From assembly GCA_944392965.1 (NCBI GenBank), contig CALXYM010000005.1, forward strand, positions 1-64,000: DNA of 64,000 nt. The letters are read 5' to 3'. Position 1 is the first letter of the stretch. The number at the start of each line of letters is the position of its first letter. Of this stretch, positions 1 through 64,000 are shown piece by piece. Made by a program: the position numbers and the translations under genes. This stretch comes from an uncultured Spirochaetaceae bacterium (GTDB taxonomy: Bacteria > Spirochaetota > Spirochaetia > Sphaerochaetales > Sphaerochaetaceae). The notes beneath the pieces were generated by a model that saw only the letters and a list, made by a program, of their open reading frames with translations, was not told the origin of the DNA and ran no database searches.

Positions 1-230
1 TTACCATCAAGTCCCCTTCTTACAAGAGATGAATAAACAGCCCTGAGATAAACATCATTTGTGTTATTCATCTGACCGTCCATGTAATTCTGGTCAGAGG
101 CTGTAGCAATAGTGATCGTATCCTTGTATTCAGGAAGAGCGGATGACGTATCCTCTTCCTTAGATCCCCCTGCAAAGACAGCAGAGAGAGCAAGGATGGA
201 AATCAGTAATGCTGCAAGTATTCTCTTCAT
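1..230 (-). CDS. Oligopeptide/dipeptide ABC transporter solute-binding protein, N-terminal part
   Basis: Only the first 76 codons lie in the window; the gene continues past the left edge. The start is the ATG at 230, preceded by a perfect GGAGGT about 5 bases away. The first ~20 residues form a signal peptide with a hydrophobic core, ending in a VFA/GGS junction that looks like a signal peptidase I site; there is no lipobox cysteine. The following segment (TITIATASDQNYMDG) matches the first beta strand of family-5 extracellular solute-binding proteins (DppA/OppA). It is the last visible gene of the opp operon and would capture peptides outside the membrane for OppBCDF. The family call rests on a short N-terminus plus strong context. 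Confidence 0.8.
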   Translation of the reverse strand, partial: MKRILAALLISILALSAVFAGGSKEEDTSSALPEYKDTITIATASDQNYMDGQMNNTNDVYLRAVYSSLVRRGLDG

Positions 231-255
231 ATGTACCTCCTAATTTATGGATTAT

Positions 256-1254
256 TCACTTAGCATCAACTTTTGCACTATCAGAACAAAGGTGACAGGC
301 TACAAAATGCTCCGGAGAGATCTCCTTGAGTTCAGGAACGACAGAAGAACATTTCTCTGTAGCAAACGGACAGCGCGTATGGAAGCAGCACCCCTCTGGA
401 GGATGCCTTGGTGAGGGGACATCTCCCTGCAGCTCAGCCTGCATCGTCTTGATCTCGGGATCAGGAACAGGAATCGCACTAAGAAGTGCCTTCGTATACG
501 GATGCAGAGCATTCTCAAAGAGCTCATCCTTCGATGTGATCTCGACAATGTGTCCGAGATACATGACAGCAATCCTGTCACAAAGATGATGGACGACACT
601 CAAATTATGAGAAATAAAAATATATGTCAGTCCCCTCTTCTCCTTCAGCTCTTTCATGAGGTTGAGTATCTGAGCTTGTATCGAAACATCAAGAGCGGAT
701 ACCGGCTCATCACATATTACCAGCTCAGGGCTAAGGGTGAGTGCTCTTGCAATTCCAATTCTCTGACGCTGACCGCCTGAGAACTCATGTGGATAGCGCG
801 TAATCTGCTCTGAGTTCAGACCGACTTCAGCCATAAGTCGTTCAACGATCTGCTGCCTTTCCTCCTTTGTCCCTATCTTATGTTCATCCAAAGGCTCTCT
901 TATGCAGCGTCCGACAGTGAATCGTGGATCGAGGGATGAGTACGGATCCTGGAAAATGATCTGAATCTTCTTCGCCATCTCCTTTGTATGCTGCTTCTTG
1001 TCCGAGAAAATCGACTTGCCGTGCAGCTTGATATCCCCAGATGTTGGACGAAGCAGCCCAACGATAGTATGCCCCGTAGTGGACTTTCCACATCCGGATT
1101 CTCCTACGATTCCAAACGCCTCCCTCTTGTAGACGTTAAAGCTGATTCCGTCCACGGCTTTTACATATTCCCTCCGGGAGAAGATGGTATTCATCTTGAC
1201 CGGATAATACACTTTGAGGTCGTTGACCTCCAACAAGACTTCCTTATTTTCCAT
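256..1254 (-). CDS. oppF: Oligopeptide ABC transporter ATP-binding protein OppF
   Basis: A 332-residue ATPase that powers peptide import from the cytoplasmic face with OppD. Walker [10 protein letters not shown] is at residues 51-59, the Q-loop region near 102, the ABC signature FSGGQ at 158-162 and Walker B LVICDEP at 178-184. The C-terminus carries the oligopeptide/dipeptide extension with the cysteine-containing GCCFHTRCPF segment near 290. Its ATG overlaps the oppD stop as TGATG, so translation is coupled. Length and domain order are normal for OppF/DppF. The substrate could be peptides, nickel or other small solutes; family membership alone does not decide it. Confidence 0.95.
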   Translation of the reverse strand: MENKEVLLEVNDLKVYYPVKMNTIFSRREYVKAVDGISFNVYKREAFGIVGESGCGKSTTGHTIVGLLRPTSGDIKLHGKSIFSDKKQHTKEMAKKIQIIFQDPYSSLDPRFTVGRCIREPLDEHKIGTKEERQQIVERLMAEVGLNSEQITRYPHEFSGGQRQRIGIARALTLSPELVICDEPVSALDVSIQAQILNLMKELKEKRGLTYIFISHNLSVVHHLCDRIAVMYLGHIVEITSKDELFENALHPYTKALLSAIPVPDPEIKTMQAELQGDVPSPRHPPEGCCFHTRCPFATEKCSSVVPELKEISPEHFVACHLCSDSAKVDAK

Positions 1255-2231
1255 CAGCTAACCTCTTTGGCATATTTCCAGCATCTTACTTTCCTTCCAT
1301 CCTCAAGAGAGACCAAGGGTGGAGCCTTCTCTGAACAGATGTCCATGCAATAAGGGCATCTGGGAGAGAAACGGCATCCTGCCGGATAGTCTTTCGGACT
1401 CGGGATACTTCCCTTAATGGAGAAAAGGGTATCCTTCTTGTCCGTAGGGCTTGGAATAGATTTCAAAAGTCCCGATGTATACGGATGGAGCGGATCTGCG
1501 AAGATGCTCTTCACATCCGCATATTCGACGGCAAGCCCGGCATACATGACCATGACGCGTTTTGCAATCTGGGCAACGACTCCGAGATCATGAGTGATAA
1601 GTATGATCGAAGTATGATTCTCCTTCTGCAGATCCTTCAGCAGATGCATGATCTGTGCCTGGATCGTGACATCAAGAGCAGTCGTCGGCTCATCCGCGAT
1701 CAGTATATCCGGATTGCAGGCAAGGGCCATGGCAATCATGACACGCTGCCTCATTCCACCTGAAAGCTGATGGGGATACTCATCCAGGACTGCCTCAGCA
1801 GACGGGATCTTCACCTTTTTGAGCATTTCAAGAGCCTTTTCTCTCGCCTCTGCCTTCTTCATTCCCTGATGGAGATGGAGTATATCACAGATCTGATAAC
1901 CTATCGTGAAAACTGGATTGAGAGATGTAAGGGGCTCTTGGAATATCATAGAAATATGGTTTCCCCTTATCTTCCTCATCTCCTTCTCATTCTTCTTGAG
2001 AAGGTCCTCTCCTTTGAAAAGTATCTCTCCGTCAATAATCTTCCCAGGAGGCGTTGCGACAATCTGGAGGATGGAGAGGGATGTCACGCTTTTCCCACAT
2101 CCCGATTCACCAACAATGGCAAGGGTCTCATCCGGCATCAGATCAAAATCCAGACCATCAACAGCGGGGACCACCCCCTCTTCGGTATAGAAATATGTTT
2201 TAAGGTTTCTCACCTTCAGCAACGGTTCCAT
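1254..2231 (-). CDS. oppD: Oligopeptide ABC transporter ATP-binding protein OppD
   Basis: About 325 residues; the second ATPase of the peptide importer. It shows Walker A GESGCGKS, signature LSGGMRQR and Walker B ILIADEP, followed by the oligopeptide C-terminal domain with [15 protein letters not shown], a cysteine-rich segment typical of OppD. An upstream reading extension exists, but GGAGGAG lies directly before a pair of ATG codons at 2234 and 2231; spacing favours 2231, leaving a 10-base gap after the oppC stop. It forms the heterodimeric motor with OppF. Confidence 0.95.
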
Positions 2232-2241
2232 CATCTCCTCC

Positions 2242-3081
2242 TTACTTAGTGTTCTTGAGCTTCGGATCCAGGGCATCCCTCAACCCATCACCTACAAGGC
2301 TGAAGCTCATCACGACAAGAGTGATGGCTATACCGGGAAAGATAGCCTCCCAGGGATTCGAACGCAGAACATCCTTTGCCTTGTTCAGCATCGCTCCCCA
2401 TTCCGGATTTGGAGGCTGGACTCCAAGGCCGAGGAAGGAAAGGGATGAGGAGGTAAGGATCGCAGAACCGAGATTGAGTGTCACATTGACTATCATCTGG
2501 GAAACGGAGTTTGGAACGATATGCTTGCAGATTATCTTGAAGCTGCTCTCTCCTATGACCTTTGCGGCTCCGATATACTGGGCATCCTTGTTCGTTAGAA
2601 CGACACCACGAACCATTCGGGCTATCGAGGGTATGGAGAATACGGCTATTGCAACAATCGTGTTACCCGTACCATTTCCGAGTATCGCGACTATGACTAT
2701 TGCAAGCAGCAGTCCGGGGAAGGCAAGCAGGACATCTATGACCCTGGAGATCACGGAATCAACCCATCCGCCGAAATATCCAGCAAGAACTCCAAGCACT
2801 ATTCCGATGAAACATCCGGATAGCACTCCAGAGAAACTGATATACATCGATATTCTCGCACCATAGACAATCCTCGTCAGAATATCACGCCCAAGGTAAT
2901 CGGTTCCACATGGATGCTCAAGACTCGGTCCCTGCCCTATCTCCCTCAGATTCTGCTCAAGCGGTCCTTCAGGGAAGAACAGAGGTCCGAATATTGCCAT
3001 GAAAAAGAACAGGCAGAGTATAACAAGGCCGACAACGGAAACCTTACGCTTTATGAAACGTCTCAATATTGGATTCTTCAT
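2242..3081 (-). CDS. oppC: Oligopeptide ABC transporter permease OppC
   Basis: About 279 residues, with a single N-terminal membrane segment (LVILCLFFFMAIFGPLFF), a periplasmic loop holding the family motif GTDYLGRDILTRIVYGAR, and a five-helix core with the EAA-type loop near IGAAKVIG. This is the standard OppC/DppC plan. A GTG at 3087 is also possible, but GAGGTG spaces properly only to the ATG at 3081, which is therefore preferred. It lies 7 bases downstream of oppB and pairs with OppB to form the channel. Confidence 0.94.
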   Translation of the reverse strand: MKNPILRRFIKRKVSVVGLVILCLFFFMAIFGPLFFPEGPLEQNLREIGQGPSLEHPCGTDYLGRDILTRIVYGARISMYISFSGVLSGCFIGIVLGVLAGYFGGWVDSVISRVIDVLLAFPGLLLAIVIVAILGNGTGNTIVAIAVFSIPSIARMVRGVVLTNKDAQYIGAAKVIGESSFKIICKHIVPNSVSQMIVNVTLNLGSAILTSSSLSFLGLGVQPPNPEWGAMLNKAKDVLRSNPWEAIFPGIAITLVVMSFSLVGDGLRDALDPKLKNTK

Positions 3082-3088
3082 GCCCACC

Positions 3089-4021
3089 TCACTTTATTTT
3101 TACTCTAGGATCGACAAAGCCATAAAGTATGTCGACCAATGTATTAACAACGACGAAAGAGAATGACAGGACAAGGACTGTGCTCTGGATTGCAGGATAA
3201 TCACGTCCGTTGACACTGTTGACAAGGAATGTTCCTATTCCAGGGATGTTGAATATCGTCTCCACCATCGTAGCACCTGCAAGAAGGCTTCCAAACCTTA
3301 GACCGATTGCGGTCAGTACGGGAATGAATGCGTTCTTGAATGCGTATGTGGTTATTATTTTCGTCTTTGATACGCCATAGGCCTTTGCCGTACGGGTATA
3401 GTCCTGGTTTATGACATCCAGCATGGAGGATCTCGTGGTACGAGAGATCATTCCAATCGCTCCAAGCCCCAGAGTCACAATCGGCAAGATAGCATGCCGC
3501 CATGACGTCATACCCAGACTTGGTAGTATACGCAGCTTCAAACAGAAGAGAAGCATCAGCAGCATGGCCAGGAAGAATGAAGGCACAGAGACTGCAATCA
3601 TGGAAATAACCATGACTATGTTGTCCCCCGCCTTGTTATGGAACGTCGCGGCGATTATTCCCGCAATGACTCCGAGTAAGGAACCGAGCACAGTACCGCC
3701 AAGGGCCAGGATTATCGTATACTGATACCTGTTGGTCAGCTCCGTGGCGATAGTCTTATGTGTTATAATTGATGTGCCGAGATCTCCCTTAAATATTCCG
3801 GTTATCCATCGAAGATACTGGACAATTAGAGGGTCATTAAGACCATAGTACTCCCTCATGGCCTCAATCGTCTCTTCACTGGCGCCGGCGCCCTCAGACA
3901 CTCCGTAAAGGAGTGTGATCGGGTCGCCAGGAATTATTCTAACCATCAGGAATACGACAACTGATACCAGAAAAAGTGTCGGAATCAGCTGCAGCAACCG
4001 TCTCAGAATATACTTCAACAT
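3089..4021 (-). CDS. oppB: Oligopeptide ABC transporter permease OppB
   Basis: A 310-residue inner-membrane permease. The N-terminus (YILRRLLQLIPTLFLVSVVVF) is the canonical first helix of OppB/DppB, followed by the GDPI segment, the YxxxLGLNDPL-like periplasmic region and the C-terminal FVDPRVKI ending. The EAA loop is visible as YTRTAKAYGVSK. Its start overlaps the end of the RidA-family gene by 7 bases, so the transporter and the deaminase are co-translated. Confidence 0.95.
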   Translation of the reverse strand: MLKYILRRLLQLIPTLFLVSVVVFLMVRIIPGDPITLLYGVSEGAGASEETIEAMREYYGLNDPLIVQYLRWITGIFKGDLGTSIITHKTIATELTNRYQYTIILALGGTVLGSLLGVIAGIIAATFHNKAGDNIVMVISMIAVSVPSFFLAMLLMLLFCLKLRILPSLGMTSWRHAILPIVTLGLGAIGMISRTTRSSMLDVINQDYTRTAKAYGVSKTKIITTYAFKNAFIPVLTAIGLRFGSLLAGATMVETIFNIPGIGTFLVNSVNGRDYPAIQSTVLVLSFSFVVVNTLVDILYGFVDPRVKIK

Positions 4022-4365
4022 AAGGCAGCTACTACACTCATTTCCAAAAGATATCCGTCATCTATCTTCGATTCGATGCAGACTCTAGCAGGTGCACGTC
4101 CCGGTGTTGTCCAAGCGTTATAGACCTCATTCATTTCAGCTTTGAGGGACATGTCAGAGATGTAGATGGTCACCATCAGAAGGTGGTCCTTATCCGTGCC
4201 GTGGAGCTTGAATAGCTCGTCATACCTGTCAAGAAGCGCCTTTGTCTGCTCCTTGATCGTAGCATGTTTCTTTCCGTCAACGTGACCACTGAAATAGATT
4301 ACCCCGTTATGCACGACAGCACGTGAAAACGTCGGGGATGGATCAATATACTTGATATCAGCCAT
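4015..4365 (-). CDS. RidA/YjgF/YER057c family deaminase
   Basis: A 116-residue protein of the Rid family, which hydrolyses reactive enamine/imine intermediates made by PLP enzymes; the family acts as cytoplasmic homotrimers. Visible hallmarks are the N-terminal VVHNGVIYFSG segment, the active-site arginine in PARVCIES (Arg94) and the C-terminal acidic residue in LLEMSVVA (Glu108). The gene sits between a TPR protein and oppB and overlaps oppB by 7 bases. Linkage to a peptide importer suggests a role in catabolism of imported peptides or modified amino acids, which is inference. RBS is good (AAGGAGAAC upstream of ATG). Confidence 0.88.
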   Translation of the reverse strand: MADIKYIDPSPTFSRAVVHNGVIYFSGHVDGKKHATIKEQTKALLDRYDELFKLHGTDKDHLLMVTIYISDMSLKAEMNEVYNAWTTPGRAPARVCIESKIDDGYLLEMSVVAALC

Positions 4366-4385
4366 AGTCGTTCTCCTTTAGAATC

Positions 4386-5204
4386 TTATTTGATTATTCC
4401 AAGTTTCTTAGCAATAGGAATTCCCTTCGTGTAACCGAATGCTCCAGGAATTCCAATCTCCATCAGACGGGCAATCGCATCATATGCGGCCTTATCGTTT
4501 CCATTCATCGTCTGGAACCAGTAGAGACCATAAAGCATACCAGATTCCTCAAGATGGACCCTGTCCGGTCTATTAAGAACATGCTTTGCCATCTCTTCCT
4601 CATTGATGTACTCCTCAGGCTTTACGATACCCTTGTAAAGCTGTACGGCTCTCTGATAGCCATAATCCATCTGCGGAGCATGTGCAGTATTGCAGTCAAT
4701 GAGATCAAGGCACTTTTTTGCCTCATCGAATTTTCCAAGTTCACAGTTTGATGTGTAAAGCCAGTGAACCAGCGGATAGTGCTCATCAGGAATCGAGAGA
4801 TGCATGCACTGCTTGAAGTCGTAGATGCAGTTCTCATACTCCTCGTGAATGTTCCATGTTGTTGCCCTGTAGTACCAGTATGTCCAGTTTGAAGGATCAA
4901 TCTGGATGCAGAGAGTGAAATCAGCGATCGCCTGCCTCCATTCTCCGTTCTTTGAGGCGTTATGCCTGCGTCCCCTTCCAAAATAGTTGGGAGCATAGAA
5001 AGGAGCATAGGCAATTCCGATTGAATGTGCTTCTATAGCTTCCTCAACCTTACCGCTGTTTGCAAGGGCAACACCCATCTTGTACCATGCAAGTGGATCG
5101 GTCTCATCCTTCTTGAGCTCGGCTTCTGCCTCTTCCAAACTAGGTTGCATCATGAGGATGTTTCTCATAGCAAGATTTTTCTCTTCATTGTAAACAAATT
5201 TCAT
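4386..5204 (-). CDS. TPR-repeat protein, cytoplasmic
   Basis: A 272-residue protein with no signal peptide. TPR-type helical pairs are visible at about 37-70 (DPLAWYKMGVALANSGKVEEAI), 71-105 and 106-140 (DPSNWTYWYYRATTWNIHEEYENCI), with more degenerate ones after. It is the first gene of the operon: SD AAGGAGGGA lies 2-3 bases before its ATG and the operator-rich region lies upstream. TPR proteins mediate protein contacts; the partner here is unknown. Its position before RidA and oppBCDF suggests a role with peptide use, which is an inference from context only. Confidence 0.8.
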   Translation of the reverse strand: MKFVYNEEKNLAMRNILMMQPSLEEAEAELKKDETDPLAWYKMGVALANSGKVEEAIEAHSIGIAYAPFYAPNYFGRGRRHNASKNGEWRQAIADFTLCIQIDPSNWTYWYYRATTWNIHEEYENCIYDFKQCMHLSIPDEHYPLVHWLYTSNCELGKFDEAKKCLDLIDCNTAHAPQMDYGYQRAVQLYKGIVKPEEYINEEEMAKHVLNRPDRVHLEESGMLYGLYWFQTMNGNDKAAYDAIARLMEIGIPGAFGYTKGIPIAKKLGIIK

Positions 5205-5860
5205 CTTCCCTCCTTAAAAACTGTCATCCTAATTGGATGCTTTTTCTGCTATAGTATAAAATATTTTTTTACTTGTACATACTTACCATGTATTTTTTAT
5301 GTATAAATATACATACTTATGAAAATATCTGAGTTAAAATTCATATAACTATGTATGAGGATTTTCTTACTGATTTAAATAAATAAATTCTGTTGAATCT
5401 GAGAATTAACCTATGCACATCCGAAATTAATTTCAAGTATGTGCATACTAGGTGATATATAGAAAATTCCGAGATTCTTTTTCCTGGAAAATACTTTTTT
5501 CCTGAACATAGAAGGGGAACTTGTAGAGAAAGGTCCGAAAATCCAATTTACGGAACTGAAATTTGAATCATATGCCTTCATAACATGCAGAAAGAAACCG
5601 TAGTTTTCTAATACAATCTAGGATATGTTGCCTCCCCGCCTCCCTTCCAAGGGCCGATAAAAGATAGAGAGAAGAAAAGCGCAGTAATGTTAAAAAATCT
5701 GGTCATGTATTTTGTTCCATCATGATTAAAGAGATGTCATGCAAAAGGAGATGGAGAAAATCAAAAAACAGTGACAGATGAGCAATACGTAACACGAAAG
5801 AAAACAACCAGAATTCTAAAACGGTCTATTTAAATAAAAGGAAAGATGATGCTGGCAGTA
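5205..5860. other. 656-bp AT-rich intergenic region upstream of the TPR-RidA-opp operon
   Basis: No convincing gene on either strand; open frames here are short and lack ribosome sites. The part nearest the opp operon (5225-5450) holds a likely promoter and repeated ACATACTT elements described separately. A CATCC-TAATT-GGATG hairpin (5225-5239) falls in the expected 5' leader. The remaining ~400 bases towards the PTS operon terminator (5861-5886) show nothing I can name. Confidence 0.6.
5253..5319 (-). promoter_or_regulatory. Candidate promoter and operator repeats of the opp operon
   Basis: On the minus strand a TATACT -10 candidate (complement of 5253-5258) lies ~50 bases before the TPR gene. 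Upstream of it are two direct copies of TACATACTTA (5276-5285 and 5310-5319) and a perfect palindrome TATGTATA-AA-TATACATA (5299-5316). A third, inverted copy of ACATACTT lies in the AGTATG-TG-CATACT palindrome at 5437-5449. Spacing and symmetry suggest binding by a dimeric regulator, not identified in the window. Confidence 0.45.
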
Positions 5861-5886
5861 AAAAGGAGGCCCCGCATGAGGCCTCC
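5861..5886 (-). terminator. Rho-independent terminator of the PTS operon
   Basis: Perfect 7-bp stem GGAGGCC/GGCCTCC (5865-5871 and 5880-5886) with an 8-base loop, followed on the minus strand by TTTT. It lies 22 bases beyond the EIIBC stop codon. Confidence 0.9.
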
Positions 5887-5908
5887 AATAACTGTCATCA
5901 AAGAACAA

Positions 5909-7363
5909 TTACTTGCAGAGTTTCTTGAACTCATCCGCAACGAACTGTACCTTTGGTCCGATGATGACCTGTACAGAGTTCTTTGCAGGACGGAGAACAC
6001 CCTTTACTCCTGCGCTCTTGATCTTCTTCTCATCCACATTCAGACGATCTTTGACCTCCAGGCGCAGACGTGTGATACAGTTATCAACAGATGTGACGTT
6101 CTCAGGTCCACCTACTCCCTCAAGAATAATTCTCGCGATATCGGTATAGTTGTTGCTCGCAAGTTCTATCGTAAGTTCGGCATCCTGATCATCCTCCCTA
6201 CCTGGAGTCTTGAGATTGAACTTCTTTATTACAAAATAGAATACGACAAAGTAGATGACGGCAACTACAAGTCCGATAGGAATTATAAGCCATGGATTAA
6301 CCGCGTTAGGAGCGTTGAAGGAGAGAAGCCAGTCAACGAGACCCGCGGAGAAGTTGAATCCAGCTCTCACAGGAAGAACGGCACATACAGCAACGGAAAC
6401 AGCCGTCAGAAGAGCATGTACGACGTAAAGTCCAGGAGCAAGGAACATGAATGAGAACTCGAGCGGTTCCGTGATACCTGTCACGAAGGAAGCGAGAGCT
6501 GCAGCGAGGAGGATACCTCCCGTGGCCTTCTTCTTATCCTTCTTTGCAAGCATATACATGGCAAGAGCACCGGCAGGAAGGCCGAACATCATGACAGGGA
6601 AGAATCCCGTCTGGTAGATACCCGTGACCTGGAAGGTATCGTTCCAGATGACGTTCTCCGGAGATCCCCAGAAATTCGCGATATCATTGATTCCAGCGAC
6701 ATCAAACCAGAATACACTGTTAAGAGCATGATGCAGTCCTACAGGAATGAGCAGTCTGTTGAAGAACGCATAGATTCCAGCACCGATTGGTCCAAGGCTT
6801 ATCATCGCCTCTCCGAACGATACGAGGGCTCCGTAGATGAACGGCCAGAGGAACATCATCGGGATACAGACTAGAAGTGTAACACCGGCTGTAACAATAG
6901 CAACGGAACGACGGCCAGAGAAGAAGCCAAGGAATTCCGGCAGCTGAGTCTTACAGAATCGGTTGTAACACATCGCACCGATGACACCGGAGAGAATTCC
7001 TATGAACTGGTTGTTGACCTTCGTGAAAGCCGCAGAATCAAGCCAGGAGATGTCACCGACGATGGTCGGAGCAACTTTACCAAGCAGCGTCTGGAAAATG
7101 AACCATGCCACAATACCTGCAAGGGCCGAGGTTCCTTCCTGATCCTTGGACATACCGACTGCGACACCGATAGCGAAGAGAACCGACATGTTGTCGATAA
7201 TCGAGCTTCCTGCAGAATAGAGGATGTTGGAAATGATATTACTTCCAGCACCCCAGCCAGTAGGATCGATCCAGTATCCTATACCGACAAGGATACCTGC
7301 GACGGGAAGACATGCTACCGGGAGCATGAGAGACTTACCCAGTCTCTGTAGAAATTTCATCAT
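5909..7363 (-). CDS. PTS sugar transporter EIIBC, glucose/N-acetylglucosamine family
   Basis: A 484-residue membrane permease that imports and phosphorylates a sugar. The EIIC part (about 1-390) has ~10 hydrophobic segments, the LPVAGILVGIGY N-terminus and the family motif GITEPLEFSF. The EIIB domain follows (about 405-484) with the phospho-cysteine motif DNCITRLR, Cys429. There is no fused EIIA; a stand-alone EIIA is encoded upstream in the same operon. The start at 7363 has GGAGGT 6 bases away. NagE-like GlcNAc specificity is more likely than glucose from overall look, but I cannot separate them. It is the last gene of the PTS operon, followed by a strong terminator. Confidence 0.92.
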   Translation of the reverse strand: MMKFLQRLGKSLMLPVACLPVAGILVGIGYWIDPTGWGAGSNIISNILYSAGSSIIDNMSVLFAIGVAVGMSKDQEGTSALAGIVAWFIFQTLLGKVAPTIVGDISWLDSAAFTKVNNQFIGILSGVIGAMCYNRFCKTQLPEFLGFFSGRRSVAIVTAGVTLLVCIPMMFLWPFIYGALVSFGEAMISLGPIGAGIYAFFNRLLIPVGLHHALNSVFWFDVAGINDIANFWGSPENVIWNDTFQVTGIYQTGFFPVMMFGLPAGALAMYMLAKKDKKKATGGILLAAALASFVTGITEPLEFSFMFLAPGLYVVHALLTAVSVAVCAVLPVRAGFNFSAGLVDWLLSFNAPNAVNPWLIIPIGLVVAVIYFVVFYFVIKKFNLKTPGREDDQDAELTIELASNNYTDIARIILEGVGGPENVTSVDNCITRLRLEVKDRLNVDEKKIKSAGVKGVLRPAKNSVQVIIGPKVQFVADEFKKLCK

Positions 7364-7413
7364 AGATGACCTCCAAATTTGTTTCAGCGCTTAATCGCGC
7401 TCCATGTTAATTT

Positions 7414-7677
7414 TTAGAAATTCGTCTCGAAGAACTCCCTGATGTCCTCAAAGACGGAATCCTCATCTTCACCCTCGATGGAAACAGTGACGACATCTCC
7501 CTGCTTTACAGCCATCTTCATGACTGCCATGAGCCGCTTGGCATCGGCACTTTTACCTTTTTCTTTCACCTCGATAGTAACGTTACTCTTTACACCTGAG
7601 AGTTTTTTTACAAGGATGCCTGCCGGTCTTGCGTGTATTCCAAGCTCATCCTTGACTGTGTAATCGAATGTTTTCAT
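7414..7677 (-). CDS. ptsH: Phosphocarrier protein HPr
   Basis: An 87-residue HPr that relays phosphate from EI to EIIA. The active-site motif GIHARPAG places the phosphorylated histidine at His15. The site equivalent to the regulatory Ser46 reads AKRLMAVM, with an arginine (Arg48 here, after a two-residue insertion) instead of serine, so HPr-kinase control looks impossible at that position. It starts immediately after the ptsI stop, with GAGGT inside the end of ptsI, so the two are coupled. Confidence 0.95.
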   Translation of the reverse strand: MKTFDYTVKDELGIHARPAGILVKKLSGVKSNVTIEVKEKGKSADAKRLMAVMKMAVKQGDVVTVSIEGEDEDSVFEDIREFFETNF

Positions 7678-9291
7678 CTATACCTCACTTTCTATTATTC
7701 TCTTTCTAAGTTCCAAAATCCTCGATGGGGCGACAGAAAGCTCATCATACCCCATTCTGATAAACTCGTCAGAAAGGGATAGATCAGCAGCAAGCTCCCC
7801 GCAGATACCGGCCCATATTCCAGCTTTATGAGCATTCTCCGCAATCAGGGCAAGAGAACGCATTATTGCTTCATGATGAGCATCATAGAAGGAATCCAGC
7901 TTCTCATTCTGCCTGTCAATCGCGAGAGTGTATTGCGTAAGATCATTTGTTCCGACGCTGAAGAAGTCTACCTCCCTTGCAAGCTGATCGCTGATGATGG
8001 CGGCAGCAGGTGTCTCAATCATTATCCCCAGCTCAACAGGAGAGAGAGGAACGCCCTCCTCAGAAAGCTCCCTCCTTACTTCCTCACATGTCTCCTTTAT
8101 CGCCTTGACCTCCTTTACGGAGATTATCATTGGAAACATTATCGCCACATTTCCATAAGCGCTTGCCCTGTATATCGCCCTGAGCTGAGGACGGAAGATA
8201 TCCGGTCGCGTGAGACAGATTCTTATACCACGATAACCGAGTGCAGGATTCTCCTCCTCAGCAAGATTGAAATAACCGACCTTCTTATCTGCACCTATGT
8301 CAAGGGTACGAATTACAACCTTCTTGCCGTTCATCGCCTCGACGACCTTCTTATAAGAATTGAAAAGTTCATCTTCCGTCGGGAAATCATCCCGACCAAG
8401 ATAGAGAAATTCACTTCTTAGCAGTCCGATTCCTTCAGCATCCCCGTCTAGAACGTATTTAATATCATCAGGACTTCCGATATTAGCAAAAAGATTTATC
8501 TTTCTTCCTTTTTTAGTGATGCTCTCTTTTCCCCTGAACATCTCAAGACTCGCCTTGTACTCCCCGGCTCCCCTCCTCTTTTCTTTCATGACACGGAGTG
8601 TTTCCTCATCGGGATCGATATAATATGTGCCGGAAAAACCGTCAACGATCATCTCTCTTCCGTTCAAGGCAGGTTCTATATCGATATTTGTCAGGACAAG
8701 GGAGGGAATATTCATCACGCGTGCTAAGATGGCGGTATGGGAATTTGAAGATCCCTGGCGAGTCACAAAGGCAAGAATTTTGTCCTTATCCATGGCAACC
8801 GTCTCGCTGGGAGTTATGTCCTCTGCGACAACGATACAAGGTTCCTCCATCTTAAAAGCCTGACCGGAACCTGTGAGAATCCTGATAAGACGATCCGATA
8901 TGTCCCGGATATCCGTCGCTCTGGCCTTCATGTATTCATCATCCAAAGCAGCGAACGCACTTGCCTGCGCATCTCCTATCTCATGTACGGAGAAGGCAGC
9001 ATCACGGCCACTTTTTATCATGTCCTCGATGCCTTCGATGTAATCAAGATCATCTAAGAAGAGAGACTGTACTTCAATGATCCCAGCCTCTTCTTCTCCT
9101 ATCTCACGCTTCGTTTTCTCATAAAGATCGTCAAGTTCAGCTCTCGCCTTCTCTCTTGCATCTTTAAAACGCTCTAGTTCCTTTTCCTTATCCGCACACC
9201 TGGTGTTTTCAATCTTATGATCCTTCGAGAGTACGAAGATCTTGCCTATGGCGACGCCCTCATAAACTGGACGTCCATTTCCCTTAATCAT
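7678..9291 (-). CDS. ptsI: PTS enzyme I, phosphoenolpyruvate-protein phosphotransferase
   Basis: A 537-residue cytoplasmic enzyme that takes phosphate from PEP and passes it to HPr. The phospho-histidine lies in the swivelling domain motif SSNSHTAILAR (His185). The PEP-binding TIM-barrel motifs LLRSEFLYLGR, RTLDIGADK, GYRGIR and GTNDLTQY are all present in order. It is slightly shorter than the usual ~570 residues but has no obvious gap. It sits between EIIA (10 bases upstream) and HPr in a complete PTS operon. Confidence 0.96.
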   Translation of the reverse strand: MIKGNGRPVYEGVAIGKIFVLSKDHKIENTRCADKEKELERFKDAREKARAELDDLYEKTKREIGEEEAGIIEVQSLFLDDLDYIEGIEDMIKSGRDAAFSVHEIGDAQASAFAALDDEYMKARATDIRDISDRLIRILTGSGQAFKMEEPCIVVAEDITPSETVAMDKDKILAFVTRQGSSNSHTAILARVMNIPSLVLTNIDIEPALNGREMIVDGFSGTYYIDPDEETLRVMKEKRRGAGEYKASLEMFRGKESITKKGRKINLFANIGSPDDIKYVLDGDAEGIGLLRSEFLYLGRDDFPTEDELFNSYKKVVEAMNGKKVVIRTLDIGADKKVGYFNLAEEENPALGYRGIRICLTRPDIFRPQLRAIYRASAYGNVAIMFPMIISVKEVKAIKETCEEVRRELSEEGVPLSPVELGIMIETPAAAIISDQLAREVDFFSVGTNDLTQYTLAIDRQNEKLDSFYDAHHEAIMRSLALIAENAHKAGIWAGICGELAADLSLSDEFIRMGYDELSVAPSRILELRKRIIESEV

Positions 9292-9300
9292 TTTTAATCC

Positions 9301-9798
9301 CTATTTTTCAACAGAAAGAATCCTGTCTCCAGTCTTGACGGAGTCGCCTGTTTCCACTTTGACAGACGAATATGAATCCGTATTGCAGATGACGATGGGA
9401 ACTACGGTATCAAAACCCTCTTTTGCAATTTCCTCCCTGTCAAATTCTATAAGAGGATCTCCCTTTTTAACCTTGTCACCTGTCTCTTTCAATCTCTTAA
9501 AATGCTTACCTTTAAGGCTCACCGTCTCAAGTCCTACGTGAATCAGTATTTCAATTCCCGAATCTGAGATAAGGTTGACGGCATGCCCCGTATCAAACAT
9601 AAGATCAATGGTTCCGTCACAGGGACTTGAGATGACATTCGAGGAAGGTATGATGGCAAGTCCCTTTCCCAGTATCTCATCAGCAAACGTCGGATCTGCA
9701 ACCTCAGAAAGCGGTATGCTCTTACCGTCGACAGGAGCAGTGAGAACATAGGAAAGGTCTTCTCCTCCACTCTTGAAAATCTTATTGAAAAAGCCCAT
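9301..9798 (-). CDS. crr: PTS EIIA component, glucose (Crr) family
   Basis: A 165-residue soluble EIIA that takes phosphate from HPr and gives it to the EIIB domain. Two catalytic-site histidines are visible: His72 in DTGHAVNL and the phospho-accepting His87 in ILIHVGLETVSL. The C-terminal hydrophobic patch residues common to the family (IVICNT) are present. It is the first gene of the operon, with an upstream GGGGTGGG ribosome site. Because it is free-standing it could serve several EIIBC proteins or act as a regulator as in enteric bacteria, but nothing here tests that. Confidence 0.93.
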   Translation of the reverse strand: MGFFNKIFKSGGEDLSYVLTAPVDGKSIPLSEVADPTFADEILGKGLAIIPSSNVISSPCDGTIDLMFDTGHAVNLISDSGIEILIHVGLETVSLKGKHFKRLKETGDKVKKGDPLIEFDREEIAKEGFDTVVPIVICNTDSYSSVKVETGDSVKTGDRILSVEK

Positions 9799-9881
9799 GG
9801 CCCACCCCCAATCTTTAATTTTCGTTATATCATTGTAACATGACTCGTTTAAAGTATGAAAGAAAAATATTGACTAGAAGT

Positions 9882-9914
9882 AAAAAAAAACGCTCAGATG
9901 TAGCAAAATCTGAG
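9882..9914 (-). terminator. Second terminator-like hairpin between metG and the PTS operon
   Basis: Stem CTCAGAT/ATCTGAG (9893-9899 and 9908-9914) with an 8-base loop, followed on the minus strand by nine T residues. The plus-strand side also has TATTTTT, so it could work in both directions. It lies ~60 bases beyond the metG terminator and would insulate the PTS operon. Confidence 0.75.
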
Positions 9915-9965
9915 TATTTTTCTTGCATAAATCAGTTATAACTTGTTCGATTTCTAAAAAAAGGA

Positions 9966-9992
9966 ACAAAAAAAGCGGAGCTGAGCTCCGCT
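9966..9992 (-). terminator. Rho-independent terminator of metG
   Basis: Perfect 8-bp stem AGCGGAGC/GCTCCGCT (9974-9981 and 9985-9992) with a 3-base loop and a T6 run on the minus strand. It starts 8 bases after the metG stop codon. Confidence 0.9.
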
Positions 9993-9999
9993 GATAAAT

Positions 10000-12201
10000 T
10001 CAACCGACATTTCCATTAATGTACTTGTAAACCTTGAGATGCTTACCACCATAACCAAGTGGCTGACCTTCAACACAGACAGTACCATCTATTGTCTTCA
10101 TCGGGAGAGCAAAGAAATGCTCGGGCTTGAGGTATGTCGTGATCTTCTCGACCGGTTCCTGGTTATCGAATTCGATGACGCTTCCAACTTCAAGATCATC
10201 TGCGAAGATGAGTTCACATGTTTTATGCTCCTCATCCCCTGCCTCACTGGCAGCAAGAAGCATTCCATTAGATTTAACCCCGCGGAAATTAGCCGGCTTC
10301 AAATTAGACACGAGTATGATATTGTGACCGAGGAGCTCATCAATCGTGTAATAAGGCACGATGGATGATACGATCTGTCTCCTCTCTGGCTCACCGGTAT
10401 CAAGCTGCAGGATATACAGTTTATCCCCGTTTGGATGTTTCTCGACCTCGACGATCTTGGAAACCTTCAATATCACCTTTTTCTTGAACTGTTCAATGAT
10501 ACTCTCCTGGTTATTATTACTATTTTCCATTTTCTCTTCTTCCTTCTCTTTTCTCTCAGCCTGTGAGCCGGAGTATCTTATTTTCAATTCATCAATGAGC
10601 TTATCTTCCAGCTTTGTGAAAAGAAGTTCACTTCTCACGACGACGACATCCCCATCTCTCTTCCCGATATCAGACCAGAGCGAGCCCTCCTTTCCAAGGA
10701 ATGAGAGGATTCTCTCCCCTGTAGTCGGGATATATGGTGTAACCATCACAGCCAGATCCCTTATGAGGAAATACAGCGTGGATAAGAGCTTAACCGCCTC
10801 TTCCGGGTTCTCCGTTCTCTTCTTCCATGGCTCGGCATCCTGGAATGCCTTGTTACCAAGATCAGAAAGGGCGAATATCTCATGCAGGGCATCCTTCTCC
10901 TCCGCCCTTTCAAGCAGTTCCGTGATCCTCTCCTCTCTCACCCTGATCTCATTCAGAAGAGCCTCATCAAAAACAGGCTTCTCCAGTCTACCGTTATAGA
11001 ATCTTGTAATAAATGAGAGTGTCCTGTTCACAAGGTTAGAAAGATTGCCGATCAGCTCCTTATTGACCTTATCCTGAAAATCCTTCCATGTGAAGGTGAA
11101 GTCACTCTTCTCTGGACGGTTGTAGAACATGTAGAATCTCCAGCAGTCTGCGGGAATACCCGTATCCTCGACATCATTTCCGAAAACACCTATTCCCCTG
11201 CTCTTACTGAATTTTCCACCCTCGTAATTAAGATACTCGGTACTGCTCATGTGATGGAGCATGGTCCACTTCTCTCCTGTAGCAAGGAGACTTGAAGGGA
11301 ATATGACCGTATGGAACGGGATGTTATCCTTTCCAATGAACTGGAAGAGCTCTGTATTCTCAGGATCCCTCCACCAATACTCCCAGTCTTTTACAGCATT
11401 AGCGGTGATGGAGATGTACCCGATAGGAGCGTCGAACCATACGTAGAACACCTTGTCCTCATAGCCCTCCTTCGGAACGGGGATACCCCATTTCAGGTCA
11501 CGTGTTATGCAGCGCTCCTGAAGACCATCCCGGATCCATGAGTTTGTAATCTGTATTGCGTTATTGGCCCAGAATCCATCTCTGGATGCCTTCTCCATCC
11601 ACGCCTTTAACAGCGGAAGGGCCTTTGGCAGATTGATGAAAAGGTGCTTGGTCGTCTTCACAACCGGAGTGGAACCACATACAGAGCACTTCGGATTAAT
11701 CAGCTCAGTTGGCTCAAGCAGCTTTCCGCAGTTGTCACACTGATCACCTCGCGCGTCCTCATTATGGCAATGGGGACACTCACCATTGACGAACCTGTCA
11801 GCAAGAAATCTCTTGCAGGTCGGGCAATAAAGCTGCGTCATCTCCCTCTCTGAGATATAACCATTTTCATCCACCTTGTTGAAAATATGCTGTACTATCT
11901 CAGTCTGCTTCTCCGTACTCGTGCGTCCGAAATAATCAAAACTTATATTAAACCACTTATATATCTCTTTATGGATCTCGTGGTATTTATCACATAGCTC
12001 CCTCGGAGTGACTCCCTCCTGCATCGCCCTTGTCTCACTGGCAGTTCCGTACTCGTCGGTTCCACAGATATAGAGAGTCTCATATCCACGGGAACGGCAG
12101 AAACGTGCAAAGACATCCGCAGACAGCACCTGGGTAAGATTGCCCAGATGAGGTACGTTATTCACATACGGAAGAGCCGAAGTAACCAATCTTTTTTTCA
12201 C
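10000..12201 (-). CDS. metG: Methionyl-tRNA synthetase with C-terminal tRNA-binding domain
   Basis: A 733-residue enzyme charging tRNA-Met. The HIGH-type motif is PHLGN (17-21). Zinc-type cysteine pairs are at 126/129, 142/145, 155/158 and 172/175, indicating the two-knuckle MetRS form. The signature lysine loop is KFSKS (330-334). After a charged linker (~600-630) comes an EMAP/Trbp111-type tRNA-binding domain, giving the dimeric long form. The start codon is GTG at 12201 with AAGGTGG 6 bases upstream. An elongator-type tRNA-Met gene lies 4 kb away. Confidence 0.97.
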   Translation of the reverse strand: MKKRLVTSALPYVNNVPHLGNLTQVLSADVFARFCRSRGYETLYICGTDEYGTASETRAMQEGVTPRELCDKYHEIHKEIYKWFNISFDYFGRTSTEKQTEIVQHIFNKVDENGYISEREMTQLYCPTCKRFLADRFVNGECPHCHNEDARGDQCDNCGKLLEPTELINPKCSVCGSTPVVKTTKHLFINLPKALPLLKAWMEKASRDGFWANNAIQITNSWIRDGLQERCITRDLKWGIPVPKEGYEDKVFYVWFDAPIGYISITANAVKDWEYWWRDPENTELFQFIGKDNIPFHTVIFPSSLLATGEKWTMLHHMSSTEYLNYEGGKFSKSRGIGVFGNDVEDTGIPADCWRFYMFYNRPEKSDFTFTWKDFQDKVNKELIGNLSNLVNRTLSFITRFYNGRLEKPVFDEALLNEIRVREERITELLERAEEKDALHEIFALSDLGNKAFQDAEPWKKRTENPEEAVKLLSTLYFLIRDLAVMVTPYIPTTGERILSFLGKEGSLWSDIGKRDGDVVVVRSELLFTKLEDKLIDELKIRYSGSQAERKEKEEEKMENSNNNQESIIEQFKKKVILKVSKIVEVEKHPNGDKLYILQLDTGEPERRQIVSSIVPYYTIDELLGHNIILVSNLKPANFRGVKSNGMLLAASEAGDEEHKTCELIFADDLEVGSVIEFDNQEPVEKITTYLKPEHFFALPMKTIDGTVCVEGQPLGYGGKHLKVYKYINGNVG

Positions 12202-12231
12202 TTTTATCCACCTTGATGAAATTTCCCTAGC

Positions 12232-12260
12232 ATTATAATTGATTTTACAAATTCAGTGAA
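12232..12260 (-). promoter_or_regulatory. Predicted promoter of metG
   Basis: Minus-strand -35 TTCACT (complement of 12255-12260), 17-bp spacer and a perfect -10 TATAAT (complement of 12232-12237), about 30 bases before the GTG start. Confidence 0.6.
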
Positions 12261-12275
12261 CAGGGGATACCCACT

Positions 12276-12303
12276 TTGTTGAGTATTGAGAAAAGGATAT
12301 AAT
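12276..12303 (+). promoter_or_regulatory. Predicted promoter directly abutting the GNAT gene
   Basis: -35 TTGTTG (12276-12281), 16-bp spacer and -10 TATAAT (12298-12303). The ATG at 12305 comes only one base after the -10, so transcription should begin at about 12309-12311, at or near the second in-frame ATG (12311). This suggests a leaderless mRNA, although AAAGGA could also serve as a ribosome site if transcription starts further upstream. Confidence 0.45.
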
Positions 12304-12304
12304 C

Positions 12305-13090
12305 ATGACGATGGATACCCTTAAAAAGATAGAGAAAGGTGAACTGGAAGATATCATATCAAGGCTGAGGGAAAAAGAGGATGAGAATCATTTCCTCCTC
12401 ACCTACCTCCTTGCTCTTAAATGGGAGGATTATAAGCTGTACAGATTCAAAGAGACCTTTATAGCCAACATAAAGGGTTTGGTAACATCTCTTTCCTACA
12501 CCCCCGTCATCACGGAGGAAATGAAAAAGATCATAGAGGAAATCCCTTCCCGGATGATAATAATCCCCGGTCCGGAAAACACAAAGATGCTAAGGCAAAT
12601 GGCGTACGATGAGATCAGGGAAGAAAATCTAATGGCATATGAAAAAAAAGAAGAAGCAACAGAGTATCCTTCATACATATTGAATACCCTTAATGAGTAT
12701 ACGGCATTACAGGAGCTTTACGACGAAATCGAGGAATACCGATCCTATTACAGCCAAGCCGACATGGTAAAAAAATTCAGATTCCGAGATTCTCGGCACA
12801 TAGCCTCCGCAATAAAAGAAGATGGTAAGGCTGTCTCATCTCTGTTCATCAATGACGGACTCATCGTAAGTGTAGGAACCATTCCTGGATATAGGAACAG
12901 AGGACTTGCTACGAGGAATGTGAGTTCCGCAATATACCATTATTTTACAAAAAACATCGATGAATACACCGTTTACCTGTTCTATAATAATGAAAAAGCA
13001 AGAAAGATGTACTTGAAAATCGGTTTTCATGACGTCTGTCCTTTCATCATAATTAAGAGGAGAACACATGAGATACGTAAGATTCATTAA
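12305..13090 (+). CDS. GNAT-family N-acetyltransferase
   Basis: A 261-residue cytoplasmic protein. The C-terminal ~110 residues form a GNAT fold: the acetyl-CoA loop is VGTIPGYRNRGLAT (around 196-209) and the last strand-helix holds YNNEKARKMYLKIGF. The N-terminal ~150 residues are helical and acidic and match nothing I know, probably an extra domain as in FR47/GCN5-like two-domain proteins. Its last 23 bases overlap the FAH-family gene. If the mRNA is leaderless, the real start is the ATG at 12311. The acceptor substrate is unknown. Confidence 0.8.
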   Translation: MTMDTLKKIEKGELEDIISRLREKEDENHFLLTYLLALKWEDYKLYRFKETFIANIKGLVTSLSYTPVITEEMKKIIEEIPSRMIIIPGPENTKMLRQMAYDEIREENLMAYEKKEEATEYPSYILNTLNEYTALQELYDEIEEYRSYYSQADMVKKFRFRDSRHIASAIKEDGKAVSSLFINDGLIVSVGTIPGYRNRGLATRNVSSAIYHYFTKNIDEYTVYLFYNNEKARKMYLKIGFHDVCPFIIIKRRTHEIRKIH

Positions 13091-13820
13091 AGACGGGATG
13101 ATTAAATACGGACTTCTGGAAGAGGATGGAATCGAGATACTCGAAAGGAACTTCCTTGACGGGATCGAGAAGACGAATGAGAAGGTATCACTGGAGAGTG
13201 TGAAACTGCTTTCTCCCGTATCTCCGGGGAAAGCACTCTGCATAGGACTAAATTACAGGGAGCATGTCGGAGAGCTGGAAATGGAGAGTCCAAAATCCCC
13301 TGTCGTATTTCTCAAGCCCAGCACGAGTCTTTTGAATCCGAAGGAACATATAATACGCCCTGCCTTGTCAAAACGGGTCGACTATGAGGCAGAACTTGCA
13401 GTAGTAATCGGAAAGAAGGCGAAAAATGTCAGTATCAGTGATGCATACTCATACGTACTTGGTTATACGATTGCAAACGACGTCACCGCCAGGGATCTAC
13501 AGGAGAAGGATGGGCAATGGACAATCTGTAAAGGTTTTGATACGTTCATGCCGCTTGGTCCATACATCTCTGATGAGGTAAATCCGGAAAGACTCGCCAT
13601 TGAAAGCAGGCTGAATGGTAAAGTGATGCAGAAAGGCAACACATGCCAGCTTATATTCAAGATAGATTATCTTATCAGCTACCTTTCTTCCGTAATGACC
13701 CTTGAAAAAGGAGATGTGATCCTCACAGGTACACCAAAAGGTGTCTCTGGAATGAGCCGCGGGGATGTGATTGAGTGCGAGATCGAGGGGCTTGGCATCC
13801 TCTCTAACCACGTGATATGA
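13068..13820 (+). CDS. Fumarylacetoacetate hydrolase (FAH) family protein
   Basis: A 250-residue enzyme of the FAH superfamily, which cleaves or hydrates 2-oxo/beta-diketo acids with a bound divalent metal. A short N-terminal domain (1-55) precedes the catalytic fold: CIGLNYREHV (around 63-72), the metal-binding DYEAELAVVIG (around 104-114), GYTIANDVTARDLQ and GFDTFMPLGP. The C-terminus has GDVILTGTPKGV. Members include 2-hydroxyhepta-2,4-diene-1,7-dioate isomerase, oxaloacetate decarboxylase-like and acylpyruvase enzymes; the substrate cannot be read from sequence. GGAGAACAC precedes the ATG inside the upstream GNAT gene. Confidence 0.9.
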   Translation: MRYVRFIKDGMIKYGLLEEDGIEILERNFLDGIEKTNEKVSLESVKLLSPVSPGKALCIGLNYREHVGELEMESPKSPVVFLKPSTSLLNPKEHIIRPALSKRVDYEAELAVVIGKKAKNVSISDAYSYVLGYTIANDVTARDLQEKDGQWTICKGFDTFMPLGPYISDEVNPERLAIESRLNGKVMQKGNTCQLIFKIDYLISYLSSVMTLEKGDVILTGTPKGVSGMSRGDVIECEIEGLGILSNHVI

Positions 13821-13940
13821 AAAAACATCATCCTCCTATCTTACAGAAAAACAAAGAGATAGTATCTGTAAAAAACGGGTTCAAGAAAACTACATAGAAT
13901 TTTCCTGCACGTAGATGCTTTTTAGGGCTATCTTAAGAGT

Positions 13941-14453
13941 ATGGAAGATGTAAATTTGAAGAATGTAAAACTGATGGTTCTCAAAGATGAGCTTGAACAT
14001 TTGACGATGGAAGAACTCTCACTCTTCCTTTTTGAATTCATAAAAGAACCCATGGCTTACGTGGTCGGTAGATTCTCTGATGGGCTGAGCCTGAAAGACA
14101 TACAGCAGACAGCAGTAAATTACAGTGAAAGAAGATGTGCTAAAAAAACATTACTGAAAGAGATAGATAATCTCCTGCAGACGATTGTGATGATTGAAGA
14201 TCCCTATGACAGGGAGATCCTCTATGCACTCGCATCAGCATTTCTCTCTCTGATAGAAAGAGAGCACGCATTCGATGCCGTACTTCATGATCTGGATGCA
14301 ATTGTGATCGACATGGGGCTTGAATCAAGTCTTACGATGATTCCTCTGCGGATAGATCATCATCTTGATACCATAAACAGAGTTAAATCTGATATGGGCA
14401 AAAAAAGCCACAGGGAAACCGATAATTCAGTTTTTTCCCGATTAATCAGCTGA
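13941..14453 (+). CDS. Hypothetical protein, helical, cytoplasmic
   Basis: A 170-residue protein that I do not recognise. It has no signal peptide or membrane segment. It is rich in Leu, Glu and Asp and probably all helical, with clusters such as ELEHLTMEELSLFLFEFIKE near the N-terminus and LIEREHAFDAVLHDLDAIVIDMG near 115. It stands alone between the FAH-family gene and the GntP permease, 120 bases from one and 107 from the other. Codon use resembles the neighbours, so it looks like a real gene. Confidence 0.65.
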   Translation: MEDVNLKNVKLMVLKDELEHLTMEELSLFLFEFIKEPMAYVVGRFSDGLSLKDIQQTAVNYSERRCAKKTLLKEIDNLLQTIVMIEDPYDREILYALASAFLSLIEREHAFDAVLHDLDAIVIDMGLESSLTMIPLRIDHHLDTINRVKSDMGKKSHRETDNSVFSRLIS

Positions 14454-14560
14454 GAGGTATTTTTATCTTTTTATACTCAATATTAACTAGGATAAATTTT
14501 TTCTTTACTCCTCTTTTTTACTGGTCTACAATAGCTACTAAGAAATAAAAGGAGGCTATT

Positions 14561-15934
14561 ATGTCTGGCATAGGCTTAATGATTTCTCTGATAGTAGCTA
14601 TCGTCGTAATCATCGTCGCTATCTCAAAGTGGAAGATCCATCCATTTCTGGCATTGATGGGAGTATCCCTCATCCTAGCAATTGTTGTGGGAATACCTCT
14701 CCAGACTATTCCAGGAATGATCGGTGCAGGATTCTCAGGTACATTCACGAGCATCGGTATCGTAATCATACTCGGAGCTCTTATCGGCTCAATTCTAGAA
14801 AAGACGGGAGCAGCTCTGAAGCTGGCAGAAGTGGTTGTAAAAATAGTAGGAAAAAAACATCCCGACCTCGCAATGGAGATCATGGGTTGGATCGTATCCA
14901 TTCCTGTATTCTGTGATTCAGGATTCGTCATCCTCGATCCGATCAGGAGCTCTCTGCAAAAGAAAACAGGTTATTCATCAGTAGCAATGACGATGTGTCT
15001 TTCGGCAGGTCTTTATACATCGCATGTATTCATTCCACCTACCCCGGGTCCGATAGCAGCTGCAAGCACGCTTGGAGTTGGAGAACACCTCCTGATGGTC
15101 ATCGGAATCGGCGCACTTGTCTCAATCCCCTGTCTCATCGTTGCTTATTTCTATGCTAACTACATCGGAAAGAAGGTACAGACTGAAGAGGATATGCAGG
15201 ACAAGAGTGAGGAGAGCTACAACCAGCTTCTCAAGAGTTTTGGTAAGCTGCCAAACGGGTTCCTGTCATTTGCTCCTATCATCGTTCCTATCATCACGAT
15301 GGCCCTTGGATCGATCTCTGACATGGCAGGATGGACGGGTGCTCTCGATACGTTCCTCAATTTCATCGGAACCCCTATCATCGCGTTAACAATCGGGCTT
15401 ATCTTCGCAATCATCCTGATGGTGGTGACAAAGACGACGAACCAGTTCTATGACATCACGAATGAAACACTCAAGGTCGTAGGACCTATTCTCTTCGTCA
15501 CAGCCGCTGGCGGCGTTCTTGGAAGAGTTATTAGTGAAGCGGGATTCGTAGGTTACATGCAGGAACATGCAAGCGTACTCGCAATGATCGGAATCTTCTT
15601 CCCATTCATAGTATCTGCGGTTCTCAAGACGGCCCAGGGTTCATCCACTGTTGCCCTTACGACAACTGCCGGTATCATGGGAAGTATTGCAGATCCAGGC
15701 AGCATGATGACGATGCTCGGACTCAATACTCCGCTCGCAGGCGTACTCACGGTAATGGCGATCGCATCAGGAGCAATGACGGTCTCTCATGCGAACGACT
15801 CCTACTTCTGGGTAGTTACGAACTTTGGAAAGATCAAGATGGAAGATGGATATAAGACGCAATCCGCAATAACAGGAATCATGGGTGTTGTAGGAATCAT
15901 ATTCACCTTCATTCTTTCTCTCATCCTGATCTAA
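14561..15934 (+). CDS. GntP/gluconate:H+ symporter family permease
   Basis: A 457-residue inner-membrane transporter with ~12 hydrophobic segments. It carries GntP-family features: KWKIHPFLALMG near the N-terminus, VFCDSGFVILDP, SHVFIPPTPGPIAAA, the TAQGSSTVALTTTAG segment and SHANDSYFWVV near the C-terminus. The family takes up gluconate and related hydroxy-acids with protons. AAAGGAGG sits 6 bases before the ATG and a terminator follows. Nearby genes for a PanE-like reductase, YhcH protein and cyclase suggest sugar-acid or keto-acid use, but they lie on the other strand. Confidence 0.93.
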   Translation: MSGIGLMISLIVAIVVIIVAISKWKIHPFLALMGVSLILAIVVGIPLQTIPGMIGAGFSGTFTSIGIVIILGALIGSILEKTGAALKLAEVVVKIVGKKHPDLAMEIMGWIVSIPVFCDSGFVILDPIRSSLQKKTGYSSVAMTMCLSAGLYTSHVFIPPTPGPIAAASTLGVGEHLLMVIGIGALVSIPCLIVAYFYANYIGKKVQTEEDMQDKSEESYNQLLKSFGKLPNGFLSFAPIIVPIITMALGSISDMAGWTGALDTFLNFIGTPIIALTIGLIFAIILMVVTKTTNQFYDITNETLKVVGPILFVTAAGGVLGRVISEAGFVGYMQEHASVLAMIGIFFPFIVSAVLKTAQGSSTVALTTTAGIMGSIADPGSMMTMLGLNTPLAGVLTVMAIASGAMTVSHANDSYFWVVTNFGKIKMEDGYKTQSAITGIMGVVGIIFTFILSLILI

Positions 15935-15956
15935 TAGGAAGTGAGTTCTCAACAGG

Positions 15957-15983
15957 CGGGACCCATTGTGGTCCCGTTTTTTT
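15957..15983 (+). terminator. Rho-independent terminator of the GntP permease
   Basis: 7-bp stem CGGGACC/GGTCCCG (15957-15963, 15970-15976), 6-base loop and a T7 run. Confidence 0.92.
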
Positions 15984-16056
15984 CTTCTATCATCTCAAAA
16001 CATCGAACGATACAATGTAAGCATGAAAACGCAAAAGCAATCAGATATTCCATGAA

Positions 16057-16089
16057 AAAAGAAAAACCCTGATCTCTCAACCAGGGTTT
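16057..16089 (-). terminator. Terminator of the tRNA-Met gene
   Basis: 8-bp stem AAACCCTG/CAGGGTTT (16064-16071, 16082-16089) followed on the minus strand by a T-rich tract. It begins only 2 bases after the tRNA 3' end. Confidence 0.88.
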
Positions 16090-16091
16090 GA

Positions 16092-16164
16092 TAGCAAGAG
16101 AGGGACTCGGACCCCCGACCGACCGGATATGAGCCGGTTGCTCTACCTACTGAGCTATCTTGCC
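16092..16164 (-). tRNA. tRNA-Met (CAT), elongator type
   Basis: A 73-base cloverleaf read by eye: acceptor GGCAAGA/TCTTGCT with a G1-U72 wobble, D stem GCTC/GAGC, anticodon stem ACCGG/CCGGT with loop CTCATAT (anticodon CAT), five-base variable loop, T stem GGGGG/CCCTC and T loop TCCGAGT. CCA is not encoded. The anticodon stem lacks the three G-C pairs of an initiator tRNA. A CAT anticodon can also belong to tRNA-Ile2 (lysidine-modified); I favour elongator Met. Confidence 0.88.
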
Positions 16165-16190
16165 ATATGCTTGAAAACACAAGCTTAATC

Positions 16191-16219
16191 TTTATAGCTG
16201 ATAAATCGATCTTTGTAAA
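16191..16219 (-). promoter_or_regulatory. Predicted promoter of tRNA-Met
   Basis: Minus strand -35 TTTACA (16214-16219), 17-bp spacer and -10 TATAAA (16191-16196), about 27 bases before the tRNA. Confidence 0.65.
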
Positions 16220-16301
16220 TACCTAAGAAGAAGTTTTTCTTTTCTTTTTACATGAAAAAACATCTGGCATCTACAGATCTTCTGCAGTCTCCAGAGATAA
16301 T

Positions 16302-16333
16302 AAAAAAAGCCATGGAGGTTGACTTCCATGGCT
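16302..16333 (-). terminator. Terminator of the YhcH-cyclase-PanE operon
   Basis: Perfect 9-bp stem AGCCATGGA/TCCATGGCT (16308-16316, 16325-16333), 8-base loop and a T7 run on the minus strand, 24 bases after the PanE-like stop. Confidence 0.93.
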
Positions 16334-16356
16334 GAATCACTACAAAAAGTACTCTC

Positions 16357-17271
16357 TTATCTTCTCTTTCCTTCCAATGCGTGAATCAGGGAAAGTACCA
16401 TTTCATGATAAGAGACGGAAATACCAAGTTCATGAGCCTTAGAGACAAGAGCTCCGGTTATGGTATCGACCTCGCTTCTCCTGCCATTCTTTATATCCAT
16501 CATGATGCTCGTATACCCACCTTTGTTATTTCTGCTCGTGGATAGAACTTTTTCCGTCACTTTCTCTAAATCGAAAGAAAGCCCCATCGCAAGGGCGACA
16601 TCGACAGCCTCCCTTATAAGTTCCTTGCATATAGCCGTAGCATAGTCATTCTCACTGATGTAGGACATATCACACTGCAGTACCGCAGTAAGAGCGGAAA
16701 GTGATACGTTCGTCATCAGCTTGTCCCATATAAGCTGCTGGATATTACGATGGATCCTCACATCGAATCCGGAAGCATTAAAAGAATCTTTTATCTCTTC
16801 CAAAAAGGAAGATGATCCATCTTTCAGAAGCCCGATATTCGTAATTCCGCTTCCACCATGATGGACGATGCCCATATCAATAACAGCACCATTATCCTCC
16901 GTCGTTCCGATGACTATGTGATCAACATCGGTAAAACGGGAGAGTATCTTCTCATGTCCCGCACCGTTCTGCAGTGTCATGAGATATGTGTTTTCCCCAA
17001 TCACACTCTTCACGTTCTCAAGGGCACTCACCGAGTAGAGTGCCTTGGTGAAAAGGATTACAAGATCGACAGGACAGAGACCAGCAACATTCTTTGCAGC
17101 CTTTGGATGAAAAAGATGAGTCTCCCCTCCTTCCTCCAATACGATTCCAGAGGAGTTTATTCTTTTAACAAGCTCATCGTTGGTATCGATGAGCGTAACA
17201 TCATTATGCTGACTCAGCCTGGCACCATAGATGCTGCCCATGGCACCTGCTCCAACTACGACTATCCTCAT
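16357..17271 (-). CDS. Ketopantoate reductase (PanE/ApbA) family oxidoreductase
   Basis: A 304-residue NADPH-dependent 2-oxo-acid reductase of the PanE/ApbA family. The Rossmann loop VGAGAMGSIYG is at 5-15, LQNGAGHEKIL near 102 and the catalytic lysine region IWDKLMTNVSLSAL near 186. The C-terminal helical domain ends with the SYHEMVLSLI segment. True PanE makes pantoate for coenzyme A, but its place third in an operon with a YhcH and a cyclase protein behind a palindromic operator suggests a catabolic relative acting on another 2-oxo acid. It starts 10 bases downstream of the cyclase gene. Confidence 0.85.
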   Translation of the reverse strand: MRIVVVGAGAMGSIYGARLSQHNDVTLIDTNDELVKRINSSGIVLEEGGETHLFHPKAAKNVAGLCPVDLVILFTKALYSVSALENVKSVIGENTYLMTLQNGAGHEKILSRFTDVDHIVIGTTEDNGAVIDMGIVHHGGSGITNIGLLKDGSSSFLEEIKDSFNASGFDVRIHRNIQQLIWDKLMTNVSLSALTAVLQCDMSYISENDYATAICKELIREAVDVALAMGLSFDLEKVTEKVLSTSRNNKGGYTSIMMDIKNGRRSEVDTITGALVSKAHELGISVSYHEMVLSLIHALEGKRR

Positions 17272-17280
17272 CTCTGATCC

Positions 17281-17967
17281 TTAATTAGAAAACTCGGTTA
17301 AGCCTTCAATCGCGTATGCCCTGACAGGACAGGAATCAAGCCCTTTTATCGGAAGTGGAGCATAACTCATGAAGAACACGTCCTTCTCCAGCTTATCGAG
17401 GTTCTTAAGAACTTCAAGGAACACGATGTTCTCAGCAAGAAGGATATCGTGGAAAGGCTTTACATCCTCGTTGCAGTTCTCAATTGAAACTCCATCACCG
17501 AAACCGACACACTTCGCCTTATGAGCCTTGAACCACTCGGCAGTCTCACCGTTGACGAAAAGCCTCTTATCCTCAGCCGTATTTGTTTTCTCTGTGAAAG
17601 GAGGAATCTTGTGAGGACTGTCAATGATGACAATCGTATCATCCTTCATCTTCGGCAGACAGAACTTATCAAGCATCTCTGCTGTGATATGAGAATTCGG
17701 CTCAGCCTCGATATTCACATATATTGCCCTTCCAAAGAAAGTCGTGAGCGGAAGATCCGCGACACTTGGCCACTGATCATCATGATGATACGGGCATTCG
17801 CAGTGCGTACCGAGATGGCTTGTCAGATCCATGATCGTATGGAAATCTGGAATAGGTCCACCTGTATTAAAACGATAAAGATGACACCGCCTCGTCTCCG
17901 TCTTCGGATCGAGTGTTTTTGTCAGATCAATAACCCTGAGCCCACCAACATTGTAAACTACATCCAT
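17281..17967 (-). CDS. Cyclase (kynurenine formamidase-like) family metal hydrolase
   Basis: A 228-residue member of the putative cyclase/formamidase family. The metal-binding signature is SHLGTHCECPYHH, giving His51, His55, Glu57 and His61; the usual Asp at the third ligand is Glu here. The N-terminus VIDLTKTLDPKT is typical. Members hydrolyse N-formyl or lactone-type bonds, or act on isatin. The reaction here is unknown. It is the middle gene of a three-gene operon, 12 bases after the YhcH gene, with AGGAGG before its ATG. Confidence 0.87.
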   Translation of the reverse strand: MDVVYNVGGLRVIDLTKTLDPKTETRRCHLYRFNTGGPIPDFHTIMDLTSHLGTHCECPYHHDDQWPSVADLPLTTFFGRAIYVNIEAEPNSHITAEMLDKFCLPKMKDDTIVIIDSPHKIPPFTEKTNTAEDKRLFVNGETAEWFKAHKAKCVGFGDGVSIENCNEDVKPFHDILLAENIVFLEVLKNLDKLEKDVFFMSYAPLPIKGLDSCPVRAYAIEGLTEFSN

Positions 17968-17979
17968 ATTGCTATCCTC

Positions 17980-18444
17980 CTATAATGTGGAAACATCTAC
18001 CTTTACAACAACTTTCCTATATTTAACTATCTCACCGTCCCTGATTCCCGGACGGTGGATATCGGATGGGAAGAGTATCATATAATCCCCTTTCCTACAG
18101 GAAATGAAACGCTCACCCTCAAGAGGGTTCTCGATGAGAAAAAGATCATCAGAACCGGAATATAACCTATATGGCTCATCCTTCCTCTCTTTCCATCCCA
18201 TGAGTTCTCTTCCTGAGAGCCAATACTGGATGTCTATGTACTTCTCATGGTATTCAGCACGGCTTTCTTCCTTCTCCTTGCTCTCCAAGGTGAATACGCG
18301 GGCGAAAATGGATCTTCCCTCAATCTCATACTCACCATCCTCAAGGAGGGAGAAATCTGTGTCCCTAAGATACTCCAGAGCCTTTCTGATGGAATCCGGA
18401 TAGACGGAAACATCCAGAATGGAGTCAAGCCTTTGAAGAATCAT
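17980..18444 (-). CDS. YhcH/YjgK/YiaL family protein
   Basis: A ~154-residue cupin-like protein. CGGAGGAAAG directly before the ATG at 18444 decides the start; an in-frame ATG 12 codons upstream lacks a ribosome site. Family features are EIEGRSIFARV, the metal-site region AEYHEKYIDIQYWLSG (around 65-80) and FPSDIHRPGI near the C-terminus. Homologues accompany sialic-acid and sugar-acid operons and may act as anomerases or mutarotase-like enzymes. It is first in an operon with a cyclase and a PanE-like reductase, under a promoter with a palindromic operator. A second, shorter paralogue is at 61076-61456. Confidence 0.88.
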   Translation of the reverse strand: MILQRLDSILDVSVYPDSIRKALEYLRDTDFSLLEDGEYEIEGRSIFARVFTLESKEKEESRAEYHEKYIDIQYWLSGRELMGWKERKDEPYRLYSGSDDLFLIENPLEGERFISCRKGDYMILFPSDIHRPGIRDGEIVKYRKVVVKVDVSTL

Positions 18445-18472
18445 TCTTTCCTCCGATAATCTATCATTCTTT

Positions 18473-18492
18473 TTTTGCAATCGATTGCAAAA
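18473..18492. promoter_or_regulatory. Perfect 20-bp palindromic operator, LacI/GalR-like
   Basis: The half-site TTTTGCAATC is mirrored exactly about a central CG (between 18482 and 18483). A central CG with AT-rich flanks is the usual form of LacI/GalR-family operators. It lies just downstream of the -10 of the YhcH operon, where binding would block transcription. No LacI-type regulator gene is in the window. Confidence 0.75.
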
Positions 18493-18505
18493 CCCTTATG
18501 ACAAT

Positions 18506-18534
18506 ATAATCCAATACAAAAAGAAGATTGTCAA
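18506..18534 (-). promoter_or_regulatory. Predicted promoter of the YhcH operon
   Basis: Minus strand -35 TTGACA (18529-18534), 17-bp spacer and -10 GATTAT (18506-18511), ending 13 bases before the palindromic operator. Confidence 0.7.
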
Positions 18535-18626
18535 GGAAAAAATAAATCCATTGTACAAATTATCCTCCATTTTAGAGGAATAGGAATATTAAAACCATAT
18601 AATTATTTGTAATATAATGAATAGAT

Positions 18627-19595
18627 TTAAAGCATATCTCCAAGTACTGCATCATCTATGCCATCTTTTATCGTCCTGTATGACCTTCCATCTTCTATGT
18701 TTTTAATTATTGTCGCAATACCGATCTCATCATCATTGAGGTTCGCAGGGTAAAAAGGATTTGAATAGACTACATCTTTTCCAAGAGATATATGAGAAAG
18801 TGACAATGAAGAACCAGAGCGGGAAGTATCCCGATGTACGGAAAATGGTATGTGTACGGGATAACCATCATCGCTTACAGTCCTCAAGCCTTCAAATGTC
18901 AAAATCCCCCTCTCCCCTCTTATCTCGATGCTGTTATCCATGAGATAATTGTGATACTGGTTTGTGGAGAAATCATGTAAAAGAAGTGCCCTCTCAAATC
19001 GGAGTATACGTATTTTTCTCGTATATTCCTCGCTCTCTCCTGTAGCAGACAGGCCTCCCCGGTCCCCCGTTTTTATGATTACTGAAGGCTGATCGATGAA
19101 AAGAACCTCCTTAGGCATCTGAAGATCTCCAAGGACAGCCTTTGCCACCGAAGCCGCATGATGATTATGAAGGCCGGAAAGAAAAAGCTGATCTATTTTT
19201 CCGAGCCTGTCCTTCACATTCAGAACAGATGCGAAAAGAGGGGAATATGGATACTGTTCCATAACCGCACCTTTAACAGCAGAAAGTGCATTCCTCTCTT
19301 CCTCTCTTAATGGGAGGAAAGATGTTTCAGAAAGAATGAATTCTCCCCTATGTGCAAGTGTCATCATGATTGAGTAGAAAAGATCCCTCCTTGTTGAGAC
19401 AATTACGGCATCATGTGAAGGAGAAAGTGCCTCATCCAGGGAAGATGTACATCTCATCCCGTTCTTTGAAAGTTCTCTGGCCCTCTCCTCTGAATTTGAA
19501 TACACGGATACTATGTCCAACAGTGACGGCAACGCCTCAGCGATTCTCAGATAGAATCTCGAACGCCATCCGGTACCAATTAAAACAGCTCTCAT
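18627..19595 (-). CDS. Gfo/Idh/MocA family oxidoreductase
   Basis: A 322-residue NAD(P)-dependent dehydrogenase of the Gfo/Idh/MocA family. The N-terminal Rossmann domain begins AVLIGTGWRSRFYLRIAEAL; the usual GxGxxG is changed to GTGWRS. The catalytic-lysine EKP motif of the family is not obvious: the equivalent region reads ILSETSFLPL, so a lysine appears to be missing. The C-terminal alpha/beta domain contains IEIRGERGILTFEG. Activity may therefore differ from a standard sugar dehydrogenase. GGAGGGA precedes the ATG. It lies downstream of, and on the same strand as, the LysR gene. Confidence 0.72.
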   Translation of the reverse strand: MRAVLIGTGWRSRFYLRIAEALPSLLDIVSVYSNSEERARELSKNGMRCTSSLDEALSPSHDAVIVSTRRDLFYSIMMTLAHRGEFILSETSFLPLREEERNALSAVKGAVMEQYPYSPLFASVLNVKDRLGKIDQLFLSGLHNHHAASVAKAVLGDLQMPKEVLFIDQPSVIIKTGDRGGLSATGESEEYTRKIRILRFERALLLHDFSTNQYHNYLMDNSIEIRGERGILTFEGLRTVSDDGYPVHIPFSVHRDTSRSGSSLSLSHISLGKDVVYSNPFYPANLNDDEIGIATIIKNIEDGRSYRTIKDGIDDAVLGDML

Positions 19596-19634
19596 CTTTT
19601 CCCTCCTATCATATGGATAAGCATGAGACGGCCT

Positions 19635-20549
19635 TTAGAAAAGACCATGGAAGGAGATTTCCCCATCAGAATGTGAAAAATCCATAACAAGGGAGATGAA
19701 TTCTTTTAGTCCCGGATGGAGGAACTTATCCTTATGATAGACAAGACGGAAGCGACGAGTTAAATCCAATCCCTCCACATGAAAGACTGAGACGAGCTTT
19801 CTTTTTATCGCATCCTCTACGAGACGGTAAGGTAGAACTGTGATCCCCAGTCCTGCAATCGTAGCCTCAACCAGAGCGGTCGTGCTTATGGATTCCCATG
19901 AGGGAGAGGCCTTGAAGCCCGCTCTCAGGGCCGCTGCATCAAACTCATCCCGGGTTCCACTTCCCTTCTCCCTTAACAGGAAACGGCAGCGGGAAAAATC
20001 CTTAACACTTACACGCTCTCCATTTTTAAAGGGCCCTGATGGGGAACAAAGGGCAACCAGAGAGTCGTCCATATATTCTGCTGCGATCAGTTCAGAAGAG
20101 GTTAATAGTCCTTCTGTCAGGGCAATGTCGATCGTATCATTAAGCAGGCACCTTTCCAGTCTTGAGGACTGATCGACAATCACACGGATATCCAGCCCAG
20201 GATGACGTGAAGAAAAAGAGCGGATGTATGAGGGAAGAAAGCGGGTACCAATCGTGATGGACGACCCTACTCTGATAGTGCCATCCTCCTCCCAGTTCCT
20301 CATGCTCCTCTCCATCTCATCAAAAAGAGAGACGATATGTCTTGCCCTCTCCGCATAGCGTCTGCCCGCCTCACTGAGAACAAGATGTCTCCCTATCCTG
20401 TCAAAAAGAAGAACTCCATAATATTGTTCCATCTCCCTTATAGCGATACTGAGAGCAGGCTGTGTAATATTAAGTACTTCTGCGGTCTTTGTCATGTTCG
20501 AGGAATTATCAATAAGGGAAAGAAATATTTTCAAATGTCGTATCGTCAT
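19635..20549 (-). CDS. LysR-family transcriptional regulator
   Basis: A 304-residue regulator. The N-terminal winged helix-turn-helix (about 1-62) contains NMTKTAEVLNITQPALSIAIREME, a classic LysR recognition segment, and the C-terminal two-lobed effector domain (about 88-300) has GTRFLPSYIRSF and IAGLGITVLPYRLV. It is transcribed divergently from the chromate-type transporter pair, with an inverted repeat in the 85-base gap, which suggests that it controls that pair and itself. The ligand is unknown. Confidence 0.93.
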   Translation of the reverse strand: MTIRHLKIFLSLIDNSSNMTKTAEVLNITQPALSIAIREMEQYYGVLLFDRIGRHLVLSEAGRRYAERARHIVSLFDEMERSMRNWEEDGTIRVGSSITIGTRFLPSYIRSFSSRHPGLDIRVIVDQSSRLERCLLNDTIDIALTEGLLTSSELIAAEYMDDSLVALCSPSGPFKNGERVSVKDFSRCRFLLREKGSGTRDEFDAAALRAGFKASPSWESISTTALVEATIAGLGITVLPYRLVEDAIKRKLVSVFHVEGLDLTRRFRLVYHKDKFLHPGLKEFISLVMDFSHSDGEISFHGLF

Positions 20550-20560
20550 AAGCTAATATT

Positions 20561-20576
20561 ATAAGTGAATACTTAT
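20561..20576. promoter_or_regulatory. Candidate LysR operator between lysR and chrA
   Basis: Inverted repeat ATAAGT-GAAT-ACTTAT, which fits the T-N11-A form of LysR sites and lies in the divergent promoter region next to the lysR start. Confidence 0.55.
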
Positions 20577-20598
20577 CATTTCAATAAAATAATATAAT

Positions 20599-20627
20599 TT
20601 CACTAATTTATAATGAATTCCTATAAT
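20599..20627 (+). promoter_or_regulatory. Predicted chrA promoter giving a leaderless or near-leaderless mRNA
   Basis: -35 TTCACT (20599-20604), 17-bp spacer and -10 TATAAT (20622-20627). The ATG at 20635 lies 7 bases after the -10, and there is no Shine-Dalgarno sequence in between. Confidence 0.5.
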
Positions 20628-20634
20628 CCAAACC

Positions 20635-21198
20635 ATGAGAGATAAAGCAAGACGCTATTTGAAACTTTTCCTCACGACTTTTGAGATAAGCGCGTTCACA
20701 TTCGGAGGAGGGTTCGTGATAATCCCCCTCATGCGAAAGAAATTCGTGGAGGAGATGAAATGGATAGATGATGATGAGATGCTTGATCTAGCCGCGATAG
20801 CACAGTCATCTCCGGGGGCGATAGCCGTGAATGCATCGATTCTAGTAGGCTATAAGACGGGAGGAGTTCCAGGAGCTCTTATAAGCATACTTGGTACAAT
20901 AATCCCACCTTTCATCATCATCTCGGTAATCTCACATTTTTATATCGCATTCAGGAACAACAGATACGTTTCTCTTGTAATGGAAGGAATGCTCATCGGC
21001 GTTGCCGCCGTGATAGCCGATCTGGTGATATCGATGGCATGGGATGTCATAAGGAAAAAACGCCTTACCCCTTTCCTGATGCTTGTCGTATCATTCATCC
21101 TCGTTGAGTTTCTAGACTTGAACATTATCATCCTTATTCTTCTTGCAGGCCTCATCGGCTATGTTGATTACACCATAGGGAAAAGGAGGATGAGATGA
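20635..21198 (+). CDS. chrA: Chromate transporter (CHR) family protein, first half-size subunit
   Basis: A 187-residue inner-membrane protein of the short-chain CHR family, whose members work as pairs and are linked to chromate export. Visible motifs are FTFGGGFVIIPLM near residue 22, IAQSSPGAIAVN near 56 and TGGVPGALISILGTIIPPF. About five to six membrane helices are predicted. It overlaps the second subunit (ATGA), and a divergent LysR gene lies upstream. The real substrate in an anaerobe may not be chromate. Confidence 0.9.
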   Translation: MRDKARRYLKLFLTTFEISAFTFGGGFVIIPLMRKKFVEEMKWIDDDEMLDLAAIAQSSPGAIAVNASILVGYKTGGVPGALISILGTIIPPFIIISVISHFYIAFRNNRYVSLVMEGMLIGVAAVIADLVISMAWDVIRKKRLTPFLMLVVSFILVEFLDLNIIILILLAGLIGYVDYTIGKRRMR

Positions 21199-21737
21199 TC
21201 TACCTGGAACTCTTATGGAGCTTCATTCAGATAGGACTTTTCAGCATAGGTGGAGGTTATGCCGCGATGCCGCTCATCCAGCATCAGGCCGTGGAGGTCC
21301 ATTCATGGCTCACGATGCAGGAATTTGCGGATATCATAACGATATCGGAGATGACGCCGGGGCCAATCACAATAAACAGTGCAACATTCGTGGGCATTCA
21401 GGTAGCAGGCGTTACAGGGGCCCTTGCCGCGACACTCGGCTGTATCCTACCATCTTCCATCATCGTCACGCTCCTTGCATTCATCTATTACCGTTTTAAA
21501 GGACTTGAAGCCGTTCAAAGCGTGTTGAAAGGACTCCGTCCTGCGATAATCGCCCTGATAGCAAGTGCAGGGATATCACTCTTTAAAACGGCTATTCTCA
21601 TAAAGGAGAATGGGGGGATAGAACCATTCGCACTGATCCTCTTCATCATTGCATTCATCATCTTAAGAAAATGGAAACCAAGTCCGATAGCAGTCATGGC
21701 TGGCGTAGGAGCAATAAGATTAATAGCAGGGTTATGA
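21195..21737 (+). CDS. chrA: Chromate transporter (CHR) family protein, second half-size subunit
   Basis: A 180-residue homologue of the preceding gene with the same motifs: FSIGGGYAAMPLIQ, TISEMTPGPITINSATFVG and TGALAATLGCILPS. In this two-gene form each protein gives one half of the transporter, probably inserted in opposite orientations. Start and stop overlap with the first subunit (ATGA), so the two are made together. No terminator is visible downstream before the convergent small gene at 21857. Confidence 0.9.
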   Translation: MIYLELLWSFIQIGLFSIGGGYAAMPLIQHQAVEVHSWLTMQEFADIITISEMTPGPITINSATFVGIQVAGVTGALAATLGCILPSSIIVTLLAFIYYRFKGLEAVQSVLKGLRPAIIALIASAGISLFKTAILIKENGGIEPFALILFIIAFIILRKWKPSPIAVMAGVGAIRLIAGL

Positions 21738-21856
21738 ACGTATCAAAATAAAGATAGTCCTTTTCTTCTTGTTCTTTTAGCTTTTCTTATTTACCGCTTA
21801 CCGTCTTTCATCTGATGCCCCGTTGTAGAAAGAGGCAGGGTCTCACGGCCTGAGGT

Positions 21857-21961
21857 TCAGCCAAATATGAAATGGCCGAGCAGGGATACCCCGATCCAAG
21901 GGGAGAATATCACGATGAGGAGCACCGCGATTCCCAGTATTTTTAAGAGAAAGTTTTTCAT
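21857..21961 (-). CDS. 34-residue single-helix membrane peptide
   Basis: The peptide MKNFLLKILGIAVLLIVIFS... is 34 residues: a positively charged start, one hydrophobic helix (about 8-32) and a FIFG end. The start is set by AAGGAGG 6 bases before the ATG at 21961. The frame is open further upstream, but there the sequence forms RNA hairpins and lacks another ribosome site. I do not recognise the family. Small one-helix proteins of this type often regulate membrane complexes or act as toxins; nothing here decides between those. Confidence 0.6.
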   Translation of the reverse strand: MKNFLLKILGIAVLLIVIFSPWIGVSLLGHFIFG

Positions 21962-22056
21962 ATGTGCCTCCTTTTGCGTGGAACACGCTGTGGTGATTTC
22001 ATCAAATCTTAGCCGAAGACTCTCCAACCTCTGCATGCTGGAGAGGAATCGGCTTC
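21962..22056 (-). ncRNA. Candidate structured leader RNA of the 34-residue peptide
   Basis: Between the tRNA-Leu terminator and the small gene, the minus strand has a compound hairpin: outer stem GCCGA/TCGGC, internal loop, then CTCTCC/GGAGAG with a 14-base loop (22012-22053). A second hairpin, GCGTG-TTC-CACGC, sits directly before the ribosome site. This could be a cis-regulatory element controlling access to AAGGAGG, or a small RNA. It matches no riboswitch class I know. Confidence 0.4.
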
Positions 22057-22091
22057 CTCCTTTCAATGATTCTCGTATTGTACAAGAAGAC

Positions 22092-22139
22092 AAAAAAAGA
22101 GAGGCTGCATCAAAAGCCTAGACTTTTGCAACAGCCTCT
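22092..22139 (-). terminator. Terminator of tRNA-Leu
   Basis: 8-bp stem AGAGGCTG/CAGCCTCT (22100-22107, 22132-22139) with an inner stem, followed by T7 on the minus strand. It begins 4 bases after the tRNA. Confidence 0.9.
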
Positions 22140-22143
22140 AATC

Positions 22144-22227
22144 TGCGGCCGAGAGAACTCGAATCTCCAAGCCCTTTCAAGCACTAGCACCTCAAGCTAG
22201 CGTGTCTACCAATTCCACCACGACCGC
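22144..22227 (-). tRNA. tRNA-Leu (GAG)
   Basis: An 84-base class-II tRNA with acceptor GCGGTCG/CGGCCGC, anticodon stem CTAGC/GCTAG around loop TTGAGGT (anticodon GAG), a long variable arm and T stem-loop GAGAT-TCGAGTT-CTCTC region. CCA is not encoded. The long variable arm and discriminator A fit leucine. Confidence 0.93.
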
Positions 22228-22256
22228 ATTCTGTGGCCTTCATTTGGCACAAAGAG

Positions 22257-22286
22257 AATCTAGCCTATTTCGAGCGTTCTCGTCAA
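22257..22286 (-). promoter_or_regulatory. Predicted promoter of tRNA-Leu
   Basis: Minus strand -35 TTGACG (22281-22286), 18-bp spacer and -10 TAGATT (22257-22262), about 30 bases before the tRNA. Confidence 0.7.
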
Positions 22287-22391
22287 TACTATTTTGAAAA
22301 AAATTTAAAAACTGTACTTTTTAATTTCCCTAAAGGGAATGCATACCAAGCCAGGACTTTAGGTAACTTACAACATGTTCCATCTTTTTGT

Positions 22392-22814
22392 TCATAAAAG
22401 AATATCGACTAGATACCCCGAACCTATAGAAAAAGCAAATATAAAAAGTATGAAGAGTAAGAGCTTTTTCATACTCAATGCCATTTTAAGTGCACTTATA
22501 TTCGTAAGCCTCAAAGCCTGTCCGACATTCATGAACGCAAGGGCACTTTTTCTTCCCCATCCCCTGATAAATTCACAACTGTATCAGAGGAATGACCGCA
22601 CCCGCAATGGGCAGGGTTCCATAGAGACAAAGCGGGGAGATAATCCCCAGAGCTGATGATATCGAAAGACTTAGAAACCTCCCAACCCTTTTATAAGGAA
22701 CACGGAGAAAAAGGAACCTATGAATATGCCCAGAAGATAATAAAAGAGGATGTTTCTCAATCCTATCTCGGCATAATAGATAAGATATACCAGCTCCCTC
22801 TCGATGATTTCCAT
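22392..22814 (-). pseudogene. Decayed permease (COG0701/YraQ-like), frameshifted and internally deleted
   Basis: Three pieces of one protein are readable in different frames. The first, from the ATG at 22814, gives a helix ending ...LGGF and stops at 22671. The second gives SSALGIISPLCLYGTLPIAG and stops at 22573. The third gives ALAFMNVGQALRLTNISALK and a final helix, ending at 22392. Order and motifs (PLCxYGTxPI, then the C-terminal KITN/ALK helix) match ~300-residue metal/arsenite-type permeases. Only ~140 codons remain, so the middle is missing; the junction joins two similar IP-containing motifs. The plus-strand frame at 22375-22656 is its shadow. Confidence 0.75.
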
Positions 22815-23122
22815 CATAGTATTACGAGATTGTAATGTCTCTCTCCAAATCCGATCTTATCAGCATGCTCAAGGACATGAAGTCCATCCTTACTCTCAAT
22901 CCTCTCTATAAGAGAAGATCCATCCTCAGCTTCATAAGCCATGTCGATGGAAGCCTGATCAAAAGCTACAGGATCCAGAGATGAAAGTATTCCAATATCA
23001 TGCATATCGGGCAGAGCAGGATTGAACTCATCACGCCTAAAGCCGACATTCGAATTTTCGATTGAATAAAGGAAAAAGAAAACCGTCAAAACCAGAAGTA
23101 AAAGAACCGCTATTCTCTTCAT
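22814..23122 (-). pseudogene. Truncated DUF362 protein: C-terminal fragment behind a signal-anchor
   Basis: The frame encodes 102 residues. Residues 1-22 are a hydrophobic signal-anchor (start set by AGGAGG before the ATG at 23122). From about residue 40 the sequence (DIGILSSLDPVAFDQASIDM ... LEHADKIGFGERHYNLV) is the C-terminal ~60 residues of DUF362 proteins, which normally have ~300 or more residues including the DUF362 core and often ferredoxin motifs. The core is absent, so this looks like a deletion fusion. Its TGA overlaps the ATG of the decayed permease, suggesting the two once formed an operon. It could still be translated. Confidence 0.65.
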
Positions 23123-23176
23123 CACTCCTCCTGATTTCAACGGTAACAAATAAAGATTGCTTTAAGACAAGGAAAA

Positions 23177-24205
23177 TTAGATCAGATAGATACCCCGCTC
23201 TTTTGCATCCCTCCTCGTCTCTTCTTTCCATACCGATGCCTGTACCTCTCCGATATGGCACTTATGAAGTAGGAACATGCAGAGCCTTGACTGCCCGATA
23301 CCACCACCGATCGTCTGGGGATACTCACCGGCAAGCAATCTCTTGTGCCAGTAAAGATCCTTCCTCTCATTCAGATTCTTCATCTCAAGCTGTCTTAGCA
23401 GGGCTTCCCTATTGACCCTTATTCCCATACTTGAAAGTTCAAGAGAATCATCCCTTATCCTGTCATATACTATGATGTCTCCATTAAGACCATGATAGCC
23501 TTCTTCCGTCTCTGTAGACCAGTCATCATAATCAGGAGCCCTCATGGAATGGGGAATACCCGATGAGAGTGGATAGCCAATTCCGATGATGAACACCGCC
23601 CCATACTTCTTTGCCGCCGCCTTCTCCCTCTCATTTGAACTGAGAGAGGGATACTCCTTTTCCAGATCCTCGGAATGAATGAATGTGATCTCCTCAGGAA
23701 GATAATCCTCCAGAACCGAATAATTCTCAGAAAGCATGAAACTGGTTCTCTTTATCGCAGCATAGATATCGCGGACGGTAGTCTTGAGCACATCAAGATT
23801 CCTCGCATTATCATCTATCACCTTTTCCCAATCCCACTGATCGACGTACACGGAATGAATCGCATCGACCTGGTCATCCGGACGCAGAGCGTTCATATCG
23901 GTATAGATTCCTCTGCCTACAGGATAGGAGTAATCTGCAAGAGCCATCCTCTTCCATTTCGCAAGACTCTGTACGATCTCCATCTTTCTGCCACCGAGGG
24001 CGGAGACTGAGAAGCTCACAGGTTTTTCCACACCATTGAGATCATCATTGATTCCTGATCCCGCCTCCACGAAAAGGGGACTGGTGAGTCTCGTAAGTCT
24101 CAACGAGGAGGAAAGCTCCTTCTCAAAAGTATCCTTAGTCAGTTTTATCGCCTTCTCCGTATCTTTCGGATTGAGAAGGCTCTTATAGCCTGTAACAAAT
24201 TCCAT
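23177..24205 (-). CDS. asnA: Aspartate-ammonia ligase (asparagine synthetase A)
   Basis: A 342-residue enzyme making asparagine from aspartate, ammonia and ATP, releasing AMP and PPi. It belongs to the class-II aminoacyl-tRNA synthetase fold. Motifs include LTRLTSPLFVEAGSGINDDL, SVHSVYVDQWDWEKV-like HSVYVDQWDWEK, IGIGYPLSSGIPHSMRAPDYDDW and the C-terminal GGGIGQSRLCMFLL. Length is normal (330-340). It is transcribed divergently from mscL. Its product feeds the tRNA charging done by AsnS, encoded 5 kb away. Confidence 0.97.
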   Translation of the reverse strand: MEFVTGYKSLLNPKDTEKAIKLTKDTFEKELSSSLRLTRLTSPLFVEAGSGINDDLNGVEKPVSFSVSALGGRKMEIVQSLAKWKRMALADYSYPVGRGIYTDMNALRPDDQVDAIHSVYVDQWDWEKVIDDNARNLDVLKTTVRDIYAAIKRTSFMLSENYSVLEDYLPEEITFIHSEDLEKEYPSLSSNEREKAAAKKYGAVFIIGIGYPLSSGIPHSMRAPDYDDWSTETEEGYHGLNGDIIVYDRIRDDSLELSSMGIRVNREALLRQLEMKNLNERKDLYWHKRLLAGEYPQTIGGGIGQSRLCMFLLHKCHIGEVQASVWKEETRRDAKERGIYLI

Positions 24206-24284
24206 AATTCCTTCCTATTGATATTTCCGTTTTAATATATAAAAATAATCTAGATTTTTAAAGCTATAATCATGGAGAAAGATA

Positions 24285-24716
24285 ATGAAGGGATCAGTAT
24301 TAACGGAATTCAAGAAATTTATCGCTAGAGGCAATGTCATAGATCTTGCAGTCGGCGTCATCATAGGTGCATCATTTACAGCCATAACCAACAGTGTCGT
24401 GAACGATATCATCATGCCTGTAATTGGACTCATAACCGGAGGAGTTGATTTTTCTCAAATGAAGATAATCCTCAAGCCTGCTACTGAGAGCGCTGCAGAG
24501 GTTGCGATCAGATACGGGGTTCTCATCAATGCAGTCATCAACTTCCTTCTGGTAGCACTCGTCCTCTTCTTCATAGTGAAGGCCTTCAATAAGCTAAAAG
24601 AAAAGACAAAGAAGGAAGCCGATGCGGCTGCAGCGAAGGCAGCTCCTCCTGCGAAGAGTGCCGATGTCATTCTTCTTGAGGAGATCAGAGATTTGCTGAA
24701 GGAAAATAGGAAATAG
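24285..24716 (+). CDS. mscL: Large-conductance mechanosensitive channel MscL
   Basis: A 143-residue inner-membrane channel that opens under osmotic downshock. The N-terminal FKKFIARGNVIDLAVGVIIGASF is the gating helix and first membrane segment; a periplasmic loop and the second helix (GVLINAVINFLLVALVLFFIVK) follow. The C-terminal bundle has an alanine/proline-rich linker and ends with EEIRDLLKEN, as is typical. A TATAAT -10 lies at 24265-24270. It is a stand-alone gene. Confidence 0.97.
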   Translation: MKGSVLTEFKKFIARGNVIDLAVGVIIGASFTAITNSVVNDIIMPVIGLITGGVDFSQMKIILKPATESAAEVAIRYGVLINAVINFLLVALVLFFIVKAFNKLKEKTKKEADAAAAKAAPPAKSADVILLEEIRDLLKENRK

Positions 24717-24789
24717 CATTTTTTATCACACCTATCTTCTTTTTTAACAAAGAATTAACCCGACGGTATTATTTTTTTCACCCTTACTA

Positions 24790-24818
24790 TTGACATTAGT
24801 AACAGGAAGAATTATATT
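24790..24818 (+). promoter_or_regulatory. Predicted promoter of the 99-residue gene
   Basis: -35 TTGACA (24790-24795), 17-bp spacer and -10 TATATT (24813-24818). The mRNA leader would be about 40 bases. Confidence 0.7.
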
Positions 24819-24865
24819 CACGTAGAACAAAAGAGGTTTATCTTACATTTAGGAGTTGATTTGGT

Positions 24866-25165
24866 ATGAAAAAGATCAATGAAGTTCTGATTGAAAAGAA
24901 GACCAGAGGTGCGTTCAAGAAGGAAGAGATTCCATCTGTGTATGCTCTTGTTGAATGCTATAGAAGATATCAGGAAGACGTATATGGAAGGAAACTCGAC
25001 TTCAGAAAAGCATTGGAGGAGTTCATAGAACTCGTTTACATCCCAATCTCCTCAGAGATTAAGGAGAAAGGGACGAAGAACTTTTATAAGGAGTTCATGG
25101 ACCAGACTTTCGATGTCATGGACAGGAACAGGAAAGCCTCAGCGCTTCCGGCGATCACGGCCTAA
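24866..25165 (+). CDS. Hypothetical protein, small and basic
   Basis: A 99-residue cytoplasmic protein without membrane segments that I do not recognise. It is rich in Lys, Arg and Glu and probably helical (RALEEFIELVYIPISSEIKEK), without zinc or nucleotide motifs. It has its own near-consensus promoter and a strong terminator, so it is likely expressed as a single gene. Its TAA overlaps the TAG of the convergent DJ-1 gene in the tetramer CTAA. Size and charge leave open a nucleic-acid-binding or regulator role, which is speculative. Confidence 0.7.
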   Translation: MKKINEVLIEKKTRGAFKKEEIPSVYALVECYRRYQEDVYGRKLDFRKALEEFIELVYIPISSEIKEKGTKNFYKEFMDQTFDVMDRNRKASALPAITA

Positions 25166-25713
25166 CGTGAAAAGTACACGGCAGACGCAACCTCGTCTGC
25201 TTTTTCTTTTGATATCGCCTTCTCTATTATCTTCAGACTGAGATCGAATGCGAATCCTGCGCTTTTTCCTGTGATGATGTTCTCATCAACGACCACACCA
25301 TCAGGAAGGAAATCCTTTTTCTCTGAATACCCCTCACACCCAGGATAGCATGTGGCCTTCCTTCCATTCAGAAGTCCGGCGTTTGCAAGAACGACCGAAG
25401 GGGATGCGCAGATGGCACTGACAATTTTTCCATTCCCTGCCATTCTTATTATCCTTTCATTCACACTCCAGCACTGGGAGAGATTAACAGCTCCTGGCAT
25501 TCCTCCAGGAAGGAATACGATGTCGAAGTCCTCCCTATCACTCTCACTGAGCGTCATATCTGCCTCAACTTTGACAGAATGGGAACTCTCAACCATCTTC
25601 TCCTCATCTATGGAGGAGAGTACGACATCCATTCCCGCCCTTCTCATCATATCTACAGGAATGAGGGCCTCAACTTCCTCGAATCCCGTCGCAAGATAAA
25701 CGATAACTCTCAT
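25162..25713 (-). CDS. DJ-1/PfpI family protein
   Basis: A ~183-residue protein of the DJ-1/YajL type. The start is the ATG at 25713, set by GGAGG 8 bases upstream; an upstream in-frame start lacks this. The nucleophile elbow is ICASPS with Cys102, and the conserved acidic partner is in ATGFEEVEA (Glu13 region). Members include glyoxalase III/deglycase-like enzymes and oxidative-stress proteins; YajL/ThiJ is the nearest look. It begins 1 base after the DAHP synthase stop, so it is co-translated. The 3' end contains the terminator of the convergent gene. Confidence 0.88.
   Translation of the reverse strand: MRVIVYLATGFEEVEALIPVDMMRRAGMDVVLSSIDEEKMVESSHSVKVEADMTLSESDREDFDIVFLPGGMPGAVNLSQCWSVNERIIRMAGNGKIVSAICASPSVVLANAGLLNGRKATCYPGCEGYSEKKDFLPDGVVVDENIITGKSAGFAFDLSLKIIEKAISKEKADEVASAVYFSR
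25181..25210 (+). terminator. Plus-strand terminator embedded in the DJ-1 coding sequence
   Basis: 7-bp stem GCAGACG/CGTCTGC (25181-25187, 25194-25200), 6-base loop, then TTTTTCTTTT. It begins 16 bases after the stop of the 99-residue gene and lies wholly inside the last codons of the opposite-strand gene. Confidence 0.88.
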
Positions 25714-25714
25714 A

Positions 25715-26794
25715 TCAAAGTACCTCCAGTACTCCACCGGCCTTTTGGGCCTCTTCAAGGAGCTTTGCAGCGTTCCTTAAAATCCTCTCACTCTCAGCCC
25801 ATCCGATACAGGCATCAGTGACAGAAACCCCGTATTTGAGATCTTTCTTATCTGAAGGGATCTTCTGTGCTCCCTCACAGATATTCGATTCTAACATGAA
25901 ACCTTTTATTTTATCATTTCCCCAGACCACCTGGTCGATGACGCTTCTGAGAACCCTTTTCTGTCTCTTGTAGTCCTTCCTGCTGTTCGCATGCGAGCAG
26001 TCGATTATTACAGCCTCATTAAGGCCATTATCCTTCAGAAGTCTCAGCGCGTTCTCAACCTCATCTTCATAATAATTGGGGCCATCCTCTCCTCCACGGA
26101 GAATAAGGTGTCCGGCATCGTTTCCCGTCGTTCTGAAAACAGAGCTCATTCCATCTTTGGAAATACCTATGAAGGAAGCCTCTCCCGCTGCGCTCTTTAT
26201 GGCGTTCACGGCACTCATCAGATCCCCGCTCGTACCATTTTTAAACCCAACGGCTACAGAAAGTCCCGACGCAAGATTCCTGTGCGTCTGGCTCTCCGTC
26301 GTTCGTGCCCCTATGCTCGACCAGCTCATGATCTCATCTATATACTGCGGAATTATCGGATCCAAGACCTCACAGCCTACGGGAAGCCCGATCTCGGTGA
26401 TGTCGATAAGAAGCTTTCGGGCAACCATTATCCCCTTCTCGATATCTCCGCTGCCATCCATATCAGGATCGAGGATCAGACCTTTCCAGCCGAGGTTTGT
26501 CCTAGGCTTTTCAAAATAGGTTCTCATCACGATGAGGAACTGATCTGAAAGCTCATCACTGAGAGTCTTGAGTTTACGTGCATATTCTATCGCAGCCGAG
26601 GGGTCATGTATGCTGCATGGTCCGACAATTGCAAGAAGCCTCTTATCGCGGCCGAATATGATATCATTGACGCTCTTACGGAAAGAAAGGATCTTAAGCC
26701 TGTCCTCCTCAGAAAGTGGGATGAGCCTTGATATCTCACGTGGAGTTTTAAGGCTCTCTATCTCTTTTATTCGTATGTCCTGTGATTCTCTCAT
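25715..26794 (-). CDS. 3-deoxy-7-phosphoheptulonate (DAHP) synthase, class I alpha
   Basis: A 359-residue enzyme of the AroF/AroG/AroH type that condenses PEP and erythrose-4-phosphate, the first step of aromatic amino-acid synthesis. Visible motifs are AIVGPCSIHDP (PEP/metal site), MRTYFEKPRT, GARTTESQTHR, IDCSHANS and the metal-binding ESNICEG plus VSVTDACIGW. Length matches E. coli AroG (350). It lies 39 bases after an acyl-CoA synthetase and is directly followed by the DJ-1 gene, probably in one operon with the metallo-hydrolase upstream. Feedback specificity (Phe, Tyr or Trp) cannot be read. Confidence 0.96.
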   Translation of the reverse strand: MRESQDIRIKEIESLKTPREISRLIPLSEEDRLKILSFRKSVNDIIFGRDKRLLAIVGPCSIHDPSAAIEYARKLKTLSDELSDQFLIVMRTYFEKPRTNLGWKGLILDPDMDGSGDIEKGIMVARKLLIDITEIGLPVGCEVLDPIIPQYIDEIMSWSSIGARTTESQTHRNLASGLSVAVGFKNGTSGDLMSAVNAIKSAAGEASFIGISKDGMSSVFRTTGNDAGHLILRGGEDGPNYYEDEVENALRLLKDNGLNEAVIIDCSHANSRKDYKRQKRVLRSVIDQVVWGNDKIKGFMLESNICEGAQKIPSDKKDLKYGVSVTDACIGWAESERILRNAAKLLEEAQKAGGVLEVL

Positions 26795-26833
26795 ACCCGA
26801 TATTATAAAGAAAAGAGAGATTTAGAAAAAGAA

Positions 26834-28633
26834 TCACTCCTTCTTTTCATCTTTTTTCTTCTTTGGATATAGGAATCTTTTTATCTTCTGCGTAGGGGTT
26901 CTTTCAAACGGCTCATTCTGTAATTTCGTCTCATTCAGACGAGAATACGATGAAAGCTGCTCATTAACGGTCTTGCGAAGCTCCTTGACATACTTTTCAG
27001 CCTCCTTCTTCGCATCATCGATATCTATTCTGAGTTTCTTGCTCATAAGTTCAATGTCTATCTTGATAAGGGCAAGAAGACCTCCATCCGAAGGAACGAC
27101 AAGGCTCTCTTCAACGTACTCCTGGCTGTTTATGAGGCTCTCTATTGGCTCAGGATAGATATTCTCCCCTGCAGGTCCAAGGATCATCGTCTTGACCCTT
27201 CCTTTTATCGCAAGCCTGCCCTTCTTATCCAAATAGCCAAGATCTCCTGTACGGAAGAACCCGTCAGGGGTGAACACTTCAGCATTCAGATCATCCCTCA
27301 TATAATAACCTGACATCACGTTCGGTCCCTTTACAAGGATCTCCCCCACTCCTTCGGAATTGATGTTGTCAAGACGGACTGTATCATCTGCAACGATCTT
27401 TCCAACAAAAGATGGTTTGTGCATGCTCTTCTTCGGTCCACATCCTGCAATGAGGGGACTTGTCTCTGTAAGACCATAGCCGATGGCATAAGGGAACCTC
27501 GCCCGGTAAAGGAAGTACTCGACCTCACTATCCAGAGGTGCTCCTCCTATTCCGAAGAATTTGAGACGATGTCCGAACGTGGATTCTATCTTCCGGCCTA
27601 TGACACGGTATACAAAACTTCCGATGAGAGGATAGTGGAGCATCCTCTTTATCTTCTCATTTCCCTCTATTGCGGGAACCACCGCTGCTTTGTAGACCTT
27701 CTCTATCAGGAGAGGAACCGTCAGCATGATATGCGGCCTTACTTCTGCAAGGGCTGGCAGAAGGATTGACACTGCTGGTGGTTTTCCAAGGAATGTTATC
27801 TCCACTCCCTGCAGGAGGGTAAGAACCTGCCCGATGGTAAACTCATACACATGGCTCATCGGAAGGATTGAAAGGGCTTTCGCTCCCGCTCTTATCTTCA
27901 CATACACGTCGGTGTTGAGGTCCGCACAGCGCAGGATGTTGAAATGTGAGAGCATGACCCCCTTGCTGGAACCGGTAGTCCCGCTGGTGTAGATTATCGA
28001 GGCAAGATCTGACTCGGTAGGTCTCCTCTCATCCAAGAGGACCTGTTCTATCTTGGTATTCGTCATTCCAAGTCCAGGAGTAGAAGGGAAAAACTTCTCA
28101 CTCTCGATCACAATATTACGAGGTATATGGAACAGATCCTCCATTCTGAAGATCTCCGTTCCACTCTCATCAAGGATGCTCTTCAGCTTCGTATACTGTT
28201 TCTGGTTTATGAAGATTCCTTTTGCTCCACTGTGTTTTATTATCGTCTCTGCTTCCCGCAAAGAAAAATCTGGCAGAATCGGAACTGCGACGAGGGATAC
28301 TGCGGTCATAGCAACATAGGCAACCATCCAGTTCGGACAGCTTTCTGCCATTATCGCAATCCTATCCCCTTTCTGAAATCCCATCTTCACAAGGTACGTT
28401 CCAACAGCCCTCACCTCATGTGCAAAGGAAGAAAACGTGAGATTCTCTTCACTTCTGAACACGCGATACATGTTCCTCTTTGGATACCTGGATTCGATGA
28501 CCTCGTAAAAATTACGAAAGGTATACTCGCTCATGAACTTCATTCTCAGTCCGTCACTACGTCTGACCCGTCGGCATACCTTTTCGCTTATCACTCTTTT
28601 CTTCTCTTTCTTTTTAGTCTTTCCCTTACTCAT
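26834..28633 (-). CDS. AMP-binding acyl-CoA/acyl-ACP synthetase
   Basis: A 599-residue acyl-activating enzyme that forms acyl-adenylate with PPi release. The P-loop-like motif is IYTSGTTGSSKGVMLS (around 216-231), followed by GYGLTETSPL, RTGDLGYLD and the C-terminal lysine region TPTQKIKRFL. Long-chain fatty acid is the likely substrate, since the family layout resembles FadD-like/FAA1-like synthetases. The first ~35 residues are highly basic. GAGGG precedes the ATG, which lies within the last codons of the metallo-hydrolase gene (8-base overlap). Confidence 0.92.
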   Translation of the reverse strand: MSKGKTKKKEKKRVISEKVCRRVRRSDGLRMKFMSEYTFRNFYEVIESRYPKRNMYRVFRSEENLTFSSFAHEVRAVGTYLVKMGFQKGDRIAIMAESCPNWMVAYVAMTAVSLVAVPILPDFSLREAETIIKHSGAKGIFINQKQYTKLKSILDESGTEIFRMEDLFHIPRNIVIESEKFFPSTPGLGMTNTKIEQVLLDERRPTESDLASIIYTSGTTGSSKGVMLSHFNILRCADLNTDVYVKIRAGAKALSILPMSHVYEFTIGQVLTLLQGVEITFLGKPPAVSILLPALAEVRPHIMLTVPLLIEKVYKAAVVPAIEGNEKIKRMLHYPLIGSFVYRVIGRKIESTFGHRLKFFGIGGAPLDSEVEYFLYRARFPYAIGYGLTETSPLIAGCGPKKSMHKPSFVGKIVADDTVRLDNINSEGVGEILVKGPNVMSGYYMRDDLNAEVFTPDGFFRTGDLGYLDKKGRLAIKGRVKTMILGPAGENIYPEPIESLINSQEYVEESLVVPSDGGLLALIKIDIELMSKKLRIDIDDAKKEAEKYVKELRKTVNEQLSSYSRLNETKLQNEPFERTPTQKIKRFLYPKKKKDEKKE

Positions 28634-29402
28634 CTATAAAGCCCTCATAGCTCTCACCCCTGTGACAGACCGTTACGAATATTCCGCTCTGAAGGCTGTC
28701 AGAAACGGTATTCTTTGCAAGTTCTGGGGTATTGTTATTCTCACTCAGGTGAATCAGATACACCTGACTTCTAAGTTTCGCATGCTGCTTCAAAAAGAAC
28801 GCGGCCTCTTCATTGCTAAGATGTCCATAACCTCCGGCTATCCTCGCCTGGAGTTTCTTAGGATAAGGACCACTCTTCAAAAGATTCCTATCGTAATTGC
28901 TCTCAATGAATATGGCATCAGCATCCTCTGCAGCAGAATGAGCATCATATGGAATCTGACCTGTATCGGTCATGAGGAACATCTTTCTTCCCCCGTTTCT
29001 TATCTCATAACAGCTGCTTCCCGGACAATCATGATAGGTTCTATAGGGTGTCACCTCAAAACTGGCGATTCTAAATGGTGTTCCATGATGGAAGGTATGG
29101 ATGCAATCTGAATCAATCTTCTCTTTTCTGATTATGCTCTCACTCACAGAGACCGAGACATCTGACAGATACACGGGAATACCGAGCTTTCTTGCCGTTG
29201 CCCCCACGCCTTTACAATGATCAGGATGCAGATGCGTCAGGAAAATCGCCCTTACAGAATCAAGGGGAATCTGATGGCTCTCCAGCCTCTTAGAAAACCC
29301 CGTGAACGTAAGGCCCTGATCGATTATGATCGTATCTTTCCCGTCAAAAAAGGCATAGCTGTTTCCACAGCTGCCCGAAGATAGCACCAGAAAATGTATC
29401 AA
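28626..29402 (-). CDS. MBL-fold metallo-hydrolase (YycJ/WalJ-like)
   Basis: A 258-residue metallo-beta-lactamase fold protein. The metal motif is THLHPDHCKG (about 56-65), with SSGSCGNSY at the N-terminus and further ligands in MLTDTGQIPY-like LMTDTGQ and GYGHLSNEEAA. The N-terminal FLVLSSGSCGNSY and IIDQGLTFTG pattern is typical of YycJ/WalJ exonuclease-like proteins. It probably acts on nucleic acids in the cytoplasm. It is the first gene of a run with acyl-CoA synthetase, DAHP synthase and DJ-1, divergent from asnS. Confidence 0.88.
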   Translation of the reverse strand: MIHFLVLSSGSCGNSYAFFDGKDTIIIDQGLTFTGFSKRLESHQIPLDSVRAIFLTHLHPDHCKGVGATARKLGIPVYLSDVSVSVSESIIRKEKIDSDCIHTFHHGTPFRIASFEVTPYRTYHDCPGSSCYEIRNGGRKMFLMTDTGQIPYDAHSAAEDADAIFIESNYDRNLLKSGPYPKKLQARIAGGYGHLSNEEAAFFLKQHAKLRSQVYLIHLSENNNTPELAKNTVSDSLQSGIFVTVCHRGESYEGFIDE

Positions 29403-29543
29403 GTAATCCCCCTTGAGGCTATTTATATAATTCTATGCCAAGGAAGATGAGCCCCGCAATAATGAATTATAGCCTTTTACCTCTGTTTTTTGAAAAAGAA
29501 CGTCAAAACAAGACATAGTTAATCCTAACCATAATGCCTCATA

Positions 29544-29572
29544 TTGACCGAAAAATGAAGTAATGATAAATT
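29544..29572 (+). promoter_or_regulatory. Predicted promoter of asnS
   Basis: -35 TTGACC (29544-29549), 17-bp spacer and -10 TAAATT (29567-29572), about 28 bases before the ATG. No T-box is seen in the short leader. Confidence 0.6.
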
Positions 29573-29600
29573 TTTCCCAAATAATTCAAGGAGAATAGAG

Positions 29601-30986
29601 ATGAACGAAAGGATTAAAACCATCCGGGACAGAGAGCCAAGCGATGAGATCATTTGCGCAGAGGGATGGGTCAGGACGAAAAGAGACGGAAAGAATGTCT
29701 GCTTCTTAGAAATCAATGACGGGTCATGTCTGAAAGGACTCCAGGCCGTAGTAGATAAAGGAACCTTTGCTGATAATAATCTCCTTGATGAGATATCCAC
29801 AGGAGCGGCGATCAAAGCAAGAGGAAGGATTGTGAAAAGCCAGGGTGGAGAACAGGGGGTGGAGCTTGCAGTCTCCTCACTTGAACTTGTTGGACCATGC
29901 CCGGCGGATTACCCTTTGCAGAAGAAGAGACATACAGTTGAATTTCTAAGGGAGAAGGCACACCTCAGACCAAGGACGAACCTCTTTGGTGCCGTTACGA
30001 GGGTGCGTAACACGATGGCCTATGCGATACACTCATTCTTTCAGGAGAACGGATTCGTATACGTCAACACCCCTCTGATCACGGCAAGCGACTGTGAAGG
30101 AGCGGGAGAGATGTTCCAGGTTACAACACTCGACATGGAGAACCCTCCTAGGACAAAAGATGGAAAGATAGACTACACAAAGGACTTTTTCGGACGTATG
30201 GCGAAGCTTACTGTCTCGGGTCAGCTCAATGGAGAGACCTATGCCATGGCGATGAAGAACATATATACGTTCGGACCGACTTTCCGTGCGGAGAACAGCA
30301 ACACGGCTAGACATCTTGCAGAGTTCTGGATGGTTGAACCAGAGATGGCGTTCTGCGACCTCTATGGTGACATGGAAGTAGCTGAAAGCTTCCTGAAGTA
30401 CATCTTCAAGGCAGTTCTGGATAAGAATGGAGAGGATATGGCCTTCTTTGACAATTTCGTGGAAAAGGGTGTTGTGTCCACTCTTGAACATGTGATCACC
30501 TCTCCCTTCGAGCACATGACGTATACAGATGCCATAAAGATTCTTGAAAAGGAGAACTCCCGCTTTGACTTCCCCGTGCACTGGGGTTCTGATATCCAGA
30601 GCGAGCACGAGAGATATCTGACAGAAGAGGTTGCAAAGCGCCCTGTGATCGTCACCGATTATCCAAAGGAGATCAAAGCCTTCTACATGAAGATGAACGA
30701 CGATGGAAAAACCGTCCGGGGAATGGATGTACTTGCTCCAAGGCTCGGAGAGATCATCGGAGGAAGTGAGAGGGAATACCGTTACGATGTCCTGGTGGAG
30801 AGAATGAAGGAACTCGGACTTGAGGAGAAGGACTACTGGTGGTATCTTGAGCTCAGAAAATACGGAAGTGCTCCTCATGCGGGATTCGGCCTCGGCTTCG
30901 AACGTGCCGTACAGTACGTGACGGGAGTGGCGAACATCAGGGATGTAATCCCCTTCCCCCGCTATGTTAAAAATGCTGATTTCTAA
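29601..30986 (+). CDS. asnS: Asparaginyl-tRNA synthetase
   Basis: A 461-residue class IIb synthetase. The N-terminal OB fold (about 15-115) binds the anticodon (GWVRTKRDGKNVCFLEINDGSC). The catalytic core has motif 2 (GPTFRAENSNTARHLAEFWMVEPE) and motif 3 (GFGLGFERAVQYVTG). The residues FRAENSNT and the RHLAEFWMVEPEM segment fit AsnRS and not AspRS. AAGGAG precedes the ATG. Together with asnA this means asparagine is made free and charged directly. Confidence 0.97.
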   Translation: MNERIKTIRDREPSDEIICAEGWVRTKRDGKNVCFLEINDGSCLKGLQAVVDKGTFADNNLLDEISTGAAIKARGRIVKSQGGEQGVELAVSSLELVGPCPADYPLQKKRHTVEFLREKAHLRPRTNLFGAVTRVRNTMAYAIHSFFQENGFVYVNTPLITASDCEGAGEMFQVTTLDMENPPRTKDGKIDYTKDFFGRMAKLTVSGQLNGETYAMAMKNIYTFGPTFRAENSNTARHLAEFWMVEPEMAFCDLYGDMEVAESFLKYIFKAVLDKNGEDMAFFDNFVEKGVVSTLEHVITSPFEHMTYTDAIKILEKENSRFDFPVHWGSDIQSEHERYLTEEVAKRPVIVTDYPKEIKAFYMKMNDDGKTVRGMDVLAPRLGEIIGGSEREYRYDVLVERMKELGLEEKDYWWYLELRKYGSAPHAGFGLGFERAVQYVTGVANIRDVIPFPRYVKNADF

Positions 30987-30990
30987 TTTC

Positions 30991-31020
30991 AACGAGGCCT
31001 GATAAAAGTCCTCGTTTTTC
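30991..31020 (+). terminator. Rho-independent terminator of asnS
   Basis: Stem AACGAGG/CCTCGTT (30991-30997, 31010-31016) followed by T-rich sequence, 5 bases after the stop. Confidence 0.9.
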
Positions 31021-31163
31021 TATCTCCTTTCTTCCGAAAAAAATATTACAGTGTCTCCATTTTCATTGATTACATCTTGCTAAAAACGGGCTAAAACGGT
31101 AAAATTCAAATGTAAAAGCTGGATTTTCCTTACATGGAAACTACAACAAATCCTTTAATATGC

Positions 31164-31182
31164 TTCATGATTAATTCATGAA
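31164..31182. repeat. Inverted repeat upstream of candidate sRNA
   Basis: TTCATGA-TTAAT-TCATGAA, 7-bp arms with a 5-base spacer, just upstream of the presumed promoter of the candidate RNA. It could be an operator. Confidence 0.45.
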
Positions 31183-31204
31183 TAATGGATTAATATTTAT
31201 ACAG

Positions 31205-31284
31205 CTTTTATTACACCGACCTAGCTGCGGTAATGCCATACTACCCCAGAAATCCAAATCAATCGTAGCTAGGCGGTCTTTTTT
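31205..31284 (+). ncRNA. Candidate small RNA with long closing stem and terminator
   Basis: In the 340-base gap between asnS and the convergent YaiI-family gene, ACCG(A)CCTAGCT (31215-31226) pairs with AGCTAGGCGGT (31267-31277): 11 base pairs with a single bulged A, enclosing ~40 bases, followed by T6. Inside, GGTA/TACC forms a short hairpin. A weak promoter (TTCATG ... TATACA, about 31175-31203) lies upstream. The loop is too large for an ordinary terminator, and the asnS terminator is ~200 bases earlier. I cannot match it to 6S, SRP or tmRNA. Confidence 0.5.
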
Positions 31285-31327
31285 AGAATAATGAAGATGT
31301 TTCATTAAGCAACAGTCAGTTCCAAAA

Positions 31328-31855
31328 TCAGTGTTTCTTTGATATTATGCTGTCAAATGAGTTTGAGAACCTCTGATAGTCCTTCTCTCTCAGGCTCTTC
31401 TGCCCTAGATCGTTTATACCCATCTCCCGGAATACCTTCATGAAATCACGCTCACTTACCCTTTTTCTGATGTTTTCCTGCGTATAAACATCCCCTCTGT
31501 CATCAATTACGATCGCACCCTTCTCTATCGCCCGCTCAGAGAGTCCCACATCATGGGTTATCACGAGATCCCCGTCATTCACAAGCTCGACTATCCTGTC
31601 ATCGGCACTGTTCTCCCCCGTTTCCACGACAGTCATCGTGATGCTTGAGCGTATTTTTCTCAGATCCTCCTTCGCAAGACTACCACGAAATGGGTCACGG
31701 AGCATTTTCGTATGAGTCTCAATTGCATCCATGACATCAGGAAGGGACCTGTCTGCAATGAACTGAGTTCTTATTCCGTCTTTCATAACACGTGAGAGTA
31801 TGATCTTTCGATGCCTCAGTGGCAGACTGTCAGAATCAACAAAAAGGGTAAACAT
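31328..31855 (-). CDS. YaiI/YqxD family protein (DUF188, PIN-like)
   Basis: A 175-residue cytoplasmic protein of the UPF0178 family with a PIN-like nuclease fold. N-terminal FVDSDSLPL (usually DADAxPV), the central NSADDRIVELVNDGDLVITHDVGLSERAIEKGA and the RGDVYTQENI segment match the family. The acidic residues Asp8, Asp10, Asp86/87 and Asp103 region could bind metal. It is slightly longer than usual (about 150). Function in the family is not established; a nuclease role is inferred from the fold. Confidence 0.85.
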   Translation of the reverse strand: MFTLFVDSDSLPLRHRKIILSRVMKDGIRTQFIADRSLPDVMDAIETHTKMLRDPFRGSLAKEDLRKIRSSITMTVVETGENSADDRIVELVNDGDLVITHDVGLSERAIEKGAIVIDDRGDVYTQENIRKRVSERDFMKVFREMGINDLGQKSLREKDYQRFSNSFDSIISKKH

Positions 31856-31950
31856 GGGATTAGCTAACCATAAAAGGCCGGTTTATACAATATAAAAGGT
31901 TGCCTTTCAGATTGTTAATAAGATAGAATATTCAGGGAAAAGGAGGAAAG

Positions 31951-33615
31951 ATGGAATTATCACCACTTCAAATAGCAAGATACGGCTATCAGCCGAAACT
32001 TCCAGAGATTCTTAAAAATGATATCGCAAACATAAAGGCTGTTGAAGGAGAGATCACCAGCTCAGTCAGTGATCAGGAGAAGATAAAAGAATTATTTCCA
32101 AACACATATGGCATGAGGGAAGTTACATTCGCTCCAGGCGTGAACCATGCTGAGGACAAACGACTTACTGTGGGTGTGATACTCTCAGGAGGACAGGCAC
32201 CAGGAGGCCATAATGTAATAACAGGTCTCTTCGATGCTCTGAAAAAAACAAGAAAAGACAATATCCTCCTCGGATTTAAAAACGGACCTGCGGGGCTTCT
32301 GAATGATGACTGCATCGAACTGACGGCCGATTACGTGGACCAATACAGGAACACCGGAGGTTTCGACATCATAGGAAGTGGGAGAACCAAGCTCGAGACC
32401 GAGGAACAGTTTGAAGTTGCACAGAAAGTCGCAGAAAAACATGACCTTGATGCAGTCGTAATCATCGGAGGGGATGATTCCAATACGAATGCAGCTGTAC
32501 TTGCAGAGTATTTCAAGGCACATGGTTCTAAAGTACAGGTCATCGGATGTCCGAAGACTATTGATGGAGACCTGAAGAACGACGTGATAGAAATATCTTT
32601 CGGTTTTGATACGGCGACAAAGACCTACTCCGAGCTCATCGGAAACATTGAAAGGGATGCGAATAGTGCAAAGAAATACTGGCACTTCATACGTGTCATG
32701 GGACGAAGTGCGAGCCATATAGCTCTTGAATGCGCATTAGAGACACAGCCGAACATCTGTTTCATCTCCGAGGAGGTGGAAGAAAAAGGAATGAGCCTCT
32801 CAGATATCGCGGATCAGGTTGTGGAGAGCGTGGTAAAGAGAAGCGAGAGAGGAGATAATTTCGGAACTGTTATAATCCCTGAGGGGCTTATCGAGTTCGT
32901 ACCTGAAGTGAAAATGCTCATCAGGGAGCTCAATGATGTAATGGCCCTCAATGAGAAGGAGTTCAACGCTCTTACGATATGGGAGGACAAGTTCTCCTTC
33001 ATGGAGAAAAAACTTACAAAAGAGAGTTTCAAGGTATTCTCAATCCTTCCTCTTGATATCGAGAAGCAGCTTCTGATGGACCGTGATCCTCATGGAAACG
33101 TACAGGTATCCAGGATAGATACTGAAAAGCTCATCATCAGCATTGTAGAGGCAAAACTCAAGAAGCTAAAAGAAGAAGGTAAATACAAGGGTAAGTTCAG
33201 TGCTCTTAACCATTTCTTCGGTTATGAAGGTCGCTGTGCATTCCCATCCAACTTTGACGCTGATTACTGCTACAGCCTTGGTTATAACGCGTTCATGCTC
33301 ATCAGCTATGGCTATACAGGTTATCTTTCAACAATCACCAACCTCTCCAAGCCAGCTTCAGAGTGGAATGCTGGAGGTATGCCTATTACGAAGATGATGA
33401 ATCTTGAGCAGAGGCATGGAACACAGAAACCTGTAATTAGAAAAGCACTCGTTGATTTGAATGGAAAGCCGTTTAGATACTTTGAAAAAAGAAGAGCTGA
33501 ATGGGCAGAAAAGACCTGCTATAAATATCCTGGAGCAATCCAGTATTACGGGCCATCAAGTGTTGCAGATATAACAACAAGAACCCTAGCTCTTGAAAAG
33601 GGAGAGGAAGAGTAA
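31951..33615 (+). CDS. pfp: Pyrophosphate-fructose 6-phosphate 1-phosphotransferase, long form
   Basis: A 554-residue glycolytic enzyme using PPi instead of ATP to phosphorylate fructose 6-phosphate, reversibly. The substrate loop is [13 protein letters not shown] (79-91). The key motif is GGDDS (173-177), where the second Asp is the mark of PPi-dependent enzymes, followed by [11 protein letters not shown] (about 202-212) and [11 protein letters not shown]. The length and N-terminal extension match the long beta-type of spirochaetes and plants. AAAGGAGG precedes the ATG and a strong terminator follows. With hppA it points to a PPi-based energy economy. Confidence 0.96.
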
Positions 33616-33624
33616 AAGATGCAG

Positions 33625-33660
33625 AGAAGCAGGGCAGATAAAAGTCCTGCTTCTTTTTTA
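33625..33660 (+). terminator. Rho-independent terminator of pfp
   Basis: Perfect 9-bp stem AGAAGCAGG/CCTGCTTCT (33625-33633, 33646-33654), 12-base loop and T6. Confidence 0.93.
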
Positions 33661-33716
33661 TAAAAAAGAGAATTTAAAATAAAAGAGAATAAAAAGTTCT
33701 CTTCTGACAGCAGTAA

Positions 33717-34262
33717 TCATGAGATCCAGTCATCACGAAGAATGGAATATATGGCGACATCGACAATTCCCCGTCTATTTCTTGAAGCCTTCCTGAGTAC
33801 CCCTTCGCTTCTCATACCAGCCTTCTCCATGACCCTACCACTGGCAGGATTGAGAACGTCATGTTTCGCCTGTATCCTAATCGTATCAGAATGAGAGAAG
33901 ATAAAATCTATGACGGCTTTAAGAGCCTCCGTCGCAAGTCCCTTGCCCCAGTAACGCCTTGAATAGCAATACCCTATCTCGACCTGCTTGAGATCCTTAT
34001 CATATGAGACTGCTGAAATATTGCCTATCAAGGCATTATACTCGTTGTATACGACAGCCCAGTTGAGATAATCTTCCTCTTTATAATGGCCTGCCCACTC
34101 TGAGAGGATCAGCTTTGTAACCGAGCTATCCTCATGAGATGACCAAGTAAGAAATCTAGTAACTTCCTCATCACTCGCCCAGGAAGAGAACATCTCCTTA
34201 TAATCATCGACAGTGAAAGGGCGGAGAATAAGGCGGGATGTTCTTATTATTTCACTTCTCAT
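33717..34262 (-). CDS. GNAT-family N-acetyltransferase, RimJ/RimL-like
   Basis: A 181-residue acetyltransferase. The N-terminus IIRTSRLILRPFTVDDY is the hallmark of the RimJ/RimL group, with the acetyl-CoA loop RRYWGKGLATEAL (about 102-114) and HDVLNPASGRVMEKAGM near 135-150. These enzymes acetylate ribosomal protein N-termini or small amines; the target here is unknown. Its ATG overlaps the yhbY stop (TGATG). Confidence 0.92.
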   Translation of the reverse strand: MRSEIIRTSRLILRPFTVDDYKEMFSSWASDEEVTRFLTWSSHEDSSVTKLILSEWAGHYKEEDYLNWAVVYNEYNALIGNISAVSYDKDLKQVEIGYCYSRRYWGKGLATEALKAVIDFIFSHSDTIRIQAKHDVLNPASGRVMEKAGMRSEGVLRKASRNRRGIVDVAIYSILRDDWIS

Positions 34263-34555
34263 CAGATCTTGTATATTCTCTCAGGATCCTTCGCATCCTG
34301 ACGGAAAAAGACAGAAGTGAATCCCGTAGTTGCCACAAGTGTGGAGCCCGTCTTGTTTTCCAGATATCTGGAAAGAGAATCTATATCATCCTTAAAGGAG
34401 TGGAAGCGCACCTTCACGAGCTCATGAGCCTTAAGAGCCTCATCTAAAGCCTTTACAACGCTATCACTCGCACCATCTTTTCCTACGCTTACGACAGGAT
34501 CCAAGGCCTGCGCATGAGAACGTAGGAATGCTCTTTGATAACTTTTAAGTTCCAT
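34262..34555 (-). CDS. yhbY: YhbY family RNA-binding (CRM) protein
   Basis: A 97-residue single CRM-domain protein that associates with pre-50S ribosomes. The family motif GKDGASDSVVKALDEAL (usually GKxGlt) appears near residue 25, then HELVKVRFH and the C-terminal TGFTSVFFRQ segment. Length is as in E. coli YhbY (97). It is co-translated with the RimJ/L-type acetyltransferase, a pair that fits ribosome maturation. Confidence 0.93.
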   Translation of the reverse strand: MELKSYQRAFLRSHAQALDPVVSVGKDGASDSVVKALDEALKAHELVKVRFHSFKDDIDSLSRYLENKTGSTLVATTGFTSVFFRQDAKDPERIYKI

Positions 34556-34600
34556 AAAATCAATCTACAATACTAGAGTAAATAAGTCAAACAGGGGGAA

Positions 34601-36325
34601 TCAGTCGGCAAAAAGGCTCACTACCTCATTCCTCTTTATCTTCTTCGTACTTGTCATAGGAAGAGGAGATGATGTGATGTCCACCTTCGTGATCTTCTTA
34701 TAGCTCTGCAAATCCCTGTTCACCTCGCTTATGATCTCGTCCATCCTCGCCTTCAGAGCATTCTCGTCAGGATAGTTCTTCCTTGCTTTCTCGCTCGGAT
34801 ATATTACCGCACGAATTCCCTCAGCCTTCATCGCCCTATCAATGAGATATCCAATGATACATATCTGCTCAATATCATCATAAAGCTGGAAATGATCCTC
34901 GATCTCCTCAGGGAAAACGTTCTTTCCTCCCTCGGTGACGATGACGCTTTTTGCCCGCCCTGTGAGATATAGATAATGTGCAGAATCCTCATGCCCGACA
35001 TCTCCGGTGTTAAGCCACCCGTCATCGCTGAGGACCTCCCTGGTAGCTTCCTCGTTCTTATAGTAGCCCTTCATGACCATAGGTCCTTTTATATAAATGA
35101 CGCCATTGCCGTCACTATCTGGATCAACGATCTTCACCTGGCACTCAGGAAGAGCCTTACCTACAGAGCTCTCAATATAGGCATACGTCGGATTGAGGTG
35201 GGTTACAGGACTGGTCTCAGTGAGCCCGTATCCCTGAACAAAGTTCACACCAAGTTGATTGAACATTTTGAATGTGGATGCAGGAAGCGGACCTCCTCCA
35301 CAGATACATGTTCTTATATTCTCTAGACTTAGCTTCTTTAAAAGGAATGGGAACATCTTCTTTCCAATATTCACCCCGGATATCTTCTTCACGACACCCG
35401 ATAGCCCCATGAGGAATCTTATCAGACCATAGACGATAATGCCTTTCTCCCTCACACCTGCCATGAGGGCCGCAATCATCTTGTTAAATAGCATCGGAAC
35501 AGCGAGGAACTGAGTAACCTTTCCCTCCCTGAGTTCCTTCAATATCTGAGAAATCACGAGTTTCTTACCAAAGACGGTACAAGCACCTACGCTGAAAGAC
35601 TCGAACATGACCGCAAGCATCGTATAAGAGTGATGGATAGGGAGAATCGCATAAAAAACGTCATCGGGATAGAACGTTATGTTTCCTTGGCCGAGATAAC
35701 AGTCTGCGACAAGGTTCTCATTTGTGAGCATGACGCCCTTTGGTGTTCCAGTAGTTCCAGATGTGAAGAGAATCGCCGCAACCTCATCACTTCTAGACTC
35801 GAATCCATCCCTCTCCTCTCCATTAAGATCCAAAACGTATTTATAGCCATCATTACATGGCTCAAGGGAAATCTTCTCTTTCAATCCAAGACTACCATCT
35901 GCATCAATACCCTTTATCCTGTCATGATCGATGAAGAGACAGCTTACATCACCGAATCTGAGGAGCGTCTCCATCTCAGAATCCTTGAGCTGGATATCCA
36001 GAGGAACAACGATGCATCCAGAATAGATGATTGCAAGGTACGAAAGTGCCCACTCTGGGCTGTTCTTTCCGCTGACGGCGATCTTATCGCCCTTCTTCAC
36101 CCCCAGAGAGAGAAGGTAATAGGAGATTTCCCTGATCTTTTTCTCCGCCTCTGCGTATGTAAAAGAGACCGTTTTCGGAGAGAAGGCCTTGAAACAGTCA
36201 TTGTCTGGATATCTCATGACCGATATATGGAACATGGTCTTCACATTCGGCCATCTTCCCTCAAAAAACTTTCCTCTATACTCATCAAGAAAATCCCATG
36301 CTTTTTTCGCATCCCTTCTTGTCAT
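34601..36325 (-). CDS. AMP-binding acyl-activating enzyme, tandem copy A
   Basis: A 574-residue acyl-adenylate-forming enzyme. Core motifs are LFTSGTTGTPKGVMLT (about 188-203), GYGLTETSPVTHLNP, LNTGDVGHED and the catalytic lysine region MTSTKKIKRNEV at the C-terminus. A hydrophobic stretch near 290-320 may contact the membrane. It is strikingly similar along its whole length to the next gene upstream (36456-38177), clearly a tandem duplication. A long-chain acyl-CoA or acyl-ACP synthetase role fits; the exact acid is unknown. It has its own promoter region, as a terminator separates the two copies. Confidence 0.92.
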   Translation of the reverse strand: MTRRDAKKAWDFLDEYRGKFFEGRWPNVKTMFHISVMRYPDNDCFKAFSPKTVSFTYAEAEKKIREISYYLLSLGVKKGDKIAVSGKNSPEWALSYLAIIYSGCIVVPLDIQLKDSEMETLLRFGDVSCLFIDHDRIKGIDADGSLGLKEKISLEPCNDGYKYVLDLNGEERDGFESRSDEVAAILFTSGTTGTPKGVMLTNENLVADCYLGQGNITFYPDDVFYAILPIHHSYTMLAVMFESFSVGACTVFGKKLVISQILKELREGKVTQFLAVPMLFNKMIAALMAGVREKGIIVYGLIRFLMGLSGVVKKISGVNIGKKMFPFLLKKLSLENIRTCICGGGPLPASTFKMFNQLGVNFVQGYGLTETSPVTHLNPTYAYIESSVGKALPECQVKIVDPDSDGNGVIYIKGPMVMKGYYKNEEATREVLSDDGWLNTGDVGHEDSAHYLYLTGRAKSVIVTEGGKNVFPEEIEDHFQLYDDIEQICIIGYLIDRAMKAEGIRAVIYPSEKARKNYPDENALKARMDEIISEVNRDLQSYKKITKVDITSSPLPMTSTKKIKRNEVVSLFAD

Positions 36326-36426
36326 CTGTGTTCTCCCTTATATTTATTTTTACATTTTAAGAAAAAGTGTATTTTTATACTACCCTTTTAGAGAAATAAA
36401 AAGGGTAAAGATAGATAGAAGTAGAA

Positions 36427-36450
36427 CAAAAAGCCCCCGAAAAAGGGGCT
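36427..36450 (-). terminator. Terminator of acyl-activating copy B
   Basis: Stem AGCCCC/GGGGCT (36432-36437, 36445-36450) followed on the minus strand by TTTTT. It separates the two duplicated genes. Confidence 0.85.
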
Positions 36451-36455
36451 ATAGG

Positions 36456-38177
36456 TCAATCGGCGAAGAGTCGCACAACCTCATTCCTCTTTATCTTCTT
36501 AGTACTCGTCATAGGAAGAGGTGATGTTGCAATATCGAGGCGGGTGATCTTCTTATAGCTCTGCAGCTCTCTGTTCACCTCGCTTATGATCTCATCCATC
36601 CTTGCTCTCAGCTTAGCCTCGTCAGTGTAGGTCTTCTTTGCATTCGTACTCGGATAGATGATCGCGCGGATTCCCTCTGCCTTAGTCTCCTTGTTCACGA
36701 GATAGCCGATGATACAGATCTGGTCAATCTCATCATAGAGCTGGAAATGGTCCTCAATCTCCTCAGGAAATACGTTCTTACCCCCATCAGTGACGATGAC
36801 GCTCTTCGCACGTCCTGTAAGATAGAGATAATGTGCAGAATCCTCATGTCCGACATCTCCCGTATTAAGCCATCCATCCTCACTGAGAACCTCTCTGGTG
36901 GCCTCCTCATTGTTATAATACCCCTTCATAACCATAGGACCTTTTATATAGATGGTGCCGTTACCATCGCTATCAGGATCAACGATCTTTACCTGACACT
37001 CGGGAATGGATTTACCAACCGAACTCTCTATGTAGGCATATATCGGATTTAGATGGGTTATTGGACTCGTCTCTGTAAGGCCATAGCCCTGAACGAAATC
37101 TATTCCAAGCTGATTGAACATCTTGAATGTGGATGCAGGAAGCGGACCTCCTCCACAGATACATATCCTGTTGTTCTCAAGACTGAGGTTCTTCAGGAGA
37201 AAGGAGAACATCTTCTTACCGACGTTCACACCAAATATCTTCTTTATTGCACCCGATATAGACATAAGGAAGCGGATGAGTCCATAGAGAACAACACCCT
37301 TCTTCCTGACTCCCGCCATCAGGGCCGCTATCATCTTATTAAAGAGCATCGGGACAGCGAGGAACATCGTTACCTTTCCATCCCTGAGTTCTTTGAGTAT
37401 CTGGGAAACAACGAGTTTCTTTCCAAAAACCGTACATGCTCCCACACTGAATGATTCGAAAAAGACCGCAAGCATCGTGTAGGCATGGTGAATAGGAAGA
37501 ATGGCATAGAATACATCAGTGGAATAGATGTTCATGTTTCCCTGTGCAAGATAGCAGTCTGCAACAAGATTCTCATTGGTGAGCATGACACCCTTTGGGT
37601 TACCGGTCGTACCGGATGTGAAGAGGATCGCTGCGACCTCATCACTCTTCGCATCATACCCTTCTCTCTCTGCCCCGTTAAGGTCAAGCACGTATTTATG
37701 GGTATCAGAGGGTTCAAGAGATATCTTCTCCACAAGACCGAGAGAACCATCCTTATCGATTGCATCTATCCTGTCAGCATCTATGAAAAGCCTTGAGACC
37801 CCACCGAATTTCAGGAGAGTCTCCATCTCGGAATCCTTGAGCTGGATATCGAGTGGCACAACAATACATCCGGCATAGAGAACAGCGAGATACGAAAGAG
37901 CCCATTCAGGACTGTTCTTTCCGCTTACCGCGATCCTGTCTCCTTTCTCAACACCCTGAGAGAGCAGATAGTATGAGATCTCCCTAATCTTCTTCTCTGC
38001 CTCAGCATATGTGAAAGTCATCTCCTTGGGAGAGAATACCTTGAAACAATCATTATTAGGGTATCTGAGAGCAGAGATGTGGAACATGGTCTTTACATTC
38101 GGCCATCTTCCCTCAAACTCCTTTCCCCTGTATTCATCCAAAAATTTCCATGGTTGAGGATTATCCTTATTCGGCAT
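36456..38177 (-). CDS. AMP-binding acyl-activating enzyme, tandem copy B
   Basis: A 573-residue paralogue of the gene at 34601-36325, aligning without visible gaps except a single residue near 155 and at the N-terminus. Motifs are LFTSGTTGNPKGVMLT, GYGLTETSPITHLNP, LNTGDVGHED and MTSTKKIKRNEV. Substitutions are mostly conservative and scattered, so both copies seem to be under selection and functional. Divergence at the extreme N-terminus (PNKDNPQPWKFLD versus TRRDAKKAWDFLD) suggests a somewhat old duplication. It is followed by its own terminator. Confidence 0.92.
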   Translation of the reverse strand: MPNKDNPQPWKFLDEYRGKEFEGRWPNVKTMFHISALRYPNNDCFKVFSPKEMTFTYAEAEKKIREISYYLLSQGVEKGDRIAVSGKNSPEWALSYLAVLYAGCIVVPLDIQLKDSEMETLLKFGGVSRLFIDADRIDAIDKDGSLGLVEKISLEPSDTHKYVLDLNGAEREGYDAKSDEVAAILFTSGTTGNPKGVMLTNENLVADCYLAQGNMNIYSTDVFYAILPIHHAYTMLAVFFESFSVGACTVFGKKLVVSQILKELRDGKVTMFLAVPMLFNKMIAALMAGVRKKGVVLYGLIRFLMSISGAIKKIFGVNVGKKMFSFLLKNLSLENNRICICGGGPLPASTFKMFNQLGIDFVQGYGLTETSPITHLNPIYAYIESSVGKSIPECQVKIVDPDSDGNGTIYIKGPMVMKGYYNNEEATREVLSEDGWLNTGDVGHEDSAHYLYLTGRAKSVIVTDGGKNVFPEEIEDHFQLYDEIDQICIIGYLVNKETKAEGIRAIIYPSTNAKKTYTDEAKLRARMDEIISEVNRELQSYKKITRLDIATSPLPMTSTKKIKRNEVVRLFAD

Positions 38178-38277
38178 ACATGACTCCTATTGTTTTAATT
38201 TACACCTTTACATTTTATGTAATAGAGTCTTTTTTTGCCACCCTCAAACCATGGTGATTATTAACCATATGTACTAA

Positions 38278-39876
38278 CTAGTGCGGAAAAACGAGCCTTA
38301 TAGTCGTTCCCTCCCCGAGAGAACTGCTTATCTCAATCTTCGCACCGTGACGCTCTGCGACGCTCTTGACGATACTCAACCCAAGTCCTGTGCCTCCCGT
38401 CTGACGGCTTCTTGACTTATCTACACGGTAAAAGCGATCAAATACCCTCTCCCTGTCATACGGGGAAAGTCCGATGCCATTATCCTTGACAGCAAAGGAA
38501 TCTCTGTCTATCTGCAGCAGGATGGGATTATCATTCCTGTTGTACTTGATCGAGTTGTCCACAAGGTTATAAATCGCTTCGAAAATCAGTGTAGCATTTC
38601 CCCTTATTCTTAAATCGGCATTACTCTCAAGCTTCACAATCGGATTTGCGATGGAATCAAGAACATCCTTCGCAACGGCATTGACATCGACATCGGAGAA
38701 CGTGACATCAGCCTCCTCATCGAGCCTGCTTATCGCCATGATATCCTCAATAAGCTGGTAGAGCCTCTTTGCTTCATTGTATATCTGACTTGAGAACTCC
38801 TTTATGTGATCCTTATCAACCTGGTCACGCATTATGAGCTCTGAGTATCCACTTATGCTTGTAAGGGGCGTCTTAAGCTCATGAGAAACGTTCTGTATGA
38901 ACTCTCTCTCCTTCATCTCAAGGGCCATCTTGTCAGAGACATCGAATAGGAGAATGGCAGAGCCCAGTCCGTTCACGACCTCGGCATGGACCTCCACAGT
39001 CCTTCCCTCGACCTTTATCCTTCCGTTAGCAGTACCTTTCTCGATTATAGAGAAAAACAGAGGTTCCCTGCTAAGCTCTATAAGGGTTCTGAACTCATCA
39101 CCAGTATTCTTTCCCATAAGAGTTTTCGCAGCATCATTTATCATCAGAATGTCCCCATTACTTCTGACGAGGATAAGTCCATCCTTCATGCTCTTGACGA
39201 TGAGTTCAAGCTCATTCTTGTCCCGCTCTAGCAGTTTTATCTGCTCCGCAATCTCCCCTTTCTGCTCATCTATTCTCCGGACAAGAGGACTCAACTCCTC
39301 ATAAAGATCATCACCTTCAAGAGGATTATCCAGATTTATTCTGTTGATAGGTTCAACAATCTTTCTTGAGAGATAATGGGAAACGAGAAGAACAAGTATG
39401 ATTATCACAGCAAGAATAATCACGATAAAAGGAAGGGATGAGAGCAGGAATGAATAAAGGCTGCTCTGACTCTCGCTTAGCCGGAGGATAGTTCCATCCT
39501 CTGAGAGCATTGCTACATAGAACATGCTCTCCAAAAGAGTTGAGCTCTCCCTGATATCAAAACCGACCATATGTGAAAGTGCCATCTGCACTTCAGGACG
39601 CTCCAAATGGTTCTCCATCTCATCGGAGTCAGCCATGGAGTCATACAGGACATTGCCATTCTCATCGATTGCAGTGAATCTCCTTGTTCCAAAATTGACC
39701 GATTCGATATCCCCTATCTTACCGCTGTCTATGAGACGTAGCGTAGAGAGAAGCTCATTAGCGATTCCCTCCTCATAACCACGGTACATGGCATTCACTG
39801 TAAAAGATGCGCTCACTATCACAGCCACGACTACGATAACTGTCGTAAAAATAAAAAGTTTATTGCTGAGTTTCAT
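38278..39876 (-). CDS. phoR: Phosphate-type sensor histidine kinase PhoR
   Basis: A ~532-residue membrane kinase. Membrane helices at about 8-28 and 147-167 flank an extracytoplasmic sensor of ~115 residues. A PAS-like domain (about 225-315) precedes the HisKA motif NVSHELKTPL (His332) and the HATPase boxes DNSIKYN, DNGIGLSPYDRERVFDRFYR and GGTGLGLSIVK. The start is the ATG at 39876; a GTG at 39897 is possible. It overlaps phoB by 17 bases. Position after phoB in a pst operon supports the PhoR role: it would phosphorylate PhoB under phosphate limitation and be held off by PstSCAB-PhoU. Confidence 0.92.
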   Translation of the reverse strand: MKLSNKLFIFTTVIVVVAVIVSASFTVNAMYRGYEEGIANELLSTLRLIDSGKIGDIESVNFGTRRFTAIDENGNVLYDSMADSDEMENHLERPEVQMALSHMVGFDIRESSTLLESMFYVAMLSEDGTILRLSESQSSLYSFLLSSLPFIVIILAVIIILVLLVSHYLSRKIVEPINRINLDNPLEGDDLYEELSPLVRRIDEQKGEIAEQIKLLERDKNELELIVKSMKDGLILVRSNGDILMINDAAKTLMGKNTGDEFRTLIELSREPLFFSIIEKGTANGRIKVEGRTVEVHAEVVNGLGSAILLFDVSDKMALEMKEREFIQNVSHELKTPLTSISGYSELIMRDQVDKDHIKEFSSQIYNEAKRLYQLIEDIMAISRLDEEADVTFSDVDVNAVAKDVLDSIANPIVKLESNADLRIRGNATLIFEAIYNLVDNSIKYNRNDNPILLQIDRDSFAVKDNGIGLSPYDRERVFDRFYRVDKSRSRQTGGTGLGLSIVKSVAERHGAKIEISSSLGEGTTIRLVFPH

Positions 39877-40546
39877 TTTTAAAACGATACCCCACACCTG
39901 CGACTGTCTGGATCATCGCACCAGCCTCGCCTAGTTTTTCCCTTATTCTTCGAACATGGACATCCACTGTCCTGTTCTCCCCATCAAAGGCATAGCCCCA
40001 CACTGTATTCAAGATACTGTCCCTGGAGAGACAAATTCCCTCGTTCTCCATCAAGAGCTTCAACAGCGAATACTCCTTGAGAGTCATCTGCACTTCCTTG
40101 CCATCAACCTTGACAACATGTGCCTTGCTGTCCAGGAGAATCGGACCATAAGAGAGCCGTCCGTCATCTGTAGGACCTTTCATCCCCCTTCGCCTTAACG
40201 CGGCCTTCACACGGGCAAGAAGTTCCATCATGCCAAAGGGCTTTGCGATATAGTCATCACTGCCCATATCGAGGCCAAGCACCTTGTCATACTCACTGCT
40301 TTTTGCAGTAAGCATGATTATTATGACATCATCATACTCTCTGCGGCTTCTCAGGCGTTTCAGGACATCAAGCCCGCTCATCTCAGGTAGCATGATATCA
40401 AGCAATAAAAGTTCGGGCTTCTCCTCCGAAATCGCCTTGAAGAAGTCACTCGGCCTGTCAAAACCCCTGACCTCATAACCGTTGGATGAGAGCGTGTACT
40501 CAACAAGTTTCAAAATGGAGGCATCATCTTCAAGTATGTAAATCAT
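39860..40546 (-). CDS. phoB: Phosphate regulon response regulator PhoB
   Basis: A 228-residue OmpR/PhoB-class regulator. The receiver domain has the phospho-acceptor Asp50 in LLLLDIMLPE, acidic EDD near 6-8 and Lys in YIAKPF. The C-terminal winged helix (about 130-225) contains LLKLLMENEG and RTVDVHVRRIREKLG, the DNA-recognition segment. It begins 4 bases after phoU. The TTAACA direct repeats upstream of pstS are the likely target, giving autoregulation of the whole operon. Confidence 0.94.
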   Translation of the reverse strand: MIYILEDDASILKLVEYTLSSNGYEVRGFDRPSDFFKAISEEKPELLLLDIMLPEMSGLDVLKRLRSRREYDDVIIIMLTAKSSEYDKVLGLDMGSDDYIAKPFGMMELLARVKAALRRRGMKGPTDDGRLSYGPILLDSKAHVVKVDGKEVQMTLKEYSLLKLLMENEGICLSRDSILNTVWGYAFDGENRTVDVHVRRIREKLGEAGAMIQTVAGVGYRFKNETQQ

Positions 40547-40550
40547 AGTC

Positions 40551-41195
40551 TTATACGTTCATGTCTCCAGATACAGACCATATGAGCTGTCTGGAGAGGT
40601 TGACACAGTGATCTCCCATACGCTCAAGATACTTGGCAGCCAAAAGGGCATCGGGAGCCTCCTCAATACCATCAACACTTGTTTTTATCATCCTGATGAG
40701 CTGCTCCTTTGCTGAGACGAACAGGGAATCGAGTACATCGTCCTCTTTTATGACGTTGTTCGCCTTCTCCTCGTTCCTCATCACAAAAGCATCAATCGAG
40801 GAGGATAGCATCTTCGACACCTCCTCAATCATCTTCGGCAGTCCTATCTTGTGCAGGATATCCCGGTTTTCACAGTAATTGATGGCCTCTGCGAGATCAA
40901 GACTGTTATTTCCAATCCTCTCAAGATCGGTGATGATCCTCAGTGATGCTGAGACGCTTCTCAGATCCTTGGCAACAGGATGTCTTCTTAAAAGCACCCT
41001 CATGCACTCCTGCTCTATCTCTCTCTCGCTCTTCTCAATCTGATCACTGAGAGTCTGGATATCCCTTATATCCTTCCCCTCACCATCGATAAGTGATGAT
41101 ACCCCGTAAAGAGCCTTCTCACAGAGAGAGGCCATTTTCACGATATCCCTTTTTAAAGATGCTATTTCCTCATCTATGTTAAGTGTGAATGTCAT
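40551..41195 (-). CDS. phoU: Phosphate signalling protein PhoU
   Basis: A ~214-residue all-helical protein that links PstB activity to PhoR. Start chosen at the ATG at 41195, 1 base after the pstB stop; an upstream frame extension overlaps pstB and has no family similarity. Two PhoU repeats are visible, each with the metal-cluster type pattern (DLERIGNNSLDLAE near 110 and YLERMGDHCVNLSRQ near 195). Length is as in other PhoU proteins. Confidence 0.95.
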   Translation of the reverse strand: MTFTLNIDEEIASLKRDIVKMASLCEKALYGVSSLIDGEGKDIRDIQTLSDQIEKSEREIEQECMRVLLRRHPVAKDLRSVSASLRIITDLERIGNNSLDLAEAINYCENRDILHKIGLPKMIEEVSKMLSSSIDAFVMRNEEKANNVIKEDDVLDSLFVSAKEQLIRMIKTSVDGIEEAPDALLAAKYLERMGDHCVNLSRQLIWSVSGDMNV

Positions 41196-41196
41196 A

Positions 41197-41952
41197 TCAA
41201 CCAAACCTTCCTGTAATATAGTCTTCCGTCTGCTTCTCCTTTGGATTAGAGAAGATCTGCTCGGTATCCCCGAACTCAATCAGCTCTCCAAGGAAGAAGA
41301 ATGCCGTCTTATCAGAGATACGCAATGCCTGCTGCATATTATGAGTAACGATAACGATAGTATAATCCTTTTTCAGCTCCATGGCCAAATCTTCTATTCT
41401 ACTCGTACTTATCGGATCAAGAGCACTTGTCGGTTCATCCATCAGAAGAACCTTAGGCTGAACAGCAAGGGCACGTGCGATGCAAAGCCTCTGCTGCTGT
41501 CCTCCCGAAAGTCCGAGCGCACTCTTCTTGAGCCTGTCTTTGACCTCATCCCATAGCGCAGCATTGCGCAGGGCCTCCTCAACTATCTGATCAAGTTTAG
41601 CCTTGTTCTTTATCCCATTGGTCCTAGGACCATATGCGATGTTGTCATAAATGCTCATCATGAACGGATTCGGTTTCTGGAATACCATTCCGATATCTCT
41701 TCTCAGTCCATTCACGTCAACCTTTGGCGAGAAGATATCCTCCCCGTCATAAAGGATTTCTCCCGTGATCCTCACCCCCTGAATAAGATCATTCATCCTG
41801 TTCAGCGTCCTTAAGAACGTGCTCTTACCACATCCCGAGGGACCGATGAGTGCAGTTATGTTCTTCTCCTCAATGTTTATGTTTATGTCTTTTAAAGCCT
41901 GCATCTGAGAATACCAGAGATTCATATGCTTGGCTTCTATTATGTTTTTCAC
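41197..41952 (-). CDS. pstB: Phosphate ABC transporter ATP-binding protein PstB
   Basis: A 251-residue ATPase driving phosphate uptake. Walker [10 protein letters not shown] is at 37-45, PstB-specific [14 protein letters not shown] follows, then [15 protein letters not shown] and Walker [14 protein letters not shown]. The C-terminus carries the [18 protein letters not shown] ending seen in PstB. It overlaps pstA by 4 bases (ATGA). Confidence 0.98.
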
Positions 41953-42815
41953 TGTCCGTTTCTCCTCTCCATGATCTTTCCAAGATGTGTCGTTATGAGA
42001 TTTATTATAACCGTAAGAATTATCAGAATCGCGGCAATCGCATATGCAATCTCAAAATCACCACGTTCTGATGCGTAGACGTAAAGTGCGACGGTGAGAG
42101 TAGCTCCGCTGTTCGCCATACCTTCGAAGAATCCGTATAACCTGTGAGCAAGGCCTGCTGTGAAAAGAAGTGCTGCCGACTCACCAAGAATCCTTCCAAT
42201 CGTAAGGATACAGCCTGTGACGATACCGTTTACACAGGTCGGAAGAACTACTGTCCTTATGACCCTCCACTTTCCTGCGCCAAGTGCGAAAGCTCCTTCC
42301 CTATAACTCTGAGGAACGGTCTTAAGAGCCTCCTCCGTCGTTCTCATGATCGTTGGAAGATTCATTATTACAAGGGTACAGCTTCCTGCAAGCAGCGATG
42401 TACCAAAACCCAGGAACTGTACGAAAAGAAGCATTCCAACAAGCCCGTAGATTATAGAGGGAATTCCTGAAAGCGTCTCACTTGCAAACTCGATGATCTC
42501 AACAAGACGCCTGTTCTTCGCGTACTCGGTCAGATAGATTGCAGCCCCTACGCCCAAGGGTAGAACCATTATGAGGGTGGCTATTACAACGTAAAGCGTA
42601 TTCATGATGTCAGGAAGTATCCCGTCAATATTCCGTCTTACGCTTGGAGTCTCTATAAGCATTCTTGGGTTCTCGATGAGGCTCGGGATTCCCCTGGCAA
42701 GCACATATAAGAGCATGAATGCAGTCAGTGCGACGACGACTGCAAGGGATATGTAGCAGAGCGTCTTCATGACGGCACACCATATTTTTCTCTTTCTCGA
42801 CAATCCTTCTATCAT
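41949..42815 (-). CDS. pstA: Phosphate ABC transporter permease PstA
   Basis: A 288-residue inner-membrane permease with about six helices. The family features [15 protein letters not shown] and the EAA loop region [26 protein letters not shown] are clear. It overlaps pstC (4 bases) and pstB (4 bases). With PstC it forms the phosphate channel. Confidence 0.96.
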
Positions 42816-43723
42816 ATCTTCTGGCTCCTCGTCTTTATGAAATTGAGTATGGCATTGATGAGCATGATGAATAAGAAAAGCACGAGGGCTATTGAGAAAA
42901 GCGCCTGGCGCTGCAGACCTGAAGAATAGCTCATCTCACTTGCAACTGCGGTGGTAAGGAATCTTACAGAACTGAAAAGGCTTGGCATGTTCGCAACATT
43001 TCCCGCGACCATCATGATAGCCATGGCCTCGCCTATCGCACGTCCGATTCCGAGCACGATTGCAGTAAAAATTCCGCTTTTCGCTGCGGGGACAGTGACC
43101 TTAAAATATGTCTCCGTATTCGTAGCCCCAAGAGAAAGAGAGGCCTCTTCATACTCATGGGGAACAGCTTCCAGGGAAGAGAGGGAGACGTTGATCACGG
43201 AAGGAAGGATCATGACGGCAAGTACTATGATTGCCGCAAGAAGGCTCGCTCCATCTGGAACACCGAAAATGTTCCTGATCGCAGGAACGAGTACAGTCAT
43301 ACCGACAAGACCGTAGATGACTGATGGAATTCCTGCAAGAACGCCGACACAGAGCTGCATCGTATCCTTGAATTTCTTAGGTGCCATCTTCGCAAGATAA
43401 ACAGCTACGAAAAAACCTATTGGAACACCAATTATAATCGCTCCCGCAGTACCATAGATGCTTGTAAGAATGAATGGGAGGATGCCGTAAGAAGGCTCAG
43501 CTGCAGTACTGGCCCATCTAGTACCGAAAAGAAAATCGATCGGACCTATCTCTATTATCGCTGGCAATCCGCTGATTATCAAATAAATTGTAATTATAAG
43601 AACGCAACCAACGGTTATCAGGCCGAGAATGAGGAAAATAAAATGTATCAGATCTTCAACAAGACGTTTCGGGTTAGCCTTGTAACCCGAAACGAGAACT
43701 CTCATACGTTCATTAAGATTCAT
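42812..43723 (-). CDS. pstC: Phosphate ABC transporter permease PstC
   Basis: A 303-residue permease with six membrane helices. Motifs include FLFGTRWASTAAEPSYGILPF, AGIPSVIYGLVGMTVL and the EAA loop PHEYEEASLSLGATNTETYFKVTVPAA. It starts 15 bases after pstS without a clear Shine-Dalgarno site. The first ~20 codons contain a perfect 12-bp inverted repeat (43665-43694) that would fold the mRNA, discussed as a finding. An internal ATG at 43705 is a less likely start. Confidence 0.95.
   Translation of the reverse strand: MNLNERMRVLVSGYKANPKRLVEDLIHFIFLILGLITVGCVLIITIYLIISGLPAIIEIGPIDFLFGTRWASTAAEPSYGILPFILTSIYGTAGAIIIGVPIGFFVAVYLAKMAPKKFKDTMQLCVGVLAGIPSVIYGLVGMTVLVPAIRNIFGVPDGASLLAAIIVLAVMILPSVINVSLSSLEAVPHEYEEASLSLGATNTETYFKVTVPAAKSGIFTAIVLGIGRAIGEAMAIMMVAGNVANMPSLFSSVRFLTTAVASEMSYSSGLQRQALFSIALVLFLFIMLINAILNFIKTRSQKI
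43665..43694 (-). repeat. 12-bp perfect hairpin inside the 5' end of pstC
   Basis: Arms 43665-43676 and 43683-43694 are exactly complementary (TAACCCGAAACG and its complement) with a 6-base loop, followed on the minus strand by TCTTGTTG. It covers codons 10-19 of pstC, right after pstS. Confidence 0.8.
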
Positions 43724-43738
43724 ATGGACTTTGATTCC

Positions 43739-44545
43739 TTATACCAGAGGTACTGCACCTGCATCTGCGATGACATCAGAAGCATCCGCAGAGAGAGCGA
43801 AATCAAAGAACTGCTGTGCAGCCTCAGAAAGAGCCGTGTCTGTCTTCGTCACGAATACGAACGGTCTCTGAATCTGGTACTCTCCGGAAAGAACAGTTGC
43901 TTCGGAAGGTGCAACTCCATTGACAAGTACTGTCTTTACAGTCTCATCCACAGCAGAGAGGGAAGCATATCCGATAGCATTAGGATTTGAAAGAACAGCG
44001 GTGATAACAGCACCAGTACTTGTAAGCTCCTGATTGTAAGCACATGCATCCTCAGTTCCCGTGATTGACTCGAAACCATCCCTTGTGCCGCTTCCTGCTT
44101 CTCTTCCGATAAGAACGACAGGTGCATCATTACCTCCGACTTCTGACCAATTGGTGATCTCTCCTGTATAAAGAGCTGCAATCTGATCAACCGTGAGATC
44201 AGCTACAGGATTTGCAGTATTTACGATGATAGCAATTCCATCGAGAGCAACGGTCGTTCCCGTAAGCCCGGAAGCAACCTCATCATCATGAAGAGCCCTA
44301 GAGGAAAGACCAATATCTGCCCTGCCTTCCTGAACAGCCGTTATTCCACTTCCACTTCCTGTCGGATTATATGTGACAACGATTCCAGTATTCTCTTCAA
44401 AAACCTCTGCAAGGGAAAGCACAACACTCTCCATACTTGTAGATCCATCAGTACTTACGCTCTGGCTGGCAGATTCCGTACTGCCCTGAGCAAACAATGA
44501 ACACGCACAAAGCGCTACTAGTAATGCAACAAGAATCTTTTTCAT
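43739..44545 (-). CDS. pstS: Phosphate-binding protein PstS
   Basis: A 268-residue extracytoplasmic phosphate-binding protein. The signal peptide (1-19) ends in LFAQGSTE; a cysteine-containing segment (ALCACSLFAQ) could also be read as a lipobox, so lipid anchoring is uncertain. Phosphate-binding motifs are SVSTDGSTSMES (around 30), NPTGSGSGITAV (around 60), IGLSSRAL and GREAGSGTRDGFESI (around 140-155). AAGGAGAAA lies before the ATG and the Pho box ~60-75 bases upstream. Confidence 0.96.
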   Translation of the reverse strand: MKKILVALLVALCACSLFAQGSTESASQSVSTDGSTSMESVVLSLAEVFEENTGIVVTYNPTGSGSGITAVQEGRADIGLSSRALHDDEVASGLTGTTVALDGIAIIVNTANPVADLTVDQIAALYTGEITNWSEVGGNDAPVVLIGREAGSGTRDGFESITGTEDACAYNQELTSTGAVITAVLSNPNAIGYASLSAVDETVKTVLVNGVAPSEATVLSGEYQIQRPFVFVTKTDTALSEAAQQFFDFALSADASDVIADAGAVPLV

Positions 44546-44918
44546 TTTTTTCTCCTTACGGCAACAGATTCTTTACCCATCACGTAAATTTTTTAGTCAC
44601 TCCGATGTTAAATCTTTGTTAAATCGTAACAGAAGCCAGAATTAATGAAATATTTGAAAATCAGTAAGTAATTTATTATTATATCAATAATTATATATTA
44701 AATTTAACTGAAAATTAACGTAAAGATATTCTTAAATATTAAAAGACAGGGATATTTTTTTGACAAGAGAGCAATCGACTAAGAAAAACTTTCATTCTTT
44801 CTAGTAATGATAAACCTTGCCTCTCCCTTTATTCTGTGCATGCCCGTGTGTATTTGAGATGGCTTTTTCCAGAGAATGGAAGTATGATATTAAACTGATA
44901 TCAATAAAAGAGGTAGAG
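44546..44918. other. Divergent intergenic region between pstS and the 111-residue gene
   Basis: 373 bases, very AT-rich. The pstS-proximal part carries the Pho box (44606-44622) and a weaker, similarly spaced pair TTAATT/TTAAAT (about 44709-44725). The frame upstream of 44919 is open but has no ribosome site and no family similarity. Otherwise no gene is seen. Confidence 0.6.
44606..44622 (-). promoter_or_regulatory. Pho box upstream of pstS
   Basis: On the minus strand TTAACA-N5-TTAACA: two perfect direct repeats spaced by 11 bases (complement of 44606-44611 and 44617-44622). This is the arrangement bound by PhoB/PhoP dimers, with the sequence form known best from Bacillus. Confidence 0.75.
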
Positions 44919-45254
44919 ATGAAAACAAAAGAGGAGATAGGAAGGAGAATACGGACATTTTATGCTGATGTCATAAGCCATGGAAACGGAACACTGCTCG
45001 GATTCTCGGATGCAGGAGCAATGACCGACGATGACATATCAGATGAGCTGGTCGCAGCTTACAGGGCACTGTTGAGTATGGTAAAGGAAGAACATCAGGA
45101 TGTAGACGATGAACATGCACGTATGATCGTACAGGCACAGCTCGAATCCAGATTTCAATGTACATACGAAGAACTCTTCGAGTACTTCATAAGAGACAAT
45201 GATCTGAGTAGCCCACGCCTACGCAGATTCCTGAGCAGCTTTAAATTCATCTGA
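44919..45254 (+). CDS. Hypothetical protein, small and cytoplasmic
   Basis: A 111-residue protein that I do not recognise. Start chosen at the ATG at 44919 with AGAGGTAGAG directly before it. It is acidic and probably helical, with DDDISDELVAAYRALL and DDEHARMIVQAQLESRFQCTYEELFEYFI. No membrane segment or known motif. It is divergent from the pst operon and 83 bases upstream of folC, so it may be in the folC transcript or separate. Confidence 0.65.
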   Translation: MKTKEEIGRRIRTFYADVISHGNGTLLGFSDAGAMTDDDISDELVAAYRALLSMVKEEHQDVDDEHARMIVQAQLESRFQCTYEELFEYFIRDNDLSSPRLRRFLSSFKFI

Positions 45255-45311
45255 ATGAAACATATTCTTCCATACCCTGTCAATTTCATCCCTACCCCAT
45301 ATTGAGGCAAA

Positions 45312-45344
45312 ATGCTAAAAACCTTATATTTTTCATCATGTTGA
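45312..45344 (+). CDS. 10-codon mini-ORF overlapping the folC start
   Basis: ATG at 45312 preceded by TGAGGCAA encodes MLKTLYFSSC and ends with TGA at 45342-45344. The folC ATG (45338) lies inside its last codons and has no Shine-Dalgarno sequence of its own. The layout suggests a leader peptide giving translational coupling to folC. Confidence 0.4.
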   Translation: MLKTLYFSSC

Positions 45345-46618
45345 AAAGCATTAGTGAGCTCGACGGGCTTTTTCTCTCCTTCATGCCGAGCTCAGGAAAC
45401 ATCGGGGATATGAGGGAGAACCGATTAAAGAGGATGGAAATGCTTCTTGAGAGGATTGGTTCTCCTGAGAAAAGTTACAAGACGATACATCTTGCAGGGA
45501 GCAAGGGCAAGGGCACGACGGCTACGCTCCTGGCAGTTGCGATGAACACGTCCTTTAAGACGGGTCTTTATCGCAGTCCTCACGTGTACGACCTCAGGGA
45601 GAGATTCACCCTTGCTGGTACATTCTTCTCAGATGAGGAATACCTCAGGACGGCTGATGAACTCATGGAAAAGATCCAAGACCTTGACTTCTCCCCTACC
45701 ACATTCGAACTCTATACGGCATATGCATACCTTTTATTTAAAAACGCGGGATGTGAGTATGCCGTGATAGAAACGGGGCTCGGAGGCAGGCTTGATGCTA
45801 CAAACACGATAGAAAGCATCATGGAGATACTCCTTCCAATAGAAATGGAACACGTTGAGATTCTGGGCGATACAATTGAGAAGATATCGGTTGAGAAAAG
45901 CAAGATAATAAAGAAGAACAGTATTGTCATCGTCAGTGATGTCCGTCCCGAGGCATATGATGTGTTCTTCAAAGAGACAGAAAGGACCGGCTCCTCTTTC
46001 TATTCCTTCAAGGATGACATAAAGGATTTTGAGCACTCGGAGGAAAAGGAGTATAGTATTTCAAGATTCAGAATCGGAGCTGATGATTTCTCTCTTCATA
46101 CGAAGTTAAGAAGCAGGGAGATCGGGAAGAATTTTGCCATTACGACTCTAGCTCTGAAAAAACTCGGACTCCTGAGTGAGAAAGCACTCCAAGCGATGGA
46201 GGATGTCACGATAGAGGGAAGATTCGAACAAAGATGCGAAGAAGGGAAAAAGATAGTCCTTGATGTCGCACATACGAAGGACAGCATGCAGAACCTTATA
46301 AACACATTTACCTATCTTTATGAGAAAAAAGATACCGTTGTACTCTACGCTGCAATCTCAGGCAAGGATTACAGGGCCATGCTCTCCCTGCTGTTGTCCA
46401 GTTTTAACAGAATCGTGATAACAAAAGCGGGAAACTTCAAGAAAAGCGATCCCGATGCCCTTTATGAAGAAGCTATGAGAATGAAGAGGAGAGATCAGGA
46501 AGTTTATCTTATTCATGATGAGAAAGAGGCTTTCATCTTTTCGAAACATCTTGCCGATATTATCCTCATAACAGGATCATTCTACCTGGTAGGAGAATTT
46601 GGAGAGGACGATGCTTAA
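45338..46618 (+). CDS. folC: Folylpolyglutamate synthase / dihydrofolate synthase family (FolC, Mur ligase fold)
   Basis: A ~426-residue ATP-dependent ligase that adds glutamate to folates. The ATP loop is HLAGSKGKGTTATLLA (about 48-63), followed by YRSPHVYDLRERF, AVIETGLGGRLDATNT and the central-domain EGRFEQR. The C-terminal domain has AISGKDYRAML. Length and motif order fit FolC. The ATG at 45338 lacks a ribosome site but overlaps a mini-ORF that has one. It overlaps the NFACT gene by 8 bases. Confidence 0.92.
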   Translation: MLKSISELDGLFLSFMPSSGNIGDMRENRLKRMEMLLERIGSPEKSYKTIHLAGSKGKGTTATLLAVAMNTSFKTGLYRSPHVYDLRERFTLAGTFFSDEEYLRTADELMEKIQDLDFSPTTFELYTAYAYLLFKNAGCEYAVIETGLGGRLDATNTIESIMEILLPIEMEHVEILGDTIEKISVEKSKIIKKNSIVIVSDVRPEAYDVFFKETERTGSSFYSFKDDIKDFEHSEEKEYSISRFRIGADDFSLHTKLRSREIGKNFAITTLALKKLGLLSEKALQAMEDVTIEGRFEQRCEEGKKIVLDVAHTKDSMQNLINTFTYLYEKKDTVVLYAAISGKDYRAMLSLLLSSFNRIVITKAGNFKKSDPDALYEEAMRMKRRDQEVYLIHDEKEAFIFSKHLADIILITGSFYLVGEFGEDDA

Positions 46619-48011
46619 TTACAAGGAAGTGGAACTGCTGTTAAATGAGATACCTTTCATCGACAGCTATATACAGGATATCAGAGAGAAGGACTATCAC
46701 AGCTTCACCCTCTCCTTCTTCAATAAGAGGGAGAAAGCCTACAGCGTCTATTTTGAGATCGCCACACAGAATTCGCACTTCTCCCTTACCGAGAGACAGA
46801 GAAAAAAAAGCGGGACTATGCAGCGTTTCACACAGTTTCTCAAGGCAAAGATCATAGGAGCAAGGATCATCGATGTCCACCAGCTCAACTGGGACAGAGC
46901 CTTCTATTTCAAGCTTCTGAAAGATGAGAGAATATTCTTCATCCTCTTCCGCTTCTACTCCGGTCCGGGAGCGAACGTCATAGTCTATGATGAGAGCGGG
47001 AAAATTGAGGAAGTGATGTTCCGCCGTCCGAAGAGGGGTGAGATAAGTGGAGAGCTTCTCAACCTTGGAGAGAGAGTAGCTCCTCCTGAAAAGGAATTTG
47101 AAGTCCGAGAGCATCCTGCAGACATATCATTCAATGAATATATCGACTCCTATTACGAGAACAAAAGCCGCGCAGAGAGCATGGATGAGCTTAGAGAGGA
47201 TGTCCTGAGATCTAGGGACAGGGAGATAAATGAGATCGAACGCAACATAAAGAGGGCCGAGGAGAAGATACGGAGTACCCAGAACTACGAGGAGAATAAG
47301 AGAATCGCAGATCTCCTCTCATCCAACCTCTATCAGGTGAGAAAAGGCATGAGGAACATCGAGGTAACAGACTACTCAAAAGAGGAGAAAACCACGATTT
47401 CCCTGAGAGAGGATCTCAGTCCTAGGGAGAACCTTGAAAGGTATTACAAGAGCTATCAGAAGGATAAGAGGAGTCATGAACTTGCTCTTGAAGAACTTGA
47501 GAGTGAGAAACTCCGTCTGGAAGAAAGAACAAGATATTATGAGAGGCTTCTTGAAAGTGATGATATGAGAAAACTGCGTGAGGCCTCCGCAGATACGAAG
47601 AAGAGGGAAAGTGAGGGAAGAAGGTACCACGGCCCCTCGTTCATCGATTCCGGTTATACCCTCATAGTAGGCAGGAACAGTAAAGAGAACGATGAGATAC
47701 TCCGTCATGATGCAAGGGGAAACGACATGTGGGTACATGTCAGGGACTACTCGGGCGGCTATGTGATAATAAAAACACAGAAGGGAAAAGATATCCCTTT
47801 CAACATAATACTGGATGCGGCACATCTTGCACTCCATTACTCCAAAGCAAAGGATGAAAAGAGTGCCGACCTCTATTATACTTATGTAAAATATCTGAGA
47901 AGAGCGAAAGATGCGAAAAAAGGTCTTGTCCTTCCAACCCAGGAGAAAAACCTCTTTCTAAAAGTGGAGGAAGAGAGGATGAGACGCGTACTCAGCTTGA
48001 AGGTGGACTGA
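46611..48011 (+). CDS. NFACT/RqcH-like RNA-binding protein (fibronectin-binding family)
   Basis: A ~466-residue protein. The N-terminal NFACT-N domain (about 1-170) is followed by a long charged coiled coil (about 185-330) and the C-terminal NFACT-R (DUF814) domain with NDMWVHVRDYSGGYVIIK (about 373-390) and AAHLALHYSKAKDEKSADLYYTYVKYLRRAKDAKKG. RqcH proteins bind stalled 50S-peptidyl-tRNA and add alanine tails. This copy is shorter than the 560-570 residues of Bacillus RqcH because the N-terminal/HhH region is reduced. GGAGAGGACG precedes the ATG at 46611. Its stop overlaps the next start (TGATG). Confidence 0.87.
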   Translation: MLNYKEVELLLNEIPFIDSYIQDIREKDYHSFTLSFFNKREKAYSVYFEIATQNSHFSLTERQRKKSGTMQRFTQFLKAKIIGARIIDVHQLNWDRAFYFKLLKDERIFFILFRFYSGPGANVIVYDESGKIEEVMFRRPKRGEISGELLNLGERVAPPEKEFEVREHPADISFNEYIDSYYENKSRAESMDELREDVLRSRDREINEIERNIKRAEEKIRSTQNYEENKRIADLLSSNLYQVRKGMRNIEVTDYSKEEKTTISLREDLSPRENLERYYKSYQKDKRSHELALEELESEKLRLEERTRYYERLLESDDMRKLREASADTKKRESEGRRYHGPSFIDSGYTLIVGRNSKENDEILRHDARGNDMWVHVRDYSGGYVIIKTQKGKDIPFNIILDAAHLALHYSKAKDEKSADLYYTYVKYLRRAKDAKKGLVLPTQEKNLFLKVEEERMRRVLSLKVD

Positions 48012-49507
48012 TGATTAAAGATTCTGAGATAACAACCCTCATGATCGAGGGAGAAGAGAAGACGGCGATAAGACTTGGCATGAAAGAAGAGAGCCTTCCG
48101 GGGCATATATTCCAGGGGGAGAAGATCGACAGCCTCATCATTAAGGACGGAGAGGTTAGGAATATCCGGTACACGGCGATCCATAATGAGGGGGAAAAGA
48201 GATACATCTATTTTGACAAGATGAGGCTCTACAGCCTTGAGCACCTTTTTACAACGCATAGGAAGAACGCCCTTAAAATAGTGAGGAATATCGCGATAGG
48301 GCTTGAAGGGGCAAAGAAGGATTTCCTTAATCTTGAGACGGGAGTATTTCCCCTTTACCGAATCTACATCTACGAGGATGATGGAGCATTCCTCCTCTCT
48401 CCCGATATCGGGGACGTGCTCAGCCTCTTAAGAACTCCAGAAGAGAGGGTAAGCGAGGTAAATGCCCTGATAAGACGTGACAGCGAGGATAACTATCGCC
48501 TGATAGCAGAGATGGGAGAACTGCTTTATTATGCCGTAGCAGGCAGCCTGCCCTACATCTCGGATGATGTAAGAAAATACAAGTATCAGGAATTTCCCCT
48601 TTCCTCCTCCCTTGATATTCTCGGTGAGGACCTAGAGGAGAAAACACTCGGCTTTATAAACCTCATTCTTCACGCGAAGAGGCAGGAAATGAGGGACATA
48701 ATGGGGAACAAGAGCCCAGCAAAAGCCCTCTCCTGGTTCATAACGAGGACGGAGATGCTTACTTGGAACCTCGGGGAAAGGACGGAAGAGGACAAAGAGC
48801 TTATTACACAGAGTGCTGAGTTCAAAACGTTCTCAGAGAAAGCCTATTCAGGAGCAAAAAGGAACACGTTCTTCAGAAAGAAGGGTACGATAATAACCGT
48901 TGTCGTAATAGTAGCAGCACTCGTCGGAGCATTCCTCTATGACTATATTTCAAATCTCCTTGCTCCCCCGATTTCTGCAGGAGAGGATCAGGAAGGTGTG
49001 ATAATGAGTTTCTATGATGCTCAGAACAATCTTATGAGTGATAACATGATGTCCGCGGTAAAGGGTGCCGATGTTCCTCAGGAGATGGAAGTCACGAACC
49101 TCTTCGTCACAAGCCGAATGAGGATGGCATACGAGGTATACAATCCGGTTGTGAATGCAGAGGACTGGATTGAAGACGGCATGCCGTCAATCCCGACGAC
49201 ATTCATCGTCTATGGTGTCACGGATATCACTCTGGAAAGGGTTGATGAAGACACGATAGAAGCACATTCGGTGTGGTATACCCCCTACTCTGAGAGCGGG
49301 GAGACGGTAAACGATGCAACAGATACCACAAACCCGACTTATTTCATGCTCTTTAAAAACAATGTTACGCAGGTATTCGATTTCACATGGAACGAGAGGG
49401 GATGGTGGAATATAACAAGAGCTGAGATTACTGAGTTTGATCAGGTCGACAGCATAAAAGTGGAGTATATCATGAATGAGGATACCCCTGCTCCATCAGC
49501 AGATTAG
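48011..49507 (+). CDS. Single-pass membrane protein with pseudokinase-like N-terminal half
   Basis: A 498-residue protein, not a family I can name. Residues 1-285 are cytoplasmic, one helix (IITVVVIVAALVGAFLYDYI) lies at about 293-315, and 320-498 would be extracytoplasmic and beta-rich. Segments resemble kinase landmarks: RNIAIGLEGAKKDFLNLE, then a SPDIGDVLSLL loop where a kinase has DFG, and MGELLYYAVAGSLPYISDD resembling the alpha-F region. No catalytic Lys, HRD or DFG is seen, so if it is a kinase fold it is a pseudokinase. It overlaps the NFACT gene start-stop and runs 38 bases into convergent miaA. Confidence 0.55.
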   Translation: MIKDSEITTLMIEGEEKTAIRLGMKEESLPGHIFQGEKIDSLIIKDGEVRNIRYTAIHNEGEKRYIYFDKMRLYSLEHLFTTHRKNALKIVRNIAIGLEGAKKDFLNLETGVFPLYRIYIYEDDGAFLLSPDIGDVLSLLRTPEERVSEVNALIRRDSEDNYRLIAEMGELLYYAVAGSLPYISDDVRKYKYQEFPLSSSLDILGEDLEEKTLGFINLILHAKRQEMRDIMGNKSPAKALSWFITRTEMLTWNLGERTEEDKELITQSAEFKTFSEKAYSGAKRNTFFRKKGTIITVVVIVAALVGAFLYDYISNLLAPPISAGEDQEGVIMSFYDAQNNLMSDNMMSAVKGADVPQEMEVTNLFVTSRMRMAYEVYNPVVNAEDWIEDGMPSIPTTFIVYGVTDITLERVDEDTIEAHSVWYTPYSESGETVNDATDTTNPTYFMLFKNNVTQVFDFTWNERGWWNITRAEITEFDQVDSIKVEYIMNEDTPAPSAD

Positions 49508-50381
49508 AAATACCTTCATAATCAGAAGGAGAGAACCAGTTGACGTTCTTGAATGAACGGAAGAACGTCATCTGCCTCTTCGCGTACTGCCTTGTAGCAA
49601 CGATTATCCTGTGTCTTATCTCATCCAGGGACAATCCGGGAATGAAGAATTCCTTATAGCCTATGGCCTGCATAGCCGGCCATGAGAGATCTGCTCCCAT
49701 CTGCTTCAAATTCTCAATCTCCTCAACAAGCCCGTTTTTAAACATCTCATCAACCCTGAGCTCTATTCTTCTGTCAAGTTCACTCTTTTCAAGATGAAGA
49801 CCGATGATAAGAGGATCAAGGCTGCCTCGAGTCTCCGTATTTATCTTGAACGATGATAAAGGCCTTCCGCTCTGATAATACACTTCTATTGCACGGCTTA
49901 TACGGTAAATGTCATTTGGGTTTATCCTCTCGGAGGAAACAGGATCAATCTGGCATAGATAGGAATAGGCCCATCCCTTTCCCCTCTCCTTTATCTCATC
50001 CTGTACCCTCTCCCTTACCACGGGATCGGATTCCGGCGTGGATGCAACGCCATAGAGGAACTGCCTGAAATAATATGCCGTCCCCCCTGTCAGGAGTGGA
50101 TAATTACCCCGCGAAAGGATCTCATCAACAAGACGGTCGGCCATTGAACAATAAGTCCCTACTGTAAACTGTTCATAGGGTTCTAGCAAATCGATTAAAT
50201 GGTGTGGAATCTGACTCTGCGTATATCTGTCAGGTTTAGCAGACGCGATATCGAGATACTTATAGACCTGGACACTGTCCGAGTTTATTATCTCATAATG
50301 ATCTTTGAAAAGTGCAAGGGTCATGGCGGTCTTTCCAACCGCCGTGGGACCGAACAGCACGATCAGTTTCTTCTTATTCAC
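49470..50381 (-). CDS. miaA: tRNA dimethylallyltransferase MiaA
   Basis: A 303-residue enzyme that prenylates A37 of tRNAs reading UNN codons. P-loop GPTAVGKT is at 10-17, followed by NSDSVQVYKYLDIASAKP, TGGTAYYFRQFL, the insertion domain, and C-terminal AIGYKEF and TRQYAKRQMTFFR. All are canonical. The start overlaps the rpoZ stop by 8 bases. The 3' end overlaps the convergent membrane protein gene by 38 bases. Confidence 0.97.
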   Translation of the reverse strand: MNKKKLIVLFGPTAVGKTAMTLALFKDHYEIINSDSVQVYKYLDIASAKPDRYTQSQIPHHLIDLLEPYEQFTVGTYCSMADRLVDEILSRGNYPLLTGGTAYYFRQFLYGVASTPESDPVVRERVQDEIKERGKGWAYSYLCQIDPVSSERINPNDIYRISRAIEVYYQSGRPLSSFKINTETRGSLDPLIIGLHLEKSELDRRIELRVDEMFKNGLVEEIENLKQMGADLSWPAMQAIGYKEFFIPGLSLDEIRHRIIVATRQYAKRQMTFFRSFKNVNWFSPSDYEGISNLLMEQGYPHS

Positions 50382-50565
50382 CCTTGTTGTATTTAATTTC
50401 CCCTTTCAGGGCCTTGTCGAGGACATAGGAGACAATCTTCTCCCCTTCCTTCTCAATCTCATCCTTGACATCGGTGGAAGCATAGATGTTAGCTTCCTTT
50501 ATTGCGACGCATGTCATCTCATAAACATTCTGTTCGTTATCAATCAAGCTATCGAGTGGAATCAC
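50374..50565 (-). CDS. rpoZ: RNA polymerase omega subunit
   Basis: A 63-residue protein. NVYEMTCVAIKEANIYA matches the omega motif around the conserved RYELV/AxxRA helix, and KIVSYVLDKALKGEIKY matches the following K-xVxxAL-EI-xGKI helix. The start is GTG at 50565 with AAGGAG 6 bases upstream. Location after yicC and a nucleotide kinase is the classic yicC-gmk-rpoZ order, here with a cytidylate-kinase-type gene in the gmk position. Sequence alone is weak, context is strong. Confidence 0.75.
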   Translation of the reverse strand: MIPLDSLIDNEQNVYEMTCVAIKEANIYASTDVKDEIEKEGEKIVSYVLDKALKGEIKYNKGE

Positions 50566-50625
50566 GTGAATCTCCTTATTAGAAACTCTATTAATATAAT
50601 TGATTATCCTTATAATGTCGATATC

Positions 50626-51150
50626 CTATCTCTTTTTTTTCCCTGCCTCTTTGATTATCAGATCACAGATTTCCTCAGGCCTCCTGTAATCGGTATCAAT
50701 CACGATATCGGCAACCTTCTCATAATCATTGTTATCTATCCCGTATATTCTTCTATAGCGGGCTCTATCCTTCTCATCACGGTCCTTCGTCTCCTTGAAC
50801 CGATCCGCGAACGATCCCCCTTCCCTCTTATAGATCCTCTCTGCTCTCGTTTTCTCGCTAGCCTTGAGATAGACCTTCAGATCAGCATCTTCAAGCATCC
50901 AGATCGCAAGGCGGGAGCCAAGGACGCAGTTATCCTCTGCCATGGCCATCTCGACCTGTCTCTTATCCAACTCCCTGTCGATGGAGTCATCTGCTTCAGC
51001 CATCTTACAGAACGTCCAGAAATCAACATTCCTCTCATCTGCCATCTGACGGAAAGTGAAGTTTATCATCGTATATCCGAGCTTCTCCGCCACCAGTTTT
51101 GTTACCGTAGTGTTACCACATCCGCTCTTACTTGAGATTGCTATCCTCAT
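50626..51150 (-). CDS. Cytidylate kinase family protein (type 2, archaeal-like)
   Basis: A 174-residue P-loop kinase, similar to the short cytidylate kinases that phosphorylate CMP/dCMP. Features: N-terminal IAISSKSGCGNTT, substrate region LGSRLAIWML with the conserved arginine, the LID-type KREGGSFADRFKETKDRDEKDRARYRRIYGID and IVIDTD. Strikingly, the P-loop has Asn where the Walker lysine is expected (GCGNTT). Either another residue compensates or the chemistry differs. It overlaps yicC by 4 bases. Confidence 0.82.
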   Translation of the reverse strand: MRIAISSKSGCGNTTVTKLVAEKLGYTMINFTFRQMADERNVDFWTFCKMAEADDSIDRELDKRQVEMAMAEDNCVLGSRLAIWMLEDADLKVYLKASEKTRAERIYKREGGSFADRFKETKDRDEKDRARYRRIYGIDNNDYEKVADIVIDTDYRRPEEICDLIIKEAGKKKR

Positions 51151-52010
51151 TCTATGTTCCTCACCTGCTCCCTTATGTTCTCTATGCTGTCCTTCATGAT
51201 GACCGTCATGCTTGATATTTCAGCCATGCTGCTCTTGCTTGCTATCGTATTCGTCTCCCTGTTCATCTCCTGTGCAAGGAAATCGAGCCTCTTTCCAACA
51301 ACATCATCACTCTCAAGAAGATTGAAATACTCTTTAAGATGGACACTGAGCCTTTTTATCTCCTCGTTTATCGAGTATTTTACCATCATGAGCGTCACCT
51401 CCTGAGTGAGGCGATCCTCATCGATCTCCTTATCCTGTCTGAGTTCATTATAACGTGTACTGAAGAGAGTGCGGAAATAATCTTCAATCTCTGCACTCTT
51501 ACCATCGATGAAATCGACAGCGCGTTTGAAATCCGTGCCAAGACGGAGAAGATCCTCCTTTGTCCCTCTTCCTTCCCTCTCTTTAGCATCCTTAAGCATG
51601 ATCAGGGCTTCTGAGAGAGCACTGTCAAGGCCCACTTTATAGAGCTCTGCATCATCACTTCTTATGAGATTCAGAACCCCGTCAGCATCGAGATAGTCAG
51701 AGAAAGACGGAAAAAGCCCTGTCATCTCCGAAATCTCAGAATATGCCTTCTGATACTCGGCAAGAACACCCTTATCAACAGAAACATCGACCTTACCCTC
51801 AAGGACTTTAAGGCGGACGTTCAAATCGATGTGTCCTCTTCTTGCGACCTTCTTTATCTCCGAATCGATGTAGCTTTCAAACGGAGAGAGTGCGTAACTG
51901 ATATTATGCTGGATCTCCAGATAGCGGTTGTTATAGCTCTTAAGCTCAACTTCAAGGACATATGAATCATCCTTGTAGATACCATACCCGTACCCCGTCA
52001 TGCTCTTCAT
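51147..52010 (-). CDS. yicC: YicC/YloC family endoribonuclease
   Basis: A ~287-residue protein. The start is the ATG at 52010 (KSMTGYGYG is the family N-terminus, usually MTGFG). The body contains ELKSYNNRYLEIQ and RGHIDLNVRLK, and the C-terminal DUF1732-type domain has KRLDFLAQEMNRETNTIASKSS, diagnostic of the family. YicC proteins are RNases affecting sRNA/mRNA turnover. GAGGAG lies 10 bases upstream. It is followed directly by the cytidylate kinase gene. Confidence 0.95.
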   Translation of the reverse strand: MKSMTGYGYGIYKDDSYVLEVELKSYNNRYLEIQHNISYALSPFESYIDSEIKKVARRGHIDLNVRLKVLEGKVDVSVDKGVLAEYQKAYSEISEMTGLFPSFSDYLDADGVLNLIRSDDAELYKVGLDSALSEALIMLKDAKEREGRGTKEDLLRLGTDFKRAVDFIDGKSAEIEDYFRTLFSTRYNELRQDKEIDEDRLTQEVTLMMVKYSINEEIKRLSVHLKEYFNLLESDDVVGKRLDFLAQEMNRETNTIASKSSMAEISSMTVIMKDSIENIREQVRNIE

Positions 52011-52012
52011 GA

Positions 52013-52681
52013 TCAAAGCTCCTCTTTTCTAAGTTCTATCTCAAATACGACATCCCCCGGGGTTATATAACCTATGATGTCATCAATGCTCTTTATCTCA
52101 ATGACAGCAGATAGCCTTTTTATGACGGGGGAGAATATTATGCGCTCCAGTGCCTTCTTGAAAGCCTTCTCATCTTTTCCACCTTTTGTAAGCAGGAATA
52201 GGATATCCACATTCTGGAAAGCAGAGGCAAGGGCAGGCATATCATCATAACTGTCGAAGGAGAATATGACCATCGTCCTGAGGCTTCTACTTCTGTGCCT
52301 GATTATGTTTCTTATCTCCCCTGCTCCATGTACGAGGTAAAACATATCGTCTTCAACGCAAACCTCTCCAAGCCTCGAAAGAGGTATGCCGTACTCTTTT
52401 GCAAGGGTATAGGCAAGAGAGGCAGTATCCTCATCGGGATAGGAGAATACGATGGATGGATCATAGGCATCCGCATAAAGATTATCTGCGATAGCACGGA
52501 TATTCGAACCGTACCTTATTCCTTCTAAATCGGTGCCCAGAGCCGATGAGATGAAGAGTTTTCCCTTCCCTGAGTATTCAAAATCCCCACTGTCGGCGAT
52601 GGTACCGTCAATATTGCTTAAATCCAGTGAGCTAAGCAAGGACTCGATCTTCTTTTTTCTTAAAAGTGAATAGATTTCCAT
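52013..52681 (-). CDS. Hypothetical protein upstream of yicC
   Basis: A 222-residue, probably cytoplasmic alpha/beta protein with no signal or membrane segment and no family I recognise. Visible segments include SALGTDLEGIRYGSN, ADAYDPSIVFSYPDEDTASLAYTLAKEYG and the C-terminal TPGDVVFEIELRKEEL. It starts the yicC-kinase-rpoZ-miaA operon and ends 2 bases before yicC. Conserved-looking operon position suggests a role tied to RNA or nucleotide metabolism, which is inference. Confidence 0.65.
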   Translation of the reverse strand: MEIYSLLRKKKIESLLSSLDLSNIDGTIADSGDFEYSGKGKLFISSALGTDLEGIRYGSNIRAIADNLYADAYDPSIVFSYPDEDTASLAYTLAKEYGIPLSRLGEVCVEDDMFYLVHGAGEIRNIIRHRSRSLRTMVIFSFDSYDDMPALASAFQNVDILFLLTKGGKDEKAFKKALERIIFSPVIKRLSAVIEIKSIDDIIGYITPGDVVFEIELRKEEL

Positions 52682-52690
52682 AACAGTTAT

Positions 52691-52736
52691 AAAAAACAGC
52701 CCCCTGAGAGGCTGATTTAAAAGAACTCAAGGTTCT
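52691..52736 (-). terminator. Two tandem terminator hairpins after the zinc-ribbon gene
   Basis: First, AGAAC/GTTCT (about 52721-52736) followed by TTTT; second, CAGCC/GGCTG (52697-52701, 52710-52714) followed by T6 on the minus strand. Together they separate the zinc-ribbon gene from the yicC operon. Confidence 0.75.
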
Positions 52737-52737
52737 C

Positions 52738-52902
52738 TTACTTGGAGAGCTTTGCATTACAGCTCTTACAAACCTTGACCTTAGCTCCGTCGATTTCCCT
52801 TTCGTAAAGGCACTTGATTGCAGTTCTCTTACATACAGGGCACTCTGCTCTACCGTTGTTGAACTGGTCACGGATTCCTGTTCCTCTATGCGCTTTGGAC
52901 AT
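52738..52902 (-). CDS. 54-residue zinc-ribbon protein
   Basis: Reads MSKAHRGTGIR... with two CxxC knuckles, CPVC (21-24) and CKSC (45-48), plus basic flanks, ending NAKLSK. AGGAGT lies before the ATG. Size, basic charge and paired knuckles resemble small ribosomal proteins such as L32/L33, and the N-terminal SKAHRGTGIR is also ribosomal-protein-like, but I cannot assign it. It has its own terminators, so it is probably a single-gene transcript. It is too short to appear in simple ORF searches because a longer frame overlaps it. Confidence 0.75.
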   Translation of the reverse strand: MSKAHRGTGIRDQFNNGRAECPVCKRTAIKCLYEREIDGAKVKVCKSCNAKLSK

Positions 52903-53043
52903 TCTGTACTCCTATTTGAAATTTCTACCTTGAAAATATATCAAAAGGCAATGAAACAAGTCAATACAAATGGAAATAAGACAGTCCTTCTTCTTTACCG
53001 AATACATTATTTATGCTAACAATTTCCCTTGGTTGGAAAATAT

Positions 53044-54177
53044 ATGAAAAACAAGATGTTATTCGCCATAAGCGCACTTCTTATGGTCCTATTAGGAACC
53101 AGTGACGCATTGAGGGGAATATTCTCTCCCCTCTTTCTGAAAGGGTTCGGTTTCAGTGAATCCGCCATAGGGGTCATTGTATCCGCATCCTATCTCGGAA
53201 ACCTCGTATTCCTCCTCTTCGGAGGATCCCTCCTGGACAAGCTGGGATTGAAAAAGAGCATGATTATTTTCATCTTCATGATGATGCTCTCCCTCCTTCT
53301 GCTCGTATTCGGCTATATCTACGCAATCCTCATAGCAGGCTTCTTCCTCACCCTTGGTCTCTCCACGCTGCTCAACACGAGCATAAACATCGCATCAGAC
53401 AGTTTCAGTGAGACGAAAAGCCTTGTCTATCTGAATATACTCTTCTTCATGCAGGGAATAGGCACATCAGGCTCTCAACTCCTCTTATCCCCGTTCTCTG
53501 AGAGTCAGAGGGTGTGGAATATCACACTGATAACGCTTGCTCTCCTTATGATTCCCATTCTGATAATACTCACAAAGTCAAACATGAAGGAAAGAAAAGA
53601 GGAGAATGTAGAGAGTACGAGGAATGAAGGAAAAATTGAATACAAAGGCCTTGTATTGCTTGTCCTCGCACTATCCTTTTATACGATCGCAGAACACGGG
53701 GTTACAAACTATATAATCAGCTATGGCATAGCAGAGGGAAATACCAGTGCTGTGATGGGACGCTATCTCGCACTCTACTCTCTTGGAATAATGAGTGGAC
53801 GTCTTATATTGGGTGCACTCATGGCTAAGCTTGGAGAAAGAAAGATGATCAGCATCAGCCTCATCCTTGGCACGATATCATTTTTCCTGATCTTCTTCTG
53901 CTCCATGCTCTTTTTGACCTTCATCGCAGGATTTGTGATTTCCACACTCTATCCGACGCTCGTTGCACTCTCAAGAAATTTCGTTCCACCATCCTACGGA
54001 TCAAGGGCGACAACCAGGGTTGTAAGTCTTGCAAGCGTGTTCGATATCATATTCAATTTCTCATTCGGCTTTATGACAGAACGTTTTACGTTCCAGTCAA
54101 GCATGAAGATTCTTCCCCTGATGATGGCTCTTGCTCTCATCGTCAGCATTCCCCTGCTGAGAAAGAGACCCGAGTGA
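53044..54177 (+). CDS. MFS-family transporter
   Basis: A ~377-residue inner-membrane protein with 12 predicted helices and the usual central cytoplasmic loop (about 180-200, rich in K/E). The inter-helix loop 2-3 motif GGSLLDKLGLKKSM fits the MFS signature GxxxDRxGRR in a relaxed form, and GALMAKLGERKMI repeats it in the second half. Overall look is that of FucP/GlcP-type or FKL sugar permeases; the substrate is unknown. A TTG at 53029 is also in frame, but the ATG at 53044 is preferred. No strong ribosome site is seen. Confidence 0.85.
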   Translation: MKNKMLFAISALLMVLLGTSDALRGIFSPLFLKGFGFSESAIGVIVSASYLGNLVFLLFGGSLLDKLGLKKSMIIFIFMMMLSLLLLVFGYIYAILIAGFFLTLGLSTLLNTSINIASDSFSETKSLVYLNILFFMQGIGTSGSQLLLSPFSESQRVWNITLITLALLMIPILIILTKSNMKERKEENVESTRNEGKIEYKGLVLLVLALSFYTIAEHGVTNYIISYGIAEGNTSAVMGRYLALYSLGIMSGRLILGALMAKLGERKMISISLILGTISFFLIFFCSMLFLTFIAGFVISTLYPTLVALSRNFVPPSYGSRATTRVVSLASVFDIIFNFSFGFMTERFTFQSSMKILPLMMALALIVSIPLLRKRPE

Positions 54178-54181
54178 ATGT

Positions 54182-54215
54182 AAAAAAGGACCAGACCATA
54201 TCTCAGGCCTGGTCC
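54182..54215 (-). terminator. Terminator of the small membrane protein gene
   Basis: 7-bp stem GGACCAG/CTGGTCC (54188-54194, 54209-54215) followed by T6 on the minus strand. It sits 4 bases beyond the stop of the convergent MFS gene and may serve both. Confidence 0.85.
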
Positions 54216-54249
54216 AAAACAAATCTCTGGGGAATCTATGAAAAAACTA

Positions 54250-54627
54250 TTACTCGTTATCTTCCGTCGTCTTAACCTCTTCCTTTATCGTGGCATCCTC
54301 CACTTTTGATTCATCCTTTACCCTCTTCTCTCTCACCTCGCTCTTATTCTTCATCCCCTTCTCTTCTTTTCCTTTCGTGGAGAAGTAAAGGGTGAAACCG
54401 AGCATCACGAAAGATGACAGGAGAAGGGTTCTTCCAAGGGCAAACAGGATATTGGCTGTAGTCGTCGTATGAGAGCTTACATAGCTGATACGATAAGAGA
54501 AGAATCCCTGACCATAGTGATATGTCACAGGATTGAGCACCATGTTGATTCCCACTGCGATCATCACAACAGCTGCGATAAACAGGATTATCGTTGTTAT
54601 CATGCTTGCTATAGTATGCTTATTCAT
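54250..54627 (-). CDS. Small membrane protein with two helices and a charged tail
   Basis: A ~125-residue protein of unknown family. GGAGAGAATAAAG before the ATG at 54627 sets the start. Two hydrophobic helices (about 8-30 and 58-82) flank a short extracytoplasmic loop rich in Tyr, Ser and Thr, and the C-terminal ~40 residues are a highly charged Lys/Glu tail (KEEKGMKNKSEVREKRVK). It lies between an MFS gene and hppA on the opposite strand. No function can be given. Confidence 0.7.
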   Translation of the reverse strand: MNKHTIASMITTIILFIAAVVMIAVGINMVLNPVTYHYGQGFFSYRISYVSSHTTTTANILFALGRTLLLSSFVMLGFTLYFSTKGKEEKGMKNKSEVREKRVKDESKVEDATIKEEVKTTEDNE

Positions 54628-54742
54628 CTTTATTCTCTCCTTCTTGGCATCAATGTATGACAAAAACAGGGAAAAGGAAATGGACTTCAATTAATCTATA
54701 AAAATCTTCAAAGATCTGAAACACTTCGAGACAATAGCTATA

Positions 54743-54904
54743 TATAATCCAGTCATACTCTACACCTCCAACTAATAAAGAAGGTAAATTCCTTTGCCAA
54801 GAGGAAAAAACCCATGCTAAAATTATTTAAAGACAGTGTGACGGGGCTTCCCCGCACATTCCGCGGAGAGCCCTCCCCTGTTAAATAAAACCGGGAGGTA
54901 TAGT
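54743..54904 (+). promoter_or_regulatory. Structured leader of hppA, candidate riboswitch-like element
   Basis: A TATAAT -10 (54743-54748) predicts a ~150-base leader. It contains a very stable hairpin TGTG(A)CGGGG-CTT-CCCCGCACA (54837-54858). The same GGGCT (54844-54848) can instead pair with AGCCC (54869-54873), and CCTCCC (54872-54877) can pair with the ribosome site GGGAGG (54893-54898). These pairings exclude one another, as expected for translational control. It does not match the fluoride or other riboswitch motifs I can recall. Confidence 0.5.
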
Positions 54905-56983
54905 ATGCAGGATTTGCTACCAATTTTCTTCGCGCTCTCTTTCCTGACAGCAGCCATTGCTTTTCTCTTCGCCCTGTACCTCTATTTCTGGGTAAAAAAA
55001 CAGAAGATAGAGAACAGAGAGATCATAAGGGTATCACAACTGATAAAAGAAGGGGCAGAGACGTTCATGGGCAGGGAGTACAAACTTCTTGGACTCTTTG
55101 CACTCGTCGTATCCCTCGTCATACTGATCCTACTGCCTCATCCGATCTGGCAAGGATCCGTGATTGACAACATATCCATGGTCATAGCCTATCTTGCTGG
55201 GACAGTTCTCTCCGCAATCGCCGGGAAAATAGGAATAATGGTCGCAACCCTTTCTAATGGACGCACAGCAGAGGCAGCAAAAAGAGGATTGAAGGATGCC
55301 TTCCTCGTGGGATTCAGAGGAGGTGCGGTAATGGGCCTTTTAGTCGTGGGATGCTCGCTTCTCGGCGTTACCGCGGTCCTGATGATCGCAGGAGACACGA
55401 GCATTCTTCTCGGCTTCTCATTTGGAGCAAGTTCCCTTGCCCTGTTTGCGAAAGCGGGAGGAGGGATATTCACCAAGACCGCAGACGTGGCTGCAGATCT
55501 GACGGGAAAGGTTGAGCTTGGAATAGCTGAGGACGATCCGAGAAACCCGGCTGTGATCGCAGACAACGTCGGAGATAATGTTGGAGATGTCGCCGGAATG
55601 GGTGCAGACCTCTTTGATTCGAATGTCGCAGCAATGACATCGGCGCTCGTAATCGCCTCCAGTATCGCAGACTCGGCACTGCATGTCATGGAAATGGTAT
55701 TCTGTTATGCACTCCTAGGCCTGCTTGCATCGATAATCGGAATAGCGACTGCAAGGGTTGGGAAGGACGGAAATCCGACAAAAGCCCTCAATTCCTCCAC
55801 ATATGTGACAACAGGAATATTCCTCGTCCTCACAGCTCTGGCAACTTTCTTCATCGACGGTTTTTCTTGGAGAATATGGGGATCTTCTGCAACAGGTCTC
55901 ATCGTTGGCCTCATCATAGGCTTGACAACCGATTACTTTACTGACGACACGAAGCCGATAGTAGGGAAAGTTGCAAAGGCTTCAGCATCCGGGCCTGCGT
56001 TCACAATCCTCTCCGGTACTTCATACGGATTCATCTCCGCTTTCCCTGCAATGGTGGGAATAGCGTTCTCCGCCCTGATATCCTATCAGTTATGTGATCC
56101 GCTTGGAGAGGGATTCGCACTGTTCGGAATAGCAATGTCTGCAGTAGGCATGCTGTCAATCGTCGGCATGATAATCTCTAATGACGCTTACGGCCCCGTC
56201 GTGGACAATGCGAGAGGCCTGGCTGAGATGGGAGGACTCGGAGAGGAGACGATAAAAATCGCAGATGAACTGGACAGTGCGGGAAACACGGTCAAGGCAG
56301 TGACAAAAGGATTCTCCATAGGGGCTGCAGGACTGACTGTAATATCACTCTTGGGTGCTTTCATGGCAGAGACCAATGAAGTACTGAGAGCGGCAGGAAA
56401 GGCCCTCATTACAGGTTTCGATATCATGCAGCCTACCGTATTCTTCGGCATCCTCGTAGGGGCAGCGGTTCCAGCTGTATTCTCTGCCATGTTGATTCTC
56501 GGGGTGGACAGGAACGCAGAGAGGATGGTGGGAGAGATACACAGACAGTTCGATACCATCCCCGGTTTGAAAGAAGGACATGCAACCCCTGAGTATGCGA
56601 AGTGCATCGACATCGCGACGAAGGGGGCTCTGAAGGAGCTGATCCCGGCAGGAATGGTCGCAATCATAGCGACACTGCTCGTAGGTTTCATCGGAGGTCC
56701 TACTGCGATAGGAGGTTTCCTTCTTGGTAATATCGTAAGCGGTCTGCTTCTGGCTCTCTTCATGTCCAACTCGGGTGGCCTCTGGGATAACTCAAAGAAA
56801 TATGTCGAAAGCGGAGCCGAGGGAGGAAAGGGAAGCGAGGCTCATAAGGCTGCTGTCATCGGAGATACAGTCGGAGATCCATATAAGGATACCGCAGGGC
56901 CGTCGATAAACACCCAGATAACAGTAGTCTCTCTTGTATCGTCCCTCTGCAGCTCTCTGTTCGTGGCATTCTCTCTTTTCTAA
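54905..56983 (+). CDS. hppA: Membrane-bound proton-translocating pyrophosphatase
   Basis: A 692-residue integral membrane pyrophosphatase with ~16 helices that couples PPi hydrolysis to ion pumping. The active-site cluster DVAADLTGKVELGIAEDD, then NPAVIADNVGDNVGD (about 205-230) and a matching C-terminal GDTVGDPYKDTAGPSIN are complete. The potassium-dependence site reads GNTVKAVTKG, with Lys in the position that marks K+-independent enzymes, which are proton pumps in the characterised cases. CGGGAGGT precedes the ATG. With pfp it shapes PPi metabolism. Confidence 0.97.
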   Translation: MQDLLPIFFALSFLTAAIAFLFALYLYFWVKKQKIENREIIRVSQLIKEGAETFMGREYKLLGLFALVVSLVILILLPHPIWQGSVIDNISMVIAYLAGTVLSAIAGKIGIMVATLSNGRTAEAAKRGLKDAFLVGFRGGAVMGLLVVGCSLLGVTAVLMIAGDTSILLGFSFGASSLALFAKAGGGIFTKTADVAADLTGKVELGIAEDDPRNPAVIADNVGDNVGDVAGMGADLFDSNVAAMTSALVIASSIADSALHVMEMVFCYALLGLLASIIGIATARVGKDGNPTKALNSSTYVTTGIFLVLTALATFFIDGFSWRIWGSSATGLIVGLIIGLTTDYFTDDTKPIVGKVAKASASGPAFTILSGTSYGFISAFPAMVGIAFSALISYQLCDPLGEGFALFGIAMSAVGMLSIVGMIISNDAYGPVVDNARGLAEMGGLGEETIKIADELDSAGNTVKAVTKGFSIGAAGLTVISLLGAFMAETNEVLRAAGKALITGFDIMQPTVFFGILVGAAVPAVFSAMLILGVDRNAERMVGEIHRQFDTIPGLKEGHATPEYAKCIDIATKGALKELIPAGMVAIIATLLVGFIGGPTAIGGFLLGNIVSGLLLALFMSNSGGLWDNSKKYVESGAEGGKGSEAHKAAVIGDTVGDPYKDTAGPSINTQITVVSLVSSLCSSLFVAFSLF

Positions 56984-56989
56984 TAAGTA

Positions 56990-57021
56990 AAAAAGGCGGA
57001 AAGGTACCATCCTCTCCGCCT
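56990..57021 (-). terminator. Terminator between hppA and the methyltransferase-like gene
   Basis: 7-bp stem AGGCGGA/TCCGCCT (56994-57000, 57015-57021) with an inner AGG/CCT pairing, followed by T6 on the minus strand. It may also end hppA transcription from the other side. Confidence 0.85.
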
Positions 57022-57025
57022 ATCA

Positions 57026-57589
57026 TTATTCTTTCTTTTTTGTAAGTGCCAGGGAGATAAGCCGGTCATGGAAATCTATCCTGTCCATTTCGATCGAGGC
57101 GATGGAAAAACCTATTGTCTCCGTGCTCTGCAATATATCTATGAGTGAATAATATTTCATATAGATCTTTCCATCTGAGTAGAAACTATCAACCAGAACC
57201 TTGTCACCGACAGAAGGGGTGATCGCATCAGGAAAACTCAAATAGAGAAGTCCCCCATCTTCAAGTGCATCATGACAGTCAAAGAGGAAGGCTGTGAGCT
57301 CTTTTACATTCAAACCCTGTATGTAAAGAGGTGCAGAGATAACGGAATAACTGCCTTCTATCCTCTCACACTCCTCTATCTGAGTGAACATGAGGGATCT
57401 TGAGAAGCTCTCTCCTCCATCGTATGAGTAAAGCGGTCCTGTAAAACCGATAGTACGATAAAAATTGGCAAGAGATGCGGCAAATTCACCGACAAGGAGG
57501 ATGCTATCGACTTTTTCTGAATAACTGAGAAAAGAACCGGCATGACGGAAAACCCCGCTGTTCTTCCTCATCCATGTAATTATATCCAT
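57026..57589 (-). CDS. Hypothetical protein, degenerate methyltransferase-like fold
   Basis: A 187-residue cytoplasmic protein. VDSILLVGEFAASLANFYRTIGFTGPLYSYDGG (read in parts) looks like a SAM-type Rossmann beginning, and ALEDGGLLYLSFPDA like the GG-L-L motif of class-I methyltransferases. The glycine-rich motif I (GxGxG) is absent, so SAM binding is doubtful. It follows the MtnP-type gene by 7 bases, and an operon with MtnP and MtnA-like genes is probable. Identification is tentative. Confidence 0.5.
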   Translation of the reverse strand: MDIITWMRKNSGVFRHAGSFLSYSEKVDSILLVGEFAASLANFYRTIGFTGPLYSYDGGESFSRSLMFTQIEECERIEGSYSVISAPLYIQGLNVKELTAFLFDCHDALEDGGLLYLSFPDAITPSVGDKVLVDSFYSDGKIYMKYYSLIDILQSTETIGFSIASIEMDRIDFHDRLISLALTKKKE

Positions 57590-57596
57590 AAAGGTA

Positions 57597-58304
57597 TTAT
57601 GTGTTTTTCAGTGCATCCAGGGCAATATCTAAAACGCTTGCAATGAGCTTTCTCCTGCTCTCCCCTTCTATAAAGGAGATCCCCTCCTCATCAAGTCCTG
57701 CGGCCCAGTTTATAGAAAAGCAGATGGAACAGAGCCGGATGCCCAGCTCATGAATGAGGTTGACCTCAGGATTCAGCGTCATTCCCACGACATCAGCTCC
57801 CCATGCCCTGTATGCCCTGATCTCGGCCTTGCTCTCCAGACGGGGTCCGTTTGTAGTTATGTATGTCAGAGCAGGACTAATCCTGAGATTGCGATCTACA
57901 GAGGATCTTATGACCTGGAAACGCAGTTCATCATCAAAAACGTCATTCATTGGAACGTGCTTCAGAGGGCGCATGATTCCATCGAAAAAAGTGGAGGCCC
58001 TCCCATATGTGATATCGATGAAATCCGAAACGAGACCTATCTTCGTAGGAAGAAGGCGCTCCGTAATGGAGCCAACTGCATGCGTCGTGATGACCTCGGA
58101 GACCTCGAAATGCTCAAGCAGAGCAGCATTCGCAAGATAGTTTATCAGATGAGGAGCTGCAGTGTGGCTTGAACGATGACGGAGTATGAAAAGAAAATCC
58201 CCGTCCAGGGCGGCATCCACATCCCCGTAATCTGTAGTATAGGTTTTAAACGGCTTGTCTATTATATCCTCAATGCTGGTTCCTGCTATTATTGCTTTTT
58301 TCAT
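57597..58304 (-). CDS. MTA/purine nucleoside phosphorylase family protein (MtnP-like)
   Basis: A 235-residue nucleoside phosphorylase of the MTAP group, which splits 5'-methylthioadenosine (or related nucleosides) with phosphate. Motifs are ILRHRSSHTAAPHLINYLANAALL (usually RHGxxHxxxPxxINYRANI), AVGSITERLLP, TNGPRLESKAEIRAYRAWGADVVGMT and NPEVNLIHELG. It is shorter than human MTAP (283). The adjacent MtnA-like gene supports a methylthioadenosine or 5'-deoxyadenosine salvage role. Confidence 0.87.
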   Translation of the reverse strand: MKKAIIAGTSIEDIIDKPFKTYTTDYGDVDAALDGDFLFILRHRSSHTAAPHLINYLANAALLEHFEVSEVITTHAVGSITERLLPTKIGLVSDFIDITYGRASTFFDGIMRPLKHVPMNDVFDDELRFQVIRSSVDRNLRISPALTYITTNGPRLESKAEIRAYRAWGADVVGMTLNPEVNLIHELGIRLCSICFSINWAAGLDEEGISFIEGESRRKLIASVLDIALDALKNT

Positions 58305-58363
58305 ATATTCCCTAAAATAAGAAAATAATAAAATATGTTAGAAATTTTAGCAAATGAAAAAAG

Positions 58364-59299
58364 CTACAGGATACCATCTTTTGTGACAATTCCCGTTATA
58401 AGGGATGGAGGAATGATATCAAATGCGGGATAAAGGGCATTTAGGGAGGAATCTGTTATGTATTCCCCGTTTACACTGAGGACCTCATCAGGGGATCTCA
58501 TTTCAATTCTTATATCATCGTTGAAGCTGTTTTTCAGGGAAAAGGGATAATAAGGAATACCGTAATACTTTGAGCATATCGCATTTTCAAGCGTACCGAT
58601 CTTGTTTGAAACCGATCCATCAGGAAGGATGGCATCGGATGCGGTCATATAGATATTGACCTCCCCTTTCTGCATGAAAAAGGCCGGCATCGCATCGGTG
58701 ATGAGATAAGACTCAATTCCCATCTCGGAAAGGGATGGCAGTGTCAGCTTCGCCCCTTGAAGATATGGACGCGTTTCCGGAACATACACCCTTACATGCT
58801 TTCCAGCAAGATAGGCTTTCTTAACCGAAAGAAGGAAGCTGTGTTCGGCGAAGCAGGTGGTTAAAATACCATCCCCATCCTTTATCAGGGATGCACCATA
58901 TTCGCTCATCGCATCATATGCATGGTCATATTCAGAGAGGATTGATGAGATGACGTCATCAAGGGCCTCACCCTTCTCCACTCTTTGCAAAACCACATTC
59001 AATGTATTTGCCATCGTCCTGTTCGTCGGACGGGAGGAGGCAAGGATAAGGGATGCTTCTCTGAGATCGCGTTTTCCATCCCTGGCAAGAAGCAGGGCCT
59101 TGAGGGCCAGTTCCAGAGGGCCTCCTCCCTGTGTCACCATCTCTTTTATTGCAGTATGAACCTCTTCCACGCTATAAAGGGCGACATACTCCCGTCTCAG
59201 GGGATATTTTCTCCTGTCAAGGGTATAGAGGACGCCATCTGAATATCTTGCAATCTCCTCATGGCGTAAAACAGTCGGCAGCATATCCTGTGTGAACAT
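58364..59299 (-). CDS. S-methyl-5-thioribose-1-phosphate isomerase-like protein (MtnA/eIF2B family)
   Basis: A 311-residue protein of the MtnA/IF-2B family, which converts aldose to ketose phosphates. The catalytic cysteine in ILTTCFAEHS (Cys149), ETRPYLQGAKLT (175-186), the catalytic aspartate in TASDAILPDGSVSNKIGT (Asp222) and the GGGPLELA replacement of the usual GAPAIG are visible. The last change and overall divergence make substrate range uncertain (methylthioribose-1-P versus 5-deoxyribose-1-P). It pairs with the MtnP-type gene; later salvage genes are not in the window. Confidence 0.8.
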   Translation of the reverse strand: MFTQDMLPTVLRHEEIARYSDGVLYTLDRRKYPLRREYVALYSVEEVHTAIKEMVTQGGGPLELALKALLLARDGKRDLREASLILASSRPTNRTMANTLNVVLQRVEKGEALDDVISSILSEYDHAYDAMSEYGASLIKDGDGILTTCFAEHSFLLSVKKAYLAGKHVRVYVPETRPYLQGAKLTLPSLSEMGIESYLITDAMPAFFMQKGEVNIYMTASDAILPDGSVSNKIGTLENAICSKYYGIPYYPFSLKNSFNDDIRIEMRSPDEVLSVNGEYITDSSLNALYPAFDIIPPSLITGIVTKDGIL

Positions 59300-59489
59300 G
59301 GATTGATTATACCATATATGAGGATGGTATCAAAATTATTCCTTTTCATAAAATTAATTAACTGAATTTAACACATAAATTGCTCCAATTTTCCTGTTCT
59401 TAAATTCAAGTAAAATCCACATAGAACATTTGACGAGGAGGATGAGAGAGTATACATTGAAGGAAAAAGCAAAAAGGAAGTATGAAAAA

Positions 59490-60806
59490 ATGGCAAAGAG
59501 AATATTACTGTCGTTATTAGCCCTCATCCTGTGTTTTTCCTCTGTCTTAGCCCAGGGGGTAAGGGAGATTGGTGATAATGAGAGCATTGTCAAGGTTATA
59601 AGTGTTCAGACCTCCTATGATGGAAACAGCGACATCATCGCCCTCAGGCAAGATGGCAGTGAGGTTGTATACCACATAGGAAATGATACGGTTTTCGAAG
59701 GAATTGACTTATCCTCCGTCGAAAAAGACATGATCCTCGTCATAAAGGACAGCGGAATCGCGACGATGAGCATTCCTCCACAGATGATTGCTCTTAACGT
59801 AAGAGATATAACAAACGCATCTGCACTGGGCTTTTATGATGCTACATTCGCAGATCCCATCGTCTATGCACCACTCAGCTCGGACTCGGCAGAAGAACTT
59901 CCATTCAATATTGAAGAACTCGTACCACGTTTCTCATATGCATACGGTTATCTCTCTATGGATAACCTCATGAGCCAGAACCTTGTTGTAAGGGGAGATT
60001 ATTTTGCACGTGGAATAATCGATGCCATCGATCTGAGAGAGGATATGCTTCTTTCTTTTGATGACATGCTCCTTGTTACGCAGGAATACTTTTCAACCGT
60101 ATATGAGGCGGGTGTCGTAGGAGATTATGGTGATGTCGTTACCAGTCTTGAGGATGTCGAGAGTCTCGGTATCCCAGATAATCTTGATGATGAATTCGCA
60201 TATGCATACGGCTATATCCTCGCATTCCAGATAATGAGTCAGGGCATAGAACTTGACAGGGTTGCGTTCCCATATGGAATGCTCAACAGACTCTACAATA
60301 CGTCTGCCCTGCTCACGACAGAGGAGATGAATCAGGCAATAGAAGATTACATTGCACACTTGAATCAGATGATCCAGGAATGGATTAATCAGATGGCGAC
60401 TGAGAACCTCTCGGAGGCAGAGGCCTTCCTGGCAGAGAACGCGACGAGAGAAGGTGTTGAGGCCATAAGTGATTATCTGCAGCTTGAATTCATCACAAGA
60501 AGCGCGGAAGAAAGCGCTGTTCCGACCGAGAGCGATACCGTAGTCGTAAACTATACCCTTCGCGATAAGGATGGCAATGTAATTGAGCAGAATGAAAATG
60601 CTTCATTCCCACTTTCGGGCGTCATCGAAGGCTTCAGGAGCGCCATCATGAACATGCATGTTGGTGACAGTGTTACAGCATACATCCACCCGAGCATCGG
60701 ATATGGAGAGACGGGAGCGGGAACGATAGAACCGAACCAGCTGCTGATCTTTGATATCGAACTTGTTTCAATAACACCTCCGACAGAGGAAGTTGCTGCT
60801 GAGTAA
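59490..60806 (+). CDS. Secreted FKBP-type peptidyl-prolyl isomerase with duplicated N-terminal helical domain
   Basis: A ~438-residue extracytoplasmic protein. The ATG at 59490 follows AGGAAG and starts a signal peptide (ILLSLLALILCFSSVLAQG). Residues ~25-115 are beta-rich and unfamiliar. Two similar helical blocks, SYAYGYLSMDNLMSQ and AYAYGYILAFQIMSQG, look like two copies of the FkpA/Mip dimerisation domain in tandem. The C-terminal FKBP domain (about 345-435) has VNYTLRDKDGNVIEQ, PLSGVIEGFRSAIMNMHVGD, IGYGETGAGTIEPNQLLIFDIEL. It likely folds secreted or envelope proteins. Classic Mip-type proteins have one such helical domain. Confidence 0.87.
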   Translation: MAKRILLSLLALILCFSSVLAQGVREIGDNESIVKVISVQTSYDGNSDIIALRQDGSEVVYHIGNDTVFEGIDLSSVEKDMILVIKDSGIATMSIPPQMIALNVRDITNASALGFYDATFADPIVYAPLSSDSAEELPFNIEELVPRFSYAYGYLSMDNLMSQNLVVRGDYFARGIIDAIDLREDMLLSFDDMLLVTQEYFSTVYEAGVVGDYGDVVTSLEDVESLGIPDNLDDEFAYAYGYILAFQIMSQGIELDRVAFPYGMLNRLYNTSALLTTEEMNQAIEDYIAHLNQMIQEWINQMATENLSEAEAFLAENATREGVEAISDYLQLEFITRSAEESAVPTESDTVVVNYTLRDKDGNVIEQNENASFPLSGVIEGFRSAIMNMHVGDSVTAYIHPSIGYGETGAGTIEPNQLLIFDIELVSITPPTEEVAAE

Positions 60807-61075
60807 AATCGGGTAGATAGGCTCTTCTAATTTTATAAAAGCTGCCGCAAAGAACCTGACAGGCTTGTTCTGCAGGATGAATGCGGCAGTATTTATTATT
60901 GTCGAAATTTGATTTATCTTTCCATCAAATTCCATGCTTAATTTTTGAGGAGAAAGTCTGTTTCTAATGGTCAGATTCTGCCGCATTTACTCTTTTCTAT
61001 GCACAGAGAAGGACTGTAGCCCTGCTCTGTTGTTGATTGATGGATGTAATTATACGACACAAACTTTTTTTGTTT
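60807..61075. other. Gene-free gap with competing inverted repeats
   Basis: 269 bases between convergent genes. CTGCCGCA (60842-60849) pairs with TGCGGCAG (60882-60889), enclosing an inner AGAAC/GTTCT stem; the same ATGCGGCAG (60881-60889) also pairs with CTGCCGCAT (60978-60986). ACAGAG/CTCTGT (61003-61008, 61025-61030) forms a further hairpin. On the minus strand a TATAAT lies near 61056. The first hairpin may simply terminate the FKBP gene, but the whole could be a structured RNA. A 72-codon minus-strand frame here has no ribosome site. Confidence 0.45.
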
Positions 61076-61456
61076 TTAAAACCTGAATATGACGCTTTTC
61101 ACGCTCTTATCAATGTTACGAGTCATTCCCCTTTTCACATCATCCTCATCGCATAGGAGCAAGAAACGTCCGGGAGCCATCACGAATACACTCTCCCCTC
61201 TTATTCCCGTCACAGCCTCTCCCTCAAGAACGATCTCCATGGAAAACCTCTTCTCATTAGGCATTTCCCTTCTTCCTGTATTGGTTGTGGGATAAGCCTC
61301 AATCTCGTAGGAGACATCCTCATTCTCGGGACATTTATATTTCCCCACTCCCTGATCATACGGGAGAGACCTGTCCATGACGGTTATCACATGCCCTATC
61401 TTGTCACTTATTCCAAGATAGAGCTCCAGATTATCTAATGTGTCGAAAACAATCAT
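61076..61456 (-). CDS. YhcH/YjgK/YiaL family protein, short form
   Basis: A 126-residue protein. The N-terminus MIVFDTLDNLELYLGIS is the family hallmark (usually MI-F-TLENL-YLGL). The centre is degenerate: the AxxHxxYIDIQY metal-site region of family members is not preserved, reading instead SYEIEAYPTTNTGRREMP, and the C-terminal histidine motif is also lacking. It is shorter than the usual ~150 residues, so it may be non-enzymatic. The ATG overlaps the stop of the kinase-like gene by 4 bases. Confidence 0.75.
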   Translation of the reverse strand: MIVFDTLDNLELYLGISDKIGHVITVMDRSLPYDQGVGKYKCPENEDVSYEIEAYPTTNTGRREMPNEKRFSMEIVLEGEAVTGIRGESVFVMAPGRFLLLCDEDDVKRGMTRNIDKSVKSVIFRF

Positions 61457-62106
61457 TCGACTTTTTCTCCTTCGGCCCTGACGTGATTCTTATAAATCTC
61501 CGTATATTTCAGGATGATGTCTATGCATCCCTCGATTCCAAGGCTGGCTGAGTCCAGACTCAGATCATAAGTACGGCACATTCCCCATTTCATATCGGAA
61601 TAGTAGTTATAAAAGTTCGCCCTGGTCTTGTCATTCTTAAGACAGATATCCTCCGCCTTATCCTCATCTATCTCATATACGTGGACGGCACGGTATACCC
61701 TTGCCGAAAGTGGAGCATGGATGAAGATGGAGATTACATCGGGATTGTCACGGAGAATGAAATCCGCACAACGACCGATTATCACACAGCTGCCTTGCTC
61801 CGCAATCCTCTTGATGGTCTTTGATTGTATAAGGAAAAGCTGATCATTAAGCGGCATCTCATTGAAGCCAAGAGCTCCCGTAGCCATTGGGTAGTTCCCC
61901 ATCGCAAGTGAATAAAGCAGACTCGAGGTCGGTTTCTCATCCGCATTCTGAAAGAGACTTTCAGAAAGACCACTGTCCTTCGCTGCGATGCTTAAAAGCT
62001 CCTTGTCATAGTAGGGAATATGAAGGTGCTCTGCAAGTCTCCTGCCTATAGCCCTTCCCCCTGAACCGAACTGACGCCCGATAGCGTAAATCGTCTTTTC
62101 TCCCAT
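61453..62106 (-). CDS. Cytidylate kinase-like family protein
   Basis: A 217-residue protein of the cytidylate-kinase-like family (AFG/GSGG type). N-terminal IGRQFGSGGRAIGRRLAEHL has GSGGR instead of a Walker GKT/S, as usual in this family, then YDKELLSIAAKDSGLSE, SCVIIGRCADFIL (the GRCAD motif) and FIHAPLSARVYRAV. Family members are widespread in anaerobes; their substrate is not settled. GGAGGA lies upstream of the ATG. It is co-translated with a YhcH-type protein. Confidence 0.88.
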   Translation of the reverse strand: MGEKTIYAIGRQFGSGGRAIGRRLAEHLHIPYYDKELLSIAAKDSGLSESLFQNADEKPTSSLLYSLAMGNYPMATGALGFNEMPLNDQLFLIQSKTIKRIAEQGSCVIIGRCADFILRDNPDVISIFIHAPLSARVYRAVHVYEIDEDKAEDICLKNDKTRANFYNYYSDMKWGMCRTYDLSLDSASLGIEGCIDIILKYTEIYKNHVRAEGEKVE

Positions 62107-62180
62107 GTATTATCCTCCTTTCCTATCTTTCATTATAAGGTTTTTCTTCCTGACTGAAAGAAAATTTTGAAAAATACACA

Positions 62181-62208
62181 AAAGTGCCCCGCATACGGAA
62201 CGCGGGGC
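62181..62208 (-). terminator. Terminator of the flavodiiron protein gene
   Basis: 7-bp stem GCCCCGC/GCGGGGC (62186-62192, 62202-62208) followed by a T-rich run on the minus strand. Confidence 0.88.
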
Positions 62209-62228
62209 TAAAGAAAGGAGACAGGAAC

Positions 62229-63425
62229 TTATTTCAACAAGTTCTCTGCAAGATTATCAAGCTCCTTCTGAACGCTCTCCTTGGCATTGCTCAGGATGCT
62301 TACAGCCTTTCCGTCAACAATTTCGATATCCTTCATGCTCTTCAGGATATCCGTCATCTTCTTGCCGCTCTGCAATGCCCATGTTCCACATTCAACGACA
62401 CCTACCCTTCTCTTCTGATAAAGATGTGCCTTCAAATCAAGAAGAAGGCTTTCCATCTTCGGGAAGATCTCAAGATTGTACGTGACAGAAGCAAAGACAG
62501 CCTTGGAATATCTGAAACATTCAGAAAGGAGGACGGACGCATCGGTCTTTGAAGCATCATACATATGAATATTCCTGACCCCGAGATCACCTAGCTTCAA
62601 TGCAAGATACATCATCGCCTGCTCCGTGTTGCCATAGATGGAAGAGTATATGATGACGATGCCATCCTCCTCCGGTTCATACTGTGCCCATGTCTTATAT
62701 TTATCTATGAACCATGCGATATCCTTTCTCCAGATCGGGCCATGGAGAGGGCATATCATACCGATCTCGAGACTGCTTGCCTTCTTTAAAAGGTTCATGA
62801 CCTGGATACCATATTTTCCAACGATGTTCAGATAATACCTTCTTGCATCGTCAAGCCACTCCTTCTCAAAATCCAGCTCATCGGCAAAGAGGTTACCAGA
62901 AAGAGATCCGAACGTACCGAACGCGTCAGCACTGAAAAGGACCTTCGTGAATGAATCATAGGTGACCATGACCTCAGGCCAGTGGACCATCGGTGCCAGG
63001 ACGAAAGAAAAAGAATGCTTTCCAGAGGAAAGGACATCCCCCTCTTTTACAGTCATGGAATGTGAAGAGACGTCAAAATCGTAGAACTGCGCAATGAACT
63101 GCAGTGTCTTTGCGTTTCCCACGATCTTACATTCTGGATATGCATTTATAACCGCCTCTATCGTGGCACAGTGATCCGGTTCTACATGGTTAACGATAAG
63201 ATAGTCGAGACAACGGCCGGAGAGCACTCCTTTCACATTCTCCATGAACTGTCTGGAAACACTGTGGTCAACCGTATCAAGGAGAACGGTTTTCTCATCA
63301 AGAACGAGATAGCTGTTATAGCTCACTCCCCTTTCTATCGGATAAATGTTCTCAAAGAGTTCAAGCCTTCTATCACTATATCCAACATAATAAGTATCTT
63401 CTGTTATTTTCTTTGCAAGTTGCAT
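62229..63425 (-). CDS. Flavodiiron protein (FprA-type A flavoprotein)
   Basis: A 398-residue soluble enzyme that reduces oxygen to water and/or nitric oxide to N2O in anaerobes. The N-terminal metallo-beta-lactamase domain has the diiron motif NHVEPDHC (His80, Glu82, Asp84, His85), the ligand HW in PMVHWPEV near 147, SADAFGTFG and ICPLHGPIWR. The C-terminal flavodoxin domain (about 253-398) binds FMN through YSSIYGNTEQAM. No fused rubredoxin is present. TAGGAGT precedes the ATG. It implies an anaerobic life with oxygen or NO exposure. Confidence 0.95.
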   Translation of the reverse strand: MQLAKKITEDTYYVGYSDRRLELFENIYPIERGVSYNSYLVLDEKTVLLDTVDHSVSRQFMENVKGVLSGRCLDYLIVNHVEPDHCATIEAVINAYPECKIVGNAKTLQFIAQFYDFDVSSHSMTVKEGDVLSSGKHSFSFVLAPMVHWPEVMVTYDSFTKVLFSADAFGTFGSLSGNLFADELDFEKEWLDDARRYYLNIVGKYGIQVMNLLKKASSLEIGMICPLHGPIWRKDIAWFIDKYKTWAQYEPEEDGIVIIYSSIYGNTEQAMMYLALKLGDLGVRNIHMYDASKTDASVLLSECFRYSKAVFASVTYNLEIFPKMESLLLDLKAHLYQKRRVGVVECGTWALQSGKKMTDILKSMKDIEIVDGKAVSILSNAKESVQKELDNLAENLLK

Positions 63426-63756
63426 ATCTAATACTCCTAACGGAAGAATCCTATAATAAAAGAGAGAAAATTAAAAGGAGTAAGAGGGAAAAAGCTTTCC
63501 AGGAAGGCGATAAAAACATAAACATCTCTCAGTGAGGGGATTCACCATATGTCAAGAGAGGAAAAACTGATGAAAAACATCTCTCTTATAACACAAATAA
63601 TTGTATACATCCAAAAAAGATATTTTTTAATTTATTTTTATTGAAAAAAACTATAGCCATATCTGGAAAACGCTGTTATGATACATTCGGCCGAATTCAT
63701 TTCGGAAAGGCTTAATTTTTAAGGTAAATGATATTTATGGAGTAGAAAGAAAAAGA
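63426..63756. other. Divergent intergenic region between the flavodiiron gene and the aminotransferase
   Basis: 331 bases, AT-rich. It must hold the promoters of both genes (TATTATAGG on the minus strand near 63450; TATGAT at about 63677 on the plus). The segment AAGAGAG (63554-63560) pairs with CTCTCTT (63581-63587). A 31-codon frame from 63549 is preceded by GAGGGG but encodes an unremarkable hydrophobic-tailed peptide; I do not call it a gene. Confidence 0.5.
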
Positions 63757-64000
63757 ATGAACAAAACATCTAAAATGTCTAACCAGTACTTCACTGACCG
63801 TCAGAATGATTTTGAATCATCTGCTAGAAGTTATCCTCGCAAGTTCCCATTTGCACTGAAAAAGGCAAAGGGATCGTACGTAGAGGATGTGGAAGGTAAC
63901 AGATACCTTGATTTTCTCTGTGGAGCAGGTACTCTTGCTCTTGGTCATAATGATGATGAGGTCAACAAGGCTATGATGGATCTGATCTCCTCAGATGCAC
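63757..64000 (+). CDS. Class-III PLP-dependent aminotransferase (diaminobutyrate-type), N-terminal part
   Basis: The first 81 codons only; the gene leaves the window on the right. The protein begins [16 protein letters not shown], and the segment [20 protein letters not shown] followed by [25 protein letters not shown] is typical of 2,4-diaminobutyrate/2-oxoglutarate aminotransferases (EctB, DatA-like), where R-SYxRxFP and the GAGxLxxGHN motif recur. The start at 63757 has a purine-rich GAAAGAAAAAGA upstream; ATG at 63775 is possible. Such enzymes feed ectoine, siderophore or polyamine paths; the following genes would decide. Confidence 0.8.

Follow-up and report, generated by a model that had tools for sequence, protein, structure and literature searches.

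Does the region just upstream of the membrane pyrophosphatase gene hppA control that gene at the RNA level and, if so, by what means? The question arises from a stretch of 64,000 nucleotides from an uncultured Spirochaetaceae bacterium (the whole stretch analysed, hereafter referred to as the window), in which an initial annotation had noticed, ahead of hppA, a hairpin and two competing pairings, one of them with the Shine-Dalgarno (SD) sequence, and had compared the leader to a translational riboswitch or ion sensor. Our analysis indicates that the hppA leader is probably a real control element; the case for it rests on conservation and not on the single sequence.

The hppA leader and its two folds

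The features of the locus are listed below, with the evidence for each in brackets.

54905..56983, plus strand: hppA, membrane pyrophosphatase, 692 aa (PF03030, E 1.1e-225; NF001960, 812 bits, cut-off 546)
54794..54823, plus strand: putative promoter, TTGCCA-18-TAAAAT with TG ahead of the second hexamer (consensus scan; promoter-like words placed alike in relatives)
54830..54904, plus strand: predicted leader RNA, 75 nt, with two mutually exclusive computed folds (two-state folding; folding order)
54837..54858, plus strand: hairpin P1 of the closed fold, UGUG(a)CGGGG / CCCCGCACA (folding; shuffle p 0.021)
54832..54882, plus strand: long hairpin of the open fold, GACAG/CUGUU, GGGGCUU/GAGCCCU and CCGC/GCGG (two-state folding; shuffle p 0.009; consensus fold of the four nearest leaders of the same type)
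54872..54877, plus strand: anti-SD, CCUCCC (sequence; two-state folding; consensus fold of 11 leaders)
54893..54898, plus strand: SD of hppA, GGGAGG (sequence; two-state folding)

NCBIfam model NF001960 labels the HppA of the window as sodium-translocating, and the H+ model TIGR01104 falls just below its cut-off (636.7 of 651.9 bits); the GNTVKA stretch of this protein suggests the K+-independent type. The consensus promoter scan yielded one match, with 2.4 expected in shuffles, and the promoter-like words found at matching places in relatives are better support for the start of transcription than this lone match. From the promoter, we infer that transcription starts at about position 54830, just ahead of the leader structures.

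All three of the annotated pairings were found in the leader: P1 is a hairpin of 9 bp with one bulge, GGGCU can pair with AGCCC (54869-54873), and CCUCCC is complementary to the GGGAGG of the SD, which lies 6 nt upstream of the hppA AUG at 54905. AGCCC and CCUCCC share 2 nt, and the competition that had been deduced from their overlap is borne out by the calculations, which give two exclusive folds. The GGGCU/AGCCC pairing lengthens to GGGGCUU (54843-54849) and GAGCCCU (54868-54874), and it runs on as one long hairpin, missed by the initial annotation, with an outer helix formed by GACAG (54832-54836) and CUGUU (54878-54882) and an inner helix formed by CCGC (54852-54855) and GCGG (54863-54866). 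The closed fold combines P1 with the CCUCCC/GGGAGG pairing and hides the SD (-27.4 kcal/mol, the best fold with the SD paired). The open fold is the single hairpin, with its three parts stacked, which sequesters the anti-SD so that the SD stays unpaired (-21.3 kcal/mol, computed with the SD and everything downstream held unpaired). The minimum-energy fold of the leader consists of P1 and the anti-SD:SD pairing.

In dinucleotide shuffles of the window's leader alone, the p-values were 0.021 for P1, 0.009 for the alternative helix and 0.072 for the anti-SD:SD pairing, and none of 200 dinucleotide shuffles of the stretch upstream of the SD had both folds at the observed stability. This two-state shuffle test is weak and unspecific, because 32 of 168 leaders from the same genome also pass it (both p-values at most 0.01), partly since leaders unable to close count as passing; it was therefore dropped as a means of finding genes. 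In absolute energies, two of the 168 leaders, hppA among them, reach -21 kcal/mol or lower for the open fold together with -27 kcal/mol or lower for the closed fold.

Retention of the two folds in relatives

The hppA gene was found in 45 of 48 genomes from the genus. Across the family, where the cut-off was a strict 1e-150, 56 of 139 genomes gave a hit. Ten genomes of the same genus (G002-G005, G029, G030, G032, G037, G040 and G044) have only a distant hppA (35-44% identical) instead of the 73-89% identical one. G010 has two hppA copies (G010:C17 and G010:C25), and a fragment matching the last 65 residues, with one internal stop, lies about 1.3 kb behind the hppA of G034 (G034:C21:18833-19027). 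At most g1 loci, hppA is preceded by the conserved promoter TTGACG-17-TTAGACT, whose -10 box deviates from the TATAAT consensus. We assigned promoters to 41 leaders, of which 20 were covered by the shuffle test of helices, 14 by the folding-order analysis and 37 by the refolding control, the sets of 20 and 14 being picked after the sequences had been inspected. L033-L044, L131 and L136-L146 (no promoter assigned, or a distant hppA) were left out of the leader analysis, and L007, L021, L024 and L032 were too short for the folding tests.

The three nearest leaders (L002-L004, with proteins 88-89% identical) keep GUGAUGGAGA, CCUCC and GGAGG. Those from a second genus (L126, L129, L130 and L132-L135) have the same layout in different letters. 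In every one of these leaders, a portion of P1 is able to pair with the strand holding or adjoining the anti-SD: by GGUGGAGA/UCUCCACC in L129, by GUUCAG/CUGAAC with GGGCAGC/GCUGUCC in L132, by GUGUGA/UCGCAC in L003 and by GUGUGA/UUGCAC in L004, the last two with GGAG/CUCC. A shorter version, with a CAGGAUG/CGUCCUG pairing and the SD GGACGG, is found in L005, L008, L016 and L022, and L025-L029 and L031 have two exclusive hairpins with UCCAGC in common, without pairing of the SD.

In the 20 leaders covered, P1, the alternative helix and the SD pairing were each tested against 3000 shuffles. When eight long leaders from the two genera (L001-L004, L126, L129, L132 and L135) were combined by Fisher's method, the alternative helix reached p 2.8e-9, the SD pairing 5.5e-5 and P1 4.3e-5. 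These values overstate the case, since the eight leaders are related by descent and were selected once their sequences had been looked at. L128 fails the test of the alternative helix (p 0.25) and L135 is weak (0.094). RNAalifold returned the open fold for the four nearest leaders (11 pairs, three of them changed on both sides) and the closed fold, P1 with anti-SD:SD, for the alignment of 11 leaders (nine pairs, two double-changed); neither consensus fold was imposed, the two alignments yielding one fold each. In the open-fold alignment, 95.5% of the cells were paired versus 45-64% when the alignment was slid, and 14 of 500 shuffles reached the observed double changes. In the closed-fold alignment, the corresponding values were 85.6% versus 41-66%, with two of 500 shuffles reaching that percentage and 164 of 500 reaching two double-changed pairs. 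Both folds appear to persist in relatives of two genera while the letters turn over.

Order of folding and distribution in the HppA tree

Folding order was computed for 14 leaders. For the RNA just before the SD emerges, the minimum-energy fold was the open one in all 14. For the full-length leader, the closed fold was the lowest in 13, and L008 gave a tie (-16.9 against -16.8). The barriers from open to closed were 7-20 kcal/mol, as estimated by a path search and not by kinetics. In the refolding control, the open-to-closed change was found in 12 of 14 lineage representatives (L001-L005, L008, L016, L020, L022, L126, L128, L129, L132 and L135, the misses being L008 and L135). The corresponding frequency was about 31% among their shuffles and 30 of 168 among the leaders of the own genome, hppA included. 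A binomial calculation by hand (12 of 14 at 0.313) gave about 4e-5 for rows that are related. In the control set of 37 leaders, 16 refold, and outside the clade described below the count is one of 13.

A tree of 40 HppA proteins places all those leaders that have competing helices, and for which a full protein was available, in one clade of 21 rows (support 96/93); L031, L134 and L135, for which only the gene start was fetched, are absent from this tree. The clade comprises nine long leaders, five of intermediate length (L005, L008, L016, L022 and L020), five of the UCCAGC type, L127, in which no leader structure was found, and the doubtful L128. The leaders outside the clade are short: a 5'-terminal hairpin with a free SD is present in L006, L009, L010, L011, L014 and L015, and others, including several close relatives, have no leader structure at all. 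The element looks like a gain specific to this clade that has outlived the replacement of its letters and has been lost at least once.

In L010, L012, L013, L017 and L019, and also in L011, L014 and L023, an ATG lies about 7-8 nt past the -10 box, at or beside the predicted first base of the RNA, and the bases that follow vary. This ATG could be the start of a leaderless upstream frame, or merely a favoured start sequence.

Readings of the element

We tentatively favour the interpretation of the leader as an hppA-specific, two-state (kinetic) element of translational control in the style of the MS2 maturation gene. During transcription, the 5' strand would pair with the downstream C-rich strand to form the one long hairpin, sequestering the anti-SD, so that the SD would emerge free and ribosomes could load. 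The finished leader being more stable as P1 with anti-SD:SD, transcripts without engaged ribosomes would then slip into the closed state, and translation of hppA would be set by the rate of ribosome arrival relative to the rate of refolding. The two folds with their energies, the sequence in which they form and their persistence in relatives are computational results, from which we infer that both folds form in cells and affect hppA translation in this manner.

The MS2 precedent is a phage leader in which, according to the portion of PMC6733600 dealing with it, a transient fold admits ribosomes before the closed structure settles. On that description it resembles the hppA leader, open when nascent and closed when finished, the hppA states being minimum-energy folds only. 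However, the MS2 leader is phage RNA with a cloverleaf, whereas hppA lies on a chromosome and has a leader of 75 nt that forms two simple sets of hairpins, and the two are likened by description and are not homologous as far as is known. The same source, in its part on the aapA3 type I toxin mRNA of Helicobacter pylori, describes exclusive hairpins and an anti-SD that form successively during transcription; there the transient hairpins hide the SD and prevent early translation, whereas the transient fold of hppA is predicted to free it, i.e. the reverse.

A rather unlikely but serious alternative is a static leader, in which selection would act only on a stable 5'-terminal hairpin (e.g. for protection of the mRNA) and on a moderate level of translation; the second fold would then arise incidentally from inverted repeats with SD-like and anti-SD-like words in common. 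The 5'-terminal hairpins with a free SD outside the clade are consistent with this explanation, as is the frequency of refolding among shuffles (about 31%) and control leaders (30 of 168). However, both folds are retained across lineages, with 12 of 14 representatives refolding, and the group of L005 retains its unusual SD, GGACGG, in a form matching its anti-SD. A riboswitch of unknown class, in which a ligand (an ion, PPi, phosphate or other) would stabilise one of the two folds, appears improbable. Translational riboswitches usually have exclusive folds with an overlapping anti-SD as their expression platform, and such folds were computed here; this part of the annotated comparison, competing folds that hide or free the SD and are kept in related genomes, is supported, whereas the proposal of a metabolite or ion sensor (for PPi, phosphate, fluoride or ions) found no support in this analysis. 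Aptamers normally retain conserved loop nucleotides, but no invariant unpaired or loop nucleotides were found across 11 leaders. All the invariant columns among these leaders lie in a helix of either fold or in the SD (as mapped by hand on an alignment uncertain in places), and this confinement speaks against an aptamer. The sequence turns over rapidly, the element is limited to a single HppA clade, and no second gene carries the motif: covariance models run on 48 (R2) and 139 (R1) genomes had strong matches only at the hppA leaders of G000, G008, G022 and G046, all of them training rows. In 19 relatives, model R2 picked out four long-leader loci, again training rows without exception. It recovered none of the other leader types, so the shorter leaders escape recognition by sequence. 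Eleven of the weaker matches were inspected and all were treated as chance: by our reading, seven lie in or across the starts of coding frames, L171 comes just after a frame, and no long frame was found at L173, L175 and L177. L173 (G114) and L175 (G109), from another genus of the family, look like intergenic hairpins and have an alike hairpin sequence, CCTCCCACCGG...CAATGGGAGG. A search of the window with Rfam 15, as the initial annotation had proposed, returned at gathering scores only the tRNA gene at 16092-16164 on the minus strand and, at E values up to 10, just a chance match to U7 at the leader; no family was found at the leaders of the relatives either.

The remaining readings bring in translation, a binding partner, temperature or DNA. 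Control by a leader peptide, in which translation of a short upstream frame would shift the balance of helices, seems highly doubtful. An ATG occurs in 31 of 41 leaders, in many relatives about 8 nt past the -10 box, and the frames read MRAASSLAVLL in L132-L134 and share xILxRP in L005, L008, L016 and L022; erm-type leader-peptide attenuators of translation likewise have exclusive helices, one of which holds the SD. However, the hppA leaders, unlike the erm-type attenuators, have no conserved upstream peptide, the window's own leader has no ATG, the upstream frames overlap hppA in differing ways, and the codon differences in all six pairs of the L005 group were 1-2 synonymous versus 2-3 nonsynonymous of 7. 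A conserved upstream peptide was therefore rejected, given the ATG missing from the window's leader and the lack of codon-level constraint among four comparable relatives (ATG starts). We consider equally doubtful the binding of one fold by a protein or small RNA acting in trans. Several leaders contain GGA words in the loop of P1 and in the SD, and GGA hairpins close to an SD usually point to CsrA as the candidate, but the P1 hairpins of L001, L132 and L135 lack GGA, and CsrA (PF02599) was not found in the own genome, 95% complete, by a search whose control gave a hit in 3 of 14 known genomes; control by CsrA was rejected on this basis. An RNA thermometer, with a closed fold melting on warming, is very improbable: the SD is largely paired at low temperature and, in L005, L008, L016 and L132, its computed opening increases by more than 0.3 from 10 to 55 C, but the response is nearly flat in the other 10 of the 14 leaders, that of the window included (0.01 to 0.04), and the thermometer was discarded as a general property. 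We give hardly any credence to a DNA operator, i.e. a P1 palindrome bound by a repressor beside the promoter. L002-L004 have an inverted repeat, GTGATG...CATCAC, directly after the promoter, but the half-sites vary among the P1 leaders and contain G-U pairs, which suit RNA and not DNA, and no second site with the motif was found; the operator was dropped for want of conserved P1 half-sites.

Among described leaders of ion-transport genes, the Na+-I (DUF1646) riboswitches are RNAs upstream of such genes, according to the part of PMC9337991 that presents them, and they have this position in common with the hppA leader, which differs from them in having no match to an Rfam family and no conserved aptamer nucleotides. 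The word pyrophosphatase is absent from the text of PMC9337991, and, judged from search listings, we found no description of RNA-level control of a membrane pyrophosphatase gene in the open-licence PubMed Central literature.

If the two-state kinetic control that we favour holds, it may amount to an RNA timer that works without an aptamer on a housekeeping gene of the chromosome, a more speculative and rather improbable proposal: new hppA transcripts would be translatable for a limited time and would then lock themselves, the design would have outlasted most of its letters within one clade, and the output of the pyrophosphate pump would be tied to the supply of ribosomes or to the speed of transcription. 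If real, the leader would be a short switch between two states that lacks a conserved aptamer and belongs to a kind missed by sequence-driven searches for riboswitches, since the pairing logic alone is kept, and its natural variants, such as L008 with nearly equal folds and L127 without structure, would permit direct tests of the kinetic control of translation.
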